Shown: positions 1 through 64,000 of the stretch, in pieces | Layout of the letters: every line of letters starts with the position of its first letter | How positions within the stretch are numbered: position 1 is the stretch's first letter | From: Catillopecten margaritatus gill symbiont | Lineage (GTDB): Bacteria > Pseudomonadota > Gammaproteobacteria > PS1 > Pseudothioglobaceae | Length of the DNA: 64,000 nt | Reading direction: 5' to 3' | Assembly (NCBI GenBank): GCA_037956075.1 | Contig: CP138327.1 | Coordinates: 1,054,001 to 1,118,000, forward strand | Program-made: the position numbers and the translations under genes | The notes under the pieces: model-generated | What the model saw: only the letters and a program-made list of their open reading frames with translations | Told to the model about the DNA's origin: nothing | Databases searched by the model: none

Positions 1-13
1 TACTTTTATCATT

Positions 14-1039
14 TTATAAATACTCTTTAATCAAAATTTCAGCAATTTGAATGCTATTCAACGCCGCACCTTTACGAATATTATCAGAAACCACCCACAA
101 ATTCAAACCTTTTTCATATGAAATGTCTTCACGAATACGGCTAACAAAAGTATCATCATTATTCATCGCCTCTGTAAATGGTGTGGCATAACCTCCATCT
201 TCACGAATATCCAGCACGGTAACACCACTCGCCTTGGACAGAATTTCAGTCGCTTCCGTCGCCGTAATTTTAGTTTTAGTTTCAATATTAATCGCCTCAG
301 AATGCCCGTACAACACTGGCACACGCACCGCAGTCGGATTGACCAAAATAGCCTCATCTTCAAAAATCTTCTGCGTTTCCCACACCATTTTCATCTCTTC
401 TTTGGTGTAACCGTTCTCTTGAAAAACATCAATATGCGGAATCACATTAAACGCAATCTGCTTCGGATAAACCTCAACATCAATATCCGTATTGCCCCCC
501 AATAACTTAGCACTTTGATCCGTTAATTCAGTAATTGCTACTTTGCCCGAGCCAGAAACCGCTTGATAAGTCGCCACATTAATGCGCTCAATCCCCACCG
601 CATCATAAATCGGCTTTAACGCTACCAACATCTGAATGGTCGAGCAATTTGGATTGGCAATAATATTGCGTTGCGTATAACCCGCAATCGCATGTGGATT
701 AACCTCTGGCACCACCAATGGAATATCCACATCACGACGAAAATGTGCCGTATTATCAATCACCACACAGCCCGCTTCCGCCGCAATCGGCGCATACTTT
801 TCAGAAATATGCCCGCCCGCCGAAAATAAGCCAACCTGTGCCTGCGAAAAATCAAACGACGCCAAATCCTGCACCGTCCACTGCTTTCCCTGGCACATTA
901 TTTTCTTACCCGCAGAATTAGCACTCGCTAATGGGTATAAATTATTAATCGGAAAGTTTCGCTGCTCCAAAATCGAAAGAATCGTCTCGCCCACAGCCCC
1001 TGTTGCACCAACTACGCAAACATCAAATTTTTTAGTCAT
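14..1039 (-). CDS. asd: Aspartate-semialdehyde dehydrogenase
   Basis: Reduces L-aspartyl-4-phosphate to aspartate-4-semialdehyde with NADPH, the branch point toward diaminopimelate/lysine, threonine and methionine; cytosolic. The N-terminus has the dinucleotide-binding motif GATGAVG (residues 11-17), the catalytic cysteine is in NPNCSTIQ (Cys132), and the C-terminal half has the catalytic histidine in YGHSE. At 341 residues it is the usual family length and intact, with ATG at 1039. A gap of 73 bases separates it from the lipoprotein genes upstream on the same strand, so it could have its own promoter or be read through. The family call is secure. Confidence 0.95.
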   Translation of the reverse strand: MTKKFDVCVVGATGAVGETILSILEQRNFPINNLYPLASANSAGKKIMCQGKQWTVQDLASFDFSQAQVGLFSAGGHISEKYAPIAAEAGCVVIDNTAHFRRDVDIPLVVPEVNPHAIAGYTQRNIIANPNCSTIQMLVALKPIYDAVGIERINVATYQAVSGSGKVAITELTDQSAKLLGGNTDIDVEVYPKQIAFNVIPHIDVFQENGYTKEEMKMVWETQKIFEDEAILVNPTAVRVPVLYGHSEAINIETKTKITATEATEILSKASGVTVLDIREDGGYATPFTEAMNNDDTFVSRIREDISYEKGLNLWVVSDNIRKGAALNSIQIAEILIKEYL

Positions 1040-1112
1040 AGTCTAAATATGAAAATTGTAAAAATGAGATATTATACCTGCTTCAAGCATAATAACAGCG
1101 TATGGTTGAGCG

Positions 1113-1772
1113 TTACTTAGTAGGTAAAACCTTATAAGGTCCATCCAATAACCCAGTTGCTTTATTGTTAATTGCTCTAATATTTGCTATTCTTGATGTT
1201 ATAGGCATATTTGAATCTACCGCTTGGGTAATTGCAGCACTAATCAACTGTGCCAAAAGTGTCGCAACAGGAGACCCTGCATTATTATTGTTACCACTAG
1301 GATTATAAACGGCTGAGGCAATACTTTCCCAAAGTAACTCGCCAGTCTTAACATCAACCAACTTGAGTGTTGCATGCACTATTGACTGAGAAGAGAAAAT
1401 TAAAAATTTTTGCCCAAACTCTTTAATATCAACATACAGCACTGTGTCAGCACCTATGTGTTTGTCGATTTTTTCTAATGAAATACCATTCATCTCAGCA
1501 GGTGTTGGCAAGCCATTTTCTTTTAAGAATTTATCAATAACTGCAACAGGAAAAACATAATAGCCTTTTTCAGTTAATGGTTTGGTCAGCGTAGATAAAT
1601 AGATATAAGGCGCTTCAACCTCAATGGAGTTATTTCTTGGAGGAATGACAAGAATTGACCTGGGTTTGCTTTTTTTTAATGCGGTGTAATCGTAAGGTTT
1701 GACTTCTGCACAACCCACAACAAAAACGGATAAAGTCGTCATTAAAAAAACTAATTTTAACAATTTCTTCAT
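1113..1772 (-). CDS. DUF799 / GNA1162-family outer-membrane lipoprotein
   Basis: 219 residues with a signal peptide ending in a lipobox (VFVVGC, Cys21), so a predicted lipoprotein. The body matches my memory of the DUF799 (neisserial GNA1162-like) family; conserved stretches include ILVIPPRNNSIEVEAPYIY and ADTVLYVDIKEFGQ. It is the last gene of a three-lipoprotein minus-strand operon, after a CsgG-like and a DUF4810 lipoprotein, and its ATG shares one base with the stop of the preceding gene. The same trio is known in Neisseria and other proteobacteria. The molecular role is not established; an envelope-spanning or secretion-assisting complex is inference from the CsgG-like partner. Confidence 0.8.
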   Translation of the reverse strand: MKKLLKLVFLMTTLSVFVVGCAEVKPYDYTALKKSKPRSILVIPPRNNSIEVEAPYIYLSTLTKPLTEKGYYVFPVAVIDKFLKENGLPTPAEMNGISLEKIDKHIGADTVLYVDIKEFGQKFLIFSSQSIVHATLKLVDVKTGELLWESIASAVYNPSGNNNNAGSPVATLLAQLISAAITQAVDSNMPITSRIANIRAINNKATGLLDGPYKVLPTK

Positions 1773-2131
1773 TATATTCCTTGATTTCTCATAGCACGAT
1801 TCAGCATTCCGTCAATTAATACGCTTGATTCTGGGAATAAGGATTTCTCTTGTAGGAGTGCTTCTCTAGATTCTGTGTATCTCCCTTGCCCCGCATACAA
1901 CATACCTAAATGCGCATAAATACCAGGTGCAATTTTCTTGCCCTTGGCTTCAGTTTTTTGTAAATCAGTATTTAATTTTTCAATTTGAGTTTGAACATCC
2001 ATTTCGCCTGGCGCCACATAAGATTGGCGTATTATTGTCTCATATTCACCCCAATAATACATATCTTTATTGGTAACGCAACCACTCAACAATAACGCAC
2101 CCAACAACAATCCAAATAGAGATTTAGTCAT
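1772..2131 (-). CDS. DUF4810-family lipoprotein
   Basis: A 119-residue predicted lipoprotein: hydrophobic signal followed by lipobox LLSGC (Cys18). The rest contains a short helical, TPR-like stretch (HLGMLYAGQGRYTESREALL) typical of small DUF4810 proteins. It sits between the CsgG-like and DUF799 genes with a 2-base gap upstream and a 1-base overlap downstream, so the three are surely co-transcribed and probably form one envelope complex. No enzymatic motif is visible and function is unknown; the call rests on length, lipobox and the conserved three-gene order. Confidence 0.75.
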   Translation of the reverse strand: MTKSLFGLLLGALLLSGCVTNKDMYYWGEYETIIRQSYVAPGEMDVQTQIEKLNTDLQKTEAKGKKIAPGIYAHLGMLYAGQGRYTESREALLQEKSLFPESSVLIDGMLNRAMRNQGI

Positions 2132-2133
2132 TG

Positions 2134-2805
2134 CTACTTAATTTTCCAAACGCCATTTTGAATATCTCTGGTCATATTGTTAACCGCTTCCATAATAGCC
2201 AAATTCAATACTTTTCCATTTAAAGTTGCATCATAACCTGCATCACTACCAAAGCCAAGAAGCTCTTCATGGCTCAGTGAATATTCCCCTGCACCTTGTA
2301 CAGAATAAACAATTTGAGAAGTTAAAACATCAACAATATTCAAAGAAACTTTTGCATAAGCAGTCTGCTCTTTGCCTGACCCTAAAATACCAAACAACAT
2401 CTTTTCCCCTGTTGTTTTACGACCAAATTCCGTTACATTACCCGTAAAAATATAGTGTGCCCCTTTAATATTCTGCTCGATATTCAATCGCTTTGCTTCT
2501 TGTGCATTGCCTTGCAAATTTTGGCGATCCATTACATTAAAACGATTACTTTGTTGTAAATGTGTTTTTAAGATGGTTCTTGCTTGCCCGCCTAATTTAT
2601 CCACATTAGAAGAAAATAAACCACGCATATAAGTAGAACGATTTTGGAAAATACCAACGGCAACATCTGCCCGTTTTCCTTGATAAGCCGTTTGATAAGA
2701 CTTGACATGTGTTTCCTTAATAACTCGATGAGTTTCTTTTGCCGCACATCCAGACAAGCCAAATAGCAGTGCAAGGGTGGTAATTAAAGTGAATTTAATT
2801 TTCAT
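2134..2805 (-). CDS. CsgG-family lipoprotein
   Basis: 223 residues with lipobox GLSGC (Cys20), predicted to be anchored to the outer membrane. The body has CsgG/curli-assembly-type features: the stretch VAVGIFQNRSTYMRG, a segment naming a target fold around THLQQSNRFNVMDRQNL, and AHYIFTGNVTEFG. In curli systems CsgG is a nonameric secretion pore; in this shorter family, next to DUF4810 and DUF799 lipoproteins, the role is not known and no curlin genes are nearby. First gene of the operon; ATG at 2805, 31 bases downstream of the end of the Nif3-like gene on the same strand. Confidence 0.8.
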   Translation of the reverse strand: MKIKFTLITTLALLFGLSGCAAKETHRVIKETHVKSYQTAYQGKRADVAVGIFQNRSTYMRGLFSSNVDKLGGQARTILKTHLQQSNRFNVMDRQNLQGNAQEAKRLNIEQNIKGAHYIFTGNVTEFGRKTTGEKMLFGILGSGKEQTAYAKVSLNIVDVLTSQIVYSVQGAGEYSLSHEELLGFGSDAGYDATLNGKVLNLAIMEAVNNMTRDIQNGVWKIK

Positions 2806-2836
2806 ATTTTTTTATTGTTAGCAAGAAGGATAAGAA

Positions 2837-3577
2837 TTATACTTGATTATCGACATCAATAAATTGATGCTTAACACCAAACTTGTTGCTTAAATGTTGA
2901 CACAAGGCTTGCACACCATAGCGTTCGGTGGCATGATGTCCAGCGGAGATGAAGGCGATGTTGTTTTCTTTGGCGATGGCAGGGTTTTGTTCGGAGACTT
3001 CGCCCGTTATAAAGCAATCGGCGTTGATGTCGAGGGCGTGGTTCATATAATTTTGTGCGCCACCTGAGCACCAGGCGATGGTTTTTAGGGGTTTGTCGTT
3101 ATTGCCGAATGTTAAGGGTTTGCGATTTAAGGATTGTTCGATGGTGTCTGCTAAGTCGGCTAATGTGGTGTTAATTTCGCCTTGCCAGACTAGGGTGTCG
3201 CCGATTGGGGTTGGGTTTTTAATGCCGAAACGGTGGGCAAGTTGGATGTTGTTGCCGACTTCAGAATGAGCATCGAGAGGCAGGTGGTAGGCGAATAAAT
3301 TAATGTTATTGTCTAATAATGCTTTGATACGATTTTTTTTGATGCCTGTGATTTTTTGGTCTTCGCCTTTCCAGAAAAAACCATGATGGACGAATAAGGC
3401 ATCGGCTTTTTCGTCGATGGCGCGCTCGATTAAATCTTGATTAGCACTCACGCCTGAGACGAGAGTTTGAATATCGGCTTTACCTTCAACTTGTAAGCCA
3501 TTTGGACAATAATCTTGAAATTTATCAACTTTTAAATAGTCGTGGCAATATTCGGATAAGGTTTTGTTATTGACCAT
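2837..3577 (-). CDS. Nif3-like dinuclear metal-centre protein (YbgI/DUF34)
   Basis: About 246 residues, Nif3/YbgI family, which forms hexameric toroids with a dimetal site; proposed GTP cyclohydrolase-I-like fold, physiological substrate unresolved. Metal-ligand motifs visible are LFVHHGFFWKG near residue 60 and SAGHHATERYG near the C-terminus, plus FITGEVSEQNP. I chose the ATG at 3577 because it overlaps the hisC stop by 11 bases in the manner of coupled genes; a start 15 bases further upstream is possible. Lies downstream of hisC on the minus strand. Confidence 0.88.
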   Translation of the reverse strand: MVNNKTLSEYCHDYLKVDKFQDYCPNGLQVEGKADIQTLVSGVSANQDLIERAIDEKADALFVHHGFFWKGEDQKITGIKKNRIKALLDNNINLFAYHLPLDAHSEVGNNIQLAHRFGIKNPTPIGDTLVWQGEINTTLADLADTIEQSLNRKPLTFGNNDKPLKTIAWCSGGAQNYMNHALDINADCFITGEVSEQNPAIAKENNIAFISAGHHATERYGVQALCQHLSNKFGVKHQFIDVDNQV

Positions 3578-4631
3578 AAAATTGCTCCACAATTTTCATA
3601 AATAATTGATTTTGTTCATTATTACCAACGGTAACACGCAGGCAATCGGTGAGTTTTGGAGCATTGGCTAAATTTTTAATCAGTACGCCATTTTGTTTGA
3701 GATTTTCAAATAATTCATTAGCTTTTGGGGCTTTGAATAAAATAAAATTTGCTTGCGATGGATAGACTTTCAGGCTTTTAATGGCGCTTAATGCGGATGC
3801 TAATTGAGTGCGTTCTTTGAGGATGGTTTTTGCATTGGCATCAATGTCTTCTCGCTCGCTCAATAAAAAATTCGCACTCACTTGCGTCAGTGTATTAATG
3901 TTGTAAGGCAAGCGCAACTTATCTAATTGCTCAACGGTGTCTTTTGCACCAATTAACAAGCCTAAACGCAAGCCTGCAAAACCGATTTTTGACACAGTCC
4001 TCAATAAAACCAAATTCGGATATTTGGCAATGTCGGCTAAAAAACTGTCATCAGCATACGCATAATATGCCTCGTCTAACACCACCATTGCATCAGTTGA
4101 AGTGATGATTTTTTCAATCGTTGTTCTGTCAAAAGCATTGCCCGTTGGGTTATTTGGATAAGCAATAAAAATCAGTTTTGGCTGATGGGTTTTAATTGCA
4201 GACAACATCACGGGCAAATCAATTGCAAAATCTTCGGTCAAATCCACACCTTGATAGTTCAAGCGGGTGAATTTTGAAATCATATCATACATCACAAAAC
4301 TCGGTTCAACACTCAAAACCGTGTCACCTGTGTCGCACGCCAAAGCCAATAATTGAATTAATTCATCCGAACCATTGCCTAGTAGCATACCAAACTCTTC
4401 TGGAATTGCCATTAATTCACGCAAAGTTTGTTGTAGTTCTAGGGCATTTGGGCTTGGATAGCGATTTAACTCTGCATCAGCTAAATAGGCTAAATATTGT
4501 CCAATTAAATCATCTGCCAAAGGAAATGGGGATTCCATCGCATCCAATTTCACCATATTTGCTGACGCAGGCACATGGTAAGCATTGATAGCTTGAATGT
4601 CGGCACGAAGCCAGTTATTAACAAAACTCAT
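3567..4631 (-). CDS. hisC: Histidinol-phosphate aminotransferase
   Basis: PLP-dependent class II aminotransferase converting imidazole-acetol phosphate and glutamate to histidinol phosphate (seventh step of histidine synthesis). 354 residues, normal length. The PLP-binding lysine is in RTVSKIGFAGLRLG (Lys215), with the substrate/PLP motifs GNGSDELI (85-92), AYPNNPTGN and VLDEAYYAYAD before it. It overlaps thiD by 4 bases upstream and the Nif3-like gene downstream, giving a compact mixed operon. The other his genes, apart from hisA at 29 kb, are not in the window. Confidence 0.92.
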   Translation of the reverse strand: MSFVNNWLRADIQAINAYHVPASANMVKLDAMESPFPLADDLIGQYLAYLADAELNRYPSPNALELQQTLRELMAIPEEFGMLLGNGSDELIQLLALACDTGDTVLSVEPSFVMYDMISKFTRLNYQGVDLTEDFAIDLPVMLSAIKTHQPKLIFIAYPNNPTGNAFDRTTIEKIITSTDAMVVLDEAYYAYADDSFLADIAKYPNLVLLRTVSKIGFAGLRLGLLIGAKDTVEQLDKLRLPYNINTLTQVSANFLLSEREDIDANAKTILKERTQLASALSAIKSLKVYPSQANFILFKAPKANELFENLKQNGVLIKNLANAPKLTDCLRVTVGNNEQNQLFMKIVEQFYGQ

Positions 4632-5386
4632 AATAATTTTTTGTGTAGTCTATTAGGATGTTTCTGTATTTTACCAATACTTTTAGCGTTTAATAAAGTT
4701 TGATAAGTATAGTTTAATGCCTGTTGACAAGCCTCTTCCACGGATAAATCTAGTGCAATTAAAGCGGCAATCGCACTAGATAAAGTGCAACCAGAGCCAT
4801 GATAATCACCCATTAATTTTTTATAAATATATTTTTTTATCAAATTTCCATGTTGGTACAAACGGTGTTCAATCTCGCTATCTGACACATCTGTCGTGGT
4901 GACTAACACCCATTCGCACGACAAAGATTTAACTTGTTGCTGCTCGTTGTCGCCTACAGATAGAGTAGATAATTCGGCTGAATTTGGCGTGAGAATGTGC
5001 ACCAAAGGGAGTAAATCTTGTTTTAAAGTTTCAATCGCTTGCGTTTGCAGCAAAACATCTGCGGTGCTGGATTTGACAATCGGATCTAATATAATCGTTT
5101 TGCCTTGCGCCAAATTTGCGATGGTTTTTATTTGCTCAACGGATGATAATAAACCGATTTTAACCACTTCAAAATCAATATCGTCTTGCAAGTGGCGAAA
5201 TTGCTTAGCAATTAATTCGTCATTTACTGCTTGAATTTCCGCAACCGACTGGGTGTTTTGCACCGTCAACACCGTTACAATCGGCAACGCCGTCAAACCA
5301 AATTGTTGAATGGTTTCAATATCAGCACTGATACCCGCACCGCCACAAGGGTCCAGTCCTGATAAAACTAAAACCGTATCGTCCAA
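4628..5386 (-). CDS. thiD: Hydroxymethylpyrimidine / phosphomethylpyrimidine kinase
   Basis: Phosphorylates HMP and HMP-phosphate in thiamine synthesis (ribokinase-like fold). 252 residues. The N-terminal SGLDPCGGAGISADIE motif and the C-terminal anion-hole/catalytic motif GDYHGSGCTLSSAIA are diagnostic of ThiD. Initiation appears to be TTG at 5386 (no ATG precedes the conserved N-terminus), 2 bases after the dsbA stop, implying translational coupling. No thiE or thiamine riboswitch is adjacent. Confidence 0.9.
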   Translation of the reverse strand: MDDTVLVLSGLDPCGGAGISADIETIQQFGLTALPIVTVLTVQNTQSVAEIQAVNDELIAKQFRHLQDDIDFEVVKIGLLSSVEQIKTIANLAQGKTIILDPIVKSSTADVLLQTQAIETLKQDLLPLVHILTPNSAELSTLSVGDNEQQQVKSLSCEWVLVTTTDVSDSEIEHRLYQHGNLIKKYIYKKLMGDYHGSGCTLSSAIAALIALDLSVEEACQQALNYTYQTLLNAKSIGKIQKHPNRLHKKLL

Positions 5387-5388
5387 CC

Positions 5389-6000
5389 TTACTTGCTTTC
5401 TTTTTTGATTAAAAAATCCACCACTTCTAGCATTCTATCGCTTGAACCTGCATGAGTAGAATCTGTCCAATATTTGCCATTCACCACAATAACTGGCACA
5501 CCTTGCACCTTATATTGTTTAGATTTGAGTGTGGATTTATTGAGTTTAACGCGAACAGCAAAAGAGTTAAAGGTTTTTTCTACTTTTTCCTTATCCACAC
5601 CAAAAGACACCACCCAATCAATGAAACTTTCTTTTGTGTGGAATCTTTTATTTTTTGCATGAATAGCTTCAAATAAACGCTCATGTAATTTATCAAGCAA
5701 ATTTAATTCTTCTAAGACAAAGTAAAAAACAGCACCCTTTTTCCAGCGTTTAGAAAATACTGCAGGTTGTTGTACAAATTCAGCATTGGCAGGCAACTTT
5801 TTAAGCCATGCTTGAAGTGCTGGTTCAAGATTATAACAATGTGGGCAGTAATACCAAAATAATTCACGCACTTCAATTTTATCGCCTGTGGTGGTTTTAA
5901 TGGGCTTGTCAAACACGACATAATCAATACCAGCATCATAATCACTAGCTTGCGTGTGAGTAGAAAATATAAATAACAGGGTTAGTAGTATTTTTTTCAT
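5389..6000 (-). CDS. dsbA: Periplasmic thiol:disulfide oxidoreductase DsbA
   Basis: 203 residues with an 18-residue signal peptide (ending THTQA-SD) and a thioredoxin fold whose active site is CPHC (Cys52-Cys55), the DsbA-type dipeptide. The cis-proline loop is [13 protein letters not shown] near the C-terminus. Introduces disulfides into secreted proteins and would be recycled by DsbB, which is not in the window. Lies between folK and thiD on the minus strand with an 11-base gap upstream. Lineage-appropriate length. Confidence 0.92.
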
Positions 6001-6010
6001 TGGTCTTATC

Positions 6011-6487
6011 CTATTTTAAAATGTCAATATTATACGATTTTAAATCAATCATAGTTGCATTCAATTGTGCATAATTTTTTTTCTCAATTGGGTGCACGCC
6101 CTCGACATTAAGTTGTGCAAGAGGCGCAAGCACAAAATTATATTTCAAAATATCATCCCTCGGTAAGTTATGCGCCTCATCAATCACCTCATCATACAGT
6201 ACCAAATCCAAGTCCACACCCCTATTAGAAAATTTCGGCTGAGACCTATCACGCCCTTGCTTGTCCTCAATATTGTGAAGCACGCTGATCACATCCACAA
6301 CACTCAAATCTGTCGTCGCATTGACGCCCACATTATAAAAATCATCGCCTTCAAATCCTGCTGATGCACTCTCAAAAATGTCCGAACATTCAATCTTAAA
6401 AAAATTCATCCGCAAGCTTTCTATCGCCTGTGCAATATTATGCCTACGGTTTTCATTTGAACCGATGTTAATATGAATCTTATGCAT
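6011..6487 (-). CDS. folK: 2-amino-4-hydroxy-6-hydroxymethyldihydropteridine pyrophosphokinase
   Basis: Transfers pyrophosphate from ATP to hydroxymethyl-dihydropterin in folate synthesis. About 158 residues; typical motifs [14 protein letters not shown] at the N-terminus and [13 protein letters not shown] (HPPK signature with the Mg-binding aspartates) in the C-terminal half, followed by [18 protein letters not shown] prefer the ATG at 6487 over a TTG nine bases upstream; with it the gene overlaps folB by 8 bases, and the two enzymes act at consecutive steps. Confidence 0.9.
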
Positions 6488-6830
6488 GGCGTTCAATAAT
6501 CACACCCACACCCTGTGCACCTGTTACCGCCTCACCTTTATTTAGGGTTAATTTCACTTTTTTCACGCCAAATTCATTGATAATAATTTGTGTAATTTTC
6601 TCTGCCAAAGTTTCCACTAATTGAAATTCACTATTTTTAACAAAATCAATCAATCTCTTTGAAACCGCTTTGTAATCAAGGGTTTGGTCAATATGGTCAG
6701 TCTCACTCGCCGCCTTAATATCCGCCGACATTTCAATATCCAGCACAATATCTTGGCGAATTTTACGCTCCCAATCGTAAATCCCAATCACGCAATCAAT
6801 CTTTAAACCTTGTATAAATACAATATCCAT
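6480..6830 (-). CDS. folB: Dihydroneopterin aldolase
   Basis: 116-residue FolB, cleaving 7,8-dihydroneopterin to hydroxymethyl-dihydropterin and glycolaldehyde, directly before FolK in the pathway. Recognisable features are the start IVFIQGLKIDCVIGIYDWER and VETLAEKITQIIINEFGVKKVKL, followed by a Lys-containing KGEAVTGAQGVGVIIER tail. It is the first gene of the minus-strand operon and faces plsY across about 30 bases, so the two promoters must lie inside that short divergent gap. Confidence 0.92.
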   Translation of the reverse strand: MDIVFIQGLKIDCVIGIYDWERKIRQDIVLDIEMSADIKAASETDHIDQTLDYKAVSKRLIDFVKNSEFQLVETLAEKITQIIINEFGVKKVKLTLNKGEAVTGAQGVGVIIERHA

Positions 6831-6862
6831 AGTATCATTTCACTTTTTTTACCAAAAAGCGT

Positions 6863-7447
6863 ATGTTACCTATTTTGATTATTGCCAGTTACTTAATCGG
6901 CTCAATTTCCAGTGCAATTTTAGTCTGCAAAGCCTTCGGACTCCCCGACCCCCGCACCCAAGGCTCAAACAACCCAGGTGCCACCAATGTCTTACGCATC
7001 GGCGGTAAAAAAGCCGCTGCTATCACCCTTATTGGCGACGGTGCAAAAGGCGCTATTCCCGTATTCATCGCCCATTATTTCGGTGTTGATTTATTCACAT
7101 TAACCTTGGTGGCTTTGGCTGCATTTTTAGGTCATGTTTACCCAGTTTTCTTTGGTTTTAAAGGTGGAAAAGGCGTGGCAACGCTTTTAGGTGCTTTATT
7201 TGCACTCAATTATTTGGTTGGTCTGAGTTTTGCTTTGATTTGGCTTTTTGTCGCCAAAGTGTTAAAAATTTCTTCTCTTTCCGCACTAATTGCCACCTTG
7301 TTCACTCCTGCACTTTTTTACTTTTTAAGCGATAAAGATTTAAACGCTACTTATGTCGTTACGCTAACTTGCATTTGGATTTTCTTCACCCATAAAAGCA
7401 ATATTCAAAGAATGCTATCAGATGCCGAAGGTAAAATTAAGCCTTAG
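6863..7447 (+). CDS. plsY: Acyl-phosphate:glycerol-3-phosphate acyltransferase
   Basis: 194-residue inner-membrane enzyme using acyl-phosphate to acylate glycerol-3-phosphate, the first step of phospholipid synthesis. Signature motifs are GSNNPGATNVLRIGGKKAA and GHVYPVFFGFKGGKGVATLL, between about five membrane segments. Divergent from folB, an arrangement also common in other gammaproteobacteria. Its 3' end overlaps the convergent ABC permease gene by 11 bases. Confidence 0.94.
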   Translation: MLPILIIASYLIGSISSAILVCKAFGLPDPRTQGSNNPGATNVLRIGGKKAAAITLIGDGAKGAIPVFIAHYFGVDLFTLTLVALAAFLGHVYPVFFGFKGGKGVATLLGALFALNYLVGLSFALIWLFVAKVLKISSLSALIATLFTPALFYFLSDKDLNATYVVTLTCIWIFFTHKSNIQRMLSDAEGKIKP

Positions 7448-8201
7448 CATTAACCCCTCGTTTGAGCAGATAAAGCGACACTATTGTCAATACGGCAATC
7501 ATCACAATTAACACGAAAACAGAAGTAAGAAAATCAGCCGTACTCGTGCCTAAAAAACTCAATCTAAAAGCATCTACCATATAATAAATTGGGTTAAATT
7601 GACTGACAGTTTGCCAAAATTCTGGCAAGATTTTAATGCTATAAAACATTCCGCCTAAATAAGTCATTGGCATTAAAATAAAAGTCGGAACAATGGAAAT
7701 ATCATCAAAAGACTGGGCAAAAATTGCGTTAATAAACCCTGCCAAAGAAAATAAAATAGCAGTCAATAAAAAAGTAATCAGTGCAATCGGAACCGAATAA
7801 ATCTGAAAATCCACAAAGAAAGAAGCCGTGATAAACACCCCGATACCCACAAAAAAACCACGCGCCACACCGCCCGAAACATAGCCCAATAAAATCACCC
7901 AATAAGGCACTGGCGACACCAACATTTCTTCAATGCTATGGTTATATTTTGCAAAGAAAAACGACGCCACTGTATTTGCATAAGAGTTTTGAATAACCGT
8001 CATTAAAATAATGCCAGGGATGATAAATTGTAAATAATCCACCCCTTGCATCGGTCCGATACGCTCGCCCATCAACCCGCCAAAAATCAACAGATACAGA
8101 GAAGTCGTAATAATAGGTGGGAAAATCGTTTGCACCCAAATACGAGAAAATCGCAAAATTTCTCTAGTAACAATGGTTTTATATTGAGTCCAAATCATCA
8201 T
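7437..8201 (-). CDS. ABC-2 type exporter permease (YadH-like)
   Basis: 254-residue ABC-2 permease with about six hydrophobic segments and the family pattern GGMFYSIKILPEFWQ..FNPIYYMVDAFR near the C-terminus, as in YadH/DrrB proteins. Partner of the ATPase encoded just upstream (8349-9275). Substrate unknown; in E. coli the YadGH pair is uncharacterised. The 147-base gap to the ATPase gene is filled by a mini inverted-repeat element, which may weaken translational coupling of the two subunits. Confidence 0.88.
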   Translation of the reverse strand: MMIWTQYKTIVTREILRFSRIWVQTIFPPIITTSLYLLIFGGLMGERIGPMQGVDYLQFIIPGIILMTVIQNSYANTVASFFFAKYNHSIEEMLVSPVPYWVILLGYVSGGVARGFFVGIGVFITASFFVDFQIYSVPIALITFLLTAILFSLAGFINAIFAQSFDDISIVPTFILMPMTYLGGMFYSIKILPEFWQTVSQFNPIYYMVDAFRLSFLGTSTADFLTSVFVLIVMIAVLTIVSLYLLKRGVNAKA

Positions 8202-8212
8202 TAATTAACCAA

Positions 8213-8373
8213 GAGACCTTTGCATAAATAGGGATGATTAGCAAAATGACAGGTTTTATTAAATTGGGAATTTTTTAAATCCACTCCTAGCAAGGCTAAG
8301 GGTGTTTTTAAAAAGTTTTCAATTTGATGAAAAGTGGCGTTTTGATGATTATTCATATTTATGCAAAGGTCTC
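8213..8373. mobile_element. Miniature inverted-repeat element between the ABC genes
   Basis: An 18-bp perfect inverted repeat (GAGACCTTTGCATAAATA at 8213-8230 and its complement at 8356-8373) bounds 161 bases with no reading frame. The GAGACCTTTGC terminus is, from memory, typical of IS5-group insertion sequences, so this is probably a transposase-less derivative (MITE). I see no clear target duplication. Its right arm supplies the last codons and, just beyond, the stop codon of the ABC ATPase gene. Confidence 0.7.
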
Positions 8374-9275
8374 ACTAGGTTTAAAAATAAAGTTTCCAAA
8401 CGATTTTGCGCATTACGCACATGAGCAATCTCAATGCCTTTTTGGGACAGTATTTGCAAAACTTGGGTAATACTCACGCTCGATTCCACCGTCGCTTTCA
8501 AAGAATATTCATCCAATTGCGTCATTGAAAATTCTAAATCAGTGGGAATATCGGTTAATTTTTTTGCACTTTCTAAAATCAACACTTGCTGTGAAACTTG
8601 TGCCAATAATCGCTTCATACTTGTTTGTTCAACCACTTTTCCATTATTCACAATCGCAATATTGCGACACAAAGACTCTGCCTCTTCCAAATAATGCGTG
8701 GTCAAAATAATGGTCATTCCTCCCTCATTGAGTTCTTTCAAAAACGCCCACATTGAACGACGAATTTCCACATCCACACCCGCACTCGGCTCGTCTAAAA
8801 TCAAAACTTTGGGCTTATGAATGAGTGCTCTTGCCAGCATTAAACGCCTTTTCATCCCCCCAGAAAGTGAATTTGCCTTATCACGACGCTTGTCCCACAA
8901 CTCCACTCGCTTTAGAAATTCTTCAGCATTTTTGCGTGCTTGACCACGCTCAATACCGTGATACCCCGCTTGATTAATCAGAATTTCTTCAATCGGTTCA
9001 AACGGGTCAAAATTGAACTCTTGTGGCATCAAACCAATCAAACTTTTAACTTTAGAGATGTTGTCCGATTGATTCAAACCCAATATTGTAATTTCGCCCG
9101 CTGTTTTTTCCAACAATCCACAAATAATCCCAATCATCGTGGTTTTACCTGCCCCATTACTACCCAACAAAGCAAAAAAATCGCCTTCTACCACCGATAA
9201 ATCCACCCCTTTTAAAGCGTGAAAATCGTTGGCATAAGTTTTCGTAAGTGCGCGAATTGTGAGTGCGTTTGACAT
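8349..9275 (-). CDS. ABC exporter ATP-binding subunit (YadG-like)
   Basis: 308-residue ATPase: Walker A GSNGAGKTT, signature LSGGMKRRLMLARAL, Walker B VLILDEPSAGVD, switch histidine in LTTHYLEEAE, and a C-terminal extension usual in DrrA/YadG ATPases. Works with the ABC-2 permease downstream. The last codons (reading VRPLHKYE then stop) are laid down by the arm of the mini-element at 8213-8373, so the natural C-terminus has been replaced or extended; catalytic regions are intact and the protein is likely functional. Confidence 0.9.
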   Translation of the reverse strand: MSNALTIRALTKTYANDFHALKGVDLSVVEGDFFALLGSNGAGKTTMIGIICGLLEKTAGEITILGLNQSDNISKVKSLIGLMPQEFNFDPFEPIEEILINQAGYHGIERGQARKNAEEFLKRVELWDKRRDKANSLSGGMKRRLMLARALIHKPKVLILDEPSAGVDVEIRRSMWAFLKELNEGGMTIILTTHYLEEAESLCRNIAIVNNGKVVEQTSMKRLLAQVSQQVLILESAKKLTDIPTDLEFSMTQLDEYSLKATVESSVSITQVLQILSQKGIEIAHVRNAQNRLETLFLNLVRPLHKYE

Positions 9276-9360
9276 AGGTAGATATTATCCACTTTTAACA
9301 AGCTATTAGTAATATTTATGCGATAATTACCCACTTTAAAATTGAACGATATTCAAACCT

Positions 9361-10170
9361 ATGTCCAACCTTAAAAATGTACCCTTACCCGATATTGGCG
9401 ACTTTGACGAAGTAGAAGTTATTGAGATTTTAGTCTCCGTTGGCGACACAGTTGCAGAAGATGACGGCATAATCACCCTTGAAAGCGATAAAGCTTCAAT
9501 GGAAATTCCCGCCCCTTTTGCAGGCGTAATCACTGAAATTAAAGTTGCTCTTGGCGATAAAATCAAACAAAATGACATTATTTTAACCATTGAAAGTGCA
9601 GAAAGTGAAGTAGAAATTGTTGAAGAAGTCGTGGAAAAAGTGAGTTCAGAGCCTCAAATTATGTCCGTTGTTGTTCCCGATATTGGCGACTTTGACGAAG
9701 TAGAAGTTATTGAGGTTTTAGTCTCTGTTGGCGACACAATTGCAGAAGAAGACGGCATAATTACCCTTGAAAGTGATAAAGCTTCAATGGAAATTCCCGC
9801 CCCTTTTGCAGGCGTAATCACTGAAATTAAAGTTGCTCTTGGCGATAAAATCAAACAAAATGACATTATTTTAACCATTGAAAGTGCAGAAAGTGAAGTA
9901 GAAATTGTTGAAGAAGTCGTGGAAAAAGTGAGTTCAGAGCCTCAAATTATGTCCGTTGTTGTTCCCGATATTGGCGACTTTGACGAAGTAGAAGTTATTG
10001 AGGTTTTAGTCTCTGTTGGCGACACAATTGCAGAAGAAGACGGCATAATTACCCTTGAAAGTGATAAAGCTTCAATGGAAATCCCCACCCCATTTGCGGG
10101 TAAAGTGACTGACATTAATGTTGCGTTAGGCGATAAAATCAAATTAGGCGATTTAATTTTAAATATTGAA
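9361..10170 (+). repeat. Tandem near-identical lipoyl-domain repeats within aceF
   Basis: Three direct repeats beginning at 9361, 9661 and 9949. Units two and three have a period of 288 bases (96 codons) and are almost identical at DNA level until the third diverges at its end; unit one differs by only a few substitutions. Identity at synonymous positions points to recent duplication or gene conversion inside the gene. Copy number could vary between strains. Confidence 0.9.
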
Positions 10171-11178
10171 AGCACGGGCAAAGCACCAACAGAAAGCCCT
10201 GTTGAGCAAGCACCAACCCCTATAACCGCACCTACCCCCGTTGTTGCACCTACCCCGAAACCTACACCGCAAACTTTAGACCCATCAATTTCAACAACCC
10301 CAAAAGGTCTGTCTCACGCTTCCCCCTCTATTCGTAAATTAGCCCGTGAATTGGGTGTTGATTTATCCAATGTAACTGGCACAGGGCAAAAAAACAGAGT
10401 TTTAGAAGGCGATCTAAAAGGCTATGTTAAGCAGATTATGCTGTCTGGCGGTAGTGGCAGTGCTTTACCAAAAACGCCGGTCATTGACTTTTCTAAATTT
10501 GGCGACACTGAAACCATTGCCCTACCAAGAATCAAAAAATTATCAGGCAAACATCTCACCGCTTGTTGGCTAAATATCCCGCATGTGACGCAGTTTGACG
10601 AAGTTAATATCGACAAAATGGAAGTCTATCGACAAGCACAAAAAGCCAAAGGTGTTAAATTAACCCCTTTGGTATTCATTATGAAAGGCGTGGTAGAGGC
10701 ATTGCAAGCACACCCGAATTTCAACGCTTCTTTGGATGAATCGGGCGAAAATTTAATCCTTAAAAAATACTTCAACATCGGTATCGCAATGGACACTCCG
10801 AATGGTTTAGTTGTTCCTGTAATTAAAGATGTTGAACAAAAATCTTTAGTTGAACTTGCCACAGAATTAGGCGAAACTTCCGCCAAAGCCCGTGATGGCA
10901 AACTCAAACCTAGCGATATGCAAGGCGCAGGATTTACCATCTCCAGCCTTGGTGGTATCGGTGGCACACAATTTACCCCGATTGTTAATTCGCCAGAAGT
11001 GGCAATTTTAGGGGTTTCTCGTTCATTCAATAAACCCGTTTGGAATGGCGAAACTTTCCTCCCAGAATTAACCCTACCACTTGCTTTGTCGTATGACCAC
11101 AGAGTGATTGACGGCGCACAAGGCGGGCGTTTTATGGCAGAACTCAATACAATTTTACGCGAGGCAAATTATGATTAA
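9361..11178 (+). CDS. aceF: Dihydrolipoamide acetyltransferase (E2 of pyruvate dehydrogenase), three lipoyl domains
   Basis: 605 residues. Three N-terminal lipoyl domains, each with the lipoylated lysine in ESDKASMEIP, then a Pro/Thr linker (about residues 280-315), an E3/E1-binding domain (SPSIRKLARELGVDLS..GTGQKNRVLEGDL) and the catalytic core ending in SYDHRVIDGAQGGRF, with the active-site His of the DHRxxDG motif. Transfers acetyl groups from E1-bound decarboxylated pyruvate to CoA. Lipoyl domains 2 and 3 are copies with a 288-base period. Followed by lpd with an 8-base overlap; aceE, usually upstream, is absent here. Confidence 0.95.
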   Translation: MSNLKNVPLPDIGDFDEVEVIEILVSVGDTVAEDDGIITLESDKASMEIPAPFAGVITEIKVALGDKIKQNDIILTIESAESEVEIVEEVVEKVSSEPQIMSVVVPDIGDFDEVEVIEVLVSVGDTIAEEDGIITLESDKASMEIPAPFAGVITEIKVALGDKIKQNDIILTIESAESEVEIVEEVVEKVSSEPQIMSVVVPDIGDFDEVEVIEVLVSVGDTIAEEDGIITLESDKASMEIPTPFAGKVTDINVALGDKIKLGDLILNIESTGKAPTESPVEQAPTPITAPTPVVAPTPKPTPQTLDPSISTTPKGLSHASPSIRKLARELGVDLSNVTGTGQKNRVLEGDLKGYVKQIMLSGGSGSALPKTPVIDFSKFGDTETIALPRIKKLSGKHLTACWLNIPHVTQFDEVNIDKMEVYRQAQKAKGVKLTPLVFIMKGVVEALQAHPNFNASLDESGENLILKKYFNIGIAMDTPNGLVVPVIKDVEQKSLVELATELGETSAKARDGKLKPSDMQGAGFTISSLGGIGGTQFTPIVNSPEVAILGVSRSFNKPVWNGETFLPELTLPLALSYDHRVIDGAQGGRFMAELNTILREANYD

Positions 11179-12574
11179 AACACAAGTTGTTGTTATCGGC
11201 TCAGGCCCAGGTGGCTACACTGCGGCTTTTCGTGCCGCTGATTTAGGCAAAGAAGTTGTCCTCATTGAGCGCTATGAAAGTTTGGGTGGCGTGTGTTTGA
11301 ATGTTGGCTGCATCCCCTCAAAAGCCTTATTACACACCGCAGAAATCATCAACGAAGCCGCAGAAGCACAGCACCTTGGTGTAACTTTTAACCAACCAGA
11401 AATCAGCATTGATGGCGTGAGAAAAAACAAAGACGATGTCGTTGCCAAACTCACAGGTGGCATCAAAGCCTTAGCCAAAGCCAGAAAAGTACAAGTGGTA
11501 ACGGGCTATGGCAAATTCATTTCCAATACTCAAATTGCCATCGAAGGCAGTGATGAAGTAATTGAATTTGAACAATGCATCATCGCCGCAGGCTCACGAG
11601 TGACTAAAATTCCCGCATTCCCTTTTGACGACCCACGCGTGATGGACTCAACCGACGCACTGGAACTAGACGATGTGCCAAAACGCTTATTAGTCGTCGG
11701 TGGTGGCATCATCGGCTTAGAAATGGCAACCGTTTACGCCGCACTCGGCAGTGAAATCACCGTGGTAGAATTATCCGACCAGTTAATCGCCGCTGCCGAT
11801 AAAGACATCGTTAATCCATTATTCAGACGCATCAACAAACAATACGCCAATATTTTCTTAAACACCAAAGTAACCAGTATGGACGCACAAACTGACGGCA
11901 TCAAAGTTGGCTTTGAAGGCAAAAATGCACCAGAAACCGACACTTTCGACAAGGTATTAGTTTCTATCGGTCGCAGTGCCAACGGCAAATTAATCGACGC
12001 TGAAAATGCAGGCGTCACTGTCGATGATTGGGGCTTCATCAAAGTCGATAAACAAATGAAAACCAACATCGAAAACATCTACGCCATCGGCGACATCGTT
12101 GGTCAACCCATGCTCGCCCACAAAGCCGTCCACGAAGCCAAAGTTGCCGCCGAAGTCATCTGTGGACACAAATCAGGCTTCGACGCACTCACCATCCCCT
12201 CCGTCGCCTACACCGACCCAGAAGTCGCCTGGACAGGCAAAACCGAAAAACAACTCAAAGCCGAAGGCACCGAATACGAAATCGGCAAATTCCCATGGGC
12301 AGCCTCTGGCAGAAGCCTCAGCATCGGCAGAAGCGAAGGTACTTCCAAAGCCATTTTCGACAAAAAAACCCATCGCCTCATCGGCATGGGCATCTGTGGC
12401 ACCAACGCCGGCGAGTTAATTGCCGAACCAACCTTGGCCATCGAAATGGGCTGCACAATGAGCGACATCGCCCTCACCATCCACGCCCACCCGACCCTCA
12501 GCGAAACCACTGCCTTTGCCGTGGAAATGGCAGAAGGCACGATTACTGATTTATTGCCGCCTAAAAAGAGATAA
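11171..12574 (+). CDS. lpd: Dihydrolipoamide dehydrogenase (E3)
   Basis: 467-residue FAD disulfide oxidoreductase that reoxidises lipoyl groups of pyruvate dehydrogenase and related complexes using NAD+. FAD-binding GSGPGGYTAAFRAADLG, redox disulfide CLNVGC in GGVCLNVGCIPSKALLH, NAD-binding GGGIIGLEMATVYAALG and the C-terminal HAHPTLSE dyad are all present. I use the ATG at 11171, which overlaps the aceF stop by 8 bases; a longer frame upstream is only out-of-frame aceF sequence. The 3' half has a conspicuous run of C-ending codons compared with neighbours. Confidence 0.95.
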   Translation: MIKTQVVVIGSGPGGYTAAFRAADLGKEVVLIERYESLGGVCLNVGCIPSKALLHTAEIINEAAEAQHLGVTFNQPEISIDGVRKNKDDVVAKLTGGIKALAKARKVQVVTGYGKFISNTQIAIEGSDEVIEFEQCIIAAGSRVTKIPAFPFDDPRVMDSTDALELDDVPKRLLVVGGGIIGLEMATVYAALGSEITVVELSDQLIAAADKDIVNPLFRRINKQYANIFLNTKVTSMDAQTDGIKVGFEGKNAPETDTFDKVLVSIGRSANGKLIDAENAGVTVDDWGFIKVDKQMKTNIENIYAIGDIVGQPMLAHKAVHEAKVAAEVICGHKSGFDALTIPSVAYTDPEVAWTGKTEKQLKAEGTEYEIGKFPWAASGRSLSIGRSEGTSKAIFDKKTHRLIGMGICGTNAGELIAEPTLAIEMGCTMSDIALTIHAHPTLSETTAFAVEMAEGTITDLLPPKKR

Positions 12575-12619
12575 ATTGCATTAAAATTACTTTTATAAAT
12601 TTTTAAAAAAATACCAATT

Positions 12620-13276
12620 ATGAACAACACAGAACAAACCAAACACAACACAATGAACAGTCAAATTCGCCCTTGGGGCGGACTCAATTATATTGCTAAT
12701 AATGCCTTGATGGACACGCCGAGAGAAGTATTTGTGTCAGAGGCGTATAAAAATCTTGCGTTTGCGGATATTGAAATTCCACTGACGGATAAGGCAAAAA
12801 TGTTCAGCCCGAAGATTGAGGGGCGTTTGTTGGATGCATTGAATATTCAGCAAGATGAGACGGTTTTAGAAGTGGGGACGGGTAGTGGTTATTTGACGGC
12901 GGTGGTTTCAAAATTGTGTCAATCTGTTACCAGTGTTGAGATTGATGCAGAACTTAGTCGGGGTGCTGGGGCTAAATTTAAAGAATTGGGTATTAACAAT
13001 GTGTCGCTTGAAGTGGGGGATGCGTCTGAAGGTTGGCAATCGAATGACTTTTTTGATGTGGTTATTGTTGGTAGCTCGGTGCCAAAAATCACGGGGCGTT
13101 ATTTTCATTTGCTGAATGTTGGTGGGCGTATTTTTGTGGTTGAAGGCACGGGTAATGCGATGCAGGCAAAACTGATTACGCGTATCAGCGAGCATGAATG
13201 GGAGACTAAATCTTTATTTGAGACGCACCTTGAGCCGATGCAAGGTTTAGAGTCCGTTGAACAATTTAACTTTTAA
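12620..13276 (+). CDS. Protein-L-isoaspartate O-methyltransferase-like protein
   Basis: 218 residues, Pcm/Rossmann methyltransferase family. The SAM-binding motif I is VLEVGTGSGYLTAVVSKL and a post-I motif follows in VTSVEIDAELSRGA. The N-terminal part (REVFVSEAYKNLAFADIEIPL) matches the substrate side of the isoaspartyl methyltransferase family, but the gene is not linked to surE/rpoS as in E. coli and lies before an MMPL exporter with a 6-base gap. It could be a true repair enzyme or the divergent Pcm-like paralog common in sulfur-oxidising gammaproteobacteria. Confidence 0.8.
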   Translation: MNNTEQTKHNTMNSQIRPWGGLNYIANNALMDTPREVFVSEAYKNLAFADIEIPLTDKAKMFSPKIEGRLLDALNIQQDETVLEVGTGSGYLTAVVSKLCQSVTSVEIDAELSRGAGAKFKELGINNVSLEVGDASEGWQSNDFFDVVIVGSSVPKITGRYFHLLNVGGRIFVVEGTGNAMQAKLITRISEHEWETKSLFETHLEPMQGLESVEQFNF

Positions 13277-13282
13277 AAATCT

Positions 13283-15658
13283 GTGAAAACTTTCTATAGT
13301 TTTGTGTTGAAAAAATCGGGCAGTAGCCTTGTGTTAATGCTTTTGGTGATTGGGTTTTTTATCTCACAAATTCCAAAATTTCAGTTGGATGCCTCATCGG
13401 ATTCTCTAGTTTTGGAAAGTGATAAAAGCTTGCAATACTATAACAGTATTAAAAAAAATTATGGTTCTGATGATTTTTTGGTGATTAGTTACCAGGTTGA
13501 GGACGCTCTATTAGCCCCTACTCAACTTATCCATTTGGCAAATTTTAGAAAAGACTTGCAGGCAATTAAGCAGGTGAAGGCGGTAACAACTATTTTAGAT
13601 GTGCCTTTGTTCCAATCACCACCTTTATCGTTAACGGATTTAGCCTCTAAAGGAATTTCTATTGATGATGGAAATGCTGATTTGGCGTTGGCAATTAAGG
13701 AATTTAAAACATCGCCATTATATGCGGATAATCTAGTCAGCAAAGATGGGAAAACCAGTGCTATATTGGTGGCGCTTAAAGGTAATGACGAGTTTACACA
13801 ACGACGCCAAGCACGCAATACAATGCGACTTAAAAGAGCGAGTAATGAACTTTCTGCGGAACAATTAACTCAACTAACTGCGCTTGAAAAACAAGTGTTA
13901 CAAGATGCGACAACACAAAGTGATATGCAAGCAGAAACGATTGTACAAATTCGTGCCACGATTGATAAATATCGCGATAAAGCCAGTTTGTTTTTGGGTG
14001 GCTTGCCAATGATTACCACAGATATTGTCGGTTATATTAGCAGTGATTTAGTGGTATTTAGTATTGCGGTTATTGGATTGATGACGCTTATTTTGGCACT
14101 GATATTTAAAGGTATTCGTTGGGTATTGATGCCAATTGGTATCAGTATCACCGGTGCATTGACGATGACGGGTGTGCTGGCATTTTTAGGTTGGAAAGTA
14201 ACGGTAATTTCCAGTAATTTCTTTTCATTGCTGTTGGTAATGACGCTTTCGGTAACCATTCATTTGGTGGTGCGTTATCGAGAATTGGCACAAAATAACC
14301 CTGATTCAGATTATCAAACACTGATTAAAACCACTTTGGAACAAATGTTGAAACCGTGTTTATTCACTACACTTACCACGATTGCCGCCTTTGGTTCGTT
14401 ATTGATTAGTGGTATTCGTCCCGTGATTGATTTTGGTTGGATGATGTCGATTGGGGTAACAATTGCCTTGGTATTGTCATTTATCGCTTTCCCGATTATT
14501 ATGAGTTTCTTGCCAAAAGCAAAAGTTCAAACCTTTAATACTGAGTTAGGCATCACCAATAATTTAGCCAAATTTACTGAGAAATTTGGTAACCATTTAT
14601 TAGTCATTTTAGTCTTATTTATCGGTGCTTCCGCCATTGGCATTAGTAAATTAAGTGTTGAAAATCGCTTCATTGATTATTTTAAAGAAAGTACCGAAAT
14701 TAATCAAGGTTTAACCCTAATTGACAAAAAACTCGGTGGCACCATCCCTCTTGAAATTGTCTTTGATGATTTGGCAGAAGATTATTGGTATGACGAAGAT
14801 TTGCGGGTTGATATTCACAAAATCCATCAGTATTTAGACTCACTAGACGAAACTGGCAAGGTGCTTTCAATTGACACATTGATGCAAATATTAGCACAGG
14901 TAAATGACAATACACTGCCAAACGGCTTTTTCTTGAACATTATTAAAAGTCAAATGCCCGATGCTGCAAAAACGCAGATAATGGACCCTTATCTCTCAGA
15001 AGACAGTGGGCAATTGCGTATGGTGATTCGCATTCGTGAAACCAACAAAGAACTCAAGCGTGCAGCATTGATTGAAAAAATTGAGCATTTTATTAGCAAA
15101 GATATTGGCTTTAAAGAAGGCACTTTCCACACGACGGGTATGTTGGTGCTGTATAACAATATGTTGCAAAGTTTGTTTAATTCACAAATCAAAACCATCG
15201 CTGTGGTGTTTGCAATGATTTTTATTATGTTTTTATTTATTTTTAAATCCTTTACCTTTTCATTGTTGGCAATCATCCCTAATATGTTGCCATCGCTCTT
15301 TATTCTCGGCATTATGGGATTAATGAATATCCCGTTAGACTTAATGACTATTACCATTTCAGCGATTGCGATTGGTATCGGCGTAGATAATGCCATCCAT
15401 TATATTCACCGTTTTCAAGATGAATTTAAAAAAGACGGGGATTATTTAGCCACCATGTATCGCTCACATAACTCTATCGGTTTGGCAATGTTTTATACCT
15501 CTATTACCGTTACTTTAGGTTTTTTAATCTTGGCACTTTCTAACTTTATCCCTAGTATTTATTTCGGTGTTTTTACTGCTATTGCAATGCTGAGTGCCTT
15601 GCTTGCCAACCTGACTTTGTTGCCAAAGTTGATTTTGATGGTTAAGCCAAAAATCTAA
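13283..15658 (+). CDS. RND/MMPL-family membrane exporter
   Basis: 791 residues, start GTG at 13283 six bases after the methyltransferase gene. Topology is that of a predicted RND exporter: one N-terminal membrane helix, a large extracytoplasmic loop (about 40-240), a five-to-six-helix block, a second loop (about 440-615) and a second helix block ending near 790. The charged motifs LSVTIHLVVRYRE and GIGVDNAIHYIHRFQDE occupy equivalent positions in the two halves, as in proton-driven MMPL proteins. Substrate unknown; related proteins move lipids or hopanoids. Confidence 0.85.
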   Translation: MKTFYSFVLKKSGSSLVLMLLVIGFFISQIPKFQLDASSDSLVLESDKSLQYYNSIKKNYGSDDFLVISYQVEDALLAPTQLIHLANFRKDLQAIKQVKAVTTILDVPLFQSPPLSLTDLASKGISIDDGNADLALAIKEFKTSPLYADNLVSKDGKTSAILVALKGNDEFTQRRQARNTMRLKRASNELSAEQLTQLTALEKQVLQDATTQSDMQAETIVQIRATIDKYRDKASLFLGGLPMITTDIVGYISSDLVVFSIAVIGLMTLILALIFKGIRWVLMPIGISITGALTMTGVLAFLGWKVTVISSNFFSLLLVMTLSVTIHLVVRYRELAQNNPDSDYQTLIKTTLEQMLKPCLFTTLTTIAAFGSLLISGIRPVIDFGWMMSIGVTIALVLSFIAFPIIMSFLPKAKVQTFNTELGITNNLAKFTEKFGNHLLVILVLFIGASAIGISKLSVENRFIDYFKESTEINQGLTLIDKKLGGTIPLEIVFDDLAEDYWYDEDLRVDIHKIHQYLDSLDETGKVLSIDTLMQILAQVNDNTLPNGFFLNIIKSQMPDAAKTQIMDPYLSEDSGQLRMVIRIRETNKELKRAALIEKIEHFISKDIGFKEGTFHTTGMLVLYNNMLQSLFNSQIKTIAVVFAMIFIMFLFIFKSFTFSLLAIIPNMLPSLFILGIMGLMNIPLDLMTITISAIAIGIGVDNAIHYIHRFQDEFKKDGDYLATMYRSHNSIGLAMFYTSITVTLGFLILALSNFIPSIYFGVFTAIAMLSALLANLTLLPKLILMVKPKI

Positions 15659-15687
15659 AAAATAGACTTGTAAAGTGAAAAAATAGT

Positions 15688-15693
15688 TATAAT
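15688..15693 (+). promoter_or_regulatory. Probable -10 element upstream of the DUF4760-like gene
   Basis: A perfect TATAAT at 15688-15693 lies 32 bases before a well-formed ribosome-binding region (AGGGAGAAAG) and the ATG at 15726. A weak -35 candidate (TTGTAA, 15668) has sub-optimal 14-base spacing. Confidence 0.5.
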
Positions 15694-15725
15694 ATTAACA
15701 TTAATAATTAAACAGGGAGAAAGAT

Positions 15726-15773
15726 ATGTTCTTACCAAAAGGAATTGCGCTAGAAGGCACTGATGGATATTAG
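15726..15773 (+). other. Fifteen-codon ORF with strong ribosome-binding site
   Basis: ATG at 15726 has an excellent Shine-Dalgarno stretch (AGGGAGAAAG) and encodes 15 residues beginning MFLPKGIALEG before TAG at 15771. It overlaps the start of the 179-residue gene by 11 bases. It could be a leader peptide coupling translation of that gene or the remaining head of an older gene replaced downstream. It is too short to assign. Confidence 0.4.
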
Positions 15774-16302
15774 CCTAATTATCGATTTTTTTAATTCAAA
15801 AGCCAGTACTTCAGTTGCTGGCTTTTTAATTATTCTCGTTTCACTTGTTGCTATTCATTCTCAAAGAAAAACAGCCAAACAAAAGTCTGCATTAGAATTT
15901 TTAGATAAACTTGCCTCTAATGAGCGATTAATTAATAGTTCAAAATTCTTGCGTGATTATCACTTTGATAAAGATAAAAGTGTTGTTTTAATCGCAACTT
16001 CAGATGACTATAAAAAGCATCAAGATAAAATAGATCCCATCCTTAATTATTTTGAATCTTTGTCAACTGGTGTGCGTATTGGTATTTATGATAAGCGTAC
16101 TATGTGTTTATCGAGAAAGCAACAAATTATTCATACATTTAAATATTCAAAATCCTATATTGAGGAAATTAGGAAAGAACTAAAAAATGATTGCTTATTT
16201 AAAAATCTAGAGTGGCTTTCCACATGTCTCTCTGCACCTTGGCATTATAGATTAAAGTGTAAAATTACTCAGTTTTTTAGATGCCATCATAAAAATAAAT
16301 AA
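15763..16302 (+). CDS. DUF4760-like membrane-anchored protein
   Basis: 179 residues with one N-terminal membrane segment (about residues 18-32, SVAGFLIILVSLVAIHS) followed by a basic cytoplasmic domain. The pattern LEFLDKLASNERL..ILNYFESLSTGVRIGIYDK resembles small DUF4760 proteins found in mobile and accessory regions. No enzyme motif is seen. It sits between the MMPL gene and nadB and its stop is immediately followed by the nadB ATG. AT-rich codon use hints at acquisition. Function unknown. Confidence 0.6.
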   Translation: MDISLIIDFFNSKASTSVAGFLIILVSLVAIHSQRKTAKQKSALEFLDKLASNERLINSSKFLRDYHFDKDKSVVLIATSDDYKKHQDKIDPILNYFESLSTGVRIGIYDKRTMCLSRKQQIIHTFKYSKSYIEEIRKELKNDCLFKNLEWLSTCLSAPWHYRLKCKITQFFRCHHKNK

Positions 16303-17859
16303 ATGCCTAATCAGCATTATTTTGATGTTTTAATCATCGGCACAGGCAGTGCAGGGTTAATGTGTGCCTTACAACTCTCCGATGATTTATCAATCGCCTT
16401 AATTGCCAAAGATGAATTGCTTGAAGGCAGTTCTTATTATGCACAAGGCGGTATTTCTGCCGTATTGGACATTACCGATAATTTTCAATCACACATCAGC
16501 GACACCCTGTCCACAGGTCGTGAGTTAGGCGATGAATCCGTTATTCGTTTTATGGTGGAACATGCGCCTGATGCGATTGCTTCTTTGGAAAAAGCAGGCG
16601 TGCTTTTCACACAAGAAGCAGACCGCTATCATCTGACCACTGAGGGTGGACACAGCAACAGACGCGTTGCCCATGTGGCAGATAAAACAGGACAATCTAT
16701 CCAAATAAATTTATTGGAAAGCGTTAGAAAAAAAGACAATATTCACTTATTTGAAAATTTTATTGCCGTTGATTTATTAACAAAAAACAACCAATGCCAC
16801 GGTGCCTATGTCCTCAATAAATCCACTAACGAAGTCGAAAGTTTCATCGCCCATCAAACCGTGATTGCCACAGGTGGTGCATCCAAAGCCTACCTCTACA
16901 CCTCCAATCCCGATACTTCCACAGGCGATGGCATCGCCATGGCATATCGTGCAAATTGCAACATTGTTAATATGGAATTTACCCAATTCCACCCCACTTG
17001 CCTCTATCACCCGCACGCAAAATCTTTTCTAATTTCCGAGGCTTTGCGTGGCGAAGGGGCTAAACTCATCTTGCAAAATGGCAAGGCATTTATGCACAAA
17101 TACGATGAACGCCTTGAACTCGCACCCCGTGATATTGTTGCCCGTGCAATTGATTCGGAGATGAAAGAAAATGGCTTTGATTGCGTTTATTTGGATATTT
17201 CATTCAAAGATAAAGCATGGATTCAAGCGCATTTCCCAACGATTTATGACAAATGCACCTCTTTTGGTATCGACATTTCTAAACGCCCTATTCCCGTTGT
17301 CCCTGCCGCCCACTATACCTGTGGTGGCGTGCAAACTGACATCAATGCCTGCACCAATTTGAACAACCTTTATGCTATCGGCGAAGTCGCCCACACAGGG
17401 GTTCACGGGGCAAATCGTATGGCAAGTAATTCCTTATTAGAGTGCGTTGTATTTGCCAAAACCTGTGCCCATCACATCAATCAGCAAGACTTTAGACAAC
17501 CCCATCCAGAATTCAAAAACTGGGATGCCTCCAGAGTAAGCCCATCCAAAGAAAAAGTAATGGTATCGCATTTATGGGATGAAGTGCGGCGTTTAATGTG
17601 GAATTTTGTCGGCATCGTGCGTAGCAACAAACGCCTACATGCTGCACAAATGCGACTGACTCAAATCCAAAATGAAGTGAATGAATATTACCGACTTTAC
17701 TTAATTTCAAATGATTTAATCGAACTCAGAAACCTCATTACCACAGCACAAATTATTGTCAAATCCGCAATTTCAAGAACAGAAAGCCGTGGTTTACATT
17801 ACAATGAAGATTATCCAAACACCTCCGACACCCTTAAAAATACAACGATAAAATTATGA
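16303..17859 (+). CDS. nadB: L-aspartate oxidase
   Basis: 518-residue FAD enzyme oxidising L-aspartate to iminoaspartate for NAD synthesis (with NadA, not in window). FAD motif [14 protein letters not shown] at the N-terminus, [12 protein letters not shown], the active-site region [12 protein letters not shown], and [17 protein letters not shown] near residue 365-381. Belongs to the succinate dehydrogenase/fumarate reductase flavoprotein superfamily, but the lack of adjacent sdh genes and the AQGGI pattern favour NadB. Its stop overlaps the def start by 4 bases (ATGA). Confidence 0.93.
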
Positions 17860-18404
17860 TTCTCGATATTTTAAAATTCCCCGATGAACGCCTACGCATC
17901 AAAGCGGTTGAAGTAGAAAAAGTAGATGACAGCGTTAAAATATTGGTAGCAAATATGTTTGAAACAATGTATGCCAAAGACGGTATCGGCTTGGCGGCGA
18001 CGCAAATTGACCAACATCTACAAATCGTGGTAATGGATGTGCCAGACTCAGGAGCAGACTATCAACTGCTGTTAAAAAAGCGTGAAAGCAAAACCAAAAA
18101 GCCCCTTAAAGCAAAACATCCCTTATGTTTTATCAACCCAAAAATTATTGAAAAAGACGGCAAAGAAACCCACTCTGAGGGCTGTTTATCAGTGCCAGGT
18201 TACTACGCCGATGTTGAACGATTTAATCATCTCGTGGTTGAAGCCCTTAATGAAAACGGCGAAGCATTTACCTTAGAAGCAAAAAATTTATTAGCCGTTT
18301 GCATTCAACACGAATTGGATCATCTCAAAGGTATTTTATTTGTTGATTACCTCTCTAAACTCAAACAACAAAGACTCAAAGAAAAACTCAAAAAGTCCAA
18401 GTGA
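17856..18404 (+). CDS. def: Peptide deformylase
   Basis: Removes the N-formyl group from nascent proteins. 182 residues; the three metalloenzyme motifs are present: [20 protein letters not shown] (metal cysteine) and [12 protein letters not shown] (HExxH with two histidine ligands). There is a basic insertion (around residues 72-85, rich in Lys) relative to the E. coli enzyme, as in some type I variants. Overlaps nadB by 4 bases and dusB by 4 bases. fmt is not adjacent. Confidence 0.94.
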
Positions 18405-19372
18405 TTCAAATTGGACCTTACCAATTAAACGCCCAAGTCCTATTGGCACCAATGGCAGGTACCAGCGACAAGCCCTTTAGAATGTTATGCCGTGCACAAG
18501 GTGCCGCACTCACAACTTCTGAAATGGTGGTCATTCAACAACATTTATTAAACACCAACAAGTCCAAACACCGCTTAGATTTTAAAGGGGAATCCGCCCC
18601 AATTAGCATTCAAATCGCAGGCTCTGAAGCCGAAGAATTGGCACTTTCAGCACAAAAAGCAGTGGAATTTGGGGCAGATATTATCGACATTAATATGGGC
18701 TGCCCCGCCAAAAAAGTCTGCAATAAAGCCGCAGGCTCAGCACTGATGCAAGACGAAAATTTGGTTAAAAACATCCTTAATAGCGTTGTCAAAAGCGTTG
18801 ATGTGCCTGTTACTTTAAAAATGCGCACAGGGTGGAATCGAGCCAATAAAAACGCCCCAACCATTGCCCAAATCGCAGAACAAGCAGGCATTCAAATGTT
18901 AAGTATCCACGGCAGAACTCGAGAAGATAAATACAACGGTGATGCAGAATATGACACCGTTGCCGAAGTGGTTTCACAAGTGGATATCCCCGTGATTGCC
19001 AATGGCGACATCACTTCTGCCGAGAAAGCTAAGCGTGTCTTAGATGCCACAGGCGCAAGTGGTGTCATGGTTGGCAGAGCCACGCAGGGCAATCCATGGG
19101 TTATTGGCGAAATTGACCATTATTTAAAAACAGGCAAACTCATCAAACCCACACCATTGTCGCTAAAAAAACAAACGGCGGTCGAACACATTCAACAAAT
19201 CCACGCATTTTACGGCGAAGGATTAGGCGTTCGCATTGCCAGAAAGCACATTCTTTGGTATTTACAATATTTTGCAGATAATACTCAAACTTGTTGGGCA
19301 AAAATTAGTAAAATTGATACTTCTGAAAAACAATATCAGCACTTCAAAAAATGTATTTATGAACTCGATTGA
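18401..19372 (+). CDS. dusB: tRNA-dihydrouridine synthase B
   Basis: FMN-dependent enzyme reducing uridine in tRNA D-loops. 323 residues, GTG start overlapping the def stop. Visible motifs: [14 protein letters not shown] at the N-terminus, [19 protein letters not shown] with the catalytic cysteine, [11 protein letters not shown], and the FMN-phosphate loop [13 protein letters not shown]. It precedes and overlaps fis by 14 bases, the conserved dusB-fis operon of gammaproteobacteria. Confidence 0.94.
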
Positions 19373-19589
19373 TTTACCAAAATGTATTAACGACAAACTC
19401 GACCGCTACTTTGCCCAATTAGAGAGCGAACAAGTGAGTGGCGTGCATAAAATGGTGATGAATGAAGTTGAATCAATTACGCTTAAATATGTGTTGGATA
19501 AAGTTGAGCAGAACCAAAGCGAAGCCGCACGCATTTTAGGAATGAACCGTGGTACACTGAAAAAAAAGATAGAACTTTATAAGTTATAA
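19359..19589 (+). CDS. fis: Fis-family nucleoid-associated DNA-binding protein
   Basis: 76 residues, the size of a short Fis. The C-terminal helix-turn-helix reads NQSEAARILGMNRGTLKKKI, nearly the textbook Fis motif. I use the ATG at 19359 inside the end of dusB; the longer upstream frame is only dusB read out of frame. Fis bends DNA, stimulates rRNA promoters and aids site-specific recombinases. The dusB-fis order supports the call and purH begins 12 bases downstream. Confidence 0.93.
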   Translation: MNSIDLPKCINDKLDRYFAQLESEQVSGVHKMVMNEVESITLKYVLDKVEQNQSEAARILGMNRGTLKKKIELYKL

Positions 19590-19601
19590 GGACATTAAAC
19601 T

Positions 19602-21141
<1,540 letters not shown>

Positions 21142-21142
21142 A

Positions 21143-21562
21143 ATGAGCATTGAAAAAATAAAAGCATTTCCAGAGGTTACCATCGTTATTCTTAACAACG
21201 ATGGCACGGTTGAATCCATCAGCCAAGAATATTATGATGTGGACAAGGTCGAAACGCATATACGCAAAAACATCCAAATGGTTAGAGAGTATGACAAAAT
21301 GGGATATTACAACCTCGCCAAACCTGAGTTTGTGAATGAAGTAATTACCACTTTCACCAATTTAGAACTGAGTAAAAAAGAGGTAATTCGGGTGAATAAT
21401 TTTATGGATATCCAAGGCCCTACCGAATGCAATCGGGTTTGGCAATTGCCCGATGAAACAAAAGTAGAAGTTTCGCAAATGCTGTATGGTTTTGAAGTAA
21501 CTTACGACACTGAAAAATGGGAAGATTTCACCATCAAACCACTGGCAGACAATCCAAGTTAA
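21143..21562 (+). CDS. Conserved hypothetical protein, 139 aa
   Basis: Starts 2 bases after purH, so co-transcribed. Sequence is acidic and mixed alpha/beta without membrane segments or signal: notable stretches are VTIVILNNDGTVESISQEYYDVD and a cysteine-containing IQGPTECNRVWQLPD. I recognise no family. Placement suggests a small accessory protein in this lineage, but that is only context. Confidence 0.6.
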   Translation: MSIEKIKAFPEVTIVILNNDGTVESISQEYYDVDKVETHIRKNIQMVREYDKMGYYNLAKPEFVNEVITTFTNLELSKKEVIRVNNFMDIQGPTECNRVWQLPDETKVEVSQMLYGFEVTYDTEKWEDFTIKPLADNPS

Positions 21563-21857
21563 ATCCTCAACAGACCCATTACCCCAGTCTCAAATAATGG
21601 GCTATACCCCTAAAGTAATTTCTAGACCATTCAATTGAACAATTTGTTTTTTCTCTAATCTGAGGCTTTCTTAGTTTTTTTCTGTTTGTATGATTGCTGA
21701 AAATATTTTTCCAAGTGTATCCGTTATGCCTGCTAATGTCATTGTTAACAATTCATCAAGTTGCTTGTTTAGCGTTGTATTTTATTTCATAATTAATACC
21801 TTTTTTAGTTATCATAAATATTCACAAAACCTTTTGTTTAATTTTTTGGATACCTAA
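21563..21857. other. Gene-free interval before the IS1595-family element
   Basis: About 295 AT-rich bases without a convincing gene. On the minus strand there is a 37-codon open stretch (around 21675-21785, reading LNKQLDELLTMTLAGITDT) preceded in frame by a stop after ATG AAA; it looks like a decayed fragment rather than a gene. Confidence 0.4.
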
Positions 21858-21865
21858 TTAATTTA

Positions 21866-22613
21866 GGGTCTTAACTAGTTAAGCAATTTTTAATTGCTTA
21901 AAATACTAGTTATGAAAAGGAAAAATAAGTATTACAACCGTTCAAGACTTTCAGAGGCAAAATTTAGAGAAGTTATTAAATATTTTTCAGTGGATTTAAG
22001 CGCTACTCAAATAGCACAATTAACCAATCTAAATTTAAACACTGTTAATAAAATTTTGACACTTGTAAGGATAAGAATTTTTGAATTATCAGACCAACAT
22101 CAACTTCAATCTGCCCCACTAGTGGGGCAGATTGAAGTTGATGAAAGCTACTTTGGTGCTCGGCGCGTCCGTGGGAAACGCGGCCGAGGTGCCAGGGGCA
22201 AGATAATCGTATTTGGCTTATTGAAACGAGGTGATAAGGTTTATACTCAAATTATAGAAAAGTGCGATAGAATAACCCTTCACAGCATAATAAAAGACAA
22301 AACATCAACAGATAGTATTATTAATTCTGACGGATGGCGTGGATATAATGGCTTAGTAGATTTTGGCTATAAAAAGCATTATCGTGTTCATCATGGTAAG
22401 AATGAATTTGCCAGAGGAAATTCTCATATTAACGGCATCGAATCTTTTTGGGGTTATGCTAAAATTAGACTAGTAAAATTTAAAGGAATGAATAAAAAAA
22501 TGTTTAAATATCATCTTAAAGAATGTGAATTTAGATTTAATAATCGTAAGCAAGATATGTATAAAATCTTACTTGATAATTTTAGAAAAGAGCCGCTTAA
22601 CTAGTTAAGACCC
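21866..22613 (+). mobile_element. IS1595-family insertion sequence (IS1016-like), intact
   Basis: Bounded by perfect 19-bp terminal inverted repeats (GGGTCTTAACTAGTTAAGC at 21866-21884 and its complement at 22595-22613) and flanked by a perfect 8-bp target duplication TTAATTTA (21858-21865 and 22614-22621), the duplication length expected for IS1595. Total 748 bp with a full-length transposase, so insertion is recent and the element may be active. Confidence 0.93.
21912..22604 (+). CDS. IS1595-family transposase
   Basis: 230 residues from the ATG at 21912 (a TTG 18 bases upstream is the alternative). N-terminal helix-turn-helix (SATQIAQLTNLNLNTVNKIL) followed by the ISXO2-like DDE-type catalytic domain: IEVDESYFGARRVRGKRGRG (first Asp), SDGWRGYNGL (second Asp) and NGIESFWGYAK (third position). 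The stop codon TAG lies in the right inverted repeat. Intact and flanked by inverted repeats with target duplication. Confidence 0.92.
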   Translation: MKRKNKYYNRSRLSEAKFREVIKYFSVDLSATQIAQLTNLNLNTVNKILTLVRIRIFELSDQHQLQSAPLVGQIEVDESYFGARRVRGKRGRGARGKIIVFGLLKRGDKVYTQIIEKCDRITLHSIIKDKTSTDSIINSDGWRGYNGLVDFGYKKHYRVHHGKNEFARGNSHINGIESFWGYAKIRLVKFKGMNKKMFKYHLKECEFRFNNRKQDMYKILLDNFRKEPLN

Positions 22614-22661
22614 TTAATTTATTTGGTAAAATATTTTTTTAATTGTTTATAAGGAGTTGTT

Positions 22662-23066
22662 ATGTCAAAAATTTGTAGTGGTAATTGGATGAATGAGTTA
22701 AAAGAGGCTTGGAATGGCTCAGAGGAAGTGAGTGGTAAATTAGCGGAGATTAATTTTAGCTCGGTAATCGCTTGTGGCTTTAAAGGGGATGATAAACCGA
22801 CTGGCATTTTTATCGTTGAAAATGGCGTTTGCACAAGGGCAGGAGACTATGCCGGCGAAGAGGTTGATTGGGATATGCGTGCTGATAAGAAAAATTGGCT
22901 TAAGTGGATTGCCAAGCCACTCACAATGACAACAATGGGGTTAGCGGTAACAACGGGCAAGTTAAAATTTGTTTCAGGTGATTTTAAAGCAATGATAAAA
23001 GACCCGAGAATGGCGGTGCCTTTTGTTAAAAGTTTTGCTTTAATGAGCGATATTGGGGGCGAGTAA
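22662..23066 (+). CDS. SCP2 sterol-transfer-like small protein
   Basis: 134 residues preceded by AAGGAG. The pattern (GFKGDDKPTGIFIVENGVCTRAG, then MRADKKNWLKWIAKPLT, then GKLKFVSGDFKAMI) is that of a compact SCP2-like fold with a C-terminal SGDxxA(M)-type element; such proteins bind lipids or act as accessory domains. Function unproven. It lies immediately after the IS1595 element, whose insertion separated it from purH and may have removed its former promoter. Confidence 0.6.
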   Translation: MSKICSGNWMNELKEAWNGSEEVSGKLAEINFSSVIACGFKGDDKPTGIFIVENGVCTRAGDYAGEEVDWDMRADKKNWLKWIAKPLTMTTMGLAVTTGKLKFVSGDFKAMIKDPRMAVPFVKSFALMSDIGGE

Positions 23067-23096
23067 GTTAAGGGGCGCCCTAAGGTAAAAGTCTGT

Positions 23097-24476
23097 TCAA
23101 GACAAGATTCTGACTCTAAATGTTCTGCCCTTGAGTTTGTCATTCTGAATTTTCTGTAATGCGGTTTTGACCAATTCTGAACTGACGGCGACATACGACC
23201 AATGACTAACGACAGTGATTTTGCCGATTTTGTCGCCTGGGATGCCACCTTTGCCTGTTAATCCACCAACAATATCGCCTGGTCGCAGTTTTTGTTTTTT
23301 GCCGCCATCGATTTTTAGTGTGGTCATCGTTGGGCGTTTAATTGGTTTGTCCAAATAACTATCGCTCGGCAATGCGCTGGTGCAATCGACTAAATCAATG
23401 TCTAATAAATCCAATTTTCGAGTTTCTCTATCGCTGTAAAGCGTGCAAGCGATGCCGTGTTTTCCCGCTCTGCCTGTGCGTCCGATGCGGTGGGTATGCA
23501 CTTCTGGGTCGTGTGCAACATTAAAATTAACCACCATATCCAAATCATCAATATCCAAACCACGGGCTGCTACATCGGTCGCCACTAATACCGAAACACT
23601 GCCATTTGAAAAACGAATTAACGCCTGATCGCGTTCGCGTTGATCCAAATCACCATGGATGGAAATCGCATAAAAACCGTAATAAACCAATTCATCAGCA
23701 ACCTCTTGAGTATCGCTTTTGGTGTTGCAAAATACCAAGGCAGAATCGGGTTTGTGTTTTGCCAATAATAATCGCAAGGCTTTCATTCGTTCATCGTCGG
23801 TATTGGTGAGGTGGAAATATTGCTTAATAGTGGATTCTTCCGCCACTGAAGGTGCCTCAACGATTGTCGGATTTTGCATCACCCTATCGGCAATTGACGC
23901 AATTTCATTGGGGTAAGTGGCGCTAAACAATAGAGTTTGGCGATTGGCAGGCACTTTTTCAATAATCAAATCAAGGGTGTCTTGAAACCCCATATCCAGC
24001 ATTCTGTCGGCTTCGTCTAATACCAATGTTTTTACATTACCCAATTTAAGCGTGCCTTTACGCAAGTGCTCTTCAATCCGCCCTGGCGTACCGACAACAA
24101 TATGCACGCCATGTGCCAACGACCCAATCTGTGGACCAAACGGCGTGCCACCGCAAAGCGTCAACACTTTAATATTATGCACCGCCCTTGCCAATTTACG
24201 CAATTCACTGGCAACTTGGTCAGCGAGTTCGCGTGTTGGACACAGCACCATTGACTGGGCTTTGAACGAAGTTGTGTCTAATTTTTGTAGCAAGCCTAAA
24301 CCGAAAGCGGCTGTTTTTCCTGAGCCTGTTTTGCCTTGCCCAATCACATCATCACCCGATAAAATCATCGGCAAACTCAGTGCTTGAATGGGTGTCATTG
24401 ATTCATAGCCCAAACTGCTTAGGTTTTTTAATAAATCGGGATTTAGGTTTAATGCAGAAAAATCGGTGTCGCTCAC
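23097..24476 (-). CDS. dbpA: ATP-dependent RNA helicase DbpA
   Basis: 459-residue DEAD-box helicase: Walker A GQGKTGSGKTAAFGLG, DEAD motif VLDEADRMLDMGF, SAT motif LLFSATYP, motif VI HRIGRTGRAGKHG. The C-terminal domain (PGDIVGGLTGKGGIPGDKIGKI) is the DbpA RNA-binding domain that recognises helix 92 of 23S rRNA, which separates it from other DEAD-box helicases. Acts in 50S subunit assembly. Divergent from the 6S RNA gene. Confidence 0.94.
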   Translation of the reverse strand: MSDTDFSALNLNPDLLKNLSSLGYESMTPIQALSLPMILSGDDVIGQGKTGSGKTAAFGLGLLQKLDTTSFKAQSMVLCPTRELADQVASELRKLARAVHNIKVLTLCGGTPFGPQIGSLAHGVHIVVGTPGRIEEHLRKGTLKLGNVKTLVLDEADRMLDMGFQDTLDLIIEKVPANRQTLLFSATYPNEIASIADRVMQNPTIVEAPSVAEESTIKQYFHLTNTDDERMKALRLLLAKHKPDSALVFCNTKSDTQEVADELVYYGFYAISIHGDLDQRERDQALIRFSNGSVSVLVATDVAARGLDIDDLDMVVNFNVAHDPEVHTHRIGRTGRAGKHGIACTLYSDRETRKLDLLDIDLVDCTSALPSDSYLDKPIKRPTMTTLKIDGGKKQKLRPGDIVGGLTGKGGIPGDKIGKITVVSHWSYVAVSSELVKTALQKIQNDKLKGRTFRVRILS

Positions 24477-24533
24477 GGTGTAACCCTCAAAGAAAGATGG
24501 GTAAATTTTACGCTAATGCCCTATTGAAGTCAT

Positions 24534-24539
24534 TATAAT
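24534..24539 (+). promoter_or_regulatory. -10 element of the 6S RNA promoter
   Basis: Perfect TATAAT ending 7 bases before the predicted 5' end of the 6S RNA. No convincing -35 at 17-base spacing is seen, so a Fis- or extended -10-assisted promoter is possible. Confidence 0.65.
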
Positions 24540-24545
24540 ATCCGT

Positions 24546-24731
24546 TGTCTATTGTAGTGCGACTGGCTTTTGTCCCCTGAGCTGATAAATAAAAACCAAG
24601 GAAATGAGATAGGGTGCTATTGTGCAAGCCCGCCTTGCCTTTTGGTATTGAAGCGGGAAGCCTGCGGTAAACTTCGAATTTCCGCCTTGAACCTTATGGT
24701 TCAGGTTTAAAGTCACGCAATACAATAGACA
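24546..24731 (+). ncRNA. ssrS: 6S RNA
   Basis: Lies directly upstream of the formyl-THF cyclo-ligase gene, the conserved ssrS position. The closing stem pairs GTCTATTGTAGTGCGACT (from 24547) with AGTCACGCAATACAATAGAC (24711-24730). Conserved internal 6S sequences are visible: GTCCCCTGAGC after the 5' stem, then GAAGCCTGCGG and CGCCTTGAACC..GGTTCA on the 3' side. 6S mimics an open promoter and sequesters sigma-70 holoenzyme in stationary phase. About 186 nt. Confidence 0.9.
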
Positions 24732-24755
24732 CTCGAATTTTATAGGTTTTTTTCA

Positions 24756-25310
24756 ATGAAAACACGCTGCCACTCTCTCAGACAACAACGCCGTGCCATC
24801 AAACCTCATGAGAGAGAGTCGTTTGCAAAAAACCTTGCTCTTCAAGCAAAAAGGGTAATAAAAATACAGTATAAGTACAAAGTTGCCTTATATTTGGAAA
24901 ATGATGGAGAAATTAACCCAAAATATATCAAAAAATGGTTAAATCTGCAAAAAATTGAACTCTATTTGCCCGTTCTAGTCAAAAAATCACTAAAATTTGC
25001 AAAAATAGGTGAAAAATTTAAAAAAAATCGCTTCGGTATCAACGAACCCGACACTTCTGTGCTTTTAAATGCCAACCAAATGAACATCATCCTAATGCCC
25101 TTAGTCGGTTTTGATGTCAATAAAAACCGTATTGGTATGGGTGGTGGCTTTTACGACCGCACCCTTGCCTTCAAAAAACGCCAAGGACAATACACCAATC
25201 CAAAACTCTGCGGCTTGGCTTTTGATTGTCAAAAAGTGGACAAAATAGAACCGAAAGCATGGGATATACCGTTAGACATGGTAATTACACCGACGACTAT
25301 TTACCGTTAG
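24756..25310 (+). CDS. 5-formyltetrahydrofolate cyclo-ligase
   Basis: 184 residues, YgfA/Fau (MTHFS) family: converts 5-formyl-THF to 5,10-methenyl-THF with ATP. The signature is MPLVGFDVNKNRIGMGGGFYDRTL near residue 115, with the N-terminal basic start (RQQRRAI). Immediately follows the 6S RNA, with which it is normally co-transcribed. Its stop overlaps the convergent UbiH-like gene by 4 bases. Confidence 0.92.
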   Translation: MKTRCHSLRQQRRAIKPHERESFAKNLALQAKRVIKIQYKYKVALYLENDGEINPKYIKKWLNLQKIELYLPVLVKKSLKFAKIGEKFKKNRFGINEPDTSVLLNANQMNIILMPLVGFDVNKNRIGMGGGFYDRTLAFKKRQGQYTNPKLCGLAFDCQKVDKIEPKAWDIPLDMVITPTTIYR

Positions 25311-26455
25311 CGTGTTTGTTGTAAGAATGATTTAAGACTCGGGTTTTCGTTAATTAAATTCATCCCAAAGCCTCGTAGCCACCTCGCTGGTTCGCTGTTT
25401 TCTTTATAAATCCAATTCAAACCCGTCATTGTTTTTGCCATTAATTCGTTGTCTAATCGGCGAGCTCTGGCGTATTTTCGTAAAACTGAATAATTGCCTA
25501 AATGTTGGTTATTTGTTTTTAATTGCTTTGATAATTCAACAACATCGGCGAAACCGAGATTAACACCTTGCCCTGCTAGTGGGTGAATGTTGTGGGCTGA
25601 GTCGCCAATTAAGGCTAGATTGGCTTTGACATATTCCTTGGCACTGCGTTCAATTAAGGGGAAGGCTTGGATTTCGCTTAATATTTCAAACTTACCGAAA
25701 CGATATTCCACGCTTGCGGATAATCTATCAGCAAAACCTTGGGTGGATAAGGCTAATAATTCATTGGCGAGAGGGTTTTCTGCGGACCAAACGATAGAGG
25801 CTTCATTTTTGCTGAGGGGTAATAAGGCAATAATGCTGTTGGCTAAAAATCGTTGCCAAGTGGTATTTTCAAAATCTTCGTCGGAGCGGATGTTACAAAC
25901 GATAGCTTGTTGTTGGTAATTGGTGTCGCTAAATTCGATATTTGCCAAATCACGAATGCGTGAACGGGCGCCGTCAGCACCGATTAATAAGGTGCATTCT
26001 AATTGCTGTTGATTATCTAAATGCAATTGATAACCTTGTTCGGTTTTGTTGAGGGTGTCCAATTTGGCAGAAATAAATTGCACAGTGGTGTTTTTTAATT
26101 CGGCATACATCGCTGATTGTATGCAGTCATTTTCTATAATATGTCCTAAGTGTGCTGTGTTACTATCAATGGTTGAAAAATCCAGATGTCCATGAGAATT
26201 TTGATCCCACACCTTAGTATCAGTAAAAGCGTGCTTGCGTTGAATGCCATTCCAAACACCAATATTTTTTAAAAATTCTTCCGAAGTTGGGGTAATAGCA
26301 CTCACACGGGTATGGAAATTGTCTTGTATTTCGGGGCTTGGATTGTTAGGTTCGATAATGACAATGCTTAAATTTTGCTTTGCCATTGATAAGGCAAACG
26401 CCTGTCCGACCATACCACCGCCAACAATCACGATGTCAAAATTATTCACTATCAC
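25307..26455 (-). CDS. UbiH/UbiF/COQ6-family FAD monooxygenase
   Basis: 382 residues, ubiquinone-ring hydroxylase family. FAD motif IVIVGGGMVGQAFALSMAK, the GADGARSRIRDL motif and the second FAD motif LALIGDSAHNIHPLAGQGVNLGF are all present. Which ring carbon it hydroxylates cannot be told from sequence by eye; several paralogs with different regiospecificity exist in gammaproteobacteria. GTG start at 26455 overlapping the end of pmbA. Confidence 0.88.
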   Translation of the reverse strand: MIVNNFDIVIVGGGMVGQAFALSMAKQNLSIVIIEPNNPSPEIQDNFHTRVSAITPTSEEFLKNIGVWNGIQRKHAFTDTKVWDQNSHGHLDFSTIDSNTAHLGHIIENDCIQSAMYAELKNTTVQFISAKLDTLNKTEQGYQLHLDNQQQLECTLLIGADGARSRIRDLANIEFSDTNYQQQAIVCNIRSDEDFENTTWQRFLANSIIALLPLSKNEASIVWSAENPLANELLALSTQGFADRLSASVEYRFGKFEILSEIQAFPLIERSAKEYVKANLALIGDSAHNIHPLAGQGVNLGFADVVELSKQLKTNNQHLGNYSVLRKYARARRLDNELMAKTMTGLNWIYKENSEPARWLRGFGMNLINENPSLKSFLQQTR

Positions 26456-27761
26456 CTGCTACCGTCATTTGATTGATTAATACCGAGCCTACTTTGATAC
26501 CACTGCGTTTGTCCACATCATTGCCAACATGCACAATGCCAAGCAACATTTCTTTAAGATTACCCGCAATGGTTAGCCCTGAAACTGGGTATTGAATTTC
26601 GCCATTTTCCACCCAAAATCCCAATGCACCCCGAGAATAATCACCCGTGGTGCTATTCACACCTTGCCCCATTAATTCGGTAACAACCAAGCCTTTATCC
26701 ATTGCTTTTATCATCTCATCTAAACCGCCATCAAAATTTTCTTTGATAATGGCATTACTTACCCCGCCTGCATTAGCCGTGGTTTTTAAGCCTAATTGAT
26801 TGGCAGAATATTGCCCCATTACATAACTTTTAACCCGTCCATTTTCGATGAAATATTGCTTGCGTTTAAGCACGCCATCGCGATCCATCACTTTAGCACC
26901 CAAGGTTTTTTTGGCAAATGGATTTTCGTACAAACTGATGCTTTCTGGCAACACAATCTTATCGATACTATTGGGTAAAAATGTCGATTTTTTATATTGT
27001 GCAGACCCGCTCAATGCCCCCAAAAGACTGGAAAATAGCCCACCTGATAGACGAGGAGTAAAAATCACAGGACATTTTTGTGATTCAATCGGCTGTGCAC
27101 CGAGTTTTTGCTGGGCAAGTTCTGCGACTTTTTTTCCCACAGATTCCGGTGTTTGTAAATCCTTTGCATCAAGTGCCGTAGTGTATTCGTAGGCAGTTTG
27201 CATATCATCGCCTCGCTTGGCAATCAGCGAACAATTTAGCGAATGGTGAGTGCTAGATTGCGAGGCAATCAAATCATTGGAGTTGGCATACAAGCCTTCA
27301 CCTTGAAAACTCGACACCTCCGCCCCATCAGAATTATCAATCTCGGCCTGTGCAAGGGCAATTTCCTCACACGCTTTGGCAATATCGATGCTGTGCTGTG
27401 CGTCCAAATCCCAAGGATGATACAAATCCAAATCAGGTCGCTCAAACGCCATTAATTCCTTTGGTGCCAAACCATTAAAAGGGTCATCTTGGGTATATTT
27501 GGCAATCAAACAAGCGGATTCAATGGTTTTTTCAAGGCTGTTGTCGCTGGTATCAACGCTTGACGCATGCCCTTTCTTTTTGCCAAAAAAGACATTCACA
27601 TCAAAACTTTTATCCAAATGATATTGCAAAGTTTCCACCTCACCCAAACGCACGGCAGTAGAAACGCCCGAACTTGAACCCAGCGATATTTCAAAATCAG
27701 TCACCTGATATTTTTTTAATAATTCAATTGCCCTATGGGCTGTTTGTTCTAATGATGCCAT
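26442..27761 (-). CDS. pmbA: TldE/PmbA metalloprotease subunit
   Basis: 439 residues, TldD/PmbA family. Conserved PmbA patterns: VNVFFGKKKGHASSVDTS, MELMGQGVNSTTGDYSRGALGFWVENG (split around residues 365-395) and LTIAGNLKEMLLGIVHVGND near the end. It lacks HExxH, as expected for the TldE subunit; the catalytic TldD is not in the window. The complex degrades unfolded peptides and processes microcins and CcdA. ATG overlaps the corC stop by one base. Confidence 0.92.
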   Translation of the reverse strand: MASLEQTAHRAIELLKKYQVTDFEISLGSSSGVSTAVRLGEVETLQYHLDKSFDVNVFFGKKKGHASSVDTSDNSLEKTIESACLIAKYTQDDPFNGLAPKELMAFERPDLDLYHPWDLDAQHSIDIAKACEEIALAQAEIDNSDGAEVSSFQGEGLYANSNDLIASQSSTHHSLNCSLIAKRGDDMQTAYEYTTALDAKDLQTPESVGKKVAELAQQKLGAQPIESQKCPVIFTPRLSGGLFSSLLGALSGSAQYKKSTFLPNSIDKIVLPESISLYENPFAKKTLGAKVMDRDGVLKRKQYFIENGRVKSYVMGQYSANQLGLKTTANAGGVSNAIIKENFDGGLDEMIKAMDKGLVVTELMGQGVNSTTGDYSRGALGFWVENGEIQYPVSGLTIAGNLKEMLLGIVHVGNDVDKRSGIKVGSVLINQMTVAGDSE

Positions 27762-28591
27762 TATTTTTTAACCATTTCTAATGAACGCAATCGGCGAGAA
27801 TCAGATTTTAAAACCTTAAAATGAAATCCTTGTAATTCTATTTTGTCGCCTTTTTTCGGTAAATAAGTCAATTTTGCAATCACCAAGCCTGCCACGGTTT
27901 CTACATCCTCTGCTTGTAATTCGCTGCCAAAATATGCATTAAATTCTTCTACAGGCGTGTTGGCTTTAATCACAAATCTATCACCCCCAAAATCAATAAT
28001 ATTATCTTCTTCTAAATCGTGTTCATCTTCAATCTCGCCCACAATTTGTTCCAAAATATCTTCCAGCGTTACCAAACCTGCAATTTCGCCATACTCATCC
28101 ACCACAACTGCCATATGTGAATGTTTTTGTTGAAAATCTCGCATCAACGAGCCCAAAGTTTTGCTTTCTGGCACTAACACCACTTGGCGTAAATATTCTT
28201 GAAAACTAAATTCTGTTTTCTTTTCACTGGATAAATGGTCCAATAAATCCTTTGCCAAAATAACACCCTGCACCTTGTCCTCTTGAGTGCTCAGAACAGG
28301 GAATCTTGAATGTGAAGATTTGACCATAATTGCCAATAAATCTTTGGTTGAAATGTCATTTTGAATCAACACCATCTTTGACTTCGGCACCATCACATCA
28401 CGCACTTCCATATTTTCAAGTTGCATCGTGCCTTCAATAAGGCTTCGACTGTGAGAGTCAATAATGTGGTTTTCTTCCGCTTCTTTTAATGCCTGTAGCA
28501 ACCCATCATTTGACTGAATTGGCATATGGAAAAATCGTTTTTTTAATCGTTGCAAAAAAGACGCTGTCGAGGGAGGGTAATCTTCGTTCAT
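27761..28591 (-). CDS. corC: CorC/HlyC-family CBS-domain protein (YbeX-like)
   Basis: 276 residues, cytosolic form without the membrane DUF21 domain. Two CBS domains occupy roughly residues 65-190 (MVPKSKMVLIQNDIS and VVVDEYGEIAGLVTLEDILE), followed by the CorC_HlyC C-terminal domain (DRFVIKANTPVEEFNAYFG..DVETVAGLVI). Linked in the literature to Mg/Co efflux and ribosome maturation. In many relatives it sits with ybeY and lnt; here it stands between pmbA and rnfH instead. Confidence 0.88.
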   Translation of the reverse strand: MNEDYPPSTASFLQRLKKRFFHMPIQSNDGLLQALKEAEENHIIDSHSRSLIEGTMQLENMEVRDVMVPKSKMVLIQNDISTKDLLAIMVKSSHSRFPVLSTQEDKVQGVILAKDLLDHLSSEKKTEFSFQEYLRQVVLVPESKTLGSLMRDFQQKHSHMAVVVDEYGEIAGLVTLEDILEQIVGEIEDEHDLEEDNIIDFGGDRFVIKANTPVEEFNAYFGSELQAEDVETVAGLVIAKLTYLPKKGDKIELQGFHFKVLKSDSRRLRSLEMVKK

Positions 28592-28631
28592 TTAAAATTT
28601 AATCAATATCAATCAGTTATTTTAACAAGGT

Positions 28632-28928
28632 TTAAGACTTTTTGCCACTTCTCATCGCCTTCCCTTGTGCAGCACGCTCTTTACGCACTTTTTTAGGGTC
28701 AGCAATCAAGGGTCGGTAAATTTCTACACGGTCTTTTTCACGCAAAATTGTCTCTAATTTAGCAATTTTGCCAAAAATCCCTGTTTTGTCTGTAGATAAA
28801 TCAATTTGTGGGTAAGTCTCAAGAATACCCGACATTTCAACCGCTTGTCTCAACACCGTGCCTTCATCAACCTCTAAAGTCAGTAGCGTTTGCTTAGTTT
28901 CAAGCGCATAAGCAACTTCAATCAACAT
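28632..28928 (-). CDS. RnfH-family ubiquitin-fold protein (RatB-like)
   Basis: 98 residues, beta-grasp RnfH family: start IEVAYALETKQTLLTLEVDEG, then LSTDKTGIFGKIAKLETILREKDRVEIYRPL and a basic tail (KKVRKERAAQGKAMRSGKKS). Usually next to ratA and smpB; here it follows hisA with a one-base overlap. Role unsettled. Confidence 0.85.
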   Translation of the reverse strand: MLIEVAYALETKQTLLTLEVDEGTVLRQAVEMSGILETYPQIDLSTDKTGIFGKIAKLETILREKDRVEIYRPLIADPKKVRKERAAQGKAMRSGKKS

Positions 28929-29659
28929 TATTTAGCGTCACATAATTGCTGCGCTTTGGCAAAATCAAGCGTGCCTTCATAAATCGCACGCCCCGTAATC
29001 GCCCCCATAATCCCACTATTCTCCTCAGCCAACAACCCAGAAATATCATCCATATTAGTAATACCGCCCGACGCAATAATCGGAATCGAAGTCTGCCTAG
29101 CCAAATTCGCCGTCGCCTCAACATTCACCCCCTGCATCATCCCATCACGGGCAATATCGGTATAAACAATCGAACTCACCCCATCTTGCTCAAATTTTTT
29201 CGACAAATCGACCACATGCAAATCCGTCTGCTTTGCCCAACCCTCCGTTGCCACCAGCCCATTATTCGCATCCAAACCCACAATAATTTTACCTGGAAAT
29301 TCACGACACAATTCCGCCACAAACTGCGGATGTGTCACTGCCATCGTTCCAATAATCAAATAACTAATCCCTGCCTCAACATAAGTATTGGCAATTTCCA
29401 TCGTCCGAATCCCGCCCCCAATCTGCACCGGCAAATCAGGAAACACCTTAGTAATCTCAGTCACACTCTGCGCATTAATCGGCTTCCCTTCAAACGCTCC
29501 ATTCAAATCCACCAAATGCAACCGCCTCGCCCCTTGTGCCACCCATTGCCCCGCCACCTCCACAGGGTTATCAGAAAATACCGTGGTATCCTCCATCAAC
29601 CCTTGTCGTAAACGCACACATTGACCGTTTTTTAAATCTATTGCTGGAATTATTATCAT
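28928..29659 (-). CDS. hisA: Phosphoribosylformimino-5-aminoimidazole carboxamide ribotide isomerase
   Basis: 243-residue TIM barrel of histidine synthesis. The start [16 protein letters not shown] holds the catalytic Asp of the HisA family; phosphate motifs [12 protein letters not shown] and [13 protein letters not shown] are present, and [15 protein letters not shown] carries the second catalytic Asp. hisF, which usually follows, is absent; rnfH follows instead. Its first about 37 bases are duplicated at 30266-30304 in the neighbouring accessory locus. Confidence 0.93.
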
Positions 29660-30304
29660 TTTTTTATCCTCTTTTGTTATTCATTGCTTTCATCCAATTT
29701 ATCAGGATTTTTAGCAATTTGTTTGTCCATTGATTTAAGCCTGCATTCCAATTTTTTAATGCCTTCCTCTACAGGTAAATCCTCAGGCTTAATACCGCAT
29801 TTTAATAAAATACCCCTAACACCTTGATTATTCTTAATATTCTCGTGGGTAATGTCATTTTCAGTAATTAGCCGATGCTCTATTAGTGTTAAAAACAGTA
29901 ATCTCAGTTGCAAAATCCTTGGCTTTAATAGTGATGGCAGGTAGAAAATCAGCCAATGCTCTAGTGTTTGGAACTTGTATTTTTTCTTTCATTTTTTTGG
30001 TAGATTGTCCGCCAAATAATGCAGTACCCCCATTAGAACGAATAAAGCCAAAATTTCTATCATTTTGAGTGTACTTAAATATTAAGCTTGACAGTTCTTT
30101 TTCTGAATGGGTGAGTTTTTGCCTTGCTTGTAACCTTTCTAAGCCATGTATTTGCTCTTGAATAAGTTCTAATTTTTGCGTTTGTATTGCAAAATAAGTT
30201 TGTGAATGCGTATCAAAGTTATCGGCAAAAGATTGGATTATTTCGTTTTTCATTGTTTGGTCGCTAATTCATTGTCTGTTATTTAAATCTATTGCTGGGA
30301 TTAT
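29631..30304. repeat. Direct repeat of the hisA 5' end flanking the dinD remnant
   Basis: A 23-base sequence (TTTAAATCTATTGCTGGAAT plus TAT) at 29631-29653, the start of hisA, recurs at 30282-30304 with one mismatch and weaker similarity beyond. The second copy supplies the last codons of the HNH-S24 gene (DNPSNRFK-stop). The arrangement looks like an integration or recombination scar at hisA. Confidence 0.6.
29677..30253 (-). pseudogene. Broken dinD-like (DNA-damage-inducible protein D) gene
   Basis: Two overlapping frames together read as the C-terminal half of a DinD-type protein: 29861-30253 gives SQTYFAIQTQKLELIQEQI, then FGFIRSNGGTALFGG and RALADFLPAITIKAKDFATE; near 29890 the homology shifts frame and continues in 29677-29913 as IEHRLITENDITHENIKNNQGVRGIL to the end. 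A single-base indel therefore breaks it, and the N-terminal BRO/KilA-N-like part is missing. DinD antagonises RecA filaments in E. coli. It lies just downstream of an HNH-S24 gene on the same strand. Confidence 0.75.
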
Positions 30305-31955
30305 CTAACACCTGTATAAAAATACCAATTATCGTAAAATTATACATATCTTCGTCTGGATTCAATACAATATTCTCATAACTATCATCCGTTGAATTCG
30401 GTTTTAAAATAATCGACTTGTGCATAGGCACACCGTCAACCTCGTGCTTTTCACTCTCATAATATTTTACAGTGTAATACAAATCAGAATCATCGCCCCA
30501 TTTATTCATATTTTCTGCTAACACGATTTGCCCATAACGAGTACCACCCACAGATTTACGGAATAAACAATATGAGTCATTTGGAATCACTTTATTCATT
30601 GACTCACCAATCACCCGACAAGCAAACATATCAGCACTCATTTTTATACCATTTGGCACCTTTATTCGCTTATGACTTTCTTCGGCGTTCCACTCTCTGA
30701 ACTCACCTGCGGCAGCCTTCAAACTGAATAAAGGGACTGAGTTTTCAAATGTCAAGACTTCGTTATCATTGACAATATATTCTTCTTCCGTGAAGTTTTC
30801 AGGCGTAAAAATTTCTTTGCTGCATATATTTGATGATTTTTCCTGCGATACATAAACCCATTTAGAATTAAACCCCATATTACTTGCCATATCTGCCAAC
30901 GGTTCCAAATGGTCTTGGTACTTATTTGTCAATATCTTCTGATTATTCGTCAAATCTTCAAAGCCAACATTTAATCCCACAATAAAATCGTCCGTGTGAT
31001 TTTTCCAGGCTTTATCAGTCATTACTTCGGCACTCACTTCCAAACCCATAATTTGTTGTTCAATAAACCCATCCAAATATTTTTCCATAGATGGAATGTT
31101 ATCACTTTTCGAAGAATTGACGCTTCTGCTAATCGGTATCAAATTCCACAGCTGGTCGTGTCCAATAAAACTCCAAGGTAAGAAATGGTCTAACGAAAAA
31201 TCTACTTCTTCAATAGGTTTATTTGAAAAAATACAGTTTAATTTTCTACGCTCTAAAACCGCTTTCCAATATTTTGTTTGGCGGTTCAACGATGCTCTCT
31301 TAGAAGGTTTCTGTAACTTATTAACTAACGCCATTGCATTAGGATTTTTGCCTTGTAAAAAATTTACCCAATGCCAGAACGCCCAACTTTCAATAATAGA
31401 ATAGTGCAATAAAAAATACTGCATCCATTCAGAATATATTTCAATGCTTTGGTCATTTATTTTATAAATTGAATTAAATTCTCTATCTGAATTTGATAAC
31501 TCTTCTATTTTTTTGTTCTTTTTAGCATCCAAAAGCCCTGATAATTCATTTTGAAAAAATGATGTCAATAACCTATACGGAACATATTTAACCAGGTCTG
31601 CTTTTCCACCAAACATCTTCTTTGTAACTTGGTCTTGAGTACCGAAATTTAATTTAAAAACATTAATAGGATATTCTGCAATATCCAACATTTTTACCTC
31701 TAACTCGCTAAATGAAAAAGTATATTTCTTAAACTTTTCATCTTTTATAAGCAACAATAATGCTTGGAAGAATAAAAATTTATACGAATTTGTTCTAGTT
31801 CCAAAGATACTAGATAATGAGGGTATATCAACATTGTTTTCTATTGGTAATTGCATCAAGTTATCGTATAATTTATTCTGTTCCAATGCTGTACTGTTAA
31901 TACTAGGTGGATTCGACTCATAAGTGCACAACTCCCAATTGACGAGCATCAACAC
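30279..31955 (-). CDS. HNH nuclease fused to a LexA-type S24 self-cleavage domain; 5' end cut by IS30
   Basis: Open frame of 558 codons. Residues about 160-330 hold an HNH-type nuclease with CIFSNKPIEEVDFSLDHFLPW (Cys241, Asp256-His257) and an Asn in DQLWNLIP (Asn271), followed by SSKSDNIPS. Residues about 405-555 are an S24/LexA-like domain: a potential Ala-Gly scission site in SLKAAAGEF (Ala416-Gly417), nucleophile Ser452 in VIGESMNKVIPND, and candidate general base Lys497 in YYTVKYYE; this order and spacing match LexA/UmuD. The first 17 codons come from the IS30 end, so the natural start is lost or moved (TTG or ATG near codons 24-34). Probably once co-transcribed with the NYN gene now at 43618. 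Function inferred only. Confidence 0.75.
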   Translation of the reverse strand: MLMLVNWELCTYESNPPSINSTALEQNKLYDNLMQLPIENNVDIPSLSSIFGTRTNSYKFLFFQALLLLIKDEKFKKYTFSFSELEVKMLDIAEYPINVFKLNFGTQDQVTKKMFGGKADLVKYVPYRLLTSFFQNELSGLLDAKKNKKIEELSNSDREFNSIYKINDQSIEIYSEWMQYFLLHYSIIESWAFWHWVNFLQGKNPNAMALVNKLQKPSKRASLNRQTKYWKAVLERRKLNCIFSNKPIEEVDFSLDHFLPWSFIGHDQLWNLIPISRSVNSSKSDNIPSMEKYLDGFIEQQIMGLEVSAEVMTDKAWKNHTDDFIVGLNVGFEDLTNNQKILTNKYQDHLEPLADMASNMGFNSKWVYVSQEKSSNICSKEIFTPENFTEEEYIVNDNEVLTFENSVPLFSLKAAAGEFREWNAEESHKRIKVPNGIKMSADMFACRVIGESMNKVIPNDSYCLFRKSVGGTRYGQIVLAENMNKWGDDSDLYYTVKYYESEKHEVDGVPMHKSIILKPNSTDDSYENIVLNPDEDMYNFTIIGIFIQVLDNPSNRFK

Positions 31956-33061
31956 CCGTCATCTCAAAAAACACCTGGTAAGGTGTTTTAAATCCTAGAC
32001 ATTTTCTCGGTCTAGAATTTAATTTATTCACTGCTATTTTAACTTCATTGTAAGCAATATTTACCAAAGATATTGTCTTTGGGAAGTATTGCCGTAATAA
32101 GCCGTTAGCGTTTTCGTTTTGTCCACGTTCCCAGCTATGGTAAGGCTTAGCAAAGTAACTCTTACAATGGATTGTTTTATTAATTTTCTCATGTCCTGCG
32201 AACTCCTTGCCATTGTCATAGGTAATTGAATGTACAAAACCCTTAATAGGCTGAAGCAAGGTATTGATGGCAACACTAACACCGTCTTTGTGTTTGCTAT
32301 TAAGCGGATACGCCAGTCTAAGCTTTGATATGCGCTCATCCAGCGTTACGATGGCGCCTTTGTGGGCTTTACCAATAATAGTGTCCGCCTCCCAATGTCC
32401 AAATACTGTGCGATTATTAACTGCCTCAGGGCGCTGGTCAATATCAATACGATTGAGAATGCCTGTGCGATTATGCGCGTAACCATAACGCTTTCTATAA
32501 GGCTTACCCTGATGTCTGAGGTGTTGATATAACAAGCCACCATCTGCTTTATCTTTGAGCAAATAACGATAGATGCTCTCATGGTGAAGTTGAATGACAT
32601 TGTTGGCATTAAGCCAACCACAGACTTGTTCAGGCGACCAATCAAGTTTTAGACAATTGTCAATCAAGCGTTTACACTCAATGGTTAATTTAACAAACTT
32701 ATCTTTGGCTTGATGTCTTTGCTGCGCAAAGCCATTAGCCTGATTGTATCGATAGCCTCGCTTGCCCGTGTTACGGGCAATCTCTCTAATAATGGTAGAG
32801 TGGCTGCGATTAAGGTTTTGTGCGATTTTATTCTTAGACATGCCTTGTTTAATTCCAATCGCGATATAATACCTCTCTTCAGAGGTTAGTTGCTTGTACA
32901 TAGTGTTCAGCTCCGTTTAAGCAAATCAATCATTATAGATTGACCGACCTCTGATTTTATTCAAAGGCTTGGTGTATTTTGCTTTTGGCTTGACATAAAG
33001 GCCAAGCAAAATACACTAATGCTAATTAAACTTAGTTGTGCACTTATGATGCGAATTTACA
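31906..33061 (-). mobile_element. IS30-family element, copy 1 (left end of composite)
   Basis: 1156 bp, equal in length and near-identical to the copy at 42462-43617, in the same orientation. Imperfect terminal repeats end in ATTCGACTCATAAGTGCACAAC on one side and its relative GTTGTGCACTTATGATGCGAAT on the other. Outer flank triplet CTA (31903-31905), inner flank TAT (33062-33064). Confidence 0.92.
31918..32901 (-). CDS. IS30-family transposase (copy 1)
   Basis: 327 residues. N-terminal helix-turn-helix (NKIAQNLNRSHSTIIREIAR) and DDE integrase core: GHWEADTIIGKAHKGAIV (first Asp), SITYDNGKEFAGHEKI (second Asp) and ERGQNENANGLLRQYFPK (Glu). Full length and apparently intact. Differs from copy 2 at only two residues (Tyr/His near residue 11 and Leu/Pro near residue 150). 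ATG at 32901. Confidence 0.93.
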   Translation of the reverse strand: MYKQLTSEERYYIAIGIKQGMSKNKIAQNLNRSHSTIIREIARNTGKRGYRYNQANGFAQQRHQAKDKFVKLTIECKRLIDNCLKLDWSPEQVCGWLNANNVIQLHHESIYRYLLKDKADGGLLYQHLRHQGKPYRKRYGYAHNRTGILNRIDIDQRPEAVNNRTVFGHWEADTIIGKAHKGAIVTLDERISKLRLAYPLNSKHKDGVSVAINTLLQPIKGFVHSITYDNGKEFAGHEKINKTIHCKSYFAKPYHSWERGQNENANGLLRQYFPKTISLVNIAYNEVKIAVNKLNSRPRKCLGFKTPYQVFFEMTGVDARQLGVVHL

Positions 33062-33094
33062 TATTTTAAAATAAGTGATGTTTTTAATTATTGG

Positions 33095-33245
33095 GAGGCT
33101 AAGTTAGCGGGCAACCGCAATACCAATGGTAGTTTCTACAATCGTGGCGACAACACGAACTTGTGGAGTAGTACTGAGTCAGGTAGTAATGCCTACAGAC
33201 GCAACCTGATACAGCATCTGCAGGGTAACGCTCACCGGTGAACCG
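33095..33245 (+). repeat. Template-repeat (TR) of a diversity-generating retroelement, partly disturbed
   Basis: Bases 33095-33208 match 41731-41844 (the coding tip of the adhesin) over 114 bases with seven mismatches, every one at an adenine of this copy (A to T six times, A to G once), all in AAC/AAT codons. Similarity starts abruptly at 33095, unlike a gene duplication. Downstream, 33227-33245 continues the match (AACGC..CAC..GGTGAACCG against TACGCCACGGTGTACCG) if two single-base insertions in this copy are allowed, again with A-only differences. The interval 33209-33226 is nine bases longer than in the gene. Its AAC/AAT richness is typical of DGR templates. Confidence 0.85.
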
Positions 33246-33581
33246 AAAATCACTAGAGTCTTTGCTAATTGCTGTTAACAAGTTCTCCATAAGCTGCTTT
33301 GATAGTTCTTCAGGCTTTTTAATCTTTAATGGTTTTCGATAGAGTGTAAGATTTATAACTTGTTTGTGTTTGTAAGATTCTTCTTTTTTTAGCTTCAGCT
33401 CTTCGGTGTCCAGCAAATAAGAAACCACACACAGATCATTGTGAATGGATTTGTGTGTGATAAACCAAATAGCACTTTAACAAGGAATATTCATATCAAT
33501 ATGAATTGGATTTTCGTAGAAATAATAAAGGCCGGCACTGAATATTGATTATTAATAGCTATCGGGCTAATATTCTGGTTA
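33246..33581. other. Degraded interval after the template repeat
   Basis: No intact gene. On the minus strand an open stretch of about 80 codons (33240-33476, with a piece reading KQVINLTLYRKPLKIKKPEEL) has protein-like composition but no start signal and runs into the template repeat, so it is at best a gene fragment. An imperfect palindrome occurs around 33421-33463 (CACACACAGATC..GATTTGTGTGTG). Confidence 0.4.
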
Positions 33582-34034
33582 TCACAAAATTTTTAGCTTT
33601 ATTGTAAAAGCTATTTGCAATTGCAACGGTTGAGCATTCGGCATAAGTTTATTAATTTCACCTAATAATGCATCGTGCTGCTCTTGCTGTTTAATGAGCT
33701 TATTTGTAATTTCAGCTATACTTCCATTGTCATTTTCGTTATCTTCATTGCCAAACAACTCATTTTTTTCTGTTTAAAGTTGGTGTACTTGAGGTGAAAT
33801 CTGTCAGGTTGACTGCTATGGTGTTTTTATTGTCTTCTACTGAGGTGTTAAAATTGTTTACTTATTAACTTTGCCTTGAAGGTCTCCAGTATTCAAACCG
33901 TTTATTAAGTTTTGAGCCTCAATATGTTGTAAGAAAATGTTACTATGAGCCGTATCAATTTTGTTGATTTTGTCAACAGTTTCATTTAGCAGGGTTTTTA
34001 ACTCATCTTTATTCATGCCGTTAATTGTTATCAT
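33582..34034 (-). pseudogene. Frameshifted small gene of unknown family
   Basis: ATG at 34034 opens 58 codons (MITINGMNKDELKTLLNETV..) ending in TAA at 33858; a coherent hydrophilic reading continues in other frames as SVEDNKNTIAVNLTDFTSS and then as a helical ITNKLIKQQEQHDALLGEI ending at 33582. About 145 residues in total before the frame breaks. Predicted helical content is high. It occupies the position where DGRs often carry an accessory gene, but I cannot recognise Avd here. Confidence 0.45.
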
Positions 34035-34257
34035 AATCTATTCTTTAATTAAATTAGAGCTTGCTTTTCTGCTAATTTTGAAGATTGGAATTCATCCATC
34101 ATTTGATTTTTAATGCTATTAACCCTTTTTTATAACACCCTAGAAGATGGCATTTATTTAAATAAATATAGACACAAAAGAGCTAAAAAGCATAGCTCAA
34201 CATAAGGCGAATGTTTGACTACCGCTTCAGTAGAAAATGTTTCAAGTTGTAAATATA
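34035..34257. other. Upstream region of the adhesin gene, remnant only
   Basis: Contains a 17-codon minus-strand tail (34049-34102, MMDEFQSSKLAEKQALI then stop), apparently the end of a lost gene, followed by AT-rich sequence with a small inverted repeat near 34175-34200. No intact gene. Confidence 0.4.
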
Positions 34258-34285
34258 TTGACACTCTTATGGCTTGCTCTATTCT
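34258..34285 (+). promoter_or_regulatory. Candidate promoter of the adhesin gene
   Basis: A perfect -35 (TTGACA, 34258-34263) is followed after 16 bases by TATTCT (34280-34285), four of six matches to the -10 consensus. A transcript from here would have an about 200-base leader including the octamer and heptamer repeats before the ATG at 34492. Confidence 0.4.
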
Positions 34286-34404
34286 TTATCTTCCTATTTT
34301 TTTCCATAATCCTTGCTTATAAAGATTTTTATTAGGCTTTCTAGTCTAAAAGCAAAAAAAATAGTTAAATAGTTAAATAGTTACGGTATTAATTACGATT
34401 AACA

Positions 34405-34494
34405 ACGATTAACGATTAACGATTAACGATTAACGATTAACGATTAACGATTAACGATTAACGATTAACGATTAACGATTAACGATTAACGATG
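34405..34494 (+). repeat. Heptanucleotide tandem repeat (ACGATTA) running into the adhesin start codon
   Basis: Twelve perfect ACGATTA units from 34405 to 34488, with a related unit just before and a partial thirteenth unit (ACGAT) that forms the start codon ATG at 34492. It is preceded by three copies of an octamer (AAATAGTT, 34358-34381). No Shine-Dalgarno sequence separates the repeat from the ATG. All reading frames through it meet TAA, so it is not coding. Such repeats change copy number by slippage. Confidence 0.9.
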
Positions 34495-37400
34495 AAAACA
34501 CTATTAAAAAACGCCTGTTCAACTAATTATAATGCCACTAACCTAATTACCCATGTTGCGTGGGTGGGTGGGGCACATTCTAGAGCGCTAAGCAGGCTTA
34601 AGCATTTTTTAGCTTTTGGCGCTTTGACTCTATCACTTAACGTTACCTCAGGTGGTGAGATTAACCAGTTTGACAAAGAAGCTTATCTTAACCTTGGACA
34701 ACAGTACAGTGATAACAATACTCAAGTAGCTGTTAAAGAAGAAAACACAATTGATACACTCCTTAAAGAGATTGGCTCTTCTGTTCGTAATGCCTTGGGC
34801 GGTACAGATTCTGACAATGCCAATCAGCTTGGTAAAAAAATTACTGATAATTTAAAAAATAAAGCCAACAACACAGTGATTAATAAAACCGAAGGCTTTA
34901 TTAATCAAAAAGCCAATGAACTTGCTAATAGTATTGGCAACGGTAGAACTGAAATCTCTGTGCATAAATTAGAGTCTAATAACCCAACATATAGTCTTAA
35001 AACCATTCAACCATTGACTGAGCTTAATACAGATTCAACAGAGCTAACTTTTATCCAAGCTCAAATTAACTCTGGTGAAAACCATGGTGAGCGCCGTGAC
35101 ACTATTAATTTAGGCCTTGGACAGCGTTACCTACTTGAAGGTGGTCAGTCTATTGCTGGTATTAATCTATTCACTGATTATGAAACCGAGTCTAAGCACA
35201 AGCGTGCATCGCTAGGTTTGGAATACCAAAGAGCTAACTTTAGTGCCAATATTAATAAATACTACCCATTGTCAGATAAGAAAGTTATTGGTGATTACAC
35301 TGAAGAGCCACTAGCAGGACATGACATTAAACTAACGGGTCAAGTACCTTATCTATCTTGGGCAAAAATCAAAGGCACGCACTATTATTGGGATGCCAAA
35401 GTTGGCGACAATATTAAAGGTACTATTTTAGGTGTTGAAATAGAGCTTAATCCTTCTACTACGCTAGAAATAGGTACTGAAAACTCAAACACAGCTGAGC
35501 GTGCAAGCTATGCACGCCTAAGCGCACAACTGCCATTTAAAGATGGCGAAGCATTAACTAATTTTAAAGTCTCTGATCAAGCTTTTGCTAACTCAAATAT
35601 TGTTACCCTAACCGATCTTGACTTTGTTGAAAGATCTAACAAAATCCGTATTGAAAAACTCTTAAATGGTGTTAGCGTGGTTTTGGGTGAATACAACGCT
35701 CCTACAGTAGGCTCTACCTGTACACTTTACAATGCATCAAATGTTGCTATTGCCAATGGCTCTGGTGTAACAGGCGCTGATGGCAGTGTAACACTGTCAA
35801 ATGTTGTTCTACATGCTGGACTAGTTTCTAGCTCTTGTAATGCCATTGGTACCTATATCGATGAAGCCACAGGTGTGACCACTACTAGCTCTCCAGTGCT
35901 CAGAGCGGCAAAAATTTATTCAGGCACAGGAGACTTAATTCTTCTAGCCTCACCTCTATCTGAAATTGCTTATCAATTAGCTAATGCTGGTACTTTAGCT
36001 AATGATATAACCACTAAAAATACACAAATTGCAACAGCATTTGGTATAAGTGGCGTTGATTTTACCGCCACCATCCCAACGGATCTTAACACTATCACTG
36101 CCGCTAATGATGATGCGGGTAAATTTGGTACTGTGCTAGCAGCAGTCTCACAAATGTCTGAGAATGCAGGACATGATGATACACAGTCAACTGCAAATAA
36201 TGGTGGTGATAATATCCACGCCAATGAAACTATCCAAGAGCTTGTTGTTGATATGGCTGATGGTGATATTGATGGTATTGCAGATGGACAAGGAAAAACT
36301 CTTAATCTTAATCAAGCTATAAACAATTTTAAAACAGGCTCTGGTGCTAACAACCCAACATCAGATACTGGAAACACTAATGCAGGCAATGTAGATATTG
36401 TAACAACCACCCCTAGTGTTATTTTAAATAAAACCGCAGTAACTCTTGATGAAAACGGTGTAACAACTTACACAGTAGTCCTTAACACGCAACCAACTGG
36501 TAGTGTTACGATCACCCCAGTGAGTGCTGATACCGGTGCTGCCTCCGTATCAGGTGTAATGACCTTTACCACAGCTAACTGGAGCACAGCGCAAACAGTT
36601 ACAGTCACTGGTGTAGCTGATGTTAATGCAACTGATGAGACTGTAACCATTAGTCATACTATTACAGGTGCTGATTATGCTAGTGTGACTTCTGCTGATA
36701 TGATTGCTACCGTAGTGGATTTTAGCATCAGTGCCCAAACTCGCTCTATTGCTGAGAACTCTGCCAATGCAACTAATGTGGGTGCAGTTCTTGTAACCAC
36801 AGGTAGTCCAACTGGCTTTAGCATTACCAGCGGTAACACTAACACCGCCTTTGCGATTAGCAACAGTGGTCAAATCACCGTGGCCGATGTCAACCAGCTT
36901 GATTTTGAAACCACGACTAGCTACACGCTAGCAGTGCAGATCACCAAAGCTGACACCACGTCACAAAGTGCTAATATTACGGTTAATGTCACTAACGTTA
37001 ATGAGGGTAGTGCTTCGATCAGTGCCCAAACTCGTTCTATTGCTGAGAACTCTGCCAATGCAACTAATGTGGGTGCAGTTCTTGTAACCACAGGTAGTCC
37101 AACTGGCTTTAGCATTACCAGCGGTAACACTAACACCGCCTTTGCGATTAGCAACAGTGGTCAAATCACCGTGGCCGATGTCAACCAGCTTGATTTTGAA
37201 ACCACGACTAGCTACACGCTAGCAGTGCAGATCACCAAAGCTGACACCACGTCACAAAGTGCTAATATTACGGTTAATGTCACTAACGTTAATGAGGGTA
37301 GTGCTGTTTCGATCAGTGCCCAAACTCGTTCTATTGCTGAGAACTCTGCCAATGCAACTAATGTGGGTGCAGTTCTTGTAACCACAGGTAGTCCAACTGG

Positions 37401-40400
37401 CTTTAGCATTACCAGCGGTAACACTAACACCGCCTTTGCGATTAGCAACAGTGGTCAAATCACCGTGGCCGATGTCAACCAGCTTGATTTTGAAACCACG
37501 ACTAGCTACACGCTAGCAGTGCAGATCACCAAAGCTGACACCACGTCACAAAGTGCTAATATTACGGTTAATGTCACTAACGTTAATGAGGGTAGTGCTG
37601 TTTCGATCAGTGCCCAAACTCGTTCTATTGCTGAGAACTCTGCCAATGCAACTAATGTGGGTGCAGTTCTTGTAACCACAGGTAGTCCAACTGGCTTTAG
37701 CATTACCAGCGGTAACACTAACACCGCCTTTGCGATTAGCAACAGTGGTCAAATCACCGTGGCCGATGTCAACCAGCTTGATTTTGAAACCACGACTAGC
37801 TACACGCTAGCAGTGCAGATCACCAAAGCTGACACCACGTCACAAAGTGCTAATATTACGGTTAATGTCACTAACGTTAATGAGGGTAGTGCTGTTTCGA
37901 TCAGTGCCCAAACTCGTTCTATTGCTGAGAACTCTGCCAATGCAACTAATGTGGGTGCAGTTCTTGTAACCACAGGTAGTCCAACTGGCTTTAGCATTAC
38001 CAGCGGTAACACTAACACCGCCTTTGCGATTAGCAACAGTGGTCAAATCACCGTGGCCGATGTCAACCAGCTTGATTTTGAAACCACGACTAGCTACACG
38101 CTAGCAGTGCAGATCACCAAAGCTGACACCACGTCACAAAGTGCTAATATTACGGTTAATGTCACTAACGTTAATGAGGGTAGTGCTGTTTCGATCAGTG
38201 CCCAAACTCGTTCTATTGCTGAGAACTCTGCCAATGCAACTAATGTGGGTGCAGTTCTTGTAACCACAGGTAGTCCAACTGGCTTTAGCATTACCAGCGG
38301 TAACACTAACACCGCCTTTGCGATTAGCAACAGTGGTCAAATCACCGTGGCCGATGTCAACCAGCTTGATTTTGAAACCACGACTAGCTACACGCTAGCA
38401 GTGCAGATCACCAAAGCTGACACCACGTCACAAAGTGCTAATATTACGGTTAATGTCACTAACGTTAATGAGGGTAGTGCTGTTTCGATCAGTGCCCAAA
38501 CTCGTTCTATTGCTGAGAACTCTGCCAATGCAACTAATGTGGGTGCAGTTCTTGTAACCACAGGTAGTCCAACTGGCTTTAGCATTACCAGCGGTAACAC
38601 TAACACCGCCTTTGCGATTAGCAACAGTGGTCAAATCACCGTGGCCGATGTCAACCAGCTTGATTTTGAAACCACGACTAGCTACACGCTAGCAGTGCAG
38701 ATCACCAAAGCTGACACCACGTCACAAAGTGCTAATATTACGGTTAATGTCACTAACGTTAATGAGGGTAGTGCTTCGATCAGTGCCCAAACTCGTTCTA
38801 TTGCTGAGAACTCTGCCAATACAACTAATGTGGGTGCAGTTCTTGTAACCACAGGTAGTCCAACTGGCTTTAGCATTACCAGCGGTAACACTAACACCGC
38901 CTTTGCGATTAGCAACAGTGGTCAAATCACCGTGGCCGATGTCAACCAGCTTGATTTTGAAACCACGACTAGCTACACGCTAGCAGTGCAGATCACCAAA
39001 GCTGACACCACGTCACAAAGTGCTAATATTACGGTTAATGTCACTAACGTTAATGAGGGTAGTGCTGTTTCGATCAGTGCCCAAACTCGTTCTATTGCTG
39101 AGAACTCTGCCAATGCAACTAATGTGGGTGCAGTTCTTGTAACCACAGGTAGTCCAACTGGCTTTAGCATTACCAGCGGTAACACTAACACCGCCTTTGC
39201 GATTAGCAACAGTGGTCAAATCACCGTGGCCGATGTCAACCAGCTTGATTTTGAAACCACGACTAGCTACACGCTAGCAGTGCAGATCACCAAAGCTGAC
39301 ACCACGTCACAAAGTGCTAATATTACGGTTAATGTCACTAACGTTAATGAGGGTAGTGCTGTTTCGATCAGTGCCCAAACTCGTTCTATTGCTGAGAACT
39401 CTGCCAATGCAACTAATGTGGGTGCAGTTCTTGTAACCACAGGTAGTCCAACTGGCTTTAGCATTACCAGCGGTAACACTAACACCGCCTTTGCGATTAG
39501 CAACAGTGGTCAAATCACCGTGGCCGATGTCAACCAGCTTGATTTTGAAACCACGACTAGCTACACGCTAGCAGTGCAGATCACCAAAGCTGACACCACG
39601 TCACAAAGTGCTAATATTACGGTTAATGTCACTAACGTTAATGAGGGTAGTGCTGTTTCGATCAGTGCCCAAACTCGTTCTATTGCTGAGAACTCTGCCA
39701 ATACAACTAATGTGGGTGCAGTTCTTGTAACCACAGGTAGTCCAACTGGCTTTAGCATTACCAGCGGTAACACTAACACCGCCTTTGCGATTAGCAACAG
39801 TGGTCAAATCACCGTGGCCGATGCCAACCAGCTTGATTTTGAAACCACGACTAGCTACACGCTAGCAGTGCAGATCACCAAAGCTGACACCACGTCACAA
39901 AGTGCTAATATTACGGTTAATGTCACTAACGTTAATGAGGGTAGTGCTTCGATCAGTGCCCAAACTCGTTCTATTGCTGAGAACTCTGCCAATGCAACTA
40001 ATGTGGGTGCAGTTCTTGTAACCACAGGTAGTCCAACTGGCTTTAGCATTACCAGCGGTAACACTAACACCGCCTTTGCGATTAGCAACAGTGGTCAAAT
40101 CACCGTGGCCGATGTCAACCAGCTTGATTTTGAAACCACGACTAGCTACACGCTAGCAGTGCAGATCACCAAAGCTGACACCACGTCACAAAGTGCTAAT
40201 ATTACGGTTAATGTCACTAACGTTAATGAGGGTAGTGCTGTTTCGATCAGTGCCCAAACTCGTTCTATTGCTGAGAACTCTGCCAATACAACTAATGTGG
40301 GTGCAGTTCTTGTAACCACAGGTAGTCCAACTGGCTTTAGCATTACCAGCGGTAACACTAACACCGCCTTTGCGATTAGCAACAGTGGTCAAATCACCGT

Positions 40401-41922
40401 GGCCGATGTCAACCAGCTTGATTTTGAAACCACGACTAGCTACACGCTAGCAGTGCAGATCACCAAAGCTGACACCACGTCACAAAGTGCTAATATTACG
40501 GTTAATGTCACTAACGTTAATGAGGGTAGTGCTGTTTCGATCAGTGCCCAAACTCGTTCTATTGCTGAGAACTCTGCCAATGCAACTAATGTGGGTGCAG
40601 TTCTTGTAACCACAGGTAGTCCAACTGGCTTTAGCATTACCAGCGGTAACACTAACACCGCCTTTGCGATTAGCAACAGTGGTCAAATCACCGTGGCCGA
40701 TGCCAACCAGCTTGATTTTGAAACCACGACTAGCTACACGCTAGCAGTGCAGATCACCAAAGCTGACACCACGTCACAAAGTGCTAATATTACGGTTAAT
40801 GTCACTAACGTTAATGAGGGTAGTGCTGTTTCGATCAGTGCCCAAACTCGTTCTATTGCTGAGAACTCTGCCAATGCAACTAATGTGGGTGCAGTTCTTG
40901 TAACCACAGGTAGTCCAACTGGCTTTAGCATTACCAGCGGTAACACTAACACCGCCTTTGCGATTAGCAACAGTGGTCAAATCACCGTGGCCGATGCCAA
41001 CCAGCTTGATTTTGAAACCACGACTAGCTACACGCTAGCAGTGCAGATCACCAAAGCTGACACCACGTCACAAAGTGCTAATATTACGGTTAATGTCACT
41101 AACGTTAATGAGGGTAGTGCTGTTTCGATCAGTGCCCAAACTCGTTCTATTGCTGAGAACTCTGCCAATGCAACTAATGTGGGTGCAGTTCTTGTAACCA
41201 CAGGTAGTCCAACTGGCTTTAGCATTACCAGCGGTAACACTAACACCGCCTTTGCGATTAGCAACAGTGGTCAAATCACCGTGGCCGATGCCAACCAGCT
41301 TGATTTTGAAACCACGACTAGCTACACGCTAGCAGTGCAGATCACCAAAGCTGACACCACGTCACAAAGTGCTAATATTACGGTTAATGTCACAGATGTT
41401 GTAGAACTAGCCAGCATAACCATCGGCACTCAAACTTGGAGTGCATCTAATGTTTCATTAGTGCCTACTACAAATAATGTTCTAGGTACGGATTATTGGA
41501 ATGCTTATGTGGGTACTAATGGTTCTGGAGATACAAGCGATGAAGACGGTTATTACTACACTTGGGATGCAGCGATGAACGTTTGTCCTAGTGGCTGGAG
41601 TTTGCCATCTGATGCTGATTGGAAAGTCTTAGAAGGTCAATTAGGTATGAGTGTTGCTAATCAAGAAGCAACGGGTTGGCGTGGTACTGATGAAGGAACA
41701 AAACTAAAAGTAGGTGGCTCTAGTGGCTTCGAGGCTAAGTTAGCGGGCTACCGCTATACCAATGGTAGTTTCTACAATCGTGGCGACTACACGTTCTTGT
41801 GGAGTAGTACTGAGTCAGGTAGTGATGCCTACAGACGCTACCTGTACACCAGTTACGCCACGGTGTACCGCCATACCTTCAATAAGGCGTTCGGGTTTAG
41901 TGTTCGCTGTCTAAAGGATTAA
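34492..41922 (+). CDS. Giant inverse-autotransporter (intimin-like) adhesin with 16 cadherin repeats and DGR-variable lectin tip
   Basis: 2476 codons. Long signal sequence with hydrophobic core LSRLKHFLAFGALTLSL; helical spacer to about 180; inverse-autotransporter beta-barrel about 184-352 (TINLGLGQRYLLEGG, GINLFTDYETESKHKRASLG); an Ig/carboxypeptidase-like segment about 390-620; a Calx-beta-like domain about 640-742; 16 cadherin-type repeats 745-2300; then a Fib_succ_major / C-type-lectin-like domain 2301-2476 (WDAAMNVCPSGWSLPSDADW, GFSVRCLKD). The barrel would sit in the outer membrane with the repeats and lectin tip outside the cell. The tip matches a template repeat at 33095 with A-only differences. 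Start: ATG abutting a heptamer repeat. Sole large gene of the IS30 composite. Confidence 0.9.
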   Translation: MKTLLKNACSTNYNATNLITHVAWVGGAHSRALSRLKHFLAFGALTLSLNVTSGGEINQFDKEAYLNLGQQYSDNNTQVAVKEENTIDTLLKEIGSSVRNALGGTDSDNANQLGKKITDNLKNKANNTVINKTEGFINQKANELANSIGNGRTEISVHKLESNNPTYSLKTIQPLTELNTDSTELTFIQAQINSGENHGERRDTINLGLGQRYLLEGGQSIAGINLFTDYETESKHKRASLGLEYQRANFSANINKYYPLSDKKVIGDYTEEPLAGHDIKLTGQVPYLSWAKIKGTHYYWDAKVGDNIKGTILGVEIELNPSTTLEIGTENSNTAERASYARLSAQLPFKDGEALTNFKVSDQAFANSNIVTLTDLDFVERSNKIRIEKLLNGVSVVLGEYNAPTVGSTCTLYNASNVAIANGSGVTGADGSVTLSNVVLHAGLVSSSCNAIGTYIDEATGVTTTSSPVLRAAKIYSGTGDLILLASPLSEIAYQLANAGTLANDITTKNTQIATAFGISGVDFTATIPTDLNTITAANDDAGKFGTVLAAVSQMSENAGHDDTQSTANNGGDNIHANETIQELVVDMADGDIDGIADGQGKTLNLNQAINNFKTGSGANNPTSDTGNTNAGNVDIVTTTPSVILNKTAVTLDENGVTTYTVVLNTQPTGSVTITPVSADTGAASVSGVMTFTTANWSTAQTVTVTGVADVNATDETVTISHTITGADYASVTSADMIATVVDFSISAQTRSIAENSANATNVGAVLVTTGSPTGFSITSGNTNTAFAISNSGQITVADVNQLDFETTTSYTLAVQITKADTTSQSANITVNVTNVNEGSASISAQTRSIAENSANATNVGAVLVTTGSPTGFSITSGNTNTAFAISNSGQITVADVNQLDFETTTSYTLAVQITKADTTSQSANITVNVTNVNEGSAVSISAQTRSIAENSANATNVGAVLVTTGSPTGFSITSGNTNTAFAISNSGQITVADVNQLDFETTTSYTLAVQITKADTTSQSANITVNVTNVNEGSAVSISAQTRSIAENSANATNVGAVLVTTGSPTGFSITSGNTNTAFAISNSGQITVADVNQLDFETTTSYTLAVQITKADTTSQSANITVNVTNVNEGSAVSISAQTRSIAENSANATNVGAVLVTTGSPTGFSITSGNTNTAFAISNSGQITVADVNQLDFETTTSYTLAVQITKADTTSQSANITVNVTNVNEGSAVSISAQTRSIAENSANATNVGAVLVTTGSPTGFSITSGNTNTAFAISNSGQITVADVNQLDFETTTSYTLAVQITKADTTSQSANITVNVTNVNEGSAVSISAQTRSIAENSANATNVGAVLVTTGSPTGFSITSGNTNTAFAISNSGQITVADVNQLDFETTTSYTLAVQITKADTTSQSANITVNVTNVNEGSASISAQTRSIAENSANTTNVGAVLVTTGSPTGFSITSGNTNTAFAISNSGQITVADVNQLDFETTTSYTLAVQITKADTTSQSANITVNVTNVNEGSAVSISAQTRSIAENSANATNVGAVLVTTGSPTGFSITSGNTNTAFAISNSGQITVADVNQLDFETTTSYTLAVQITKADTTSQSANITVNVTNVNEGSAVSISAQTRSIAENSANATNVGAVLVTTGSPTGFSITSGNTNTAFAISNSGQITVADVNQLDFETTTSYTLAVQITKADTTSQSANITVNVTNVNEGSAVSISAQTRSIAENSANTTNVGAVLVTTGSPTGFSITSGNTNTAFAISNSGQITVADANQLDFETTTSYTLAVQITKADTTSQSANITVNVTNVNEGSASISAQTRSIAENSANATNVGAVLVTTGSPTGFSITSGNTNTAFAISNSGQITVADVNQLDFETTTSYTLAVQITKADTTSQSANITVNVTNVNEGSAVSISAQTRSIAENSANTTNVGAVLVTTGSPTGFSITSGNTNTAFAISNSGQITVADVNQLDFETTTSYTLAVQITKADTTSQSANITVNVTNVNEGSAVSISAQTRSIAENSANATNVGAVLVTTGSPTGFSITSGNTNTAFAISNSGQITVADANQLDFETTTSYTLAVQITKADTTSQSANITVNVTNVNEGSAVSISAQTRSIAENSANATNVGAVLVTTGSPTGFSITSGNTNTAFAISNSGQITVADANQLDFETTTSYTLAVQITKADTTSQSANITVNVTNVNEGSAVSISAQTRSIAENSANATNVGAVLVTTGSPTGFSITSGNTNTAFAISNSGQITVADANQLDFETTTSYTLAVQITKADTTSQSANITVNVTDVVELASITIGTQTWSASNVSLVPTTNNVLGTDYWNAYVGTNGSGDTSDEDGYYYTWDAAMNVCPSGWSLPSDADWKVLEGQLGMSVANQEATGWRGTDEGTKLKVGGSSGFEAKLAGYRYTNGSFYNRGDYTFLWSSTESGSDAYRRYLYTSYATVYRHTFNKAFGFSVRCLKD
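36724..41391 (+). repeat. Sixteen tandem cadherin-coding repeats (291 or 294 bp)
   Basis: Sixteen direct units, each coding about 97-98 residues (SISAQTRSIAENSANATNVG at the start, ANITVNVTNVNEGSA at the end). Units are nearly identical in DNA; differences are a GCTGTTTCG/GCTTCG length variant at the junction, GCA/ACA (Ala/Thr) in SANxTN and GTC/GCC (Val/Ala) in ADxNQ. The first unit has one extra synonymous change (CGC for CGT). Copy number is likely to be unstable and hard to assemble. Confidence 0.95.
41731..41910 (+). repeat. Variable repeat (VR) of the DGR at the 3' end of the adhesin gene
   Basis: Codes residues about 2414-2473 of the lectin-like tip. Against the template at 33095, Asn codons are replaced by TAC, TAT, TAC, TTC, GAT and TAC. 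Beyond the matched part the gene goes on with Tyr, Ser, Tyr, Tyr, His, Phe, Phe at spaced positions up to GFSVRC, the amino acids reachable from AAY by adenine changes. Position at the 3' end of a C-type-lectin-fold gene is the rule for DGR targets. Confidence 0.85.
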
Positions 41923-41943
41923 TTCGACACTTTGGCACTTCGA

Positions 41944-42026
41944 CCAGCGAAGCTGGCATAAGTTGCACTAAAAGTGCAACTAAACACAGCCGAATGGCTG
42001 GGTATTTATACCCCCTTGCGGGGTAT
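41944..42026 (+). other. Four tandem hairpins just downstream of the variable gene
   Basis: After the stop: CCAGC-GAA-GCTGG (41944-41956), GTTGCACT-AAA-AGTGCAAC (41962-41980), CAGCC-GAAT-GGCTG (41987-42000) and ATACCCC-CTTGC-GGGGTAT (42008-42026), all with perfect stems. Known DGRs carry a hairpin or cruciform with a GA-rich loop shortly after the VR that promotes retrohoming; the first and third have such loops. Confidence 0.7.
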
Positions 42027-42030
42027 TCAT

Positions 42031-42057
42031 CACCCAAGCTTGCTTGGGTGGTTTTTT
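42031..42057 (+). terminator. Rho-independent terminator of the adhesin gene
   Basis: CACCCAAGC-TT-GCTTGGGTG, a nine-base-pair stem, followed by GTTTTTT (42051-42057). Last of five consecutive hairpins. Confidence 0.85.
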
Positions 42058-42461
42058 ATTACATAACAAGGAGTTAAGACATTTAAGGAAGGGCATTTAA
42101 CATTACAGCATTGAGAATAAATGAGTTAATCAGCCCGGCGTTGTTTAGTTTAAGGATTAAACAAGTGAGGTTTATAAATCCAAACATTCTCTCATTTGTT
42201 AATGGCACTAATGGTTAAGACTAGCAGTATCATTAAAAAAATGAGGATAAAAGAATCTTACATTTGGTGATGAGTAGGTGAAACTTTACAAATTATATTT
42301 ACTGTAGAGGCAAAACCCCCCGAACTTAACAAGTTAATAATTTTTGTTGGGTTTTGGGTTTGATAGCCACTTGTTGACGTGAGGAATTGCCTCAGGTTAC
42401 GAATGTAAGGCAGGTTTTAATTTACAATAAAGATAGCAAAAAAAAGCTAAAGTAGTTGTAT
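42058..42461. other. Gene-free right part of the cargo with a possible structured element
   Basis: No gene. GAGGCAA at 42307-42313 pairs with TTGCCTC at 42387-42393, and inside it AAAACCC can pair with GGGTTTT, suggesting a folded RNA or DNA element of about 87 bases. Another inverted repeat, TTGTTTA..TAAACAA, lies near 42145-42170. No reverse-transcriptase remnant was found here. Confidence 0.4.
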
Positions 42462-43617
42462 GGTGGATTCGACTCATAAGTGCACAACTCCCAATTGACG
42501 AGCATCAACACCCGTCATCTCAAAAAACACCTGGTAAGGTGTTTTAAATCCTAGACATTTTCTCGGTCTAGAATTTAATTTATTCACTGCTATTTTAACT
42601 TCATTGTAAGCAATATTTACCAAAGATATTGTCTTTGGGAAGTATTGCCGTAATAAGCCGTTAGCGTTTTCGTTTTGTCCACGTTCCCAGCTATGGTAAG
42701 GCTTAGCAAAGTAACTCTTACAATGGATTGTTTTATTAATTTTCTCATGTCCTGCGAACTCCTTGCCATTGTCATAGGTAATTGAATGTACAAAACCCTT
42801 AATAGGCTGAAGCAAGGTATTGATGGCAACACTAACACCGTCTTTGTGTTTGCTATTAAGCGGATACGCCAGCCTAAGCTTTGATATGCGCTCATCCAGC
42901 GTTACGATGGCACCTTTGTGGGCTTTACCAATAATAGTGTCCGCCTCCCAATGTCCAAATACTGTGCGATTATTAACTGCCTCAGGGCGCTGGTCAATAT
43001 CAATACGATTGGGAATGCCTGTGCGATTATGCGCGTAACCATAACGCTTTCTATAAGGCTTACCCTGATGTCTGAGGTGTTGATATAACAAGCCACCATC
43101 TGCTTTATCTTTGAGCAAATAACGATAGATGCTCTCATGGTGAAGTTGAATGACATTGTTGGCATTAAGCCAACCACAGACTTGTTCAGGCGACCAATCA
43201 AGTTTTAGACAATTGTCAATCAAGCGTTTACACTCAATGGTTAATTTAACAAACTTATCTTTGGCTTGATGTCTTTGCTGCGCAAAGCCATTAGCCTGAT
43301 TGTATCGATAGCCTCGCTTGCCCGTGTTACGGGCAATCTCTCTAATAATGGTAGAGTGGCTGCGATTAAGGTTTTGTGCGATTTTATTCTTAGACATGCC
43401 TTGTTTAATTCCAATCGCGATATAATGCCTCTCTTCAGAGGTTAGTTGCTTGTACATAGTGTTCAGCTCCGTTTAAGCAAATCAATCATTATAGATTGAC
43501 CGACCTCTGATTTTATTCAAAGGCTTGGTGTATTTTGCTTTTGGCTTGACCTAAAGGCCAAGCAAAATACACTAATGCTAATTAAACTTAGTTGTGCACT
43601 TATGATGCGAATTTACA
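42462..43617 (-). mobile_element. IS30-family element, copy 2 (right end of composite)
   Basis: 1156 bp, same orientation as copy 1 and differing at a handful of bases. Inner flank TAT (42459-42461), outer flank CTA (43618-43620), the reverse of copy 1, as expected for the right border of the composite. Confidence 0.92.
42474..43457 (-). CDS. IS30-family transposase (copy 2)
   Basis: 327 residues with the same HTH and DDE motifs as copy 1 and no frame damage. Two amino-acid differences from copy 1 (His in ERHYIAIG and Pro in RTGIPNRIDID). Which copy is ancestral to the site cannot be read from this alone. Either copy could mobilise the segment between them. Confidence 0.93.
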   Translation of the reverse strand: MYKQLTSEERHYIAIGIKQGMSKNKIAQNLNRSHSTIIREIARNTGKRGYRYNQANGFAQQRHQAKDKFVKLTIECKRLIDNCLKLDWSPEQVCGWLNANNVIQLHHESIYRYLLKDKADGGLLYQHLRHQGKPYRKRYGYAHNRTGIPNRIDIDQRPEAVNNRTVFGHWEADTIIGKAHKGAIVTLDERISKLRLAYPLNSKHKDGVSVAINTLLQPIKGFVHSITYDNGKEFAGHEKINKTIHCKSYFAKPYHSWERGQNENANGLLRQYFPKTISLVNIAYNEVKIAVNKLNSRPRKCLGFKTPYQVFFEMTGVDARQLGVVHL

Positions 43618-44316
43618 CTATTTTACAAACGACCTTTTATAAAGATGACTCATTTGTATTTTAATTTTTCCTTGTGAAATTTTTTCAGGCAACAAACTGG
43701 TTGCTAAATGTTTTTCTTTAATCGCAGAGTAGTCAAAACTTTTTTTAATTTCTTTAGTCACATGTTTATAAGTGGGTGGTATTAAAAATTGAACCTCTTT
43801 ACCCAGTTCCGTTATCAATCTTGCAGGAGGTGTTAAGTCAGAATCTGCCGAAATAACAATGGCTTTATCAAATTTATTCTTATGCGCTAAATCTACTGCT
43901 TTAATTGATAAGTTCACATCAGTTTCTTTTTCTTCGTGACCTGTAAATGTTTGTTTGCACTTCCTGCAAAACACAGTTTTGTCTTTAAATTTTCCAAAAA
44001 CTGTCTTGACTTTATTAAGCTCTAACGCTTTAACATAATCTTGATGCCTATCAACAGGGGAACTATTACTCCCCACAGTTACCTTATTTTTCCACTTGGC
44101 ATAAGCAGTAAAATAAAACACATCCACCAACATTTCATCTTTTTTAACAAAAAGTTGAGACAATTTATATAAGTCAACCCATTTCAAATAATTTTTATTT
44201 GGGTGTGTAATTGGTTGATTCTTTCTTTTTTGCGCATTATAGTGGCTGTTCAAATTACCGATAGCGTGGTACAAATTAAAACCATCTATAAAAACAATAA
44301 CCTTTTTCTTGCTCAT
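43618..44316 (-). CDS. NYN-domain (LabA/DUF88-like) putative RNase
   Basis: 232 residues. PIN/NYN-fold features: FIDGFNLYHAIGN near the N-terminus (first Asp), DVNLSIKAVDLAHKN and IVISADSDLTPPARLI (clustered acidic residues), and a CRKCKQTF zinc-ribbon-like pair. NYN proteins are metal-dependent ribonucleases, often in defence or RNA-processing loci. The stop codon TAG is exactly the CTA target triplet of the composite element, so the end of the gene was preserved on insertion. Preceded on the same strand by a consensus promoter and a leader hairpin-terminator. Probably once followed directly by the HNH-S24 gene. Confidence 0.85.
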   Translation of the reverse strand: MSKKKVIVFIDGFNLYHAIGNLNSHYNAQKRKNQPITHPNKNYLKWVDLYKLSQLFVKKDEMLVDVFYFTAYAKWKNKVTVGSNSSPVDRHQDYVKALELNKVKTVFGKFKDKTVFCRKCKQTFTGHEEKETDVNLSIKAVDLAHKNKFDKAIVISADSDLTPPARLITELGKEVQFLIPPTYKHVTKEIKKSFDYSAIKEKHLATSLLPEKISQGKIKIQMSHLYKRSFVK

Positions 44317-44332
44317 TTATTACCCCTCAAAA

Positions 44333-44362
44333 ACAAAAAACCCAGTGCACGAAGCACTGGGT
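44333..44362 (-). terminator. Intrinsic-terminator-like hairpin in the NYN gene leader
   Basis: Read on the minus strand: CCCAGTGC-TTCGT-GCACTGGG then TTTTTTGTTTTT, an eight-to-nine-base-pair stem with a T run, ending 17 bases before the ATG at 44316. A second small GCC-GAAA-GGC hairpin lies just upstream (44366-44375). Confidence 0.8.
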
Positions 44363-44390
44363 AAGGCCTTTCGGCGGATATATGTAAAAA

Positions 44391-44418
44391 ATTATATCAT
44401 TGTTTTCTATCTTGTCAA
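44391..44418 (-). promoter_or_regulatory. Consensus sigma-70 promoter for the NYN leader RNA
   Basis: On the minus strand TTGACA (44418-44413) is separated by 16 bases from TATAAT (44396-44391): perfect hexamers. Transcription would begin near 44384 and meet the hairpin-terminator about 50 bases later. Confidence 0.85.
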
Positions 44419-44472
44419 CACCTTTATCCCTAATCCAAAAATAGGGATTGCAAAGATAGTGCTACTTCCTTG

Positions 44473-44635
44473 GAGACCCCTGCATTGGGTATGGACATTG
44501 GATAGAAGTTAAATTTTATTCAGTCGGTAATTCTTACGAAGCCAGTCCTAGCAGGGTTAATGTAGGTTTTGTAAAAGTTGGCAAATAGATGAAAGTTGGC
44601 TTTTAGGCGGTATTCATACCCAATGCAGGAGTCTA
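44473..44635. mobile_element. 163-bp inverted-repeat mini-element
   Basis: Arms of 21 bases (GAGACCCCTGCATTGGGTAT from 44473; complement at 44615-44635 with two mismatches). The interior (AAAGTTGGCTTTTAGGCGGT and neighbours) recurs in the opposite orientation at about 54424-54520. No coding frame; a MITE-like repeat family. Confidence 0.65.
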
Positions 44636-44739
44636 TATTTACAAACAAGTGCTGATAATTTTTCATTTTAGCGTGCTTAAAAAATTAAGAATTGGTGCTT
44701 TTGTATCATTATTTTTAAAAAATGGTATGAGATAGGTTA

Positions 44740-46245
44740 TCAAGCCTTACGCCGATAACTAGTCGCTTCAATCAAATGTGGTTTATCGACGATTTTACTA
44801 CCCTCTAAATCGGCAATGGTTCTGGCAACTTTCAAAATGCGGTGATAGGCACGGGCGGATAAATTGAGTTTGTCGATGACGCTGGAGAGGAGTTGTTTGT
44901 TGTCGGCGTTGAGATTGGTGAGTTGTTCGATTTCATCGGGGGCGAGTTTGTCGTTGGTTTTGCCTTGGCGAGTGAGTTGGATTTGGTGGGCTTTGATGAC
45001 GCGATTTCTGACGGTTTCGCTGTTTTCTGTTGCTTCTGCGGTTTGGTTGAGCAGGACTTCTTTTGGGAGGGGTGGGACGGTTAAAACCATATCAATTCGG
45101 TCTAAAAGTGGGCCTGATATTTTGTTTTTATATCTGTCAATTTGGTCATTAGTGCAATGGCATTTAGCGGTGCCATCGCCGTAATACCCGCACGGACAGG
45201 GGTTCATTGCGCCAATGAGTTGGAAATTTGCAGGGAAGACGGATTGTTGGGCAGCACGAGATAAATGGATTTCACCGTTTTCTAAAGGTTGACGAAGGAC
45301 TTCCAAAACGCCCCTTGGAAATTCGGGTAATTCGTCTAAAAATAACACGCCTTCGTGGGCTAATGAGATTTCACCTGGTTTTGGCGGTGAGCCACCACCG
45401 ACTAGGGCAACTGCCGATGAAGAATGGTGTGGACTGCGGAAGGGGCGAATTTTTAATTGATTTAAACCCAAAGGTTTGTTGGCAATGGAATAAATTGAGG
45501 CGCGTTCTAATGCTTTGTCTGTAGTGAGTGGGGGCATAATTGAGGGTAGTCGCTCTGCTAGCATGGTTTTTCCTGAACCAGGTGGACCAATTAGGAGTAA
45601 ATTATGTCCGCCACTCACGGCAATTTCTAAAGCGCGTTTAGCGTGGTGTTGTCCTTTGACTTGGGAAAAATCATTGTCATAGACGGTCTGACTATCGGCT
45701 AAATTATGTGCTAATTCATCAACTTCACTGACACCCATTAGAAACCCGCAAACTTTTAATAGGTGATCGCAAGGGTAGATTTTTGCGTGATTGACCAAGG
45801 CATATTGTTCGGAATTTTGTGCGGGTAAAACGATGCTATGGTTGTCTTGAGCACCTGCGATAATGGCGGGTAATAGACCTTCGGTAACGCGTAAAGCGCC
45901 GTCTAGGCCGAGTTCGCCGAAGAATTCAAACTTTGATAGGTCTTGAATGGGCTTGATTTGCGTTGATGCCATTAATAAGCCTAGGGCAATTGGTAAGTCA
46001 TAACGCCCACCGCTTTTGGGTAGATTGGCAGGGGCAAGGCTAACGGTGATGCGTCCTTTGGGGAATTTGAATTGTGAATTCATTAAGGCGCTACGCACTC
46101 TGTCTTTACTTTCACGCACTGCGGCTTCGGGGAGTCCAACGATAGAAAATCCGGGGAGTCCACTTGATATATGCACTTCGATGGTAACGAGTGGTGCCTC
46201 CATTCCGACAGAGGCACGGGTGAAAATTTTGGCTAATTTACTCAT
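44740..46245 (-). CDS. comM: YifB/ComM Mg-chelatase-like AAA+ ATPase
   Basis: About 501 residues from the ATG at 46245 ([18 protein letters not shown]); nine extra codons upstream are unlikely. N-terminal Lon-protease-like domain ([21 protein letters not shown]), AAA+ core with Walker [18 protein letters not shown] and Walker [13 protein letters not shown], and C-terminal [21 protein letters not shown]. ComM is a branch-migration helicase promoting recombination after natural transformation. Overlaps the end of tsaD. Confidence 0.92.
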
Positions 46246-47258
46246 ACGGCTTCTAATTCCTCTATGTTCCATCTTGGATTAATCACAATTTCATTGCCAC
46301 TGGTTGTTTGTCCTTTAACCAGTCTTAGATGTCCAGCGAGTGCAATCATTGCACCATTATCGGTGCAAAATTCTTGCCTCGGATAAAATACGGTTACACC
46401 CGCTTTCAACCCCATTTTATCTAATTCTTTACGCAATGCGATATTGGCACTCACGCCGCCTGCAACGACTAATCTTTGACGCCCTGTTGCTTCCAAGGCT
46501 CGACGGCATTTAATCATTAAAGTTTGTGTGGCTGCCACTTCAAAGGCTTTGGCAATGTCGGCTTTTTGCTCTGGGTGTTTGGCAAAAGTATTGCGCGCAA
46601 AGGTTTTTAATCCGCTAAAACTAAAGTCAAGACCTGGTCTGTCAATCATTGGTCGTGGGAATTTGAAAACGCCTTCGGTACCTTGTTCGGCAAGTGCTGC
46701 TAAGGCGGGGCCTCCAGGGTAGCCTAAGCCTAAAATTTTGGCTGTTTTGTCAAAGGCTTCACCCACAGCATCGTCTAAAGATTCGCCTAATATTGCGTAT
46801 TGTCCGATTGACTTTACATCGACCAGCATGGTGTGTCCGCCTGAAACCAGCAGTGCTACGAAAGGGAATTTGGGCTGATTTTTTTCTAATAAAGGGGCAA
46901 GCAGATGCCCCTCCATGTGATGCACGCCGAGTGATGGAATTTTGAGACTCCACGCCAAAGACTTTGCCACGGCACTGCCGACTAATAACGCTCCTGCTAG
47001 CCCTGGCCCTGCTGTATAGGCAATGCCATCAATATCGGTGAGTTGTAAATTAGCGTCTTTTAACACGGCTTTGATGAGGGGTAATACTCGTTGAATATGG
47101 TCACGAGAGGCGAGTTCTGGCACGACACCGCCGTATTCTGCGTGGATTTCAACTTGAGAAAAAAGTTGATGGGCAATCAGTCCGTTTTGCTCTGAATACA
47201 AGCCAACGCCTGTTTCATCACATGAGCTTTCAATGCCCAGTGTGATGAAATTATCCAC
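46242..47258 (-). CDS. tsaD: tRNA N6-threonylcarbamoyladenosine transferase
   Basis: Transfers threonylcarbamoyl to A37 of ANN-decoding tRNAs with TsaB/TsaE. ASKHA-fold with [16 protein letters not shown], the iron-binding [12 protein letters not shown] (HxxxH) and [15 protein letters not shown]; second metal site at [16 protein letters not shown] at 47258 fits best, overlapping lptB by 8 bases; the alternative ATG at 47279 would add seven residues. About 338 residues, complete. Confidence 0.93.
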
Positions 47259-47979
47259 GCTCACCCAAGTAAACTTCACGCACTCTGTCGTTGTCTAAAA
47301 TATCTTCTTTATTACCCTCAGCAATAATTGCACCTCCGTGCAAAACATAAGAATGGTCGCAGGTATCTAACATTTCACGATAGTTATGGTCGGTGATTAA
47401 AACGCCAATGCCTTTGCTTTTTAAATGGTAAATAATGGCTTGTATATCGCCCACAGAAATTGGATCAACCCCTGCAAAAGGCTCATCCAACAAAATAAAT
47501 TTTGGGTTCATTGCCAATGCTCTGGCAATCTCAACGCGTCGTCTTTCACCACCTGATAAACTCAAACCGTTAAGATGACGAATGTGCAAAATGTTAAACT
47601 CGGTCAATAAATCCTCTAACCGCTCTTTCCTAGACGCTCTATCCAAAGCATTATTCAACTCCAGCACCGCCATAATATTTTTTTCAACCGAGAGTTTTCT
47701 AAAAATAGAAGGCTCTTGAGGCAAATAACCCAGCCCCAATTTAGCGCGTTTATGCATTGGCAAATGCTCAATCCTCCGATTATTTAAAACTACTTGCCCT
47801 GAATCTGATTTAACCAACCCACAGGCAATATAAAAACAAGTGGTTTTTCCTGCACCATTTGGCCCCAATAATCCCACCACTTTGCCACTTTGCACAAAAA
47901 ATGAAGCGCTAGAAACGACACTTCTTCCTGAATAGGATTTACTAATATTGGTAACATTAAGTGAGTGTTCTGTAGACAT
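47251..47979 (-). CDS. lptB: LPS export ABC transporter ATPase LptB
   Basis: 242-residue cytosolic ATPase driving lipopolysaccharide transport with LptFG. Walker [13 protein letters not shown], signature [16 protein letters not shown], Walker [16 protein letters not shown] and the LptB-typical [21 protein letters not shown]. lptA/lptC, usually upstream, are not here; a bactofilin gene stands divergent instead. Confidence 0.93.
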
Positions 47980-48033
47980 AAATTGAAAATCCGTTTATAA
48001 TTGCTAATTTTATCACTAATTCTTAAACTTATT

Positions 48034-48510
48034 ATGTTTAACAACAAAAAACCTGAAGTAATTACACCGTCTAAAGTACGGACGCCTAAACCTACTACAC
48101 CTAAATCTACAACAAACAATGTTCAGCGTGCCACCTCTTCTGCTGTTAGCCAAGGAAAAACTATTATTTCTAAAGATTGCCTTGTTAAAGGAGAAATGTC
48201 AGGTACTGATGATATTAGCATTTTAGGCAAAGTTGATGGCTCTATAACCCTTAAAGATAGTATTCTTACCGTTGAAGAATCAGGTAGCGTTAAGTCCAAT
48301 ATTTTTGCTAGAGTGGTTAATGTTATTGGCAATATAATAGGCAACATTGATGCTAGTGAAAAAATTATTATTCATGAAAATGGCAAGGTTACTGGCGACA
48401 TGACTGCGCCAAAAGTGATTCTAAAAGATGGTTCTTACCTCGAGGGCAATGTTTCGATGGTTGATTCCAAGATAAGTAAGACATCTACTGAAGAATCTGC
48501 AAAAATTTAG
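48034..48510 (+). CDS. Bactofilin-family cytoskeletal protein
   Basis: 158 residues from the ATG at 48034. A basic, Pro/Thr-rich N-tail (EVITPSKVRTPKPTTPKSTT) is followed by the bactofilin beta-helix (GKTIISKDCLVKGEMSGTDD, GSVKSNIFARVVNVIGNIIG, HENGKVTGDMTAPKVILKDG). Bactofilins polymerise without nucleotide and help set cell shape or position envelope enzymes. Divergent from lptB; overlaps the 3' end of birA by 26 bases. Confidence 0.88.
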   Translation: MFNNKKPEVITPSKVRTPKPTTPKSTTNNVQRATSSAVSQGKTIISKDCLVKGEMSGTDDISILGKVDGSITLKDSILTVEESGSVKSNIFARVVNVIGNIIGNIDASEKIIIHENGKVTGDMTAPKVILKDGSYLEGNVSMVDSKISKTSTEESAKI

Positions 48511-49225
48511 AAGAATAAATCTGCTTAATTGTACTTTTAGTTTCAACCAATAGCACCCCCTCCTTATCAACACCAAGGCATACACCTGAAAAGGCGTGTT
48601 TTTTGTCGTCATATTGAAGTTGCTTACCCTTCAAATAATCAACACTTTTCCAGTGTTGAGAAAAATATGCAAACCCTTCAATTTCAAAAATCCGACAAAA
48701 TTGCAAAATTTTATCAATCAAATCTTTGCTTAACTCAACCTGATTAACAGAATCTTCACTAATTGAATGCAAATCTATCCACGGTGTTTGACAATCAATA
48801 TCCACATCAACATTCAACCCAATACCAATAACAACGGATTGCGTTTGTTTCTGAATACTATTTTCAATCAAAATACCCGCTAATTTTTTACCCTGATAAT
48901 AAACATCATTCGGCCATTTGAGTTTTAAATCAGCAACATCCAATACCTCAATCAACGCCAAGCCCACCACCAAACTCAACCCATTCAAATTCACATCCGT
49001 TGAAAACACCCTACGAACAGACAACAACACACTGCTATTTTTATGACTCAACCACCGCCGATTGTGCTGCCCCTTACCCTGCGTTTGTTGCGTGGTTACG
49101 CAAACCTGTGTCCTTTTTGAAAAAGCAAGTGACGAAAGATAATCACTGGTACTGGGAATAGAATCAAAAATATGGCAATCAATATCGCCAGATAGATGGG
49201 CTTTTAAATCAGAATAATCGACCAT
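48485..49225 (-). CDS. birA: Biotin--[acetyl-CoA-carboxylase] ligase
   Basis: About 246 residues. Catalytic motifs: STSDYLSSL, the Gln-rich/basic TTQQTQGKGQHNRRWLS (biotinyl-AMP loop) and LKLKWPNDVYYQGKKLAGILIE, followed by VVIGIGLNVDVD. The N-terminal DNA-binding HTH of E. coli BirA is absent, so it is a group I enzyme without repressor function. Start at 49225 (MVDYSDLKAH) is preferred over a longer frame inside dgkA. Overlaps dgkA by about 20 bases. Confidence 0.88.
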   Translation of the reverse strand: MVDYSDLKAHLSGDIDCHIFDSIPSTSDYLSSLAFSKRTQVCVTTQQTQGKGQHNRRWLSHKNSSVLLSVRRVFSTDVNLNGLSLVVGLALIEVLDVADLKLKWPNDVYYQGKKLAGILIENSIQKQTQSVVIGIGLNVDVDIDCQTPWIDLHSISEDSVNQVELSKDLIDKILQFCRIFEIEGFAYFSQHWKSVDYLKGKQLQYDDKKHAFSGVCLGVDKEGVLLVETKSTIKQIYSSKFLQILQ

Positions 49226-49560
49226 ATCACCACAAATAACATTAATGCCAACCACACAGCCGCAGAACCCATATCTTTTGCCACACCTGATAATTCATGA
49301 TATTCATCGCCAATTCTATCAACAACCGATTCGATGGCTGAGTTTAAAATTTCGACAATTAATATCAAAAAGACAGGGATAAGCAACAAAATACGCTCAA
49401 CAGCTTCATCGCGTAGATAAAGAGCCAAGGGGATTAAAATAATACTTAGCCACACTTCTTGCCTGAAGGCGGCTTCTGACTTATAACACGCTTTCAACCC
49501 CTGCATCGAAAAGGTGTAAGCGCTAAAAATTCGTTTTATTCCTGTGGCTTCGTTTTTCAT
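49204..49560 (-). CDS. dgkA: Diacylglycerol kinase
   Basis: 118-residue trimeric inner-membrane DgkA, phosphorylating diacylglycerol to phosphatidic acid. Family motif VEILNSAIESVVDRIGDEYH, preceded by EAAFRQEVWLS and three hydrophobic helices. True start is the ATG at 49560 (MKNEATGIKRI); a longer frame upstream runs antisense through truA and is not real. Divergent from truA by 52 bases. Confidence 0.9.
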   Translation of the reverse strand: MKNEATGIKRIFSAYTFSMQGLKACYKSEAAFRQEVWLSIILIPLALYLRDEAVERILLLIPVFLILIVEILNSAIESVVDRIGDEYHELSGVAKDMGSAAVWLALMLFVVIWSIILI

Positions 49561-49612
49561 ATAAAGGTTTAGCGTATAAAATAAGGCAATTTTACACCGA
49601 AAAGTAACAACA

Positions 49613-50359
49613 ATGAAAGCAGCCACAAAAATAGCAATGGGCGTTGAATACATGGGCACCGACTTCCACGGATGGCAACTGCAAAAATCCGGCATCCGCA
49701 CCGTCCAACAAGCCGTCGAAGCCGCCCTATCCAGCGTCGCAAACCACCCTGTGCGTGTATTTTGCTCAGGCAGAACCGATGCAGGAGTACACGCAGTTGA
49801 ACAAGTCATTCATTTTGAAACCACCGCAAATAGAAAAAATAAAGCCTGGCTATTCGGCGGCAATGTCAATCTGCCCGCAGATGTTAACTTCACTTGGGCA
49901 AAACAAGTCAATGAAGATTTTCACGCCCGTTTCACCGCCCACGCCCGACGCTACCATTACAAAATTCACAACACCAAAGTACGCTCAGCCTTGATTGATA
50001 AACACTCCCTATGGGAACCAAGAACATTAGACATTAAAGCAATGCAAAAAGCCAGCAAATACTTACTCGGCGAACACGATTTTTCTTCTTTTCGTGGTAG
50101 TCTTTGTCAGGCAAAATCGCCGATTAAAACGATTGAATTCATCCACTTAACCCAGGATGGCGACAACCTCTTATTAGATATTAAAGCCAATGCCTTTCTA
50201 CATCACATGGTGCGCAATATCGTCGGCACCTTACTCAAAATCGGCAAAGGTGAACGCCCGATAGAATGGATGCAAGAAGTATTAACCTCCAAAGACAGAA
50301 AAGAAGCAGGTGCCACTGCTCCACCTCAAGGCCTCTATTTTATTAAAGCATTCTATTGA
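49613..50359 (+). CDS. truA: tRNA pseudouridine(38-40) synthase
   Basis: 248 residues. Catalytic aspartate in FCSGRTDAGVHAVEQVIHF, preceded by VEYMGTDFHGWQLQ, and later RYHYKI and FLHHMVRNIVGTLLKIGKGE. Modifies anticodon-stem uridines 38-40. Normal length. It follows by 52 bases and faces away from dgkA. Confidence 0.94.
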   Translation: MKAATKIAMGVEYMGTDFHGWQLQKSGIRTVQQAVEAALSSVANHPVRVFCSGRTDAGVHAVEQVIHFETTANRKNKAWLFGGNVNLPADVNFTWAKQVNEDFHARFTAHARRYHYKIHNTKVRSALIDKHSLWEPRTLDIKAMQKASKYLLGEHDFSSFRGSLCQAKSPIKTIEFIHLTQDGDNLLLDIKANAFLHHMVRNIVGTLLKIGKGERPIEWMQEVLTSKDRKEAGATAPPQGLYFIKAFY

Positions 50360-50406
50360 AGGGGCTTTACATAAATCAACACCTTTTATTCATTCTGGAC
50401 ATCCCC

Positions 50407-50478
50407 CTGTCATCCCGAGCACTAGCCGAGGGATCTCATACCCCACACAAGATCCCTCGGCTAGCGCTCGGGATGACA
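50407..50478. repeat. Palindromic intergenic repeat (TCATCCCGAGC type)
   Basis: TGTCATCCCGAGCACTAGCC (50407 onward) is answered by GGCTAGCGCTCGGGATGACA, with GAGGGATC/GATCCCTC adjoining, forming a long near-perfect hairpin. Degenerate pieces follow to about 50560 (CTCGGGATGACAATATAA). The same repeat type occurs at 54518-54586. Non-coding REP-like element after truA. Confidence 0.75.
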
Positions 50479-50594
50479 ATGCAAGAGGAGACTTGAGATG
50501 ATAATATAAGAGACTCCTCGGGATGACAATATAAAAGCTGCTCAGGATGCTAATGTAAGAGAACTCAGAAGTCTTAAAATAATAATTACGATAC

Positions 50595-52535
50595 CTAAAA
50601 AACAATACTCATCATTACCATCATCACAATAAGGAATAGCACGGTCATCACGCCGCCTGCCTTGATAAAGTCAGCTACCTTGTAACCACCAGGACCCATA
50701 ATCAATGCATTCACTTGATGCGTTGGAATTAGAAAGGAATTTGAAGTCGCAATTGCTACCGTTAGTGCATATATTGCAGGGTCAGCGCCCACTTGAATTG
50801 CAATATTAACAGCAATTGGCACCAGTAAGATTGTGGCACCAACATTTGACATTACCAAAGTAAAGAAGGTGGCTAAAATAGCAATTGCGGTCAAAATAAT
50901 CCACGGCTCCATACCACCGACAACGGCAACAGTTTCTTGTGCAATCCAAAGTGCGGTGCCTGTTTTAGATACAGCCAAACCTAATGGAATTAAACTGGCA
51001 AGTAAAAATACAGTTTTCCAAGAAACAGCCCTATAGGCCTCTTCAATCTTTAATACTTTGGTCAAAATCATACCCAGTGCACCCGTTAATAAAGCGATAG
51101 ACAGTTTAATATCAGTGAACAGTACTAGAAATAATGCAAGACCAAAAAATAAACCTGCCCATTTAACCTTTTCGGGGCGGGACTCTTCTTGTTTAGGATA
51201 ATTATCAGTGATGGTAATAAAGTCAGGGTTGCCTTGTAAATGTTCTAATTCATCCCACGCAACATAAGCTACCAATGTATCTCCAGATTGAAATTCCACA
51301 TCACGAATACCCTCACCTTCTTTCATTGTTTTACCACCACGGTGCAAGGCAACCATTGCTAAGCCATAAGTTTTTCTCAACCAAACATCACGAGCAGTTT
51401 TGCCAATTAATGAAGAATTTGGAGTGATAACCACTTCGGCTGTGCCACAATTTTGCGTAGATAAAAGGTCTGAAAATTTCTCAATTTTGTTGGATAAATC
51501 CAAACCAAACCCTTCAATAAAATTTTCTAAGTTTTCTGCCGAAGTCAACAAACCTAAAGTCATATCCGCTTGGATTTCAGTACCTCGTTCAACAGAACCA
51601 TGCCCAATCAGGTCACGATTATCTTTATCTCGAACCGCAACAATACGCACTTTATAAACTGTTTCAATTTGGTCAAGATTCATCCCCACCAACTGACTAC
51701 TCGCTGGCACATTAGCCTCATACAAATCATAATCAATACCATAAACTTTTTTTACATGTTCAAGCACAGATACTGTTTCTTTCTTTTCTTTCACCGTTGG
51801 CAAAACATACTTACCTGCAACCACAAAATACAAAATACCCGTGATAACCAAAGCAATACCAATTGGTGTTACCGAGAACAAACCCCAAGTATCCATTTGG
51901 TTTGCTTCTGGCAATCCTTGATTGGTCGTCAAAATTAAATCATTCAATAAAATCAGTGGACTCGAGCCTACCATCGTCATCGTGCCACCCAAAATCGCAG
52001 TAAAGCCCATTGGCATTAACAATCTTGACATTGGTACGCCCGAACGATTTGAAATACGATTAACCACTGGAATGAACAAAGCCGCCGCACCGACATTTTG
52101 CATAAAGGATGAGATGAAGCCAACGGTTGATGAAACAATAGGGATGATGCGTGTTTCAGAACGCCCACCCACTTTCAAAATAAATGCCGCTACTTTTGCC
52201 ATTAGCCCTGTTTTATCTAAACCTGCACCAATAATCATCACTGCAATAATCGACATCACCGCATTAGAAGAAAAACCTGTAAACAATTTTTCACTGTCCA
52301 CCAAGCCGCTGTCAAGCCCCATAATCGCATGCACCATTGGTAGTGAGGTCAACCCTAAAATCACCATAATCGTAACCGCCGCTTCATCTACTTCAACCAC
52401 TTCAAAAGCAAAAAGATAAATCGTCAACAGCAAAATACCTAACATCCATGCAATCGCAACAGTCGGGGCAACGGTAGAAAGCCACAAGGCTAAGGCTGAA
52501 AATATAATGGCGGCAATAATCTTTTTATTTAGCAT
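50595..52535 (-). CDS. SLC13/DASS-family anion permease with TrkA-C domains
   Basis: 646 residues from the ATG at 52535. About 12 hydrophobic segments in two blocks, with a soluble centre (about residues 215-410) carrying two TrkA-C (RCK-C) domains, VPASSQLVGMNLDQIETVYK and VITPNSSLIGKTARDVWLR. C-terminal block has SNVGATILLVPIAVNIA and ATSNSFLIPTHQVNALIMG, as in SLC13/DASS sulfate or dicarboxylate carriers. Substrate is not decidable; sulfate is plausible in a sulfur oxidiser. Divergent from a SulP gene 130 bases away. Confidence 0.88.
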   Translation of the reverse strand: MLNKKIIAAIIFSALALWLSTVAPTVAIAWMLGILLLTIYLFAFEVVEVDEAAVTIMVILGLTSLPMVHAIMGLDSGLVDSEKLFTGFSSNAVMSIIAVMIIGAGLDKTGLMAKVAAFILKVGGRSETRIIPIVSSTVGFISSFMQNVGAAALFIPVVNRISNRSGVPMSRLLMPMGFTAILGGTMTMVGSSPLILLNDLILTTNQGLPEANQMDTWGLFSVTPIGIALVITGILYFVVAGKYVLPTVKEKKETVSVLEHVKKVYGIDYDLYEANVPASSQLVGMNLDQIETVYKVRIVAVRDKDNRDLIGHGSVERGTEIQADMTLGLLTSAENLENFIEGFGLDLSNKIEKFSDLLSTQNCGTAEVVITPNSSLIGKTARDVWLRKTYGLAMVALHRGGKTMKEGEGIRDVEFQSGDTLVAYVAWDELEHLQGNPDFITITDNYPKQEESRPEKVKWAGLFFGLALFLVLFTDIKLSIALLTGALGMILTKVLKIEEAYRAVSWKTVFLLASLIPLGLAVSKTGTALWIAQETVAVVGGMEPWIILTAIAILATFFTLVMSNVGATILLVPIAVNIAIQVGADPAIYALTVAIATSNSFLIPTHQVNALIMGPGGYKVADFIKAGGVMTVLFLIVMMVMMSIVF

Positions 52536-52665
52536 GAGAAACTTATTATTTTTTAAAATTAAGTGCAAAATTATACCATATTATGAATACCTAATATTCT
52601 AAACCTGCACGCCTCAGCGGGAGTTTAATCTGATAAAATTTACTAACTTTTATTAATGGCGCATT

Positions 52666-54270
52666 ATGAGACTCATCGAAAACTTGCATTTTGACAATAT
52701 TCGTGGCGATATTACAGGCGGCATTACCGCTGGTGTCGTTGCTCTGCCATTCGCCATTGCCATGGGGCTTGCCTCTGGTGCAGGTGCAATTGCAGGTTTA
52801 TACGGTGCTATTATTACGGGCTTCTTTGCTGCTTTATTTGGTGGCACAGGCGCACAAGTCTCAGGGCCGACAGGGCCAATGACGGTGGTGATGGCATTAA
52901 TTGTTACTAAATATATCGCGCTATTTCCTGAGACGGGTTTGGCGATTGCCTTTACCACGGTAGTATTGGGTGGTTTGCTTCAAATTGCATTTGGGTTGTT
53001 AAAATTAGGTCGTTTTATTAACTTAATGCCTCACCCCGTTACCTCTGGCTTTATGACGGGCATTGGCGTTATTATTATTATTTTACAAATTCCACAAGTG
53101 CTCGGGTTGTATGAAATCAAAGGCTCTACGGTGGGTATTTTTTCTCAACTCAGCAATGTGGAAAATTATTTTGATAACACGGGTGCAATTACCATCGCAT
53201 TAATTACTTTAGCCGTGGTTTATTTATTGCCAAAAAAGATTGGGAAAATCATCCCCTCGCCTTTATTCGCCTTAATCACAGGCACCTTGATTTTGCTAGT
53301 CTTTCCAGAGCTTTTTTCATCTACCGCAGAACCTCTAAAAAATATGTTGCTCGGCAATATCCCAACAGGTTTGCCTTCATTCCAGATGCCCATTTGGGAA
53401 TCAAGCATTATTATTGATATGCTTGCATCAAGCTTAATGCTGGCAATTTTAGGCTCAATCGACTCCTTACTCACTTCACTTGTCGCTGATGAAATCACGC
53501 GTACACACCACAAATCAGACCGTGAACTCATCGGTCAAGGCGTCGGTAACACCGTGTCAGGTCTATTCGGTGGCTTACCAGGTGCGGGCGCAACCATGCG
53601 TACAATGACGAATGTTAAAGCAGGCGGTTTGACCCCTATTTCAGGTGCCTTACACGCCGTATTATTACTGGCAATCGTCTTGGGTGGTGCACAATATGCG
53701 CAATCAATTCCTTTGGCTGTCTTGGGTGCAATCTTAGTGAAAGTCGGCACCGATATTATTGATTGGGAATACCTAAAAGGTTTAAGCAATTCACCAAAAT
53801 CAGGCGCACTGATTATGCTTGTGGTTTTAGGCATCACCGTATTTTACAATCTAATGGCCGCCGTTGGTATTGGCTTGGTGATGGCAAGTTTGATTTTCTT
53901 GCAAAGAATGACCGATGTACAAATTGCGGGCATTGTTGCCGTGCAAACCATTGAAGAGGCGGCACATCTTAATGAAATCCATCAAGAATTGATTCGTGCT
54001 GGTAACACTTTATTTTATCAACTGAATGGACCAATGAGTTTCGGTTCCGCTAAAAGTATCGTTAAGGATTTCTCCAATAAAACTGATTACAATCGTGCCA
54101 TTTTAGACCTTTCAAATGTGCCAATTATCGACTACACAGCCTCCAGAGCTATTGCTGAAATTTGCAACATTTGTCAAGAAAAATCAGCACAAATAGAAGT
54201 TATTGGAACCAATGACAAGGTAAGGGCTTTCCTTGAAAATATTGGCGTTAATAGCAAAATTATTATTTAA
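52666..54270 (+). CDS. SulP-family inorganic anion transporter with STAS domain
   Basis: 534 residues. SulP signature region GGITAGVVALPFAIAMGLASG at the N-terminus, about 11-12 membrane segments, GLFGGLPGAGATMRTMTNVKAGG in the middle, and a cytoplasmic STAS domain at the end (about 435-534, FYQLNGPMSFGSAKSIVKDF, IIDYTASRAIAEI). Family members carry sulfate or bicarbonate, usually with Na+ or H+. Bicarbonate uptake would fit an autotroph and sulfate efflux a sulfur oxidiser; neither can be read from sequence. Confidence 0.92.
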   Translation: MRLIENLHFDNIRGDITGGITAGVVALPFAIAMGLASGAGAIAGLYGAIITGFFAALFGGTGAQVSGPTGPMTVVMALIVTKYIALFPETGLAIAFTTVVLGGLLQIAFGLLKLGRFINLMPHPVTSGFMTGIGVIIIILQIPQVLGLYEIKGSTVGIFSQLSNVENYFDNTGAITIALITLAVVYLLPKKIGKIIPSPLFALITGTLILLVFPELFSSTAEPLKNMLLGNIPTGLPSFQMPIWESSIIIDMLASSLMLAILGSIDSLLTSLVADEITRTHHKSDRELIGQGVGNTVSGLFGGLPGAGATMRTMTNVKAGGLTPISGALHAVLLLAIVLGGAQYAQSIPLAVLGAILVKVGTDIIDWEYLKGLSNSPKSGALIMLVVLGITVFYNLMAAVGIGLVMASLIFLQRMTDVQIAGIVAVQTIEEAAHLNEIHQELIRAGNTLFYQLNGPMSFGSAKSIVKDFSNKTDYNRAILDLSNVPIIDYTASRAIAEICNICQEKSAQIEVIGTNDKVRAFLENIGVNSKIII

Positions 54271-54697
54271 TTAAACGAAAAATATTAGCGCTTACCAGCT
54301 TTTTTGTTCTTTTGAATCTAAGCAGGTAACCTCGTAAAATATCAACACCTCACTCTAAAAAAAGAACAATTGGACATGTACGATTTATTTGTTTAGGCTT
54401 CGAGCATCTACATTAAAAAGGCTCTTGTATTAGGCATGAATACCACCTAAAGCCAACTTTTGCCTATTTTGATAACTTTTACAAAGCCTGCGTTAATCTT
54501 CTTGCTAAGGCCTCATGCTGTCATCCCGAGTGTAATCGAGGGATCTTTTGAGGATAATATCCCTCGACTACGCTCGAAATGACAGAGGGTGAAAACCTCT
54601 CTATTAAAGGTAAATACTGCCTATTTGCATCGGATTAATGGTTTTTACCCAGTTACCCTTAGTTAAGAGTCACTTTTTTAATTGAAAAATAAATGAA
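54271..54697. repeat. Intergenic repeats after the SulP gene
   Basis: No gene. Bases about 54424-54520 are an inverted relative of the mini-element at 44473-44635 (shared core GAATACC-CCTAAA-GCCAACTT and AACTTTTACAAA). Next, 54518-54586 is a hairpin of the TCATCCCGAG type (CTGTCATCCCGAGTGTAATC against GACTACGCTCGAAATGACAG with GAGGGAT/ATCCCTC). Confidence 0.7.
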
Positions 54698-54967
54698 TTA
54701 TTTTTCAATATTTTCTTGATTTTCTTTAATAATCTTGTCTAAAATTTCATGAATTTCAAGCAGTCCAGCCATTGGCAAAACCAAACGATGGGAAACTTTA
54801 CGAAATTCTTGTTTATCATCAGTGCCTTCTTCATTTGTCACTGGGGAAGCTTGATAAAAATCAATCTTCGCAACATTTTGACGAATACCAATACTTGCAA
54901 CGCCATCAACATAAGTTTCTTGAACTAATTCCATTGGCTGTTGTGCTGTTGTCTTTTCAGTTGTCAT
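54698..54967 (-). CDS. DUF3467-like small protein
   Basis: 89 residues. Pattern ETYVDGVASIGIRQNVAKID followed by a charged loop and HRLVLPMAGLLEIHEILDKI resembles DUF3467 proteins (beta strands then a C-terminal helix). No catalytic motif. Located 46 bases downstream of rimM on the same strand, in the position where trmD would normally be. Function unknown. Confidence 0.6.
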   Translation of the reverse strand: MTTEKTTAQQPMELVQETYVDGVASIGIRQNVAKIDFYQASPVTNEEGTDDKQEFRKVSHRLVLPMAGLLEIHEILDKIIKENQENIEK

Positions 54968-55013
54968 CTGATTTACTCCGTTAAATTAAAAAACACTCAT
55001 CATACCAAGCAAG

Positions 55014-55523
55014 TTAAAAGTTCTCATCCCAATCCACTAAAATTTGTTGCTTCTCTAAATTAGTTTCAATCAAAAAAGGTTTAATATAAGGAATCCAATG
55101 CTCCTTTTCACCACGCACAACAATCACATGGTTAGCACCCGTGTCCATTAAGTTTTCCACCTTCCCAAAAGCAAAACCCGATTGCCCAATCACTTCCAAA
55201 CCAATCAGGTCTTCCCAATAATACTCACCTTTTTCAAGTTTGGGCAGTTGTGATTTTTCGATATAAACATCAATGCCAATCAACTCCCTAGCCTGTTCAC
55301 GGTCATCAATATCTTTAATTTTCGCAACAATGGTTTTGCCCTGTTCACGACCATTGGTAAACTCTAAAGTTTGCCATCGCCCACCCACTTCAATATACCA
55401 AGGTTTATAAGTTAGGATATTTTTACGAGGCTCGGTATGTGAAAATATTTTCACCCAGCCTTGAACGCCAAAAAGGCCGTTAATCGTCCCGACCAACAGC
55501 CTTTTTGAATTTGAATTGCTCAC
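55014..55523 (-). CDS. rimM: 16S rRNA processing protein RimM
   Basis: 169 residues from the GTG at 55523, 4 bases after the rpsP stop; a longer frame upstream overlaps rpsP and is spurious. RimM N-domain (LLVGTINGLFGVQGWVKIFS) and PRC-barrel C-domain (GEYYWEDLIGLEVIGQSGFAFG) with the ending EHWIPYIKPFLIE. Assists assembly of the 30S head by binding S19. Part of the conserved rpsP-rimM pair. Confidence 0.92.
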   Translation of the reverse strand: MSNSNSKRLLVGTINGLFGVQGWVKIFSHTEPRKNILTYKPWYIEVGGRWQTLEFTNGREQGKTIVAKIKDIDDREQARELIGIDVYIEKSQLPKLEKGEYYWEDLIGLEVIGQSGFAFGKVENLMDTGANHVIVVRGEKEHWIPYIKPFLIETNLEKQQILVDWDENF

Positions 55524-55527
55524 TGGA

Positions 55528-55965
55528 TTACTCAGCTGGCTTTTCCTCTTCTGCCGCCGTTTCCGCCGCTGCAGCTTCTTTAGCCTCTGCTTCAGCCGCC
55601 GCTGCCGCTTCAGCTGCTTCTTTTGCTTCTTCATCAGCCTTCGCTTTCGCTTCTGCCGCTATTTTAGCCGCAACCGCTGCTGCACGAGTTTCTTGTGCCA
55701 CAACACGCTTTTCACGAATTGAAGGGTCTTTAAATTCTTTGACAAGTTGCTTAACGCGATCAGTAACTTGTGCCCCTTTTGAGGTCCAATATTCTAATCT
55801 CTCTTCTTCGATGGTTAGCCTAACTTCTTGTCCACGCGCCACTGGATTAAAATATCCAATACGCTCAATGTATGCACTGTCTCTTCGTTTACGAGAGTCT
55901 GTTGCTACAATTGAATAAAAAGGTTTTTTCTTGGCTCCACCTCGGGCTAGTCTAATTTTAACCAT
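55528..55965 (-). CDS. rpsP: 30S ribosomal protein S16 with Ala/Glu-rich C-terminal extension
   Basis: 145 residues. The first about 85 are standard bS16 ([37 protein letters not shown]). The remaining about 60 residues are a low-complexity, helix-prone Ala/Glu/Lys tail (residues 95-145), well beyond the usual 80-90 residue length. Encodes S16 of the small subunit body. First gene of rpsP-rimM; trmD and rplS do not follow. Confidence 0.92.
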
Positions 55966-56024
55966 GGGTTTTTTGCTCCTTTAAATTATAAAATACTCAC
56001 ACCAACACGATGCAAGACGCAATA

Positions 56025-57675
<1,651 letters not shown>

Positions 57676-57679
<4 letters not shown>

Positions 57680-57909
57680 TTAGATAATTTTTCAATTACT
57701 TTGTCAATTGATGTGTTGAAATCAATCATCTCCATTTCACCACTATCCACTTGACGAATAGTCTCTTCAATGCTTTTCTTACGCTTATAAAAATAAGGGT
57801 CGTATTCTAAATTTTTATCAACAATTTCAACGGCACCATGACTATTTTTCACAAATTCTTCAAATTTATAATGATACGCCTCATCAATTTTAACGGATTT
57901 TTCTATCAT
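57676..57909 (-). CDS. Antitoxin of the ParE/RelE-like pair
   Basis: 77 acidic residues upstream of the toxin, overlapping it by 4 bases, the usual antitoxin-first order. N-terminal part IEKSVKIDEAYHYKFEEFV could be the DNA-binding end; the C-terminal helical part (SIEETIRQVDSGEMEMIDF) would wrap the toxin. Family not determined. Likely autoregulated from the gap before acnB, which is divergent. Confidence 0.75.
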
Positions 57910-57976
57910 AATTTATCCTCATACCCATAATGAGGGTACAATTATACGCCTTTATTAAGTCTCAAAAATTAAACAG

Positions 57977-60535
57977 ATGAAAACAGCCTACCTAGCTCAT
58001 ATCGAAGAACGCGCCAAAGACAACTTACCGCCATTAGCATTAAATGCTGAGCAGACTAAATCTGTTGTTGAACATTTAATTGATGGCGATGACGATAGTT
58101 TTTACTTGGATTTATTGACCCATCGTGTGCCACCTGGGGTGGATGAAGCGGCTTATGTAAAAGCTGGTTTTTTGACCAGTGTGGCTAAAAACGAGCAAGA
58201 CTGTGCGGCGATTAGTCAAGAAAAAGCCACTTTTTTATTAGGCACAATGATGGGTGGCTATAATATTACATCATTGATTGAGTTGCTGGATATTGATGCA
58301 ACAGCGCAGATGGCGTGCGATGCGTTGTCAAAAACTTTGTTGATTTATGAAGCTTACCAAAGTATTGTGAAAAAATCAGCCAGCAATATTTTTGCTAAAA
58401 AAGTGGTGGATAGTTGGGCGAATGCGGATTGGTTTATGGCTAAAGATGTCTTACCGAAAGAAATTAAACTCACGGTTTTTCGTGTGGAAGGCGAAATCAA
58501 TACCGATGATTTGTCCCCTGCAACTGAGGCGTGGTCACGCCCTGACATTCCTTTGCATGCGCAATCAATGTTGGTGAAAACAATGGACAATCCTTTAACC
58601 ACCATCGAAAAACTCAAAGAAAAAGGCTTGCCTTTGGCTTTTGTTGGCGATGTCGTTGGCACAGGCTCTTCACGCAAATCTGCGATTAATTCCGTATTAT
58701 GGCATATGGGCAACGACATTGATTACATTCCAAACAAACGCGGTGGCGGTGTGGTTTTAGGTGGCAACATTGCCCCGATTTTCTTCAATACTGCCGAAGA
58801 CTCGGGTGCGTTGCCTATTGAATGCGATGTGACCAAGCTCAATATGGGTGATGAAATTACGATTCATCCTTATGCAGGAAAAATTACCAACAGCAATGGC
58901 GAAACTGTTTCTACTTTTGAATTAGCACCAACCACAATGCCTGATGAAATTCGTGCAGGTGGTCGTATTCCGCTCATTATTGGTCGTGGATTAACCGACA
59001 AAACCCGTGCTGATTTAGACTTGTCAGTGAGTGATGTTTTCTTACGCCCACAAGATATCAATGTAAACGACGCGGGCTACACTTTAGCACAAAAAATCGT
59101 CGGCAAAGCCTGTGGTGTTGATGGCATTCGCCCTGGTACTTATTGCGAACCACGGATGGCAACGGTGGGATCGCAAGATACCACAGGTGCAATGACCCGT
59201 GATGAACTCAAAGAATTAGCTTGTTTGGGTTTTTCTGCAGATTTGGTCATGCAAAGTTTTTGCCACACTGCCGCCTATCCAAAACCTGTTGATTTAGAAT
59301 TACAACACAGCCTGCCTGACTTTATGCAATCTCGTGGTGGCGTGGCTTTGAAACCAGGCGACGGCGTCATCCACTCATGGATAAATCGTATGTTGTTACC
59401 CGATACGGTCGGCACGGGAGGCGATTCGCACACCCGTTTCCCGATTGGCATCAGTTTTCCAGCGGGTTCAGGCTTGGTGGCTTTTGGTGCATCGATTGGC
59501 GTTTTGCCACTTGATATGCCTGAGTCAGTTTTGGTGCGTTTTAGCGGTACAATGCAAAAAGGCATTACTTTGCGAGATTTGGTTAACGCCATTCCATATG
59601 TAGCAATTCAGCAAGGTTTGTTAACCGTTGAAAAAGAAAATAAAAAGAACATTTTCTCAGGACGTATTTTAGAAATTGAAGGTTTAGAAAGTTTAAAAAT
59701 TGAACAAGCTTTCGAACTCACCGATGCATCCGCAGAACGCTCTGCAAATGGCTGCACCATCAAACTTGACAAAGAACCCGTGGCAGAATATTTACAATCC
59801 AATATCGCCCTACTATCTTCAATGATAGAAATGGACTACGAAGATAAAAAAACCATCGCCCGACGCATTCAAGCGATGCAAAAGTGGTTAGATACCCCTG
59901 AATTATTATCAGCAGATGACGATGCCGAATATGCAGCTGTGATTAACATTAACCTTGATGAAATCAAAGAACCGATTTTAGCGTGTCCAAATGACCCCGA
60001 CGATGTCAAAACACTTTCAGATGTAGCCAACACCCAAATTGACGAAGTTTTCATCGGCTCGTGTATGACCAACATCGGACATTTCAGAGCGGCAGCGCAT
60101 TTATTAAAAGACCAATCCAGCCTACCAACCGAATTATGGGTTGCTCCACCAACGCGCATGGACGAAGCGCAACTCAAAAAAGAAGGCATCTACAAAACTT
60201 TCAACGCCATCACCGAACATACAGAAATCCCCGGTTGCTCCCTGTGTATGGGCAATCAAGCCCGTGTTGCCAGTAACACCACCGTCATTTCCACCTCAAC
60301 ACGCAATTTCCCAAATCGTCTAGGTGATAACGCTGATGTGTATTTATCTTCCGCCGAAGTAGCAGCTATCGCCGCCAAGCTCGGTTACATTCCAACCACT
60401 GAAGAATACTTAGATGCGATGCAAGCCATCAAACCCGTAGAGTCAGATATTTACCAATACCTAAACTTCGACCAAATCTCTGACTATAAAGATGCTGTTG
60501 GCCATATTGCACTGGATACGATTTTAGAAGAATAA
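57977..60535 (+). CDS. acnB: Aconitate hydratase B
   Basis: 852 residues, AcnB architecture with an N-terminal HEAT-like domain ([20 protein letters not shown]..) and swivel domain preceding the catalytic core. [4Fe-4S] ligands: FCHTAAYPK (about 427), then [11 protein letters not shown] and [11 protein letters not shown] at the C-terminal end. Interconverts citrate and isocitrate; may also act on 2-methyl-citrate. Followed by an intrinsic terminator. Confidence 0.95.
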
Positions 60536-60553
60536 GTAAAACCATTAGACGAT

Positions 60554-60583
60554 AAAAAAGCCACTATAAAAAGTGGCTTTTTT
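60554..60583 (+). terminator. Rho-independent terminator of acnB
   Basis: AAAAAAGCCACT-ATAAAA-AGTGGCTTTTTT: stem of twelve pairs including the A/T tails, 18 bases after the acnB stop. It could act in both directions. Confidence 0.9.
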
Positions 60584-60610
60584 ATTGAAGCACCTACACC
60601 TAAACTCAAC

Positions 60611-60781
60611 TTAGGCAGCGTCTTTATTATTATTTTTCAGATTTTTCCAAAAATTGCCTGTATAAAACTTGCAATACTTAAATATTTCGTTATCAGTAAG
60701 ATAGCCTTTTTTACCCTGCCAATCTTCCTTTAACATTGATACCAAGTCGCTTGTTAATTTATCTTTATTTGTTATTTTCAT
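60611..60781 (-). CDS. Small hypothetical protein, 56 aa
   Basis: ATG at 60781 is preceded by a strong AGGAGGG. Encodes 56 residues (MKITNKDKLTSDLVSMLKED.. ending NNNKDAA), basic and probably helical, with aromatic FKYCKFYTGNFWKN. Starts 12 bases after the 143-residue gene on the same strand, so probably one transcript. No recognised family. Confidence 0.6.
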   Translation of the reverse strand: MKITNKDKLTSDLVSMLKEDWQGKKGYLTDNEIFKYCKFYTGNFWKNLKNNNKDAA

Positions 60782-60793
60782 AAAATTACCCTC

Positions 60794-61225
60794 CTAATGC
60801 ATATGGATTTCTATCCATTTACTATAATTTTTCACCTCTATTATATCTTTATTTTCTGCCTGGTGTGTGGCAATTGTCATAAATATATTGTGTATCAATG
60901 AGTTATCAATATATAACTTAAGCTTCTTAATTGCTTTTTCATCACAAATCGATAACATGGACTCATATATAAAGATAATAATACCGATAATATCGTTATC
61001 GTCATGATTAAAGTCTGGATGAAATTGAATCTTTAAATTCTTAGCATATCGGTCTAAAACATTGATAATTTGAAAAATGGCAACGACCTTACTGTCATTT
61101 AATACAATATGCCATTCATAATCGCCTAACTCACTTTCAAATATCGCCTTTTCTGTTGGGTCTAAATAACCCTTCCAATTTTCTAATGTTATATCATTGC
61201 TATCGAATTTTTGATATTCGAACAT
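60794..61225 (-). CDS. Hypothetical protein, possible GNAT-like fold, 143 aa
   Basis: 143 residues, no signal or membrane segment. The layout (WHIVLNDSKVVAIFQIINVL strands, a D-rich loop, then FIYESMLSICDEKAIKKLKLYI) weakly suggests an acetyltransferase-like fold, but no P-loop-type acetyl-CoA motif is clear. ATG shares one base with the rpmG stop, so it rides on the rpmB-rpmG transcript. Confidence 0.55.
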   Translation of the reverse strand: MFEYQKFDSNDITLENWKGYLDPTEKAIFESELGDYEWHIVLNDSKVVAIFQIINVLDRYAKNLKIQFHPDFNHDDNDIIGIIIFIYESMLSICDEKAIKKLKLYIDNSLIHNIFMTIATHQAENKDIIEVKNYSKWIEIHMH

Positions 61226-61380
61226 TACTTAATTTTAGCCTCTTTATACATAACATGCTGACGAACAACTGGATCAAATTTTTTAACTTCCACCTTTTCT
61301 GGATGAAGTCGCTTGTTCTTGGTGGTTGTGTAAAAATGACCTGTCTTTGCAGATGATACTAATTTAATTTTTTCTCTCAT
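61225..61380 (-). CDS. rpmG: 50S ribosomal protein L33
   Basis: 51 residues ([51 protein letters not shown]). Matches bL33 in size and in the [12 protein letters not shown] motif; lacks the zinc cysteines. Ten bases downstream of rpmB, the usual rpmBG order. Confidence 0.92.
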
Positions 61381-61390
61381 ATCCTACTCC

Positions 61391-61627
61391 CTAAACCTTC
61401 TCGCCACGAGCGCGAATTTCTTTTAATACCACATCAATCCCTTTCTTATCAACAGTACGCAAACCTTTTGCGGTTAATTTTAATTTTACAAAACGGTTCT
61501 CAGCTTCTACCCAAAAACGATGCGTATGCAAGTTTGGATAAAAACGACGACGCGTTCTATTATTTGCATGAGAAACATTGTTACCGCTTATTGGGCGTTT
61601 GCCCGTTACTTGACATACCTTTGCCAT
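61391..61627 (-). CDS. rpmB: 50S ribosomal protein L28
   Basis: 78 residues, bL28: start [20 protein letters not shown], then [20 protein letters not shown] and [19 protein letters not shown]. Complete and typical. Upstream gene of the pair with rpmG. Confidence 0.95.
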
Positions 61628-61748
61628 AGTTCACCTTTCTAAAAATCTAAAAAGGAAGCATTATACTTAAAAACATCTCACTTTCACAGTTAAATTTTAC
61701 AAATTACTAATTTACTATTGATAAATCTCGGTATCATATGCGCCTATC

Positions 61749-61838
61749 GGAGGGATGGCAGAGCGGCTGAATGCACTGGTCTTGAAAACCAGCAAGGATT
61801 AATCTCCTTCTAGGGTTCAAATCCCTATCCCTCCACCA
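61749..61838 (+). tRNA. tRNA-Ser (anticodon UGA)
   Basis: 90 nt with encoded CCA. Acceptor GGAGGGA/TCCCTCC, D-arm GCAGAGCGGCTGAATGC, anticodon arm ACTGGT-CTTGAAA-ACCAGC (anticodon TGA), a long variable arm (AAGGATTAATCTCCTT) as required for class II serine tRNAs, and T-arm TAGGG-TTCAAAT-CCCTA. The discriminator base reads A rather than the more usual G. Confidence 0.95.
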
Positions 61839-61850
61839 TATTACTGCGTC

Positions 61851-61944
61851 TTTTTTTCTACAAAGTAGATTTTAAAAAAGACTCAATCACATAGTTGTAC
61901 CTATGTTTAATCGTATTTCTTAAAATCTACCTTGTAGAAAAAAA
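61851..61944. repeat. 25-bp inverted repeat downstream of tRNA-Ser
   Basis: TTTTTTTCTACAAAGTAGAT (from 61851) is matched by its complement ending at 61944 (TTAAAATCTACCTTGTAGAA and A run), 25 bases with one mismatch, enclosing 44 bases. Could be a tRNA terminator or a small element inserted at the tRNA 3' end. The rest of 61945-62072 shows no gene. Confidence 0.7.
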
Positions 61945-62072
61945 TACTTGCAACACCCTCACTATATGCTCAATCGAGCATGTGGTCGTTTATCTGATAT
62001 AAAAATATCAATTAGAGGTGCCTGTATTTAGAATGTGAAGTCAGCTTTTATCCAATATTCGCACTCAACTCT

Positions 62073-62303
62073 TTAATCTTGCTCCAATAAATCTGAATCA
62101 TCTTGTGCCAAAATCTCAATCGCACGCTGGGCACAAGATGGTGGCACTTGCACCTTAACCCCACCTATCGCATTTGAATAAAACCATTGCATACTAACAG
62201 TATGCTCGTCTGCCAATGCCACAGGAATGCCTTCGGATTCTAATTTCGCCCTAGCGATATGTGCTTCATGTGGAAAGGAAAAACTGGCAACTGTTGCTAA
62301 CAT
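62073..62303 (-). CDS. DUF2007-family putative signalling protein
   Basis: 76 residues from the ATG at 62303 (MLATVASFSFPHEAHIARAK); a longer frame begins inside pyrE and is unlikely. DUF2007 pattern: N-terminal strand, helix with AKLESEGIPVALADE and GGVKVQVPPSCAQRAIEIL. PII-like ferredoxin fold. Role unknown; follows pyrE by 10 bases. Confidence 0.75.
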   Translation of the reverse strand: MLATVASFSFPHEAHIARAKLESEGIPVALADEHTVSMQWFYSNAIGGVKVQVPPSCAQRAIEILAQDDSDLLEQD

Positions 62304-62313
62304 TGGTATTAAA

Positions 62314-62952
62314 TCAAACTCCGTATTGGGCTCGATAGGCTTCAATACGGTTAATTAAATCTTGATCATCGCCTTGTTTTAGATAGTCAATAATGTCTGC
62401 AAGACTAATGATACTTAGCACACTCAAGCCAAAATCTTGCTCAACTTCTTGGATAGCAGAGGTGTCGCCTTTGCCTTTTTCTTGCCTGTCTAAGGCGACA
62501 ATCACGCCTTTTGCAGTTGCGCCGTTTGCTGAGATGATGTCCATTGCTTCACGAATGGCTGTGCCAGCGGTAATAACATCGTCAATAATCAAAATATCGC
62601 CCTCCAGTGCATGACCGACAATATCGCCACCTTCGCCGTGAGTTTTGGCTTCTTTGCGGTTAAAACTGTAAGGAATGTTTTTATTAAAACTGTCATTTAA
62701 TGCCATTGCAGTTGCAGTTGCCAAGGGAATGCCTTTGTAAGCAGGGCCAAAAAGAACGGTAAAATCAATATTACTGCCTTCGATGGCCTGGGCATAAAAA
62801 TTGCCTAATTTAGATAGATGTCTGCCTTGATTGAACAATCCAGCATTAAAAAAATAAGGACTAATTCGACCCGATTTAAGTTCAAATTCACCAAATTTCA
62901 ACGCACCTACTTCTAAAACGAAATTAATAAAGTCTTTTTTGTAATCTTTCAT
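62314..62952 (-). CDS. pyrE: Orotate phosphoribosyltransferase
   Basis: 212 residues. PRPP-binding motif [19 protein letters not shown], and flexible catalytic loop [17 protein letters not shown] (Lys and His). Makes OMP from orotate in pyrimidine synthesis. Divergent from xth across 25 bases. Confidence 0.95.
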
Positions 62953-62977
62953 AGTATTTAATCAGTAAAATTTAAGG

Positions 62978-63745
62978 ATGAAAATTATAACAGTCAATGT
63001 CAACGGAATTCGAGCAGCTGAGAAAAAAGGTTTTTTTGAATGGTTAAAAAAAGAAGATGCCGATGTGGTTTGCTTGCAAGAAATCAAAGCACAAGAAGAC
63101 CAGTTAGACGAGCGATTTTATCCCAAAGAATACCACTGCTACTACCACCCTGCTGAAAAAAAAGGCTATTCTGGCACGGCAATTTTTAGCAAGAAAAAAC
63201 CAAATTCAGTCATCAAAAAAACCGATTGGGCAGATATGGATTTTGAAGGGCGCATCATTCAAGCAGATTTCGACGATTTATCCATAATTTCAATGTATAT
63301 CCATTCTGGCAGCAGCAAACAAGAGCGACAAGATTTGAAAATGGAATTTTTAACTCAGCGATTTATGCCCTACCTTAAGCAATTAAAAGTCGATAACAAA
63401 AAAGTCATTCTCTGCGGCGATGTCAACATCGTCCACCAAAAACGCGACATCAAAAACTTCAACGGCAACAAAAAACGCTCTGGCTGCCTCCCCGAAGAAC
63501 GCGCCTATCTTGATGAACTGTTTAACAAAATTGGATTCATTGACGCCTTCCGAGAAGTCAATCAAGAAGACGAACAATACACTTGGTGGAGTAACCGTGG
63601 GCAAGCATGGGCAAATAATACAGGCTGGCGGATTGATTATCAAATCCTCACGCCAAATCTTAAAGGCACGGTAAAAAGTACACATATTTATAAGGATAAA
63701 CGCTTTTCTGACCATGCCCCCCTCACAATGGACTATCAATTATGA
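62978..63745 (+). CDS. xth: Exodeoxyribonuclease III
   Basis: 255 residues, AP endonuclease/exonuclease family: ITVNVNGIRAAEKKGFFEWL, LQEIKAQEDQLD (catalytic Glu), GDVNIVHQKRDI, and C-terminal RIDYQILTP and DKRFSDHAPL (Asp-His pair). Repairs abasic sites. Its stop overlaps the next gene by 4 bases (ATGA). Confidence 0.94.
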   Translation: MKIITVNVNGIRAAEKKGFFEWLKKEDADVVCLQEIKAQEDQLDERFYPKEYHCYYHPAEKKGYSGTAIFSKKKPNSVIKKTDWADMDFEGRIIQADFDDLSIISMYIHSGSSKQERQDLKMEFLTQRFMPYLKQLKVDNKKVILCGDVNIVHQKRDIKNFNGNKKRSGCLPEERAYLDELFNKIGFIDAFREVNQEDEQYTWWSNRGQAWANNTGWRIDYQILTPNLKGTVKSTHIYKDKRFSDHAPLTMDYQL

Positions 63746-64000
63746 ATAATAGTATTGTTAGTAAATACATTGACAAGATCGCAAAAAAAACTGGCGACAA
63801 CAGTTATATTTATCGGGGTCAATCACAAAATTATGATGGGGACGTTACTTCAACTGCACTTAGGCGTTTTCACAAATCGGGTCGAGTCAAGCCTAGCAAA
63901 GAAGAGTATTTTGAATATCATAAAAATTTAATCAATGACGCAAAAAGTTATCATTATGGGGAAAAGTTAAATGACACCGAATTATTAATTGATTTACAGC
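63742..64000 (+). CDS. FRG-domain protein, 5' part only
   Basis: Starts at the ATG at 63742 overlapping xth and runs off the window after 86 codons. YIYRGQSQNYDGDVTSTALRRF carries the FRG motif (Phe/Tyr-Arg-Gly) that names this family. FRG domains occur in toxin-like and defence-related genes; function is not established. Coupled translation with xth is notable. Confidence 0.7.
   Translation, partial: MNNSIVSKYIDKIAKKTGDNSYIYRGQSQNYDGDVTSTALRRFHKSGRVKPSKEEYFEYHKNLINDAKSYHYGEKLNDTELLIDLQ

Follow-up and report, generated by a model that had tools for sequence, protein, structure and literature searches.

Does the DNA in front of an NYN nuclease gene of the Catillopecten margaritatus gill symbiont encode a small RNA that works with the nuclease, or only the signals that set expression of that gene? 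The locus lies in a stretch of 64,000 nucleotides of contig CP138327.1, called hereafter the window, and was compared with homologous loci of bacteria, phages and plasmids.

The NYN gene and its leader

The gene (43618..44316, minus strand) is intact and encodes an NYN-domain (PIN-like) ribonuclease of 232 residues (PF01936, E 2.9e-14) belonging to the HEC-09 family: residues 4-215 align with positions 2-190 of the 203 positions of the PADLOC profile (E 8.3e-40), which was matched by all 68 NYN homologs scanned. The predicted catalytic acidic residues are essentially invariant, D11, N14, E129, K130, D133, D158 and D160 being kept in at least 145 of 146 homologs. An AF2 model of the window protein (pLDDT 94.7) has 2qip (VPA0982) as its closest solved structure. 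HEC stands for Hma-embedded candidate (PMC10855318). Antiviral activity was reported for several HECs (PMC12988326), and HEC-09 correlated with phage susceptibility in Pseudomonas in one survey (PMC12447246). In the literature searched, HEC-09 appeared only as a candidate, and no activity test of HEC-09 itself was found.

From the letters alone, the first-pass annotation had described perfect TTGACA-N16-TATAAT hexamers driving an RNA of about 50 nt, with a GAAA-loop hairpin and a terminator that stops 17 nt before the NYN ATG. Sequence and fold bear out each of these elements. On the minus strand, a sigma70-type promoter with an extended -10 (TGn) occupies 44391..44418 and matches at 12/12 positions, TTGACA lying at 44418-44413 and TATAAT, after a 16-nt spacer, reaching 44391. 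It is the sole 12/12 promoter within the scanned 42-47 kb, where about 12 weaker matches (at least 9/12) are expected by chance. The transcript would start near 44384. The covariance-model match and the fold predict an RNA of about 50 nt (44334..44384, minus strand, approximate ends), which reads, from 5', a AUAUAUCC flank, hairpin 1, a CUU spacer, the terminator hairpin and a U-tract. Hairpin 1 (GCC-GAAA-GGC in the predicted fold, 44366..44375, minus strand) is weak, with 3 bp versus a family norm of 7-9 bp. Hairpin 2 is an intrinsic terminator (44340..44362, minus strand), ACCCAGUGC-UUCGU-GCACUGGGU followed by UUUUUGUUUUU; its stem, from 44362 to 44340, has 9 bp, six of them G-C, with loop UUCGU and tail TTTTTGTTTTT. 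The first T-run stops some 17-18 nt 5' of the ATG (44316), and a Shine-Dalgarno-like GAGGGG (44323..44328, minus strand) lies 3' of the terminator. The fold of the RNA consists of exactly two hairpins and has a minimum free energy of -21.6 kcal/mol (z = -4.28) that none of 200 shuffled sequences equalled.

The NYN gene sits between an IS30-type transposase (42474-43457) and comM. When the comM loci of congeners were aligned, nothing left of 44737 was matched, which indicates that the NYN module is an accessory insertion. An imperfect palindromic, MITE-like repeat of about 160 bp (44473-44635) is present genome-wide in at least 16 nearly complete copies, and a separate repeat of about 45 bp (44428-44472) lies immediately upstream of the promoter. 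Elsewhere in the window are a 2476-aa protein, cadherin-like in appearance (34492-41922), with some 18 near-identical repeats of about 98 aa (DNA repeats of about 294 bp), and a 6S RNA (24543-24735; RF00013, 57.9 bits).

Recurrence and covariation beside NYN homologs

A direct DNA search with the window leader returned no match in its own genome except itself, and a single-protein scan of genome contigs for NYN homologs gave no match. A profile search yielded 80 bacterial and 80 viral loci. These roughly 160 remote homologs come from phages, plasmids and many bacterial phyla, and one compact element keeps turning up around them, with a common layout: a promoter, a stretch of about 8 nt whose last base is C, hairpin 1, 0-5 nt, a terminator hairpin and a U-tract. 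Hairpin 1 mostly has 7-9 bp with a loop of 3-7, the terminator mostly 8-12 bp, and the median RNA is about 61 nt long. Most loci have the RNA within the NYN 5' UTR, its terminator 9-45 nt ahead of the start codon. The closest homolog, from the same genus (L003, about 45% identity), has a like layout and unrelated sequence, namely a hairpin AGGC-GUUAU-GCCU and then a 10-bp terminator right before the ATG. Terminators at that spot were also seen before remote homologs on Enterobacteriaceae and Methylobacterium plasmids, and a version of the module is found on small E. coli plasmids of 3.5-4.3 kb, NZ_CP099726 being one of the 3.5-kb family. At two small Enterobacteriaceae plasmids (L015:2200-2461 and L018:1000-1259), the NYN gene is preceded by a multi-hairpin RNA of about 180 nt (z about -6) that resembles two units plus a terminator.

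Frequencies were measured with a rule-based finder; it was written after the sequences had been inspected, so that results are given for four thresholds. The element was called at 105, 98, 84 and 64 of 149 non-redundant NYN upstreams, versus 15, 6, 4 and 3 of 283 ORFs taken from those loci as controls. At the second threshold (98/149 versus 6/283) the Fisher test gave p of about 1e-50, and sense elements alone were found at 79/149 NYN upstreams and 2/283 controls. The window leader is not among the 98, because the finder demands 5-bp stems. In block-shuffled NYN upstreams the element was called in 0.1%. A promoter of at least 9/12 preceded 70% of 83 family RNAs, versus 17% of shuffled sequences. 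The NYN gene itself is usually monocistronic, a codirectional gene lying within 60 nt in 15/131 cases. A protein partner gene was ruled out, since no Pfam family was present more than twice among 92 NYN neighbours. The two-hairpin RNA is the sole constant neighbour.

Conservation of the leader beside NYN homologs, for which a covariance search had been proposed as the check, proved strongly positive. A covariance model (R1) was built from 12 RNAs, window excluded, and run on 100 loci. Beyond its training set it gave 30 matches at E<=0.01, of which 29 lay directly upstream of NYN (the exception being L066:1264). Among 49 R1 matches (E up to 0.5), in an alignment fitted to the structure, 90.6% of cells were paired versus 62% after shuffling, with 242 double-change cells versus 79 and a score of 0.652 versus 0.176; sliding the partners lowered the score from 0.65 to 0.07-0.10. 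The matches of a second model, R2, likewise aligned by structure, gave the same picture. A MAFFT alignment of 14 divergently oriented RNAs, which was not fitted to structure, had 93% of cells paired and double changes in 10/16 pairs, equalled by none of 500 shuffles. Both helices covary strongly, and for hairpin 1 this holds for 9/9 pairs among the R1 matches and 6/7 in the divergent set.

For the window itself the picture is less marked. R2, built without it, placed the leader (44384-44332) first of two matches in the window, at 20.7 bits (E 0.0067; runner-up 13.9). In the whole genome the leader came second, behind a plain terminator after a housekeeping gene (24.7 bits), others scoring about 18.7. 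The covariance score for the window alone is thus moderate evidence, since plain terminators reach 18-25 bits, which also limits the model as a specific detector. The rest of the case at the window is carried by the promoter and the position beside NYN.

Orientation, arrays and co-divergence

The RNA is not confined to the NYN transcript. At 16 loci called automatically, or 27 of 146 once hand labels are counted, it lies on the opposite strand and is transcribed away from NYN, from a start between the RNA and the gene, and most of these have a recognisable promoter of their own in that direction. R1 alone detected two of them (L064, E 2.6e-6; L087, E 0.0012). On a tree of 146 NYN proteins, 94 loci were labelled sense, 27 divergent and 25 (about 17%) as having no recognised RNA, some of the latter having a misassigned start; about 31 labels were assigned manually, for clear elements that the finder had missed. 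Orientation changed about seven to eight times on this tree; one label (L162) was wrong, so that the count of eight is best taken as about seven.

Most loci, the window included, carry a single unit, which at the window is sense to NYN. Tandem arrays of two or three units with unequal stems were found at six loci (L024, L040, L104, L105, L109 and L110), and at L025 a further copy stands alone some 300 nt upstream. Distances between RNAs and between proteins were correlated over 81 loci (Mantel 0.29, 0/1000 permutations; 0/500 below 45% protein identity), indicating that RNA and NYN travel together. Whichever strand encodes it, the conserved, covarying, promoter-bearing RNA is tightly linked to NYN genes of the HEC-09 type.

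Possible roles of the RNA and relation to known systems

On sequence grounds, the two-hairpin RNA is probably a working partner of the NYN enzyme, and perhaps a brake that keeps it off. The reading that we consider somewhat better than even is a self-contained module in which the RNA would bind NYN in trans and inhibit it, as in type III toxin-antitoxin systems and AbiF/RCd22. The strong promoter would yield mostly terminated RNA of about 50-60 nt, and occasional read-through past the terminator would give the NYN mRNA. By analogy with established systems, the excess of terminated RNA would hold NYN inactive in trans, until infection or stress upset the balance and released it. Transcription of the module, protein binding, inhibition, toxicity and a role in defence are all inferred.

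The first-pass annotation had left open a stable small RNA (guide, antitoxin or decoy) or an attenuator. An antitoxin or decoy is favoured over the attenuator because homologous RNAs are often divergent or arrayed, and a guide is disfavoured, since the parts that vary are base-paired stems. A leader acting in cis, whose terminator sets the NYN level and whose read-through is altered when hairpin 1 is cut or bound, by NYN or by some other factor, would agree with the 5' UTR position at the window and most loci, and with the lowering of abiF transcription by RCd22 (PMC12373285). Such a leader should always lie upstream of and codirectional with NYN, which is so at the window but not across the 146 loci. 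The divergent RNAs with their own promoters, the multi-unit arrays and the free-standing copy of L025 speak against it, and a cis attenuator cannot explain the divergent and arrayed loci. We regard it as unlikely overall; attenuation as an added role at sense loci, window included, is an alternative. The inhibitory module is weakened in turn by the single-unit loci, set against the repeat array typical of ToxIN, by the NYN genes that have no recognised RNA, by the 3-bp hairpin 1 of the window and the large share of its covariance score that comes from the terminator, and by the candidate status of HEC-09 and its correlation with phage susceptibility.

The RNA could also be a structural or activating cofactor (scaffold, decoy substrate or sensor) that NYN needs for activity. 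A conserved structure with freely varying stem sequences, which an RNA recognised by its shape would be expected to show, the tight RNA-protein co-divergence and the status of HEC-09 as a candidate defence gene are consistent with this, whereas excess RNA with terminator-limited expression is a typical antitoxin design, and the RNA has no free guide-like stretch; we hold such a cofactor to be rather improbable. Most improbable of all is that the terminator of the upstream gene and the promoter of NYN merely adjoin, with no function of their own. The window covariance score does come mostly from the terminator, and plain terminators score alike, but the hairpins directly follow a promoter, control genes seldom have a two-hairpin element, and hairpin 1 covaries. 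A broader proposal, that this cross-phylum ncRNA is the obligate partner of HEC-09 NYN proteins in an RNA-regulated immune or addiction system, where single or arrayed shape-recognised RNAs would hold or arm the nuclease, has in our judgement an even chance.

The nearest known systems share the layout and differ in the molecules. AbiF/RCd22, found in prophages, has a Sigma70/A promoter, a short structured RNA, an intrinsic terminator and read-through into an RNase-type gene, as seen here, and RCd22 restrains AbiF, acting in cis and in trans (PMC12373285). However, the protein is HEPN (Abi_2) there and NYN here, the RNA differs (no RF03085 match in the loci scanned), and the NYN RNA is often divergent. 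Type III toxin-antitoxin systems (ToxIN, CptIN, TenpIN) likewise have a small RNA and a terminator upstream of an endoribonuclease gene, and the window does have a terminator between RNA and RNase gene. Carriage by plasmids and phages is a further likeness, and some NYN loci have tandem units, where the window has a single one. In contrast, the protein is not of the ToxN/CptN/TenpN families (it is NYN by Pfam, its AF2 model resembles 2qip, and its fold differs from that of ToxN-type toxins), the RNAs have two hairpins with unequal stems, usually as a single unit, and toxicity of NYN would be supposed by analogy. What the window does have is the full NYN-associated arrangement, with promoter, two hairpins and U-tract beside HEC-09, hairpin 1 being of 3 bp. 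PADLOC HEC-09 is the same protein, listed there as a protein model, and no description of an RNA partner was found in the literature searched. DUF3800 motifs are gene-associated RNA motifs, with conserved structures upstream of one protein family. The NYN RNAs resemble them in position, but are without Rfam match at E<=1.

In Rfam 15, which includes the abiF RNA (RF03085), the leader was unmatched at the gathering threshold in the window, and the RNAs of L001 and some 24 related loci were unmatched at E<=1. No NYN protein with an ncRNA, a type III toxin-antitoxin system or a structured RNA was found in the literature searched, which left subscription papers mostly outside. The combination of an RNA with an RNase is a known idea; what appears to be new is this RNA family and its association with HEC-09. 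Should HEC-09 always need such an RNA, assays of the nuclease by itself would mislead, showing it as toxic or inactive, and a module of RNA and nuclease would have escaped notice despite its wide distribution, the RNA being short and serving also as a terminator. The E. coli plasmids that carry a version of the module make it directly testable in laboratory strains of E. coli.

Other NYN genes were seen along the way. The symbiont genome has a second member of the same family (G000:C1:390957-391433; L010:508-1992, minus strand), fused in frame to an apparent D-Ala-D-Ala ligase downstream of a murB-like gene, as also at L005, L009 and L013 (gene names assigned by eye). At these fusion loci, a divergent promoter and an RNA with a conserved UCUGGGCAAAGUA loop lie between the two genes. 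In related genomes, a different NYN subfamily (L006:1450-2058 and L011:1201-1788) likewise has a hairpin resembling a terminator no more than about 25 nt from its start codon. Plasmid matches H44-H49 (Agrobacterium, Shinella and others) are NYN homologs, possibly fusions, under Xre/MbcA/ParS (DUF2384) antitoxin-type annotations.
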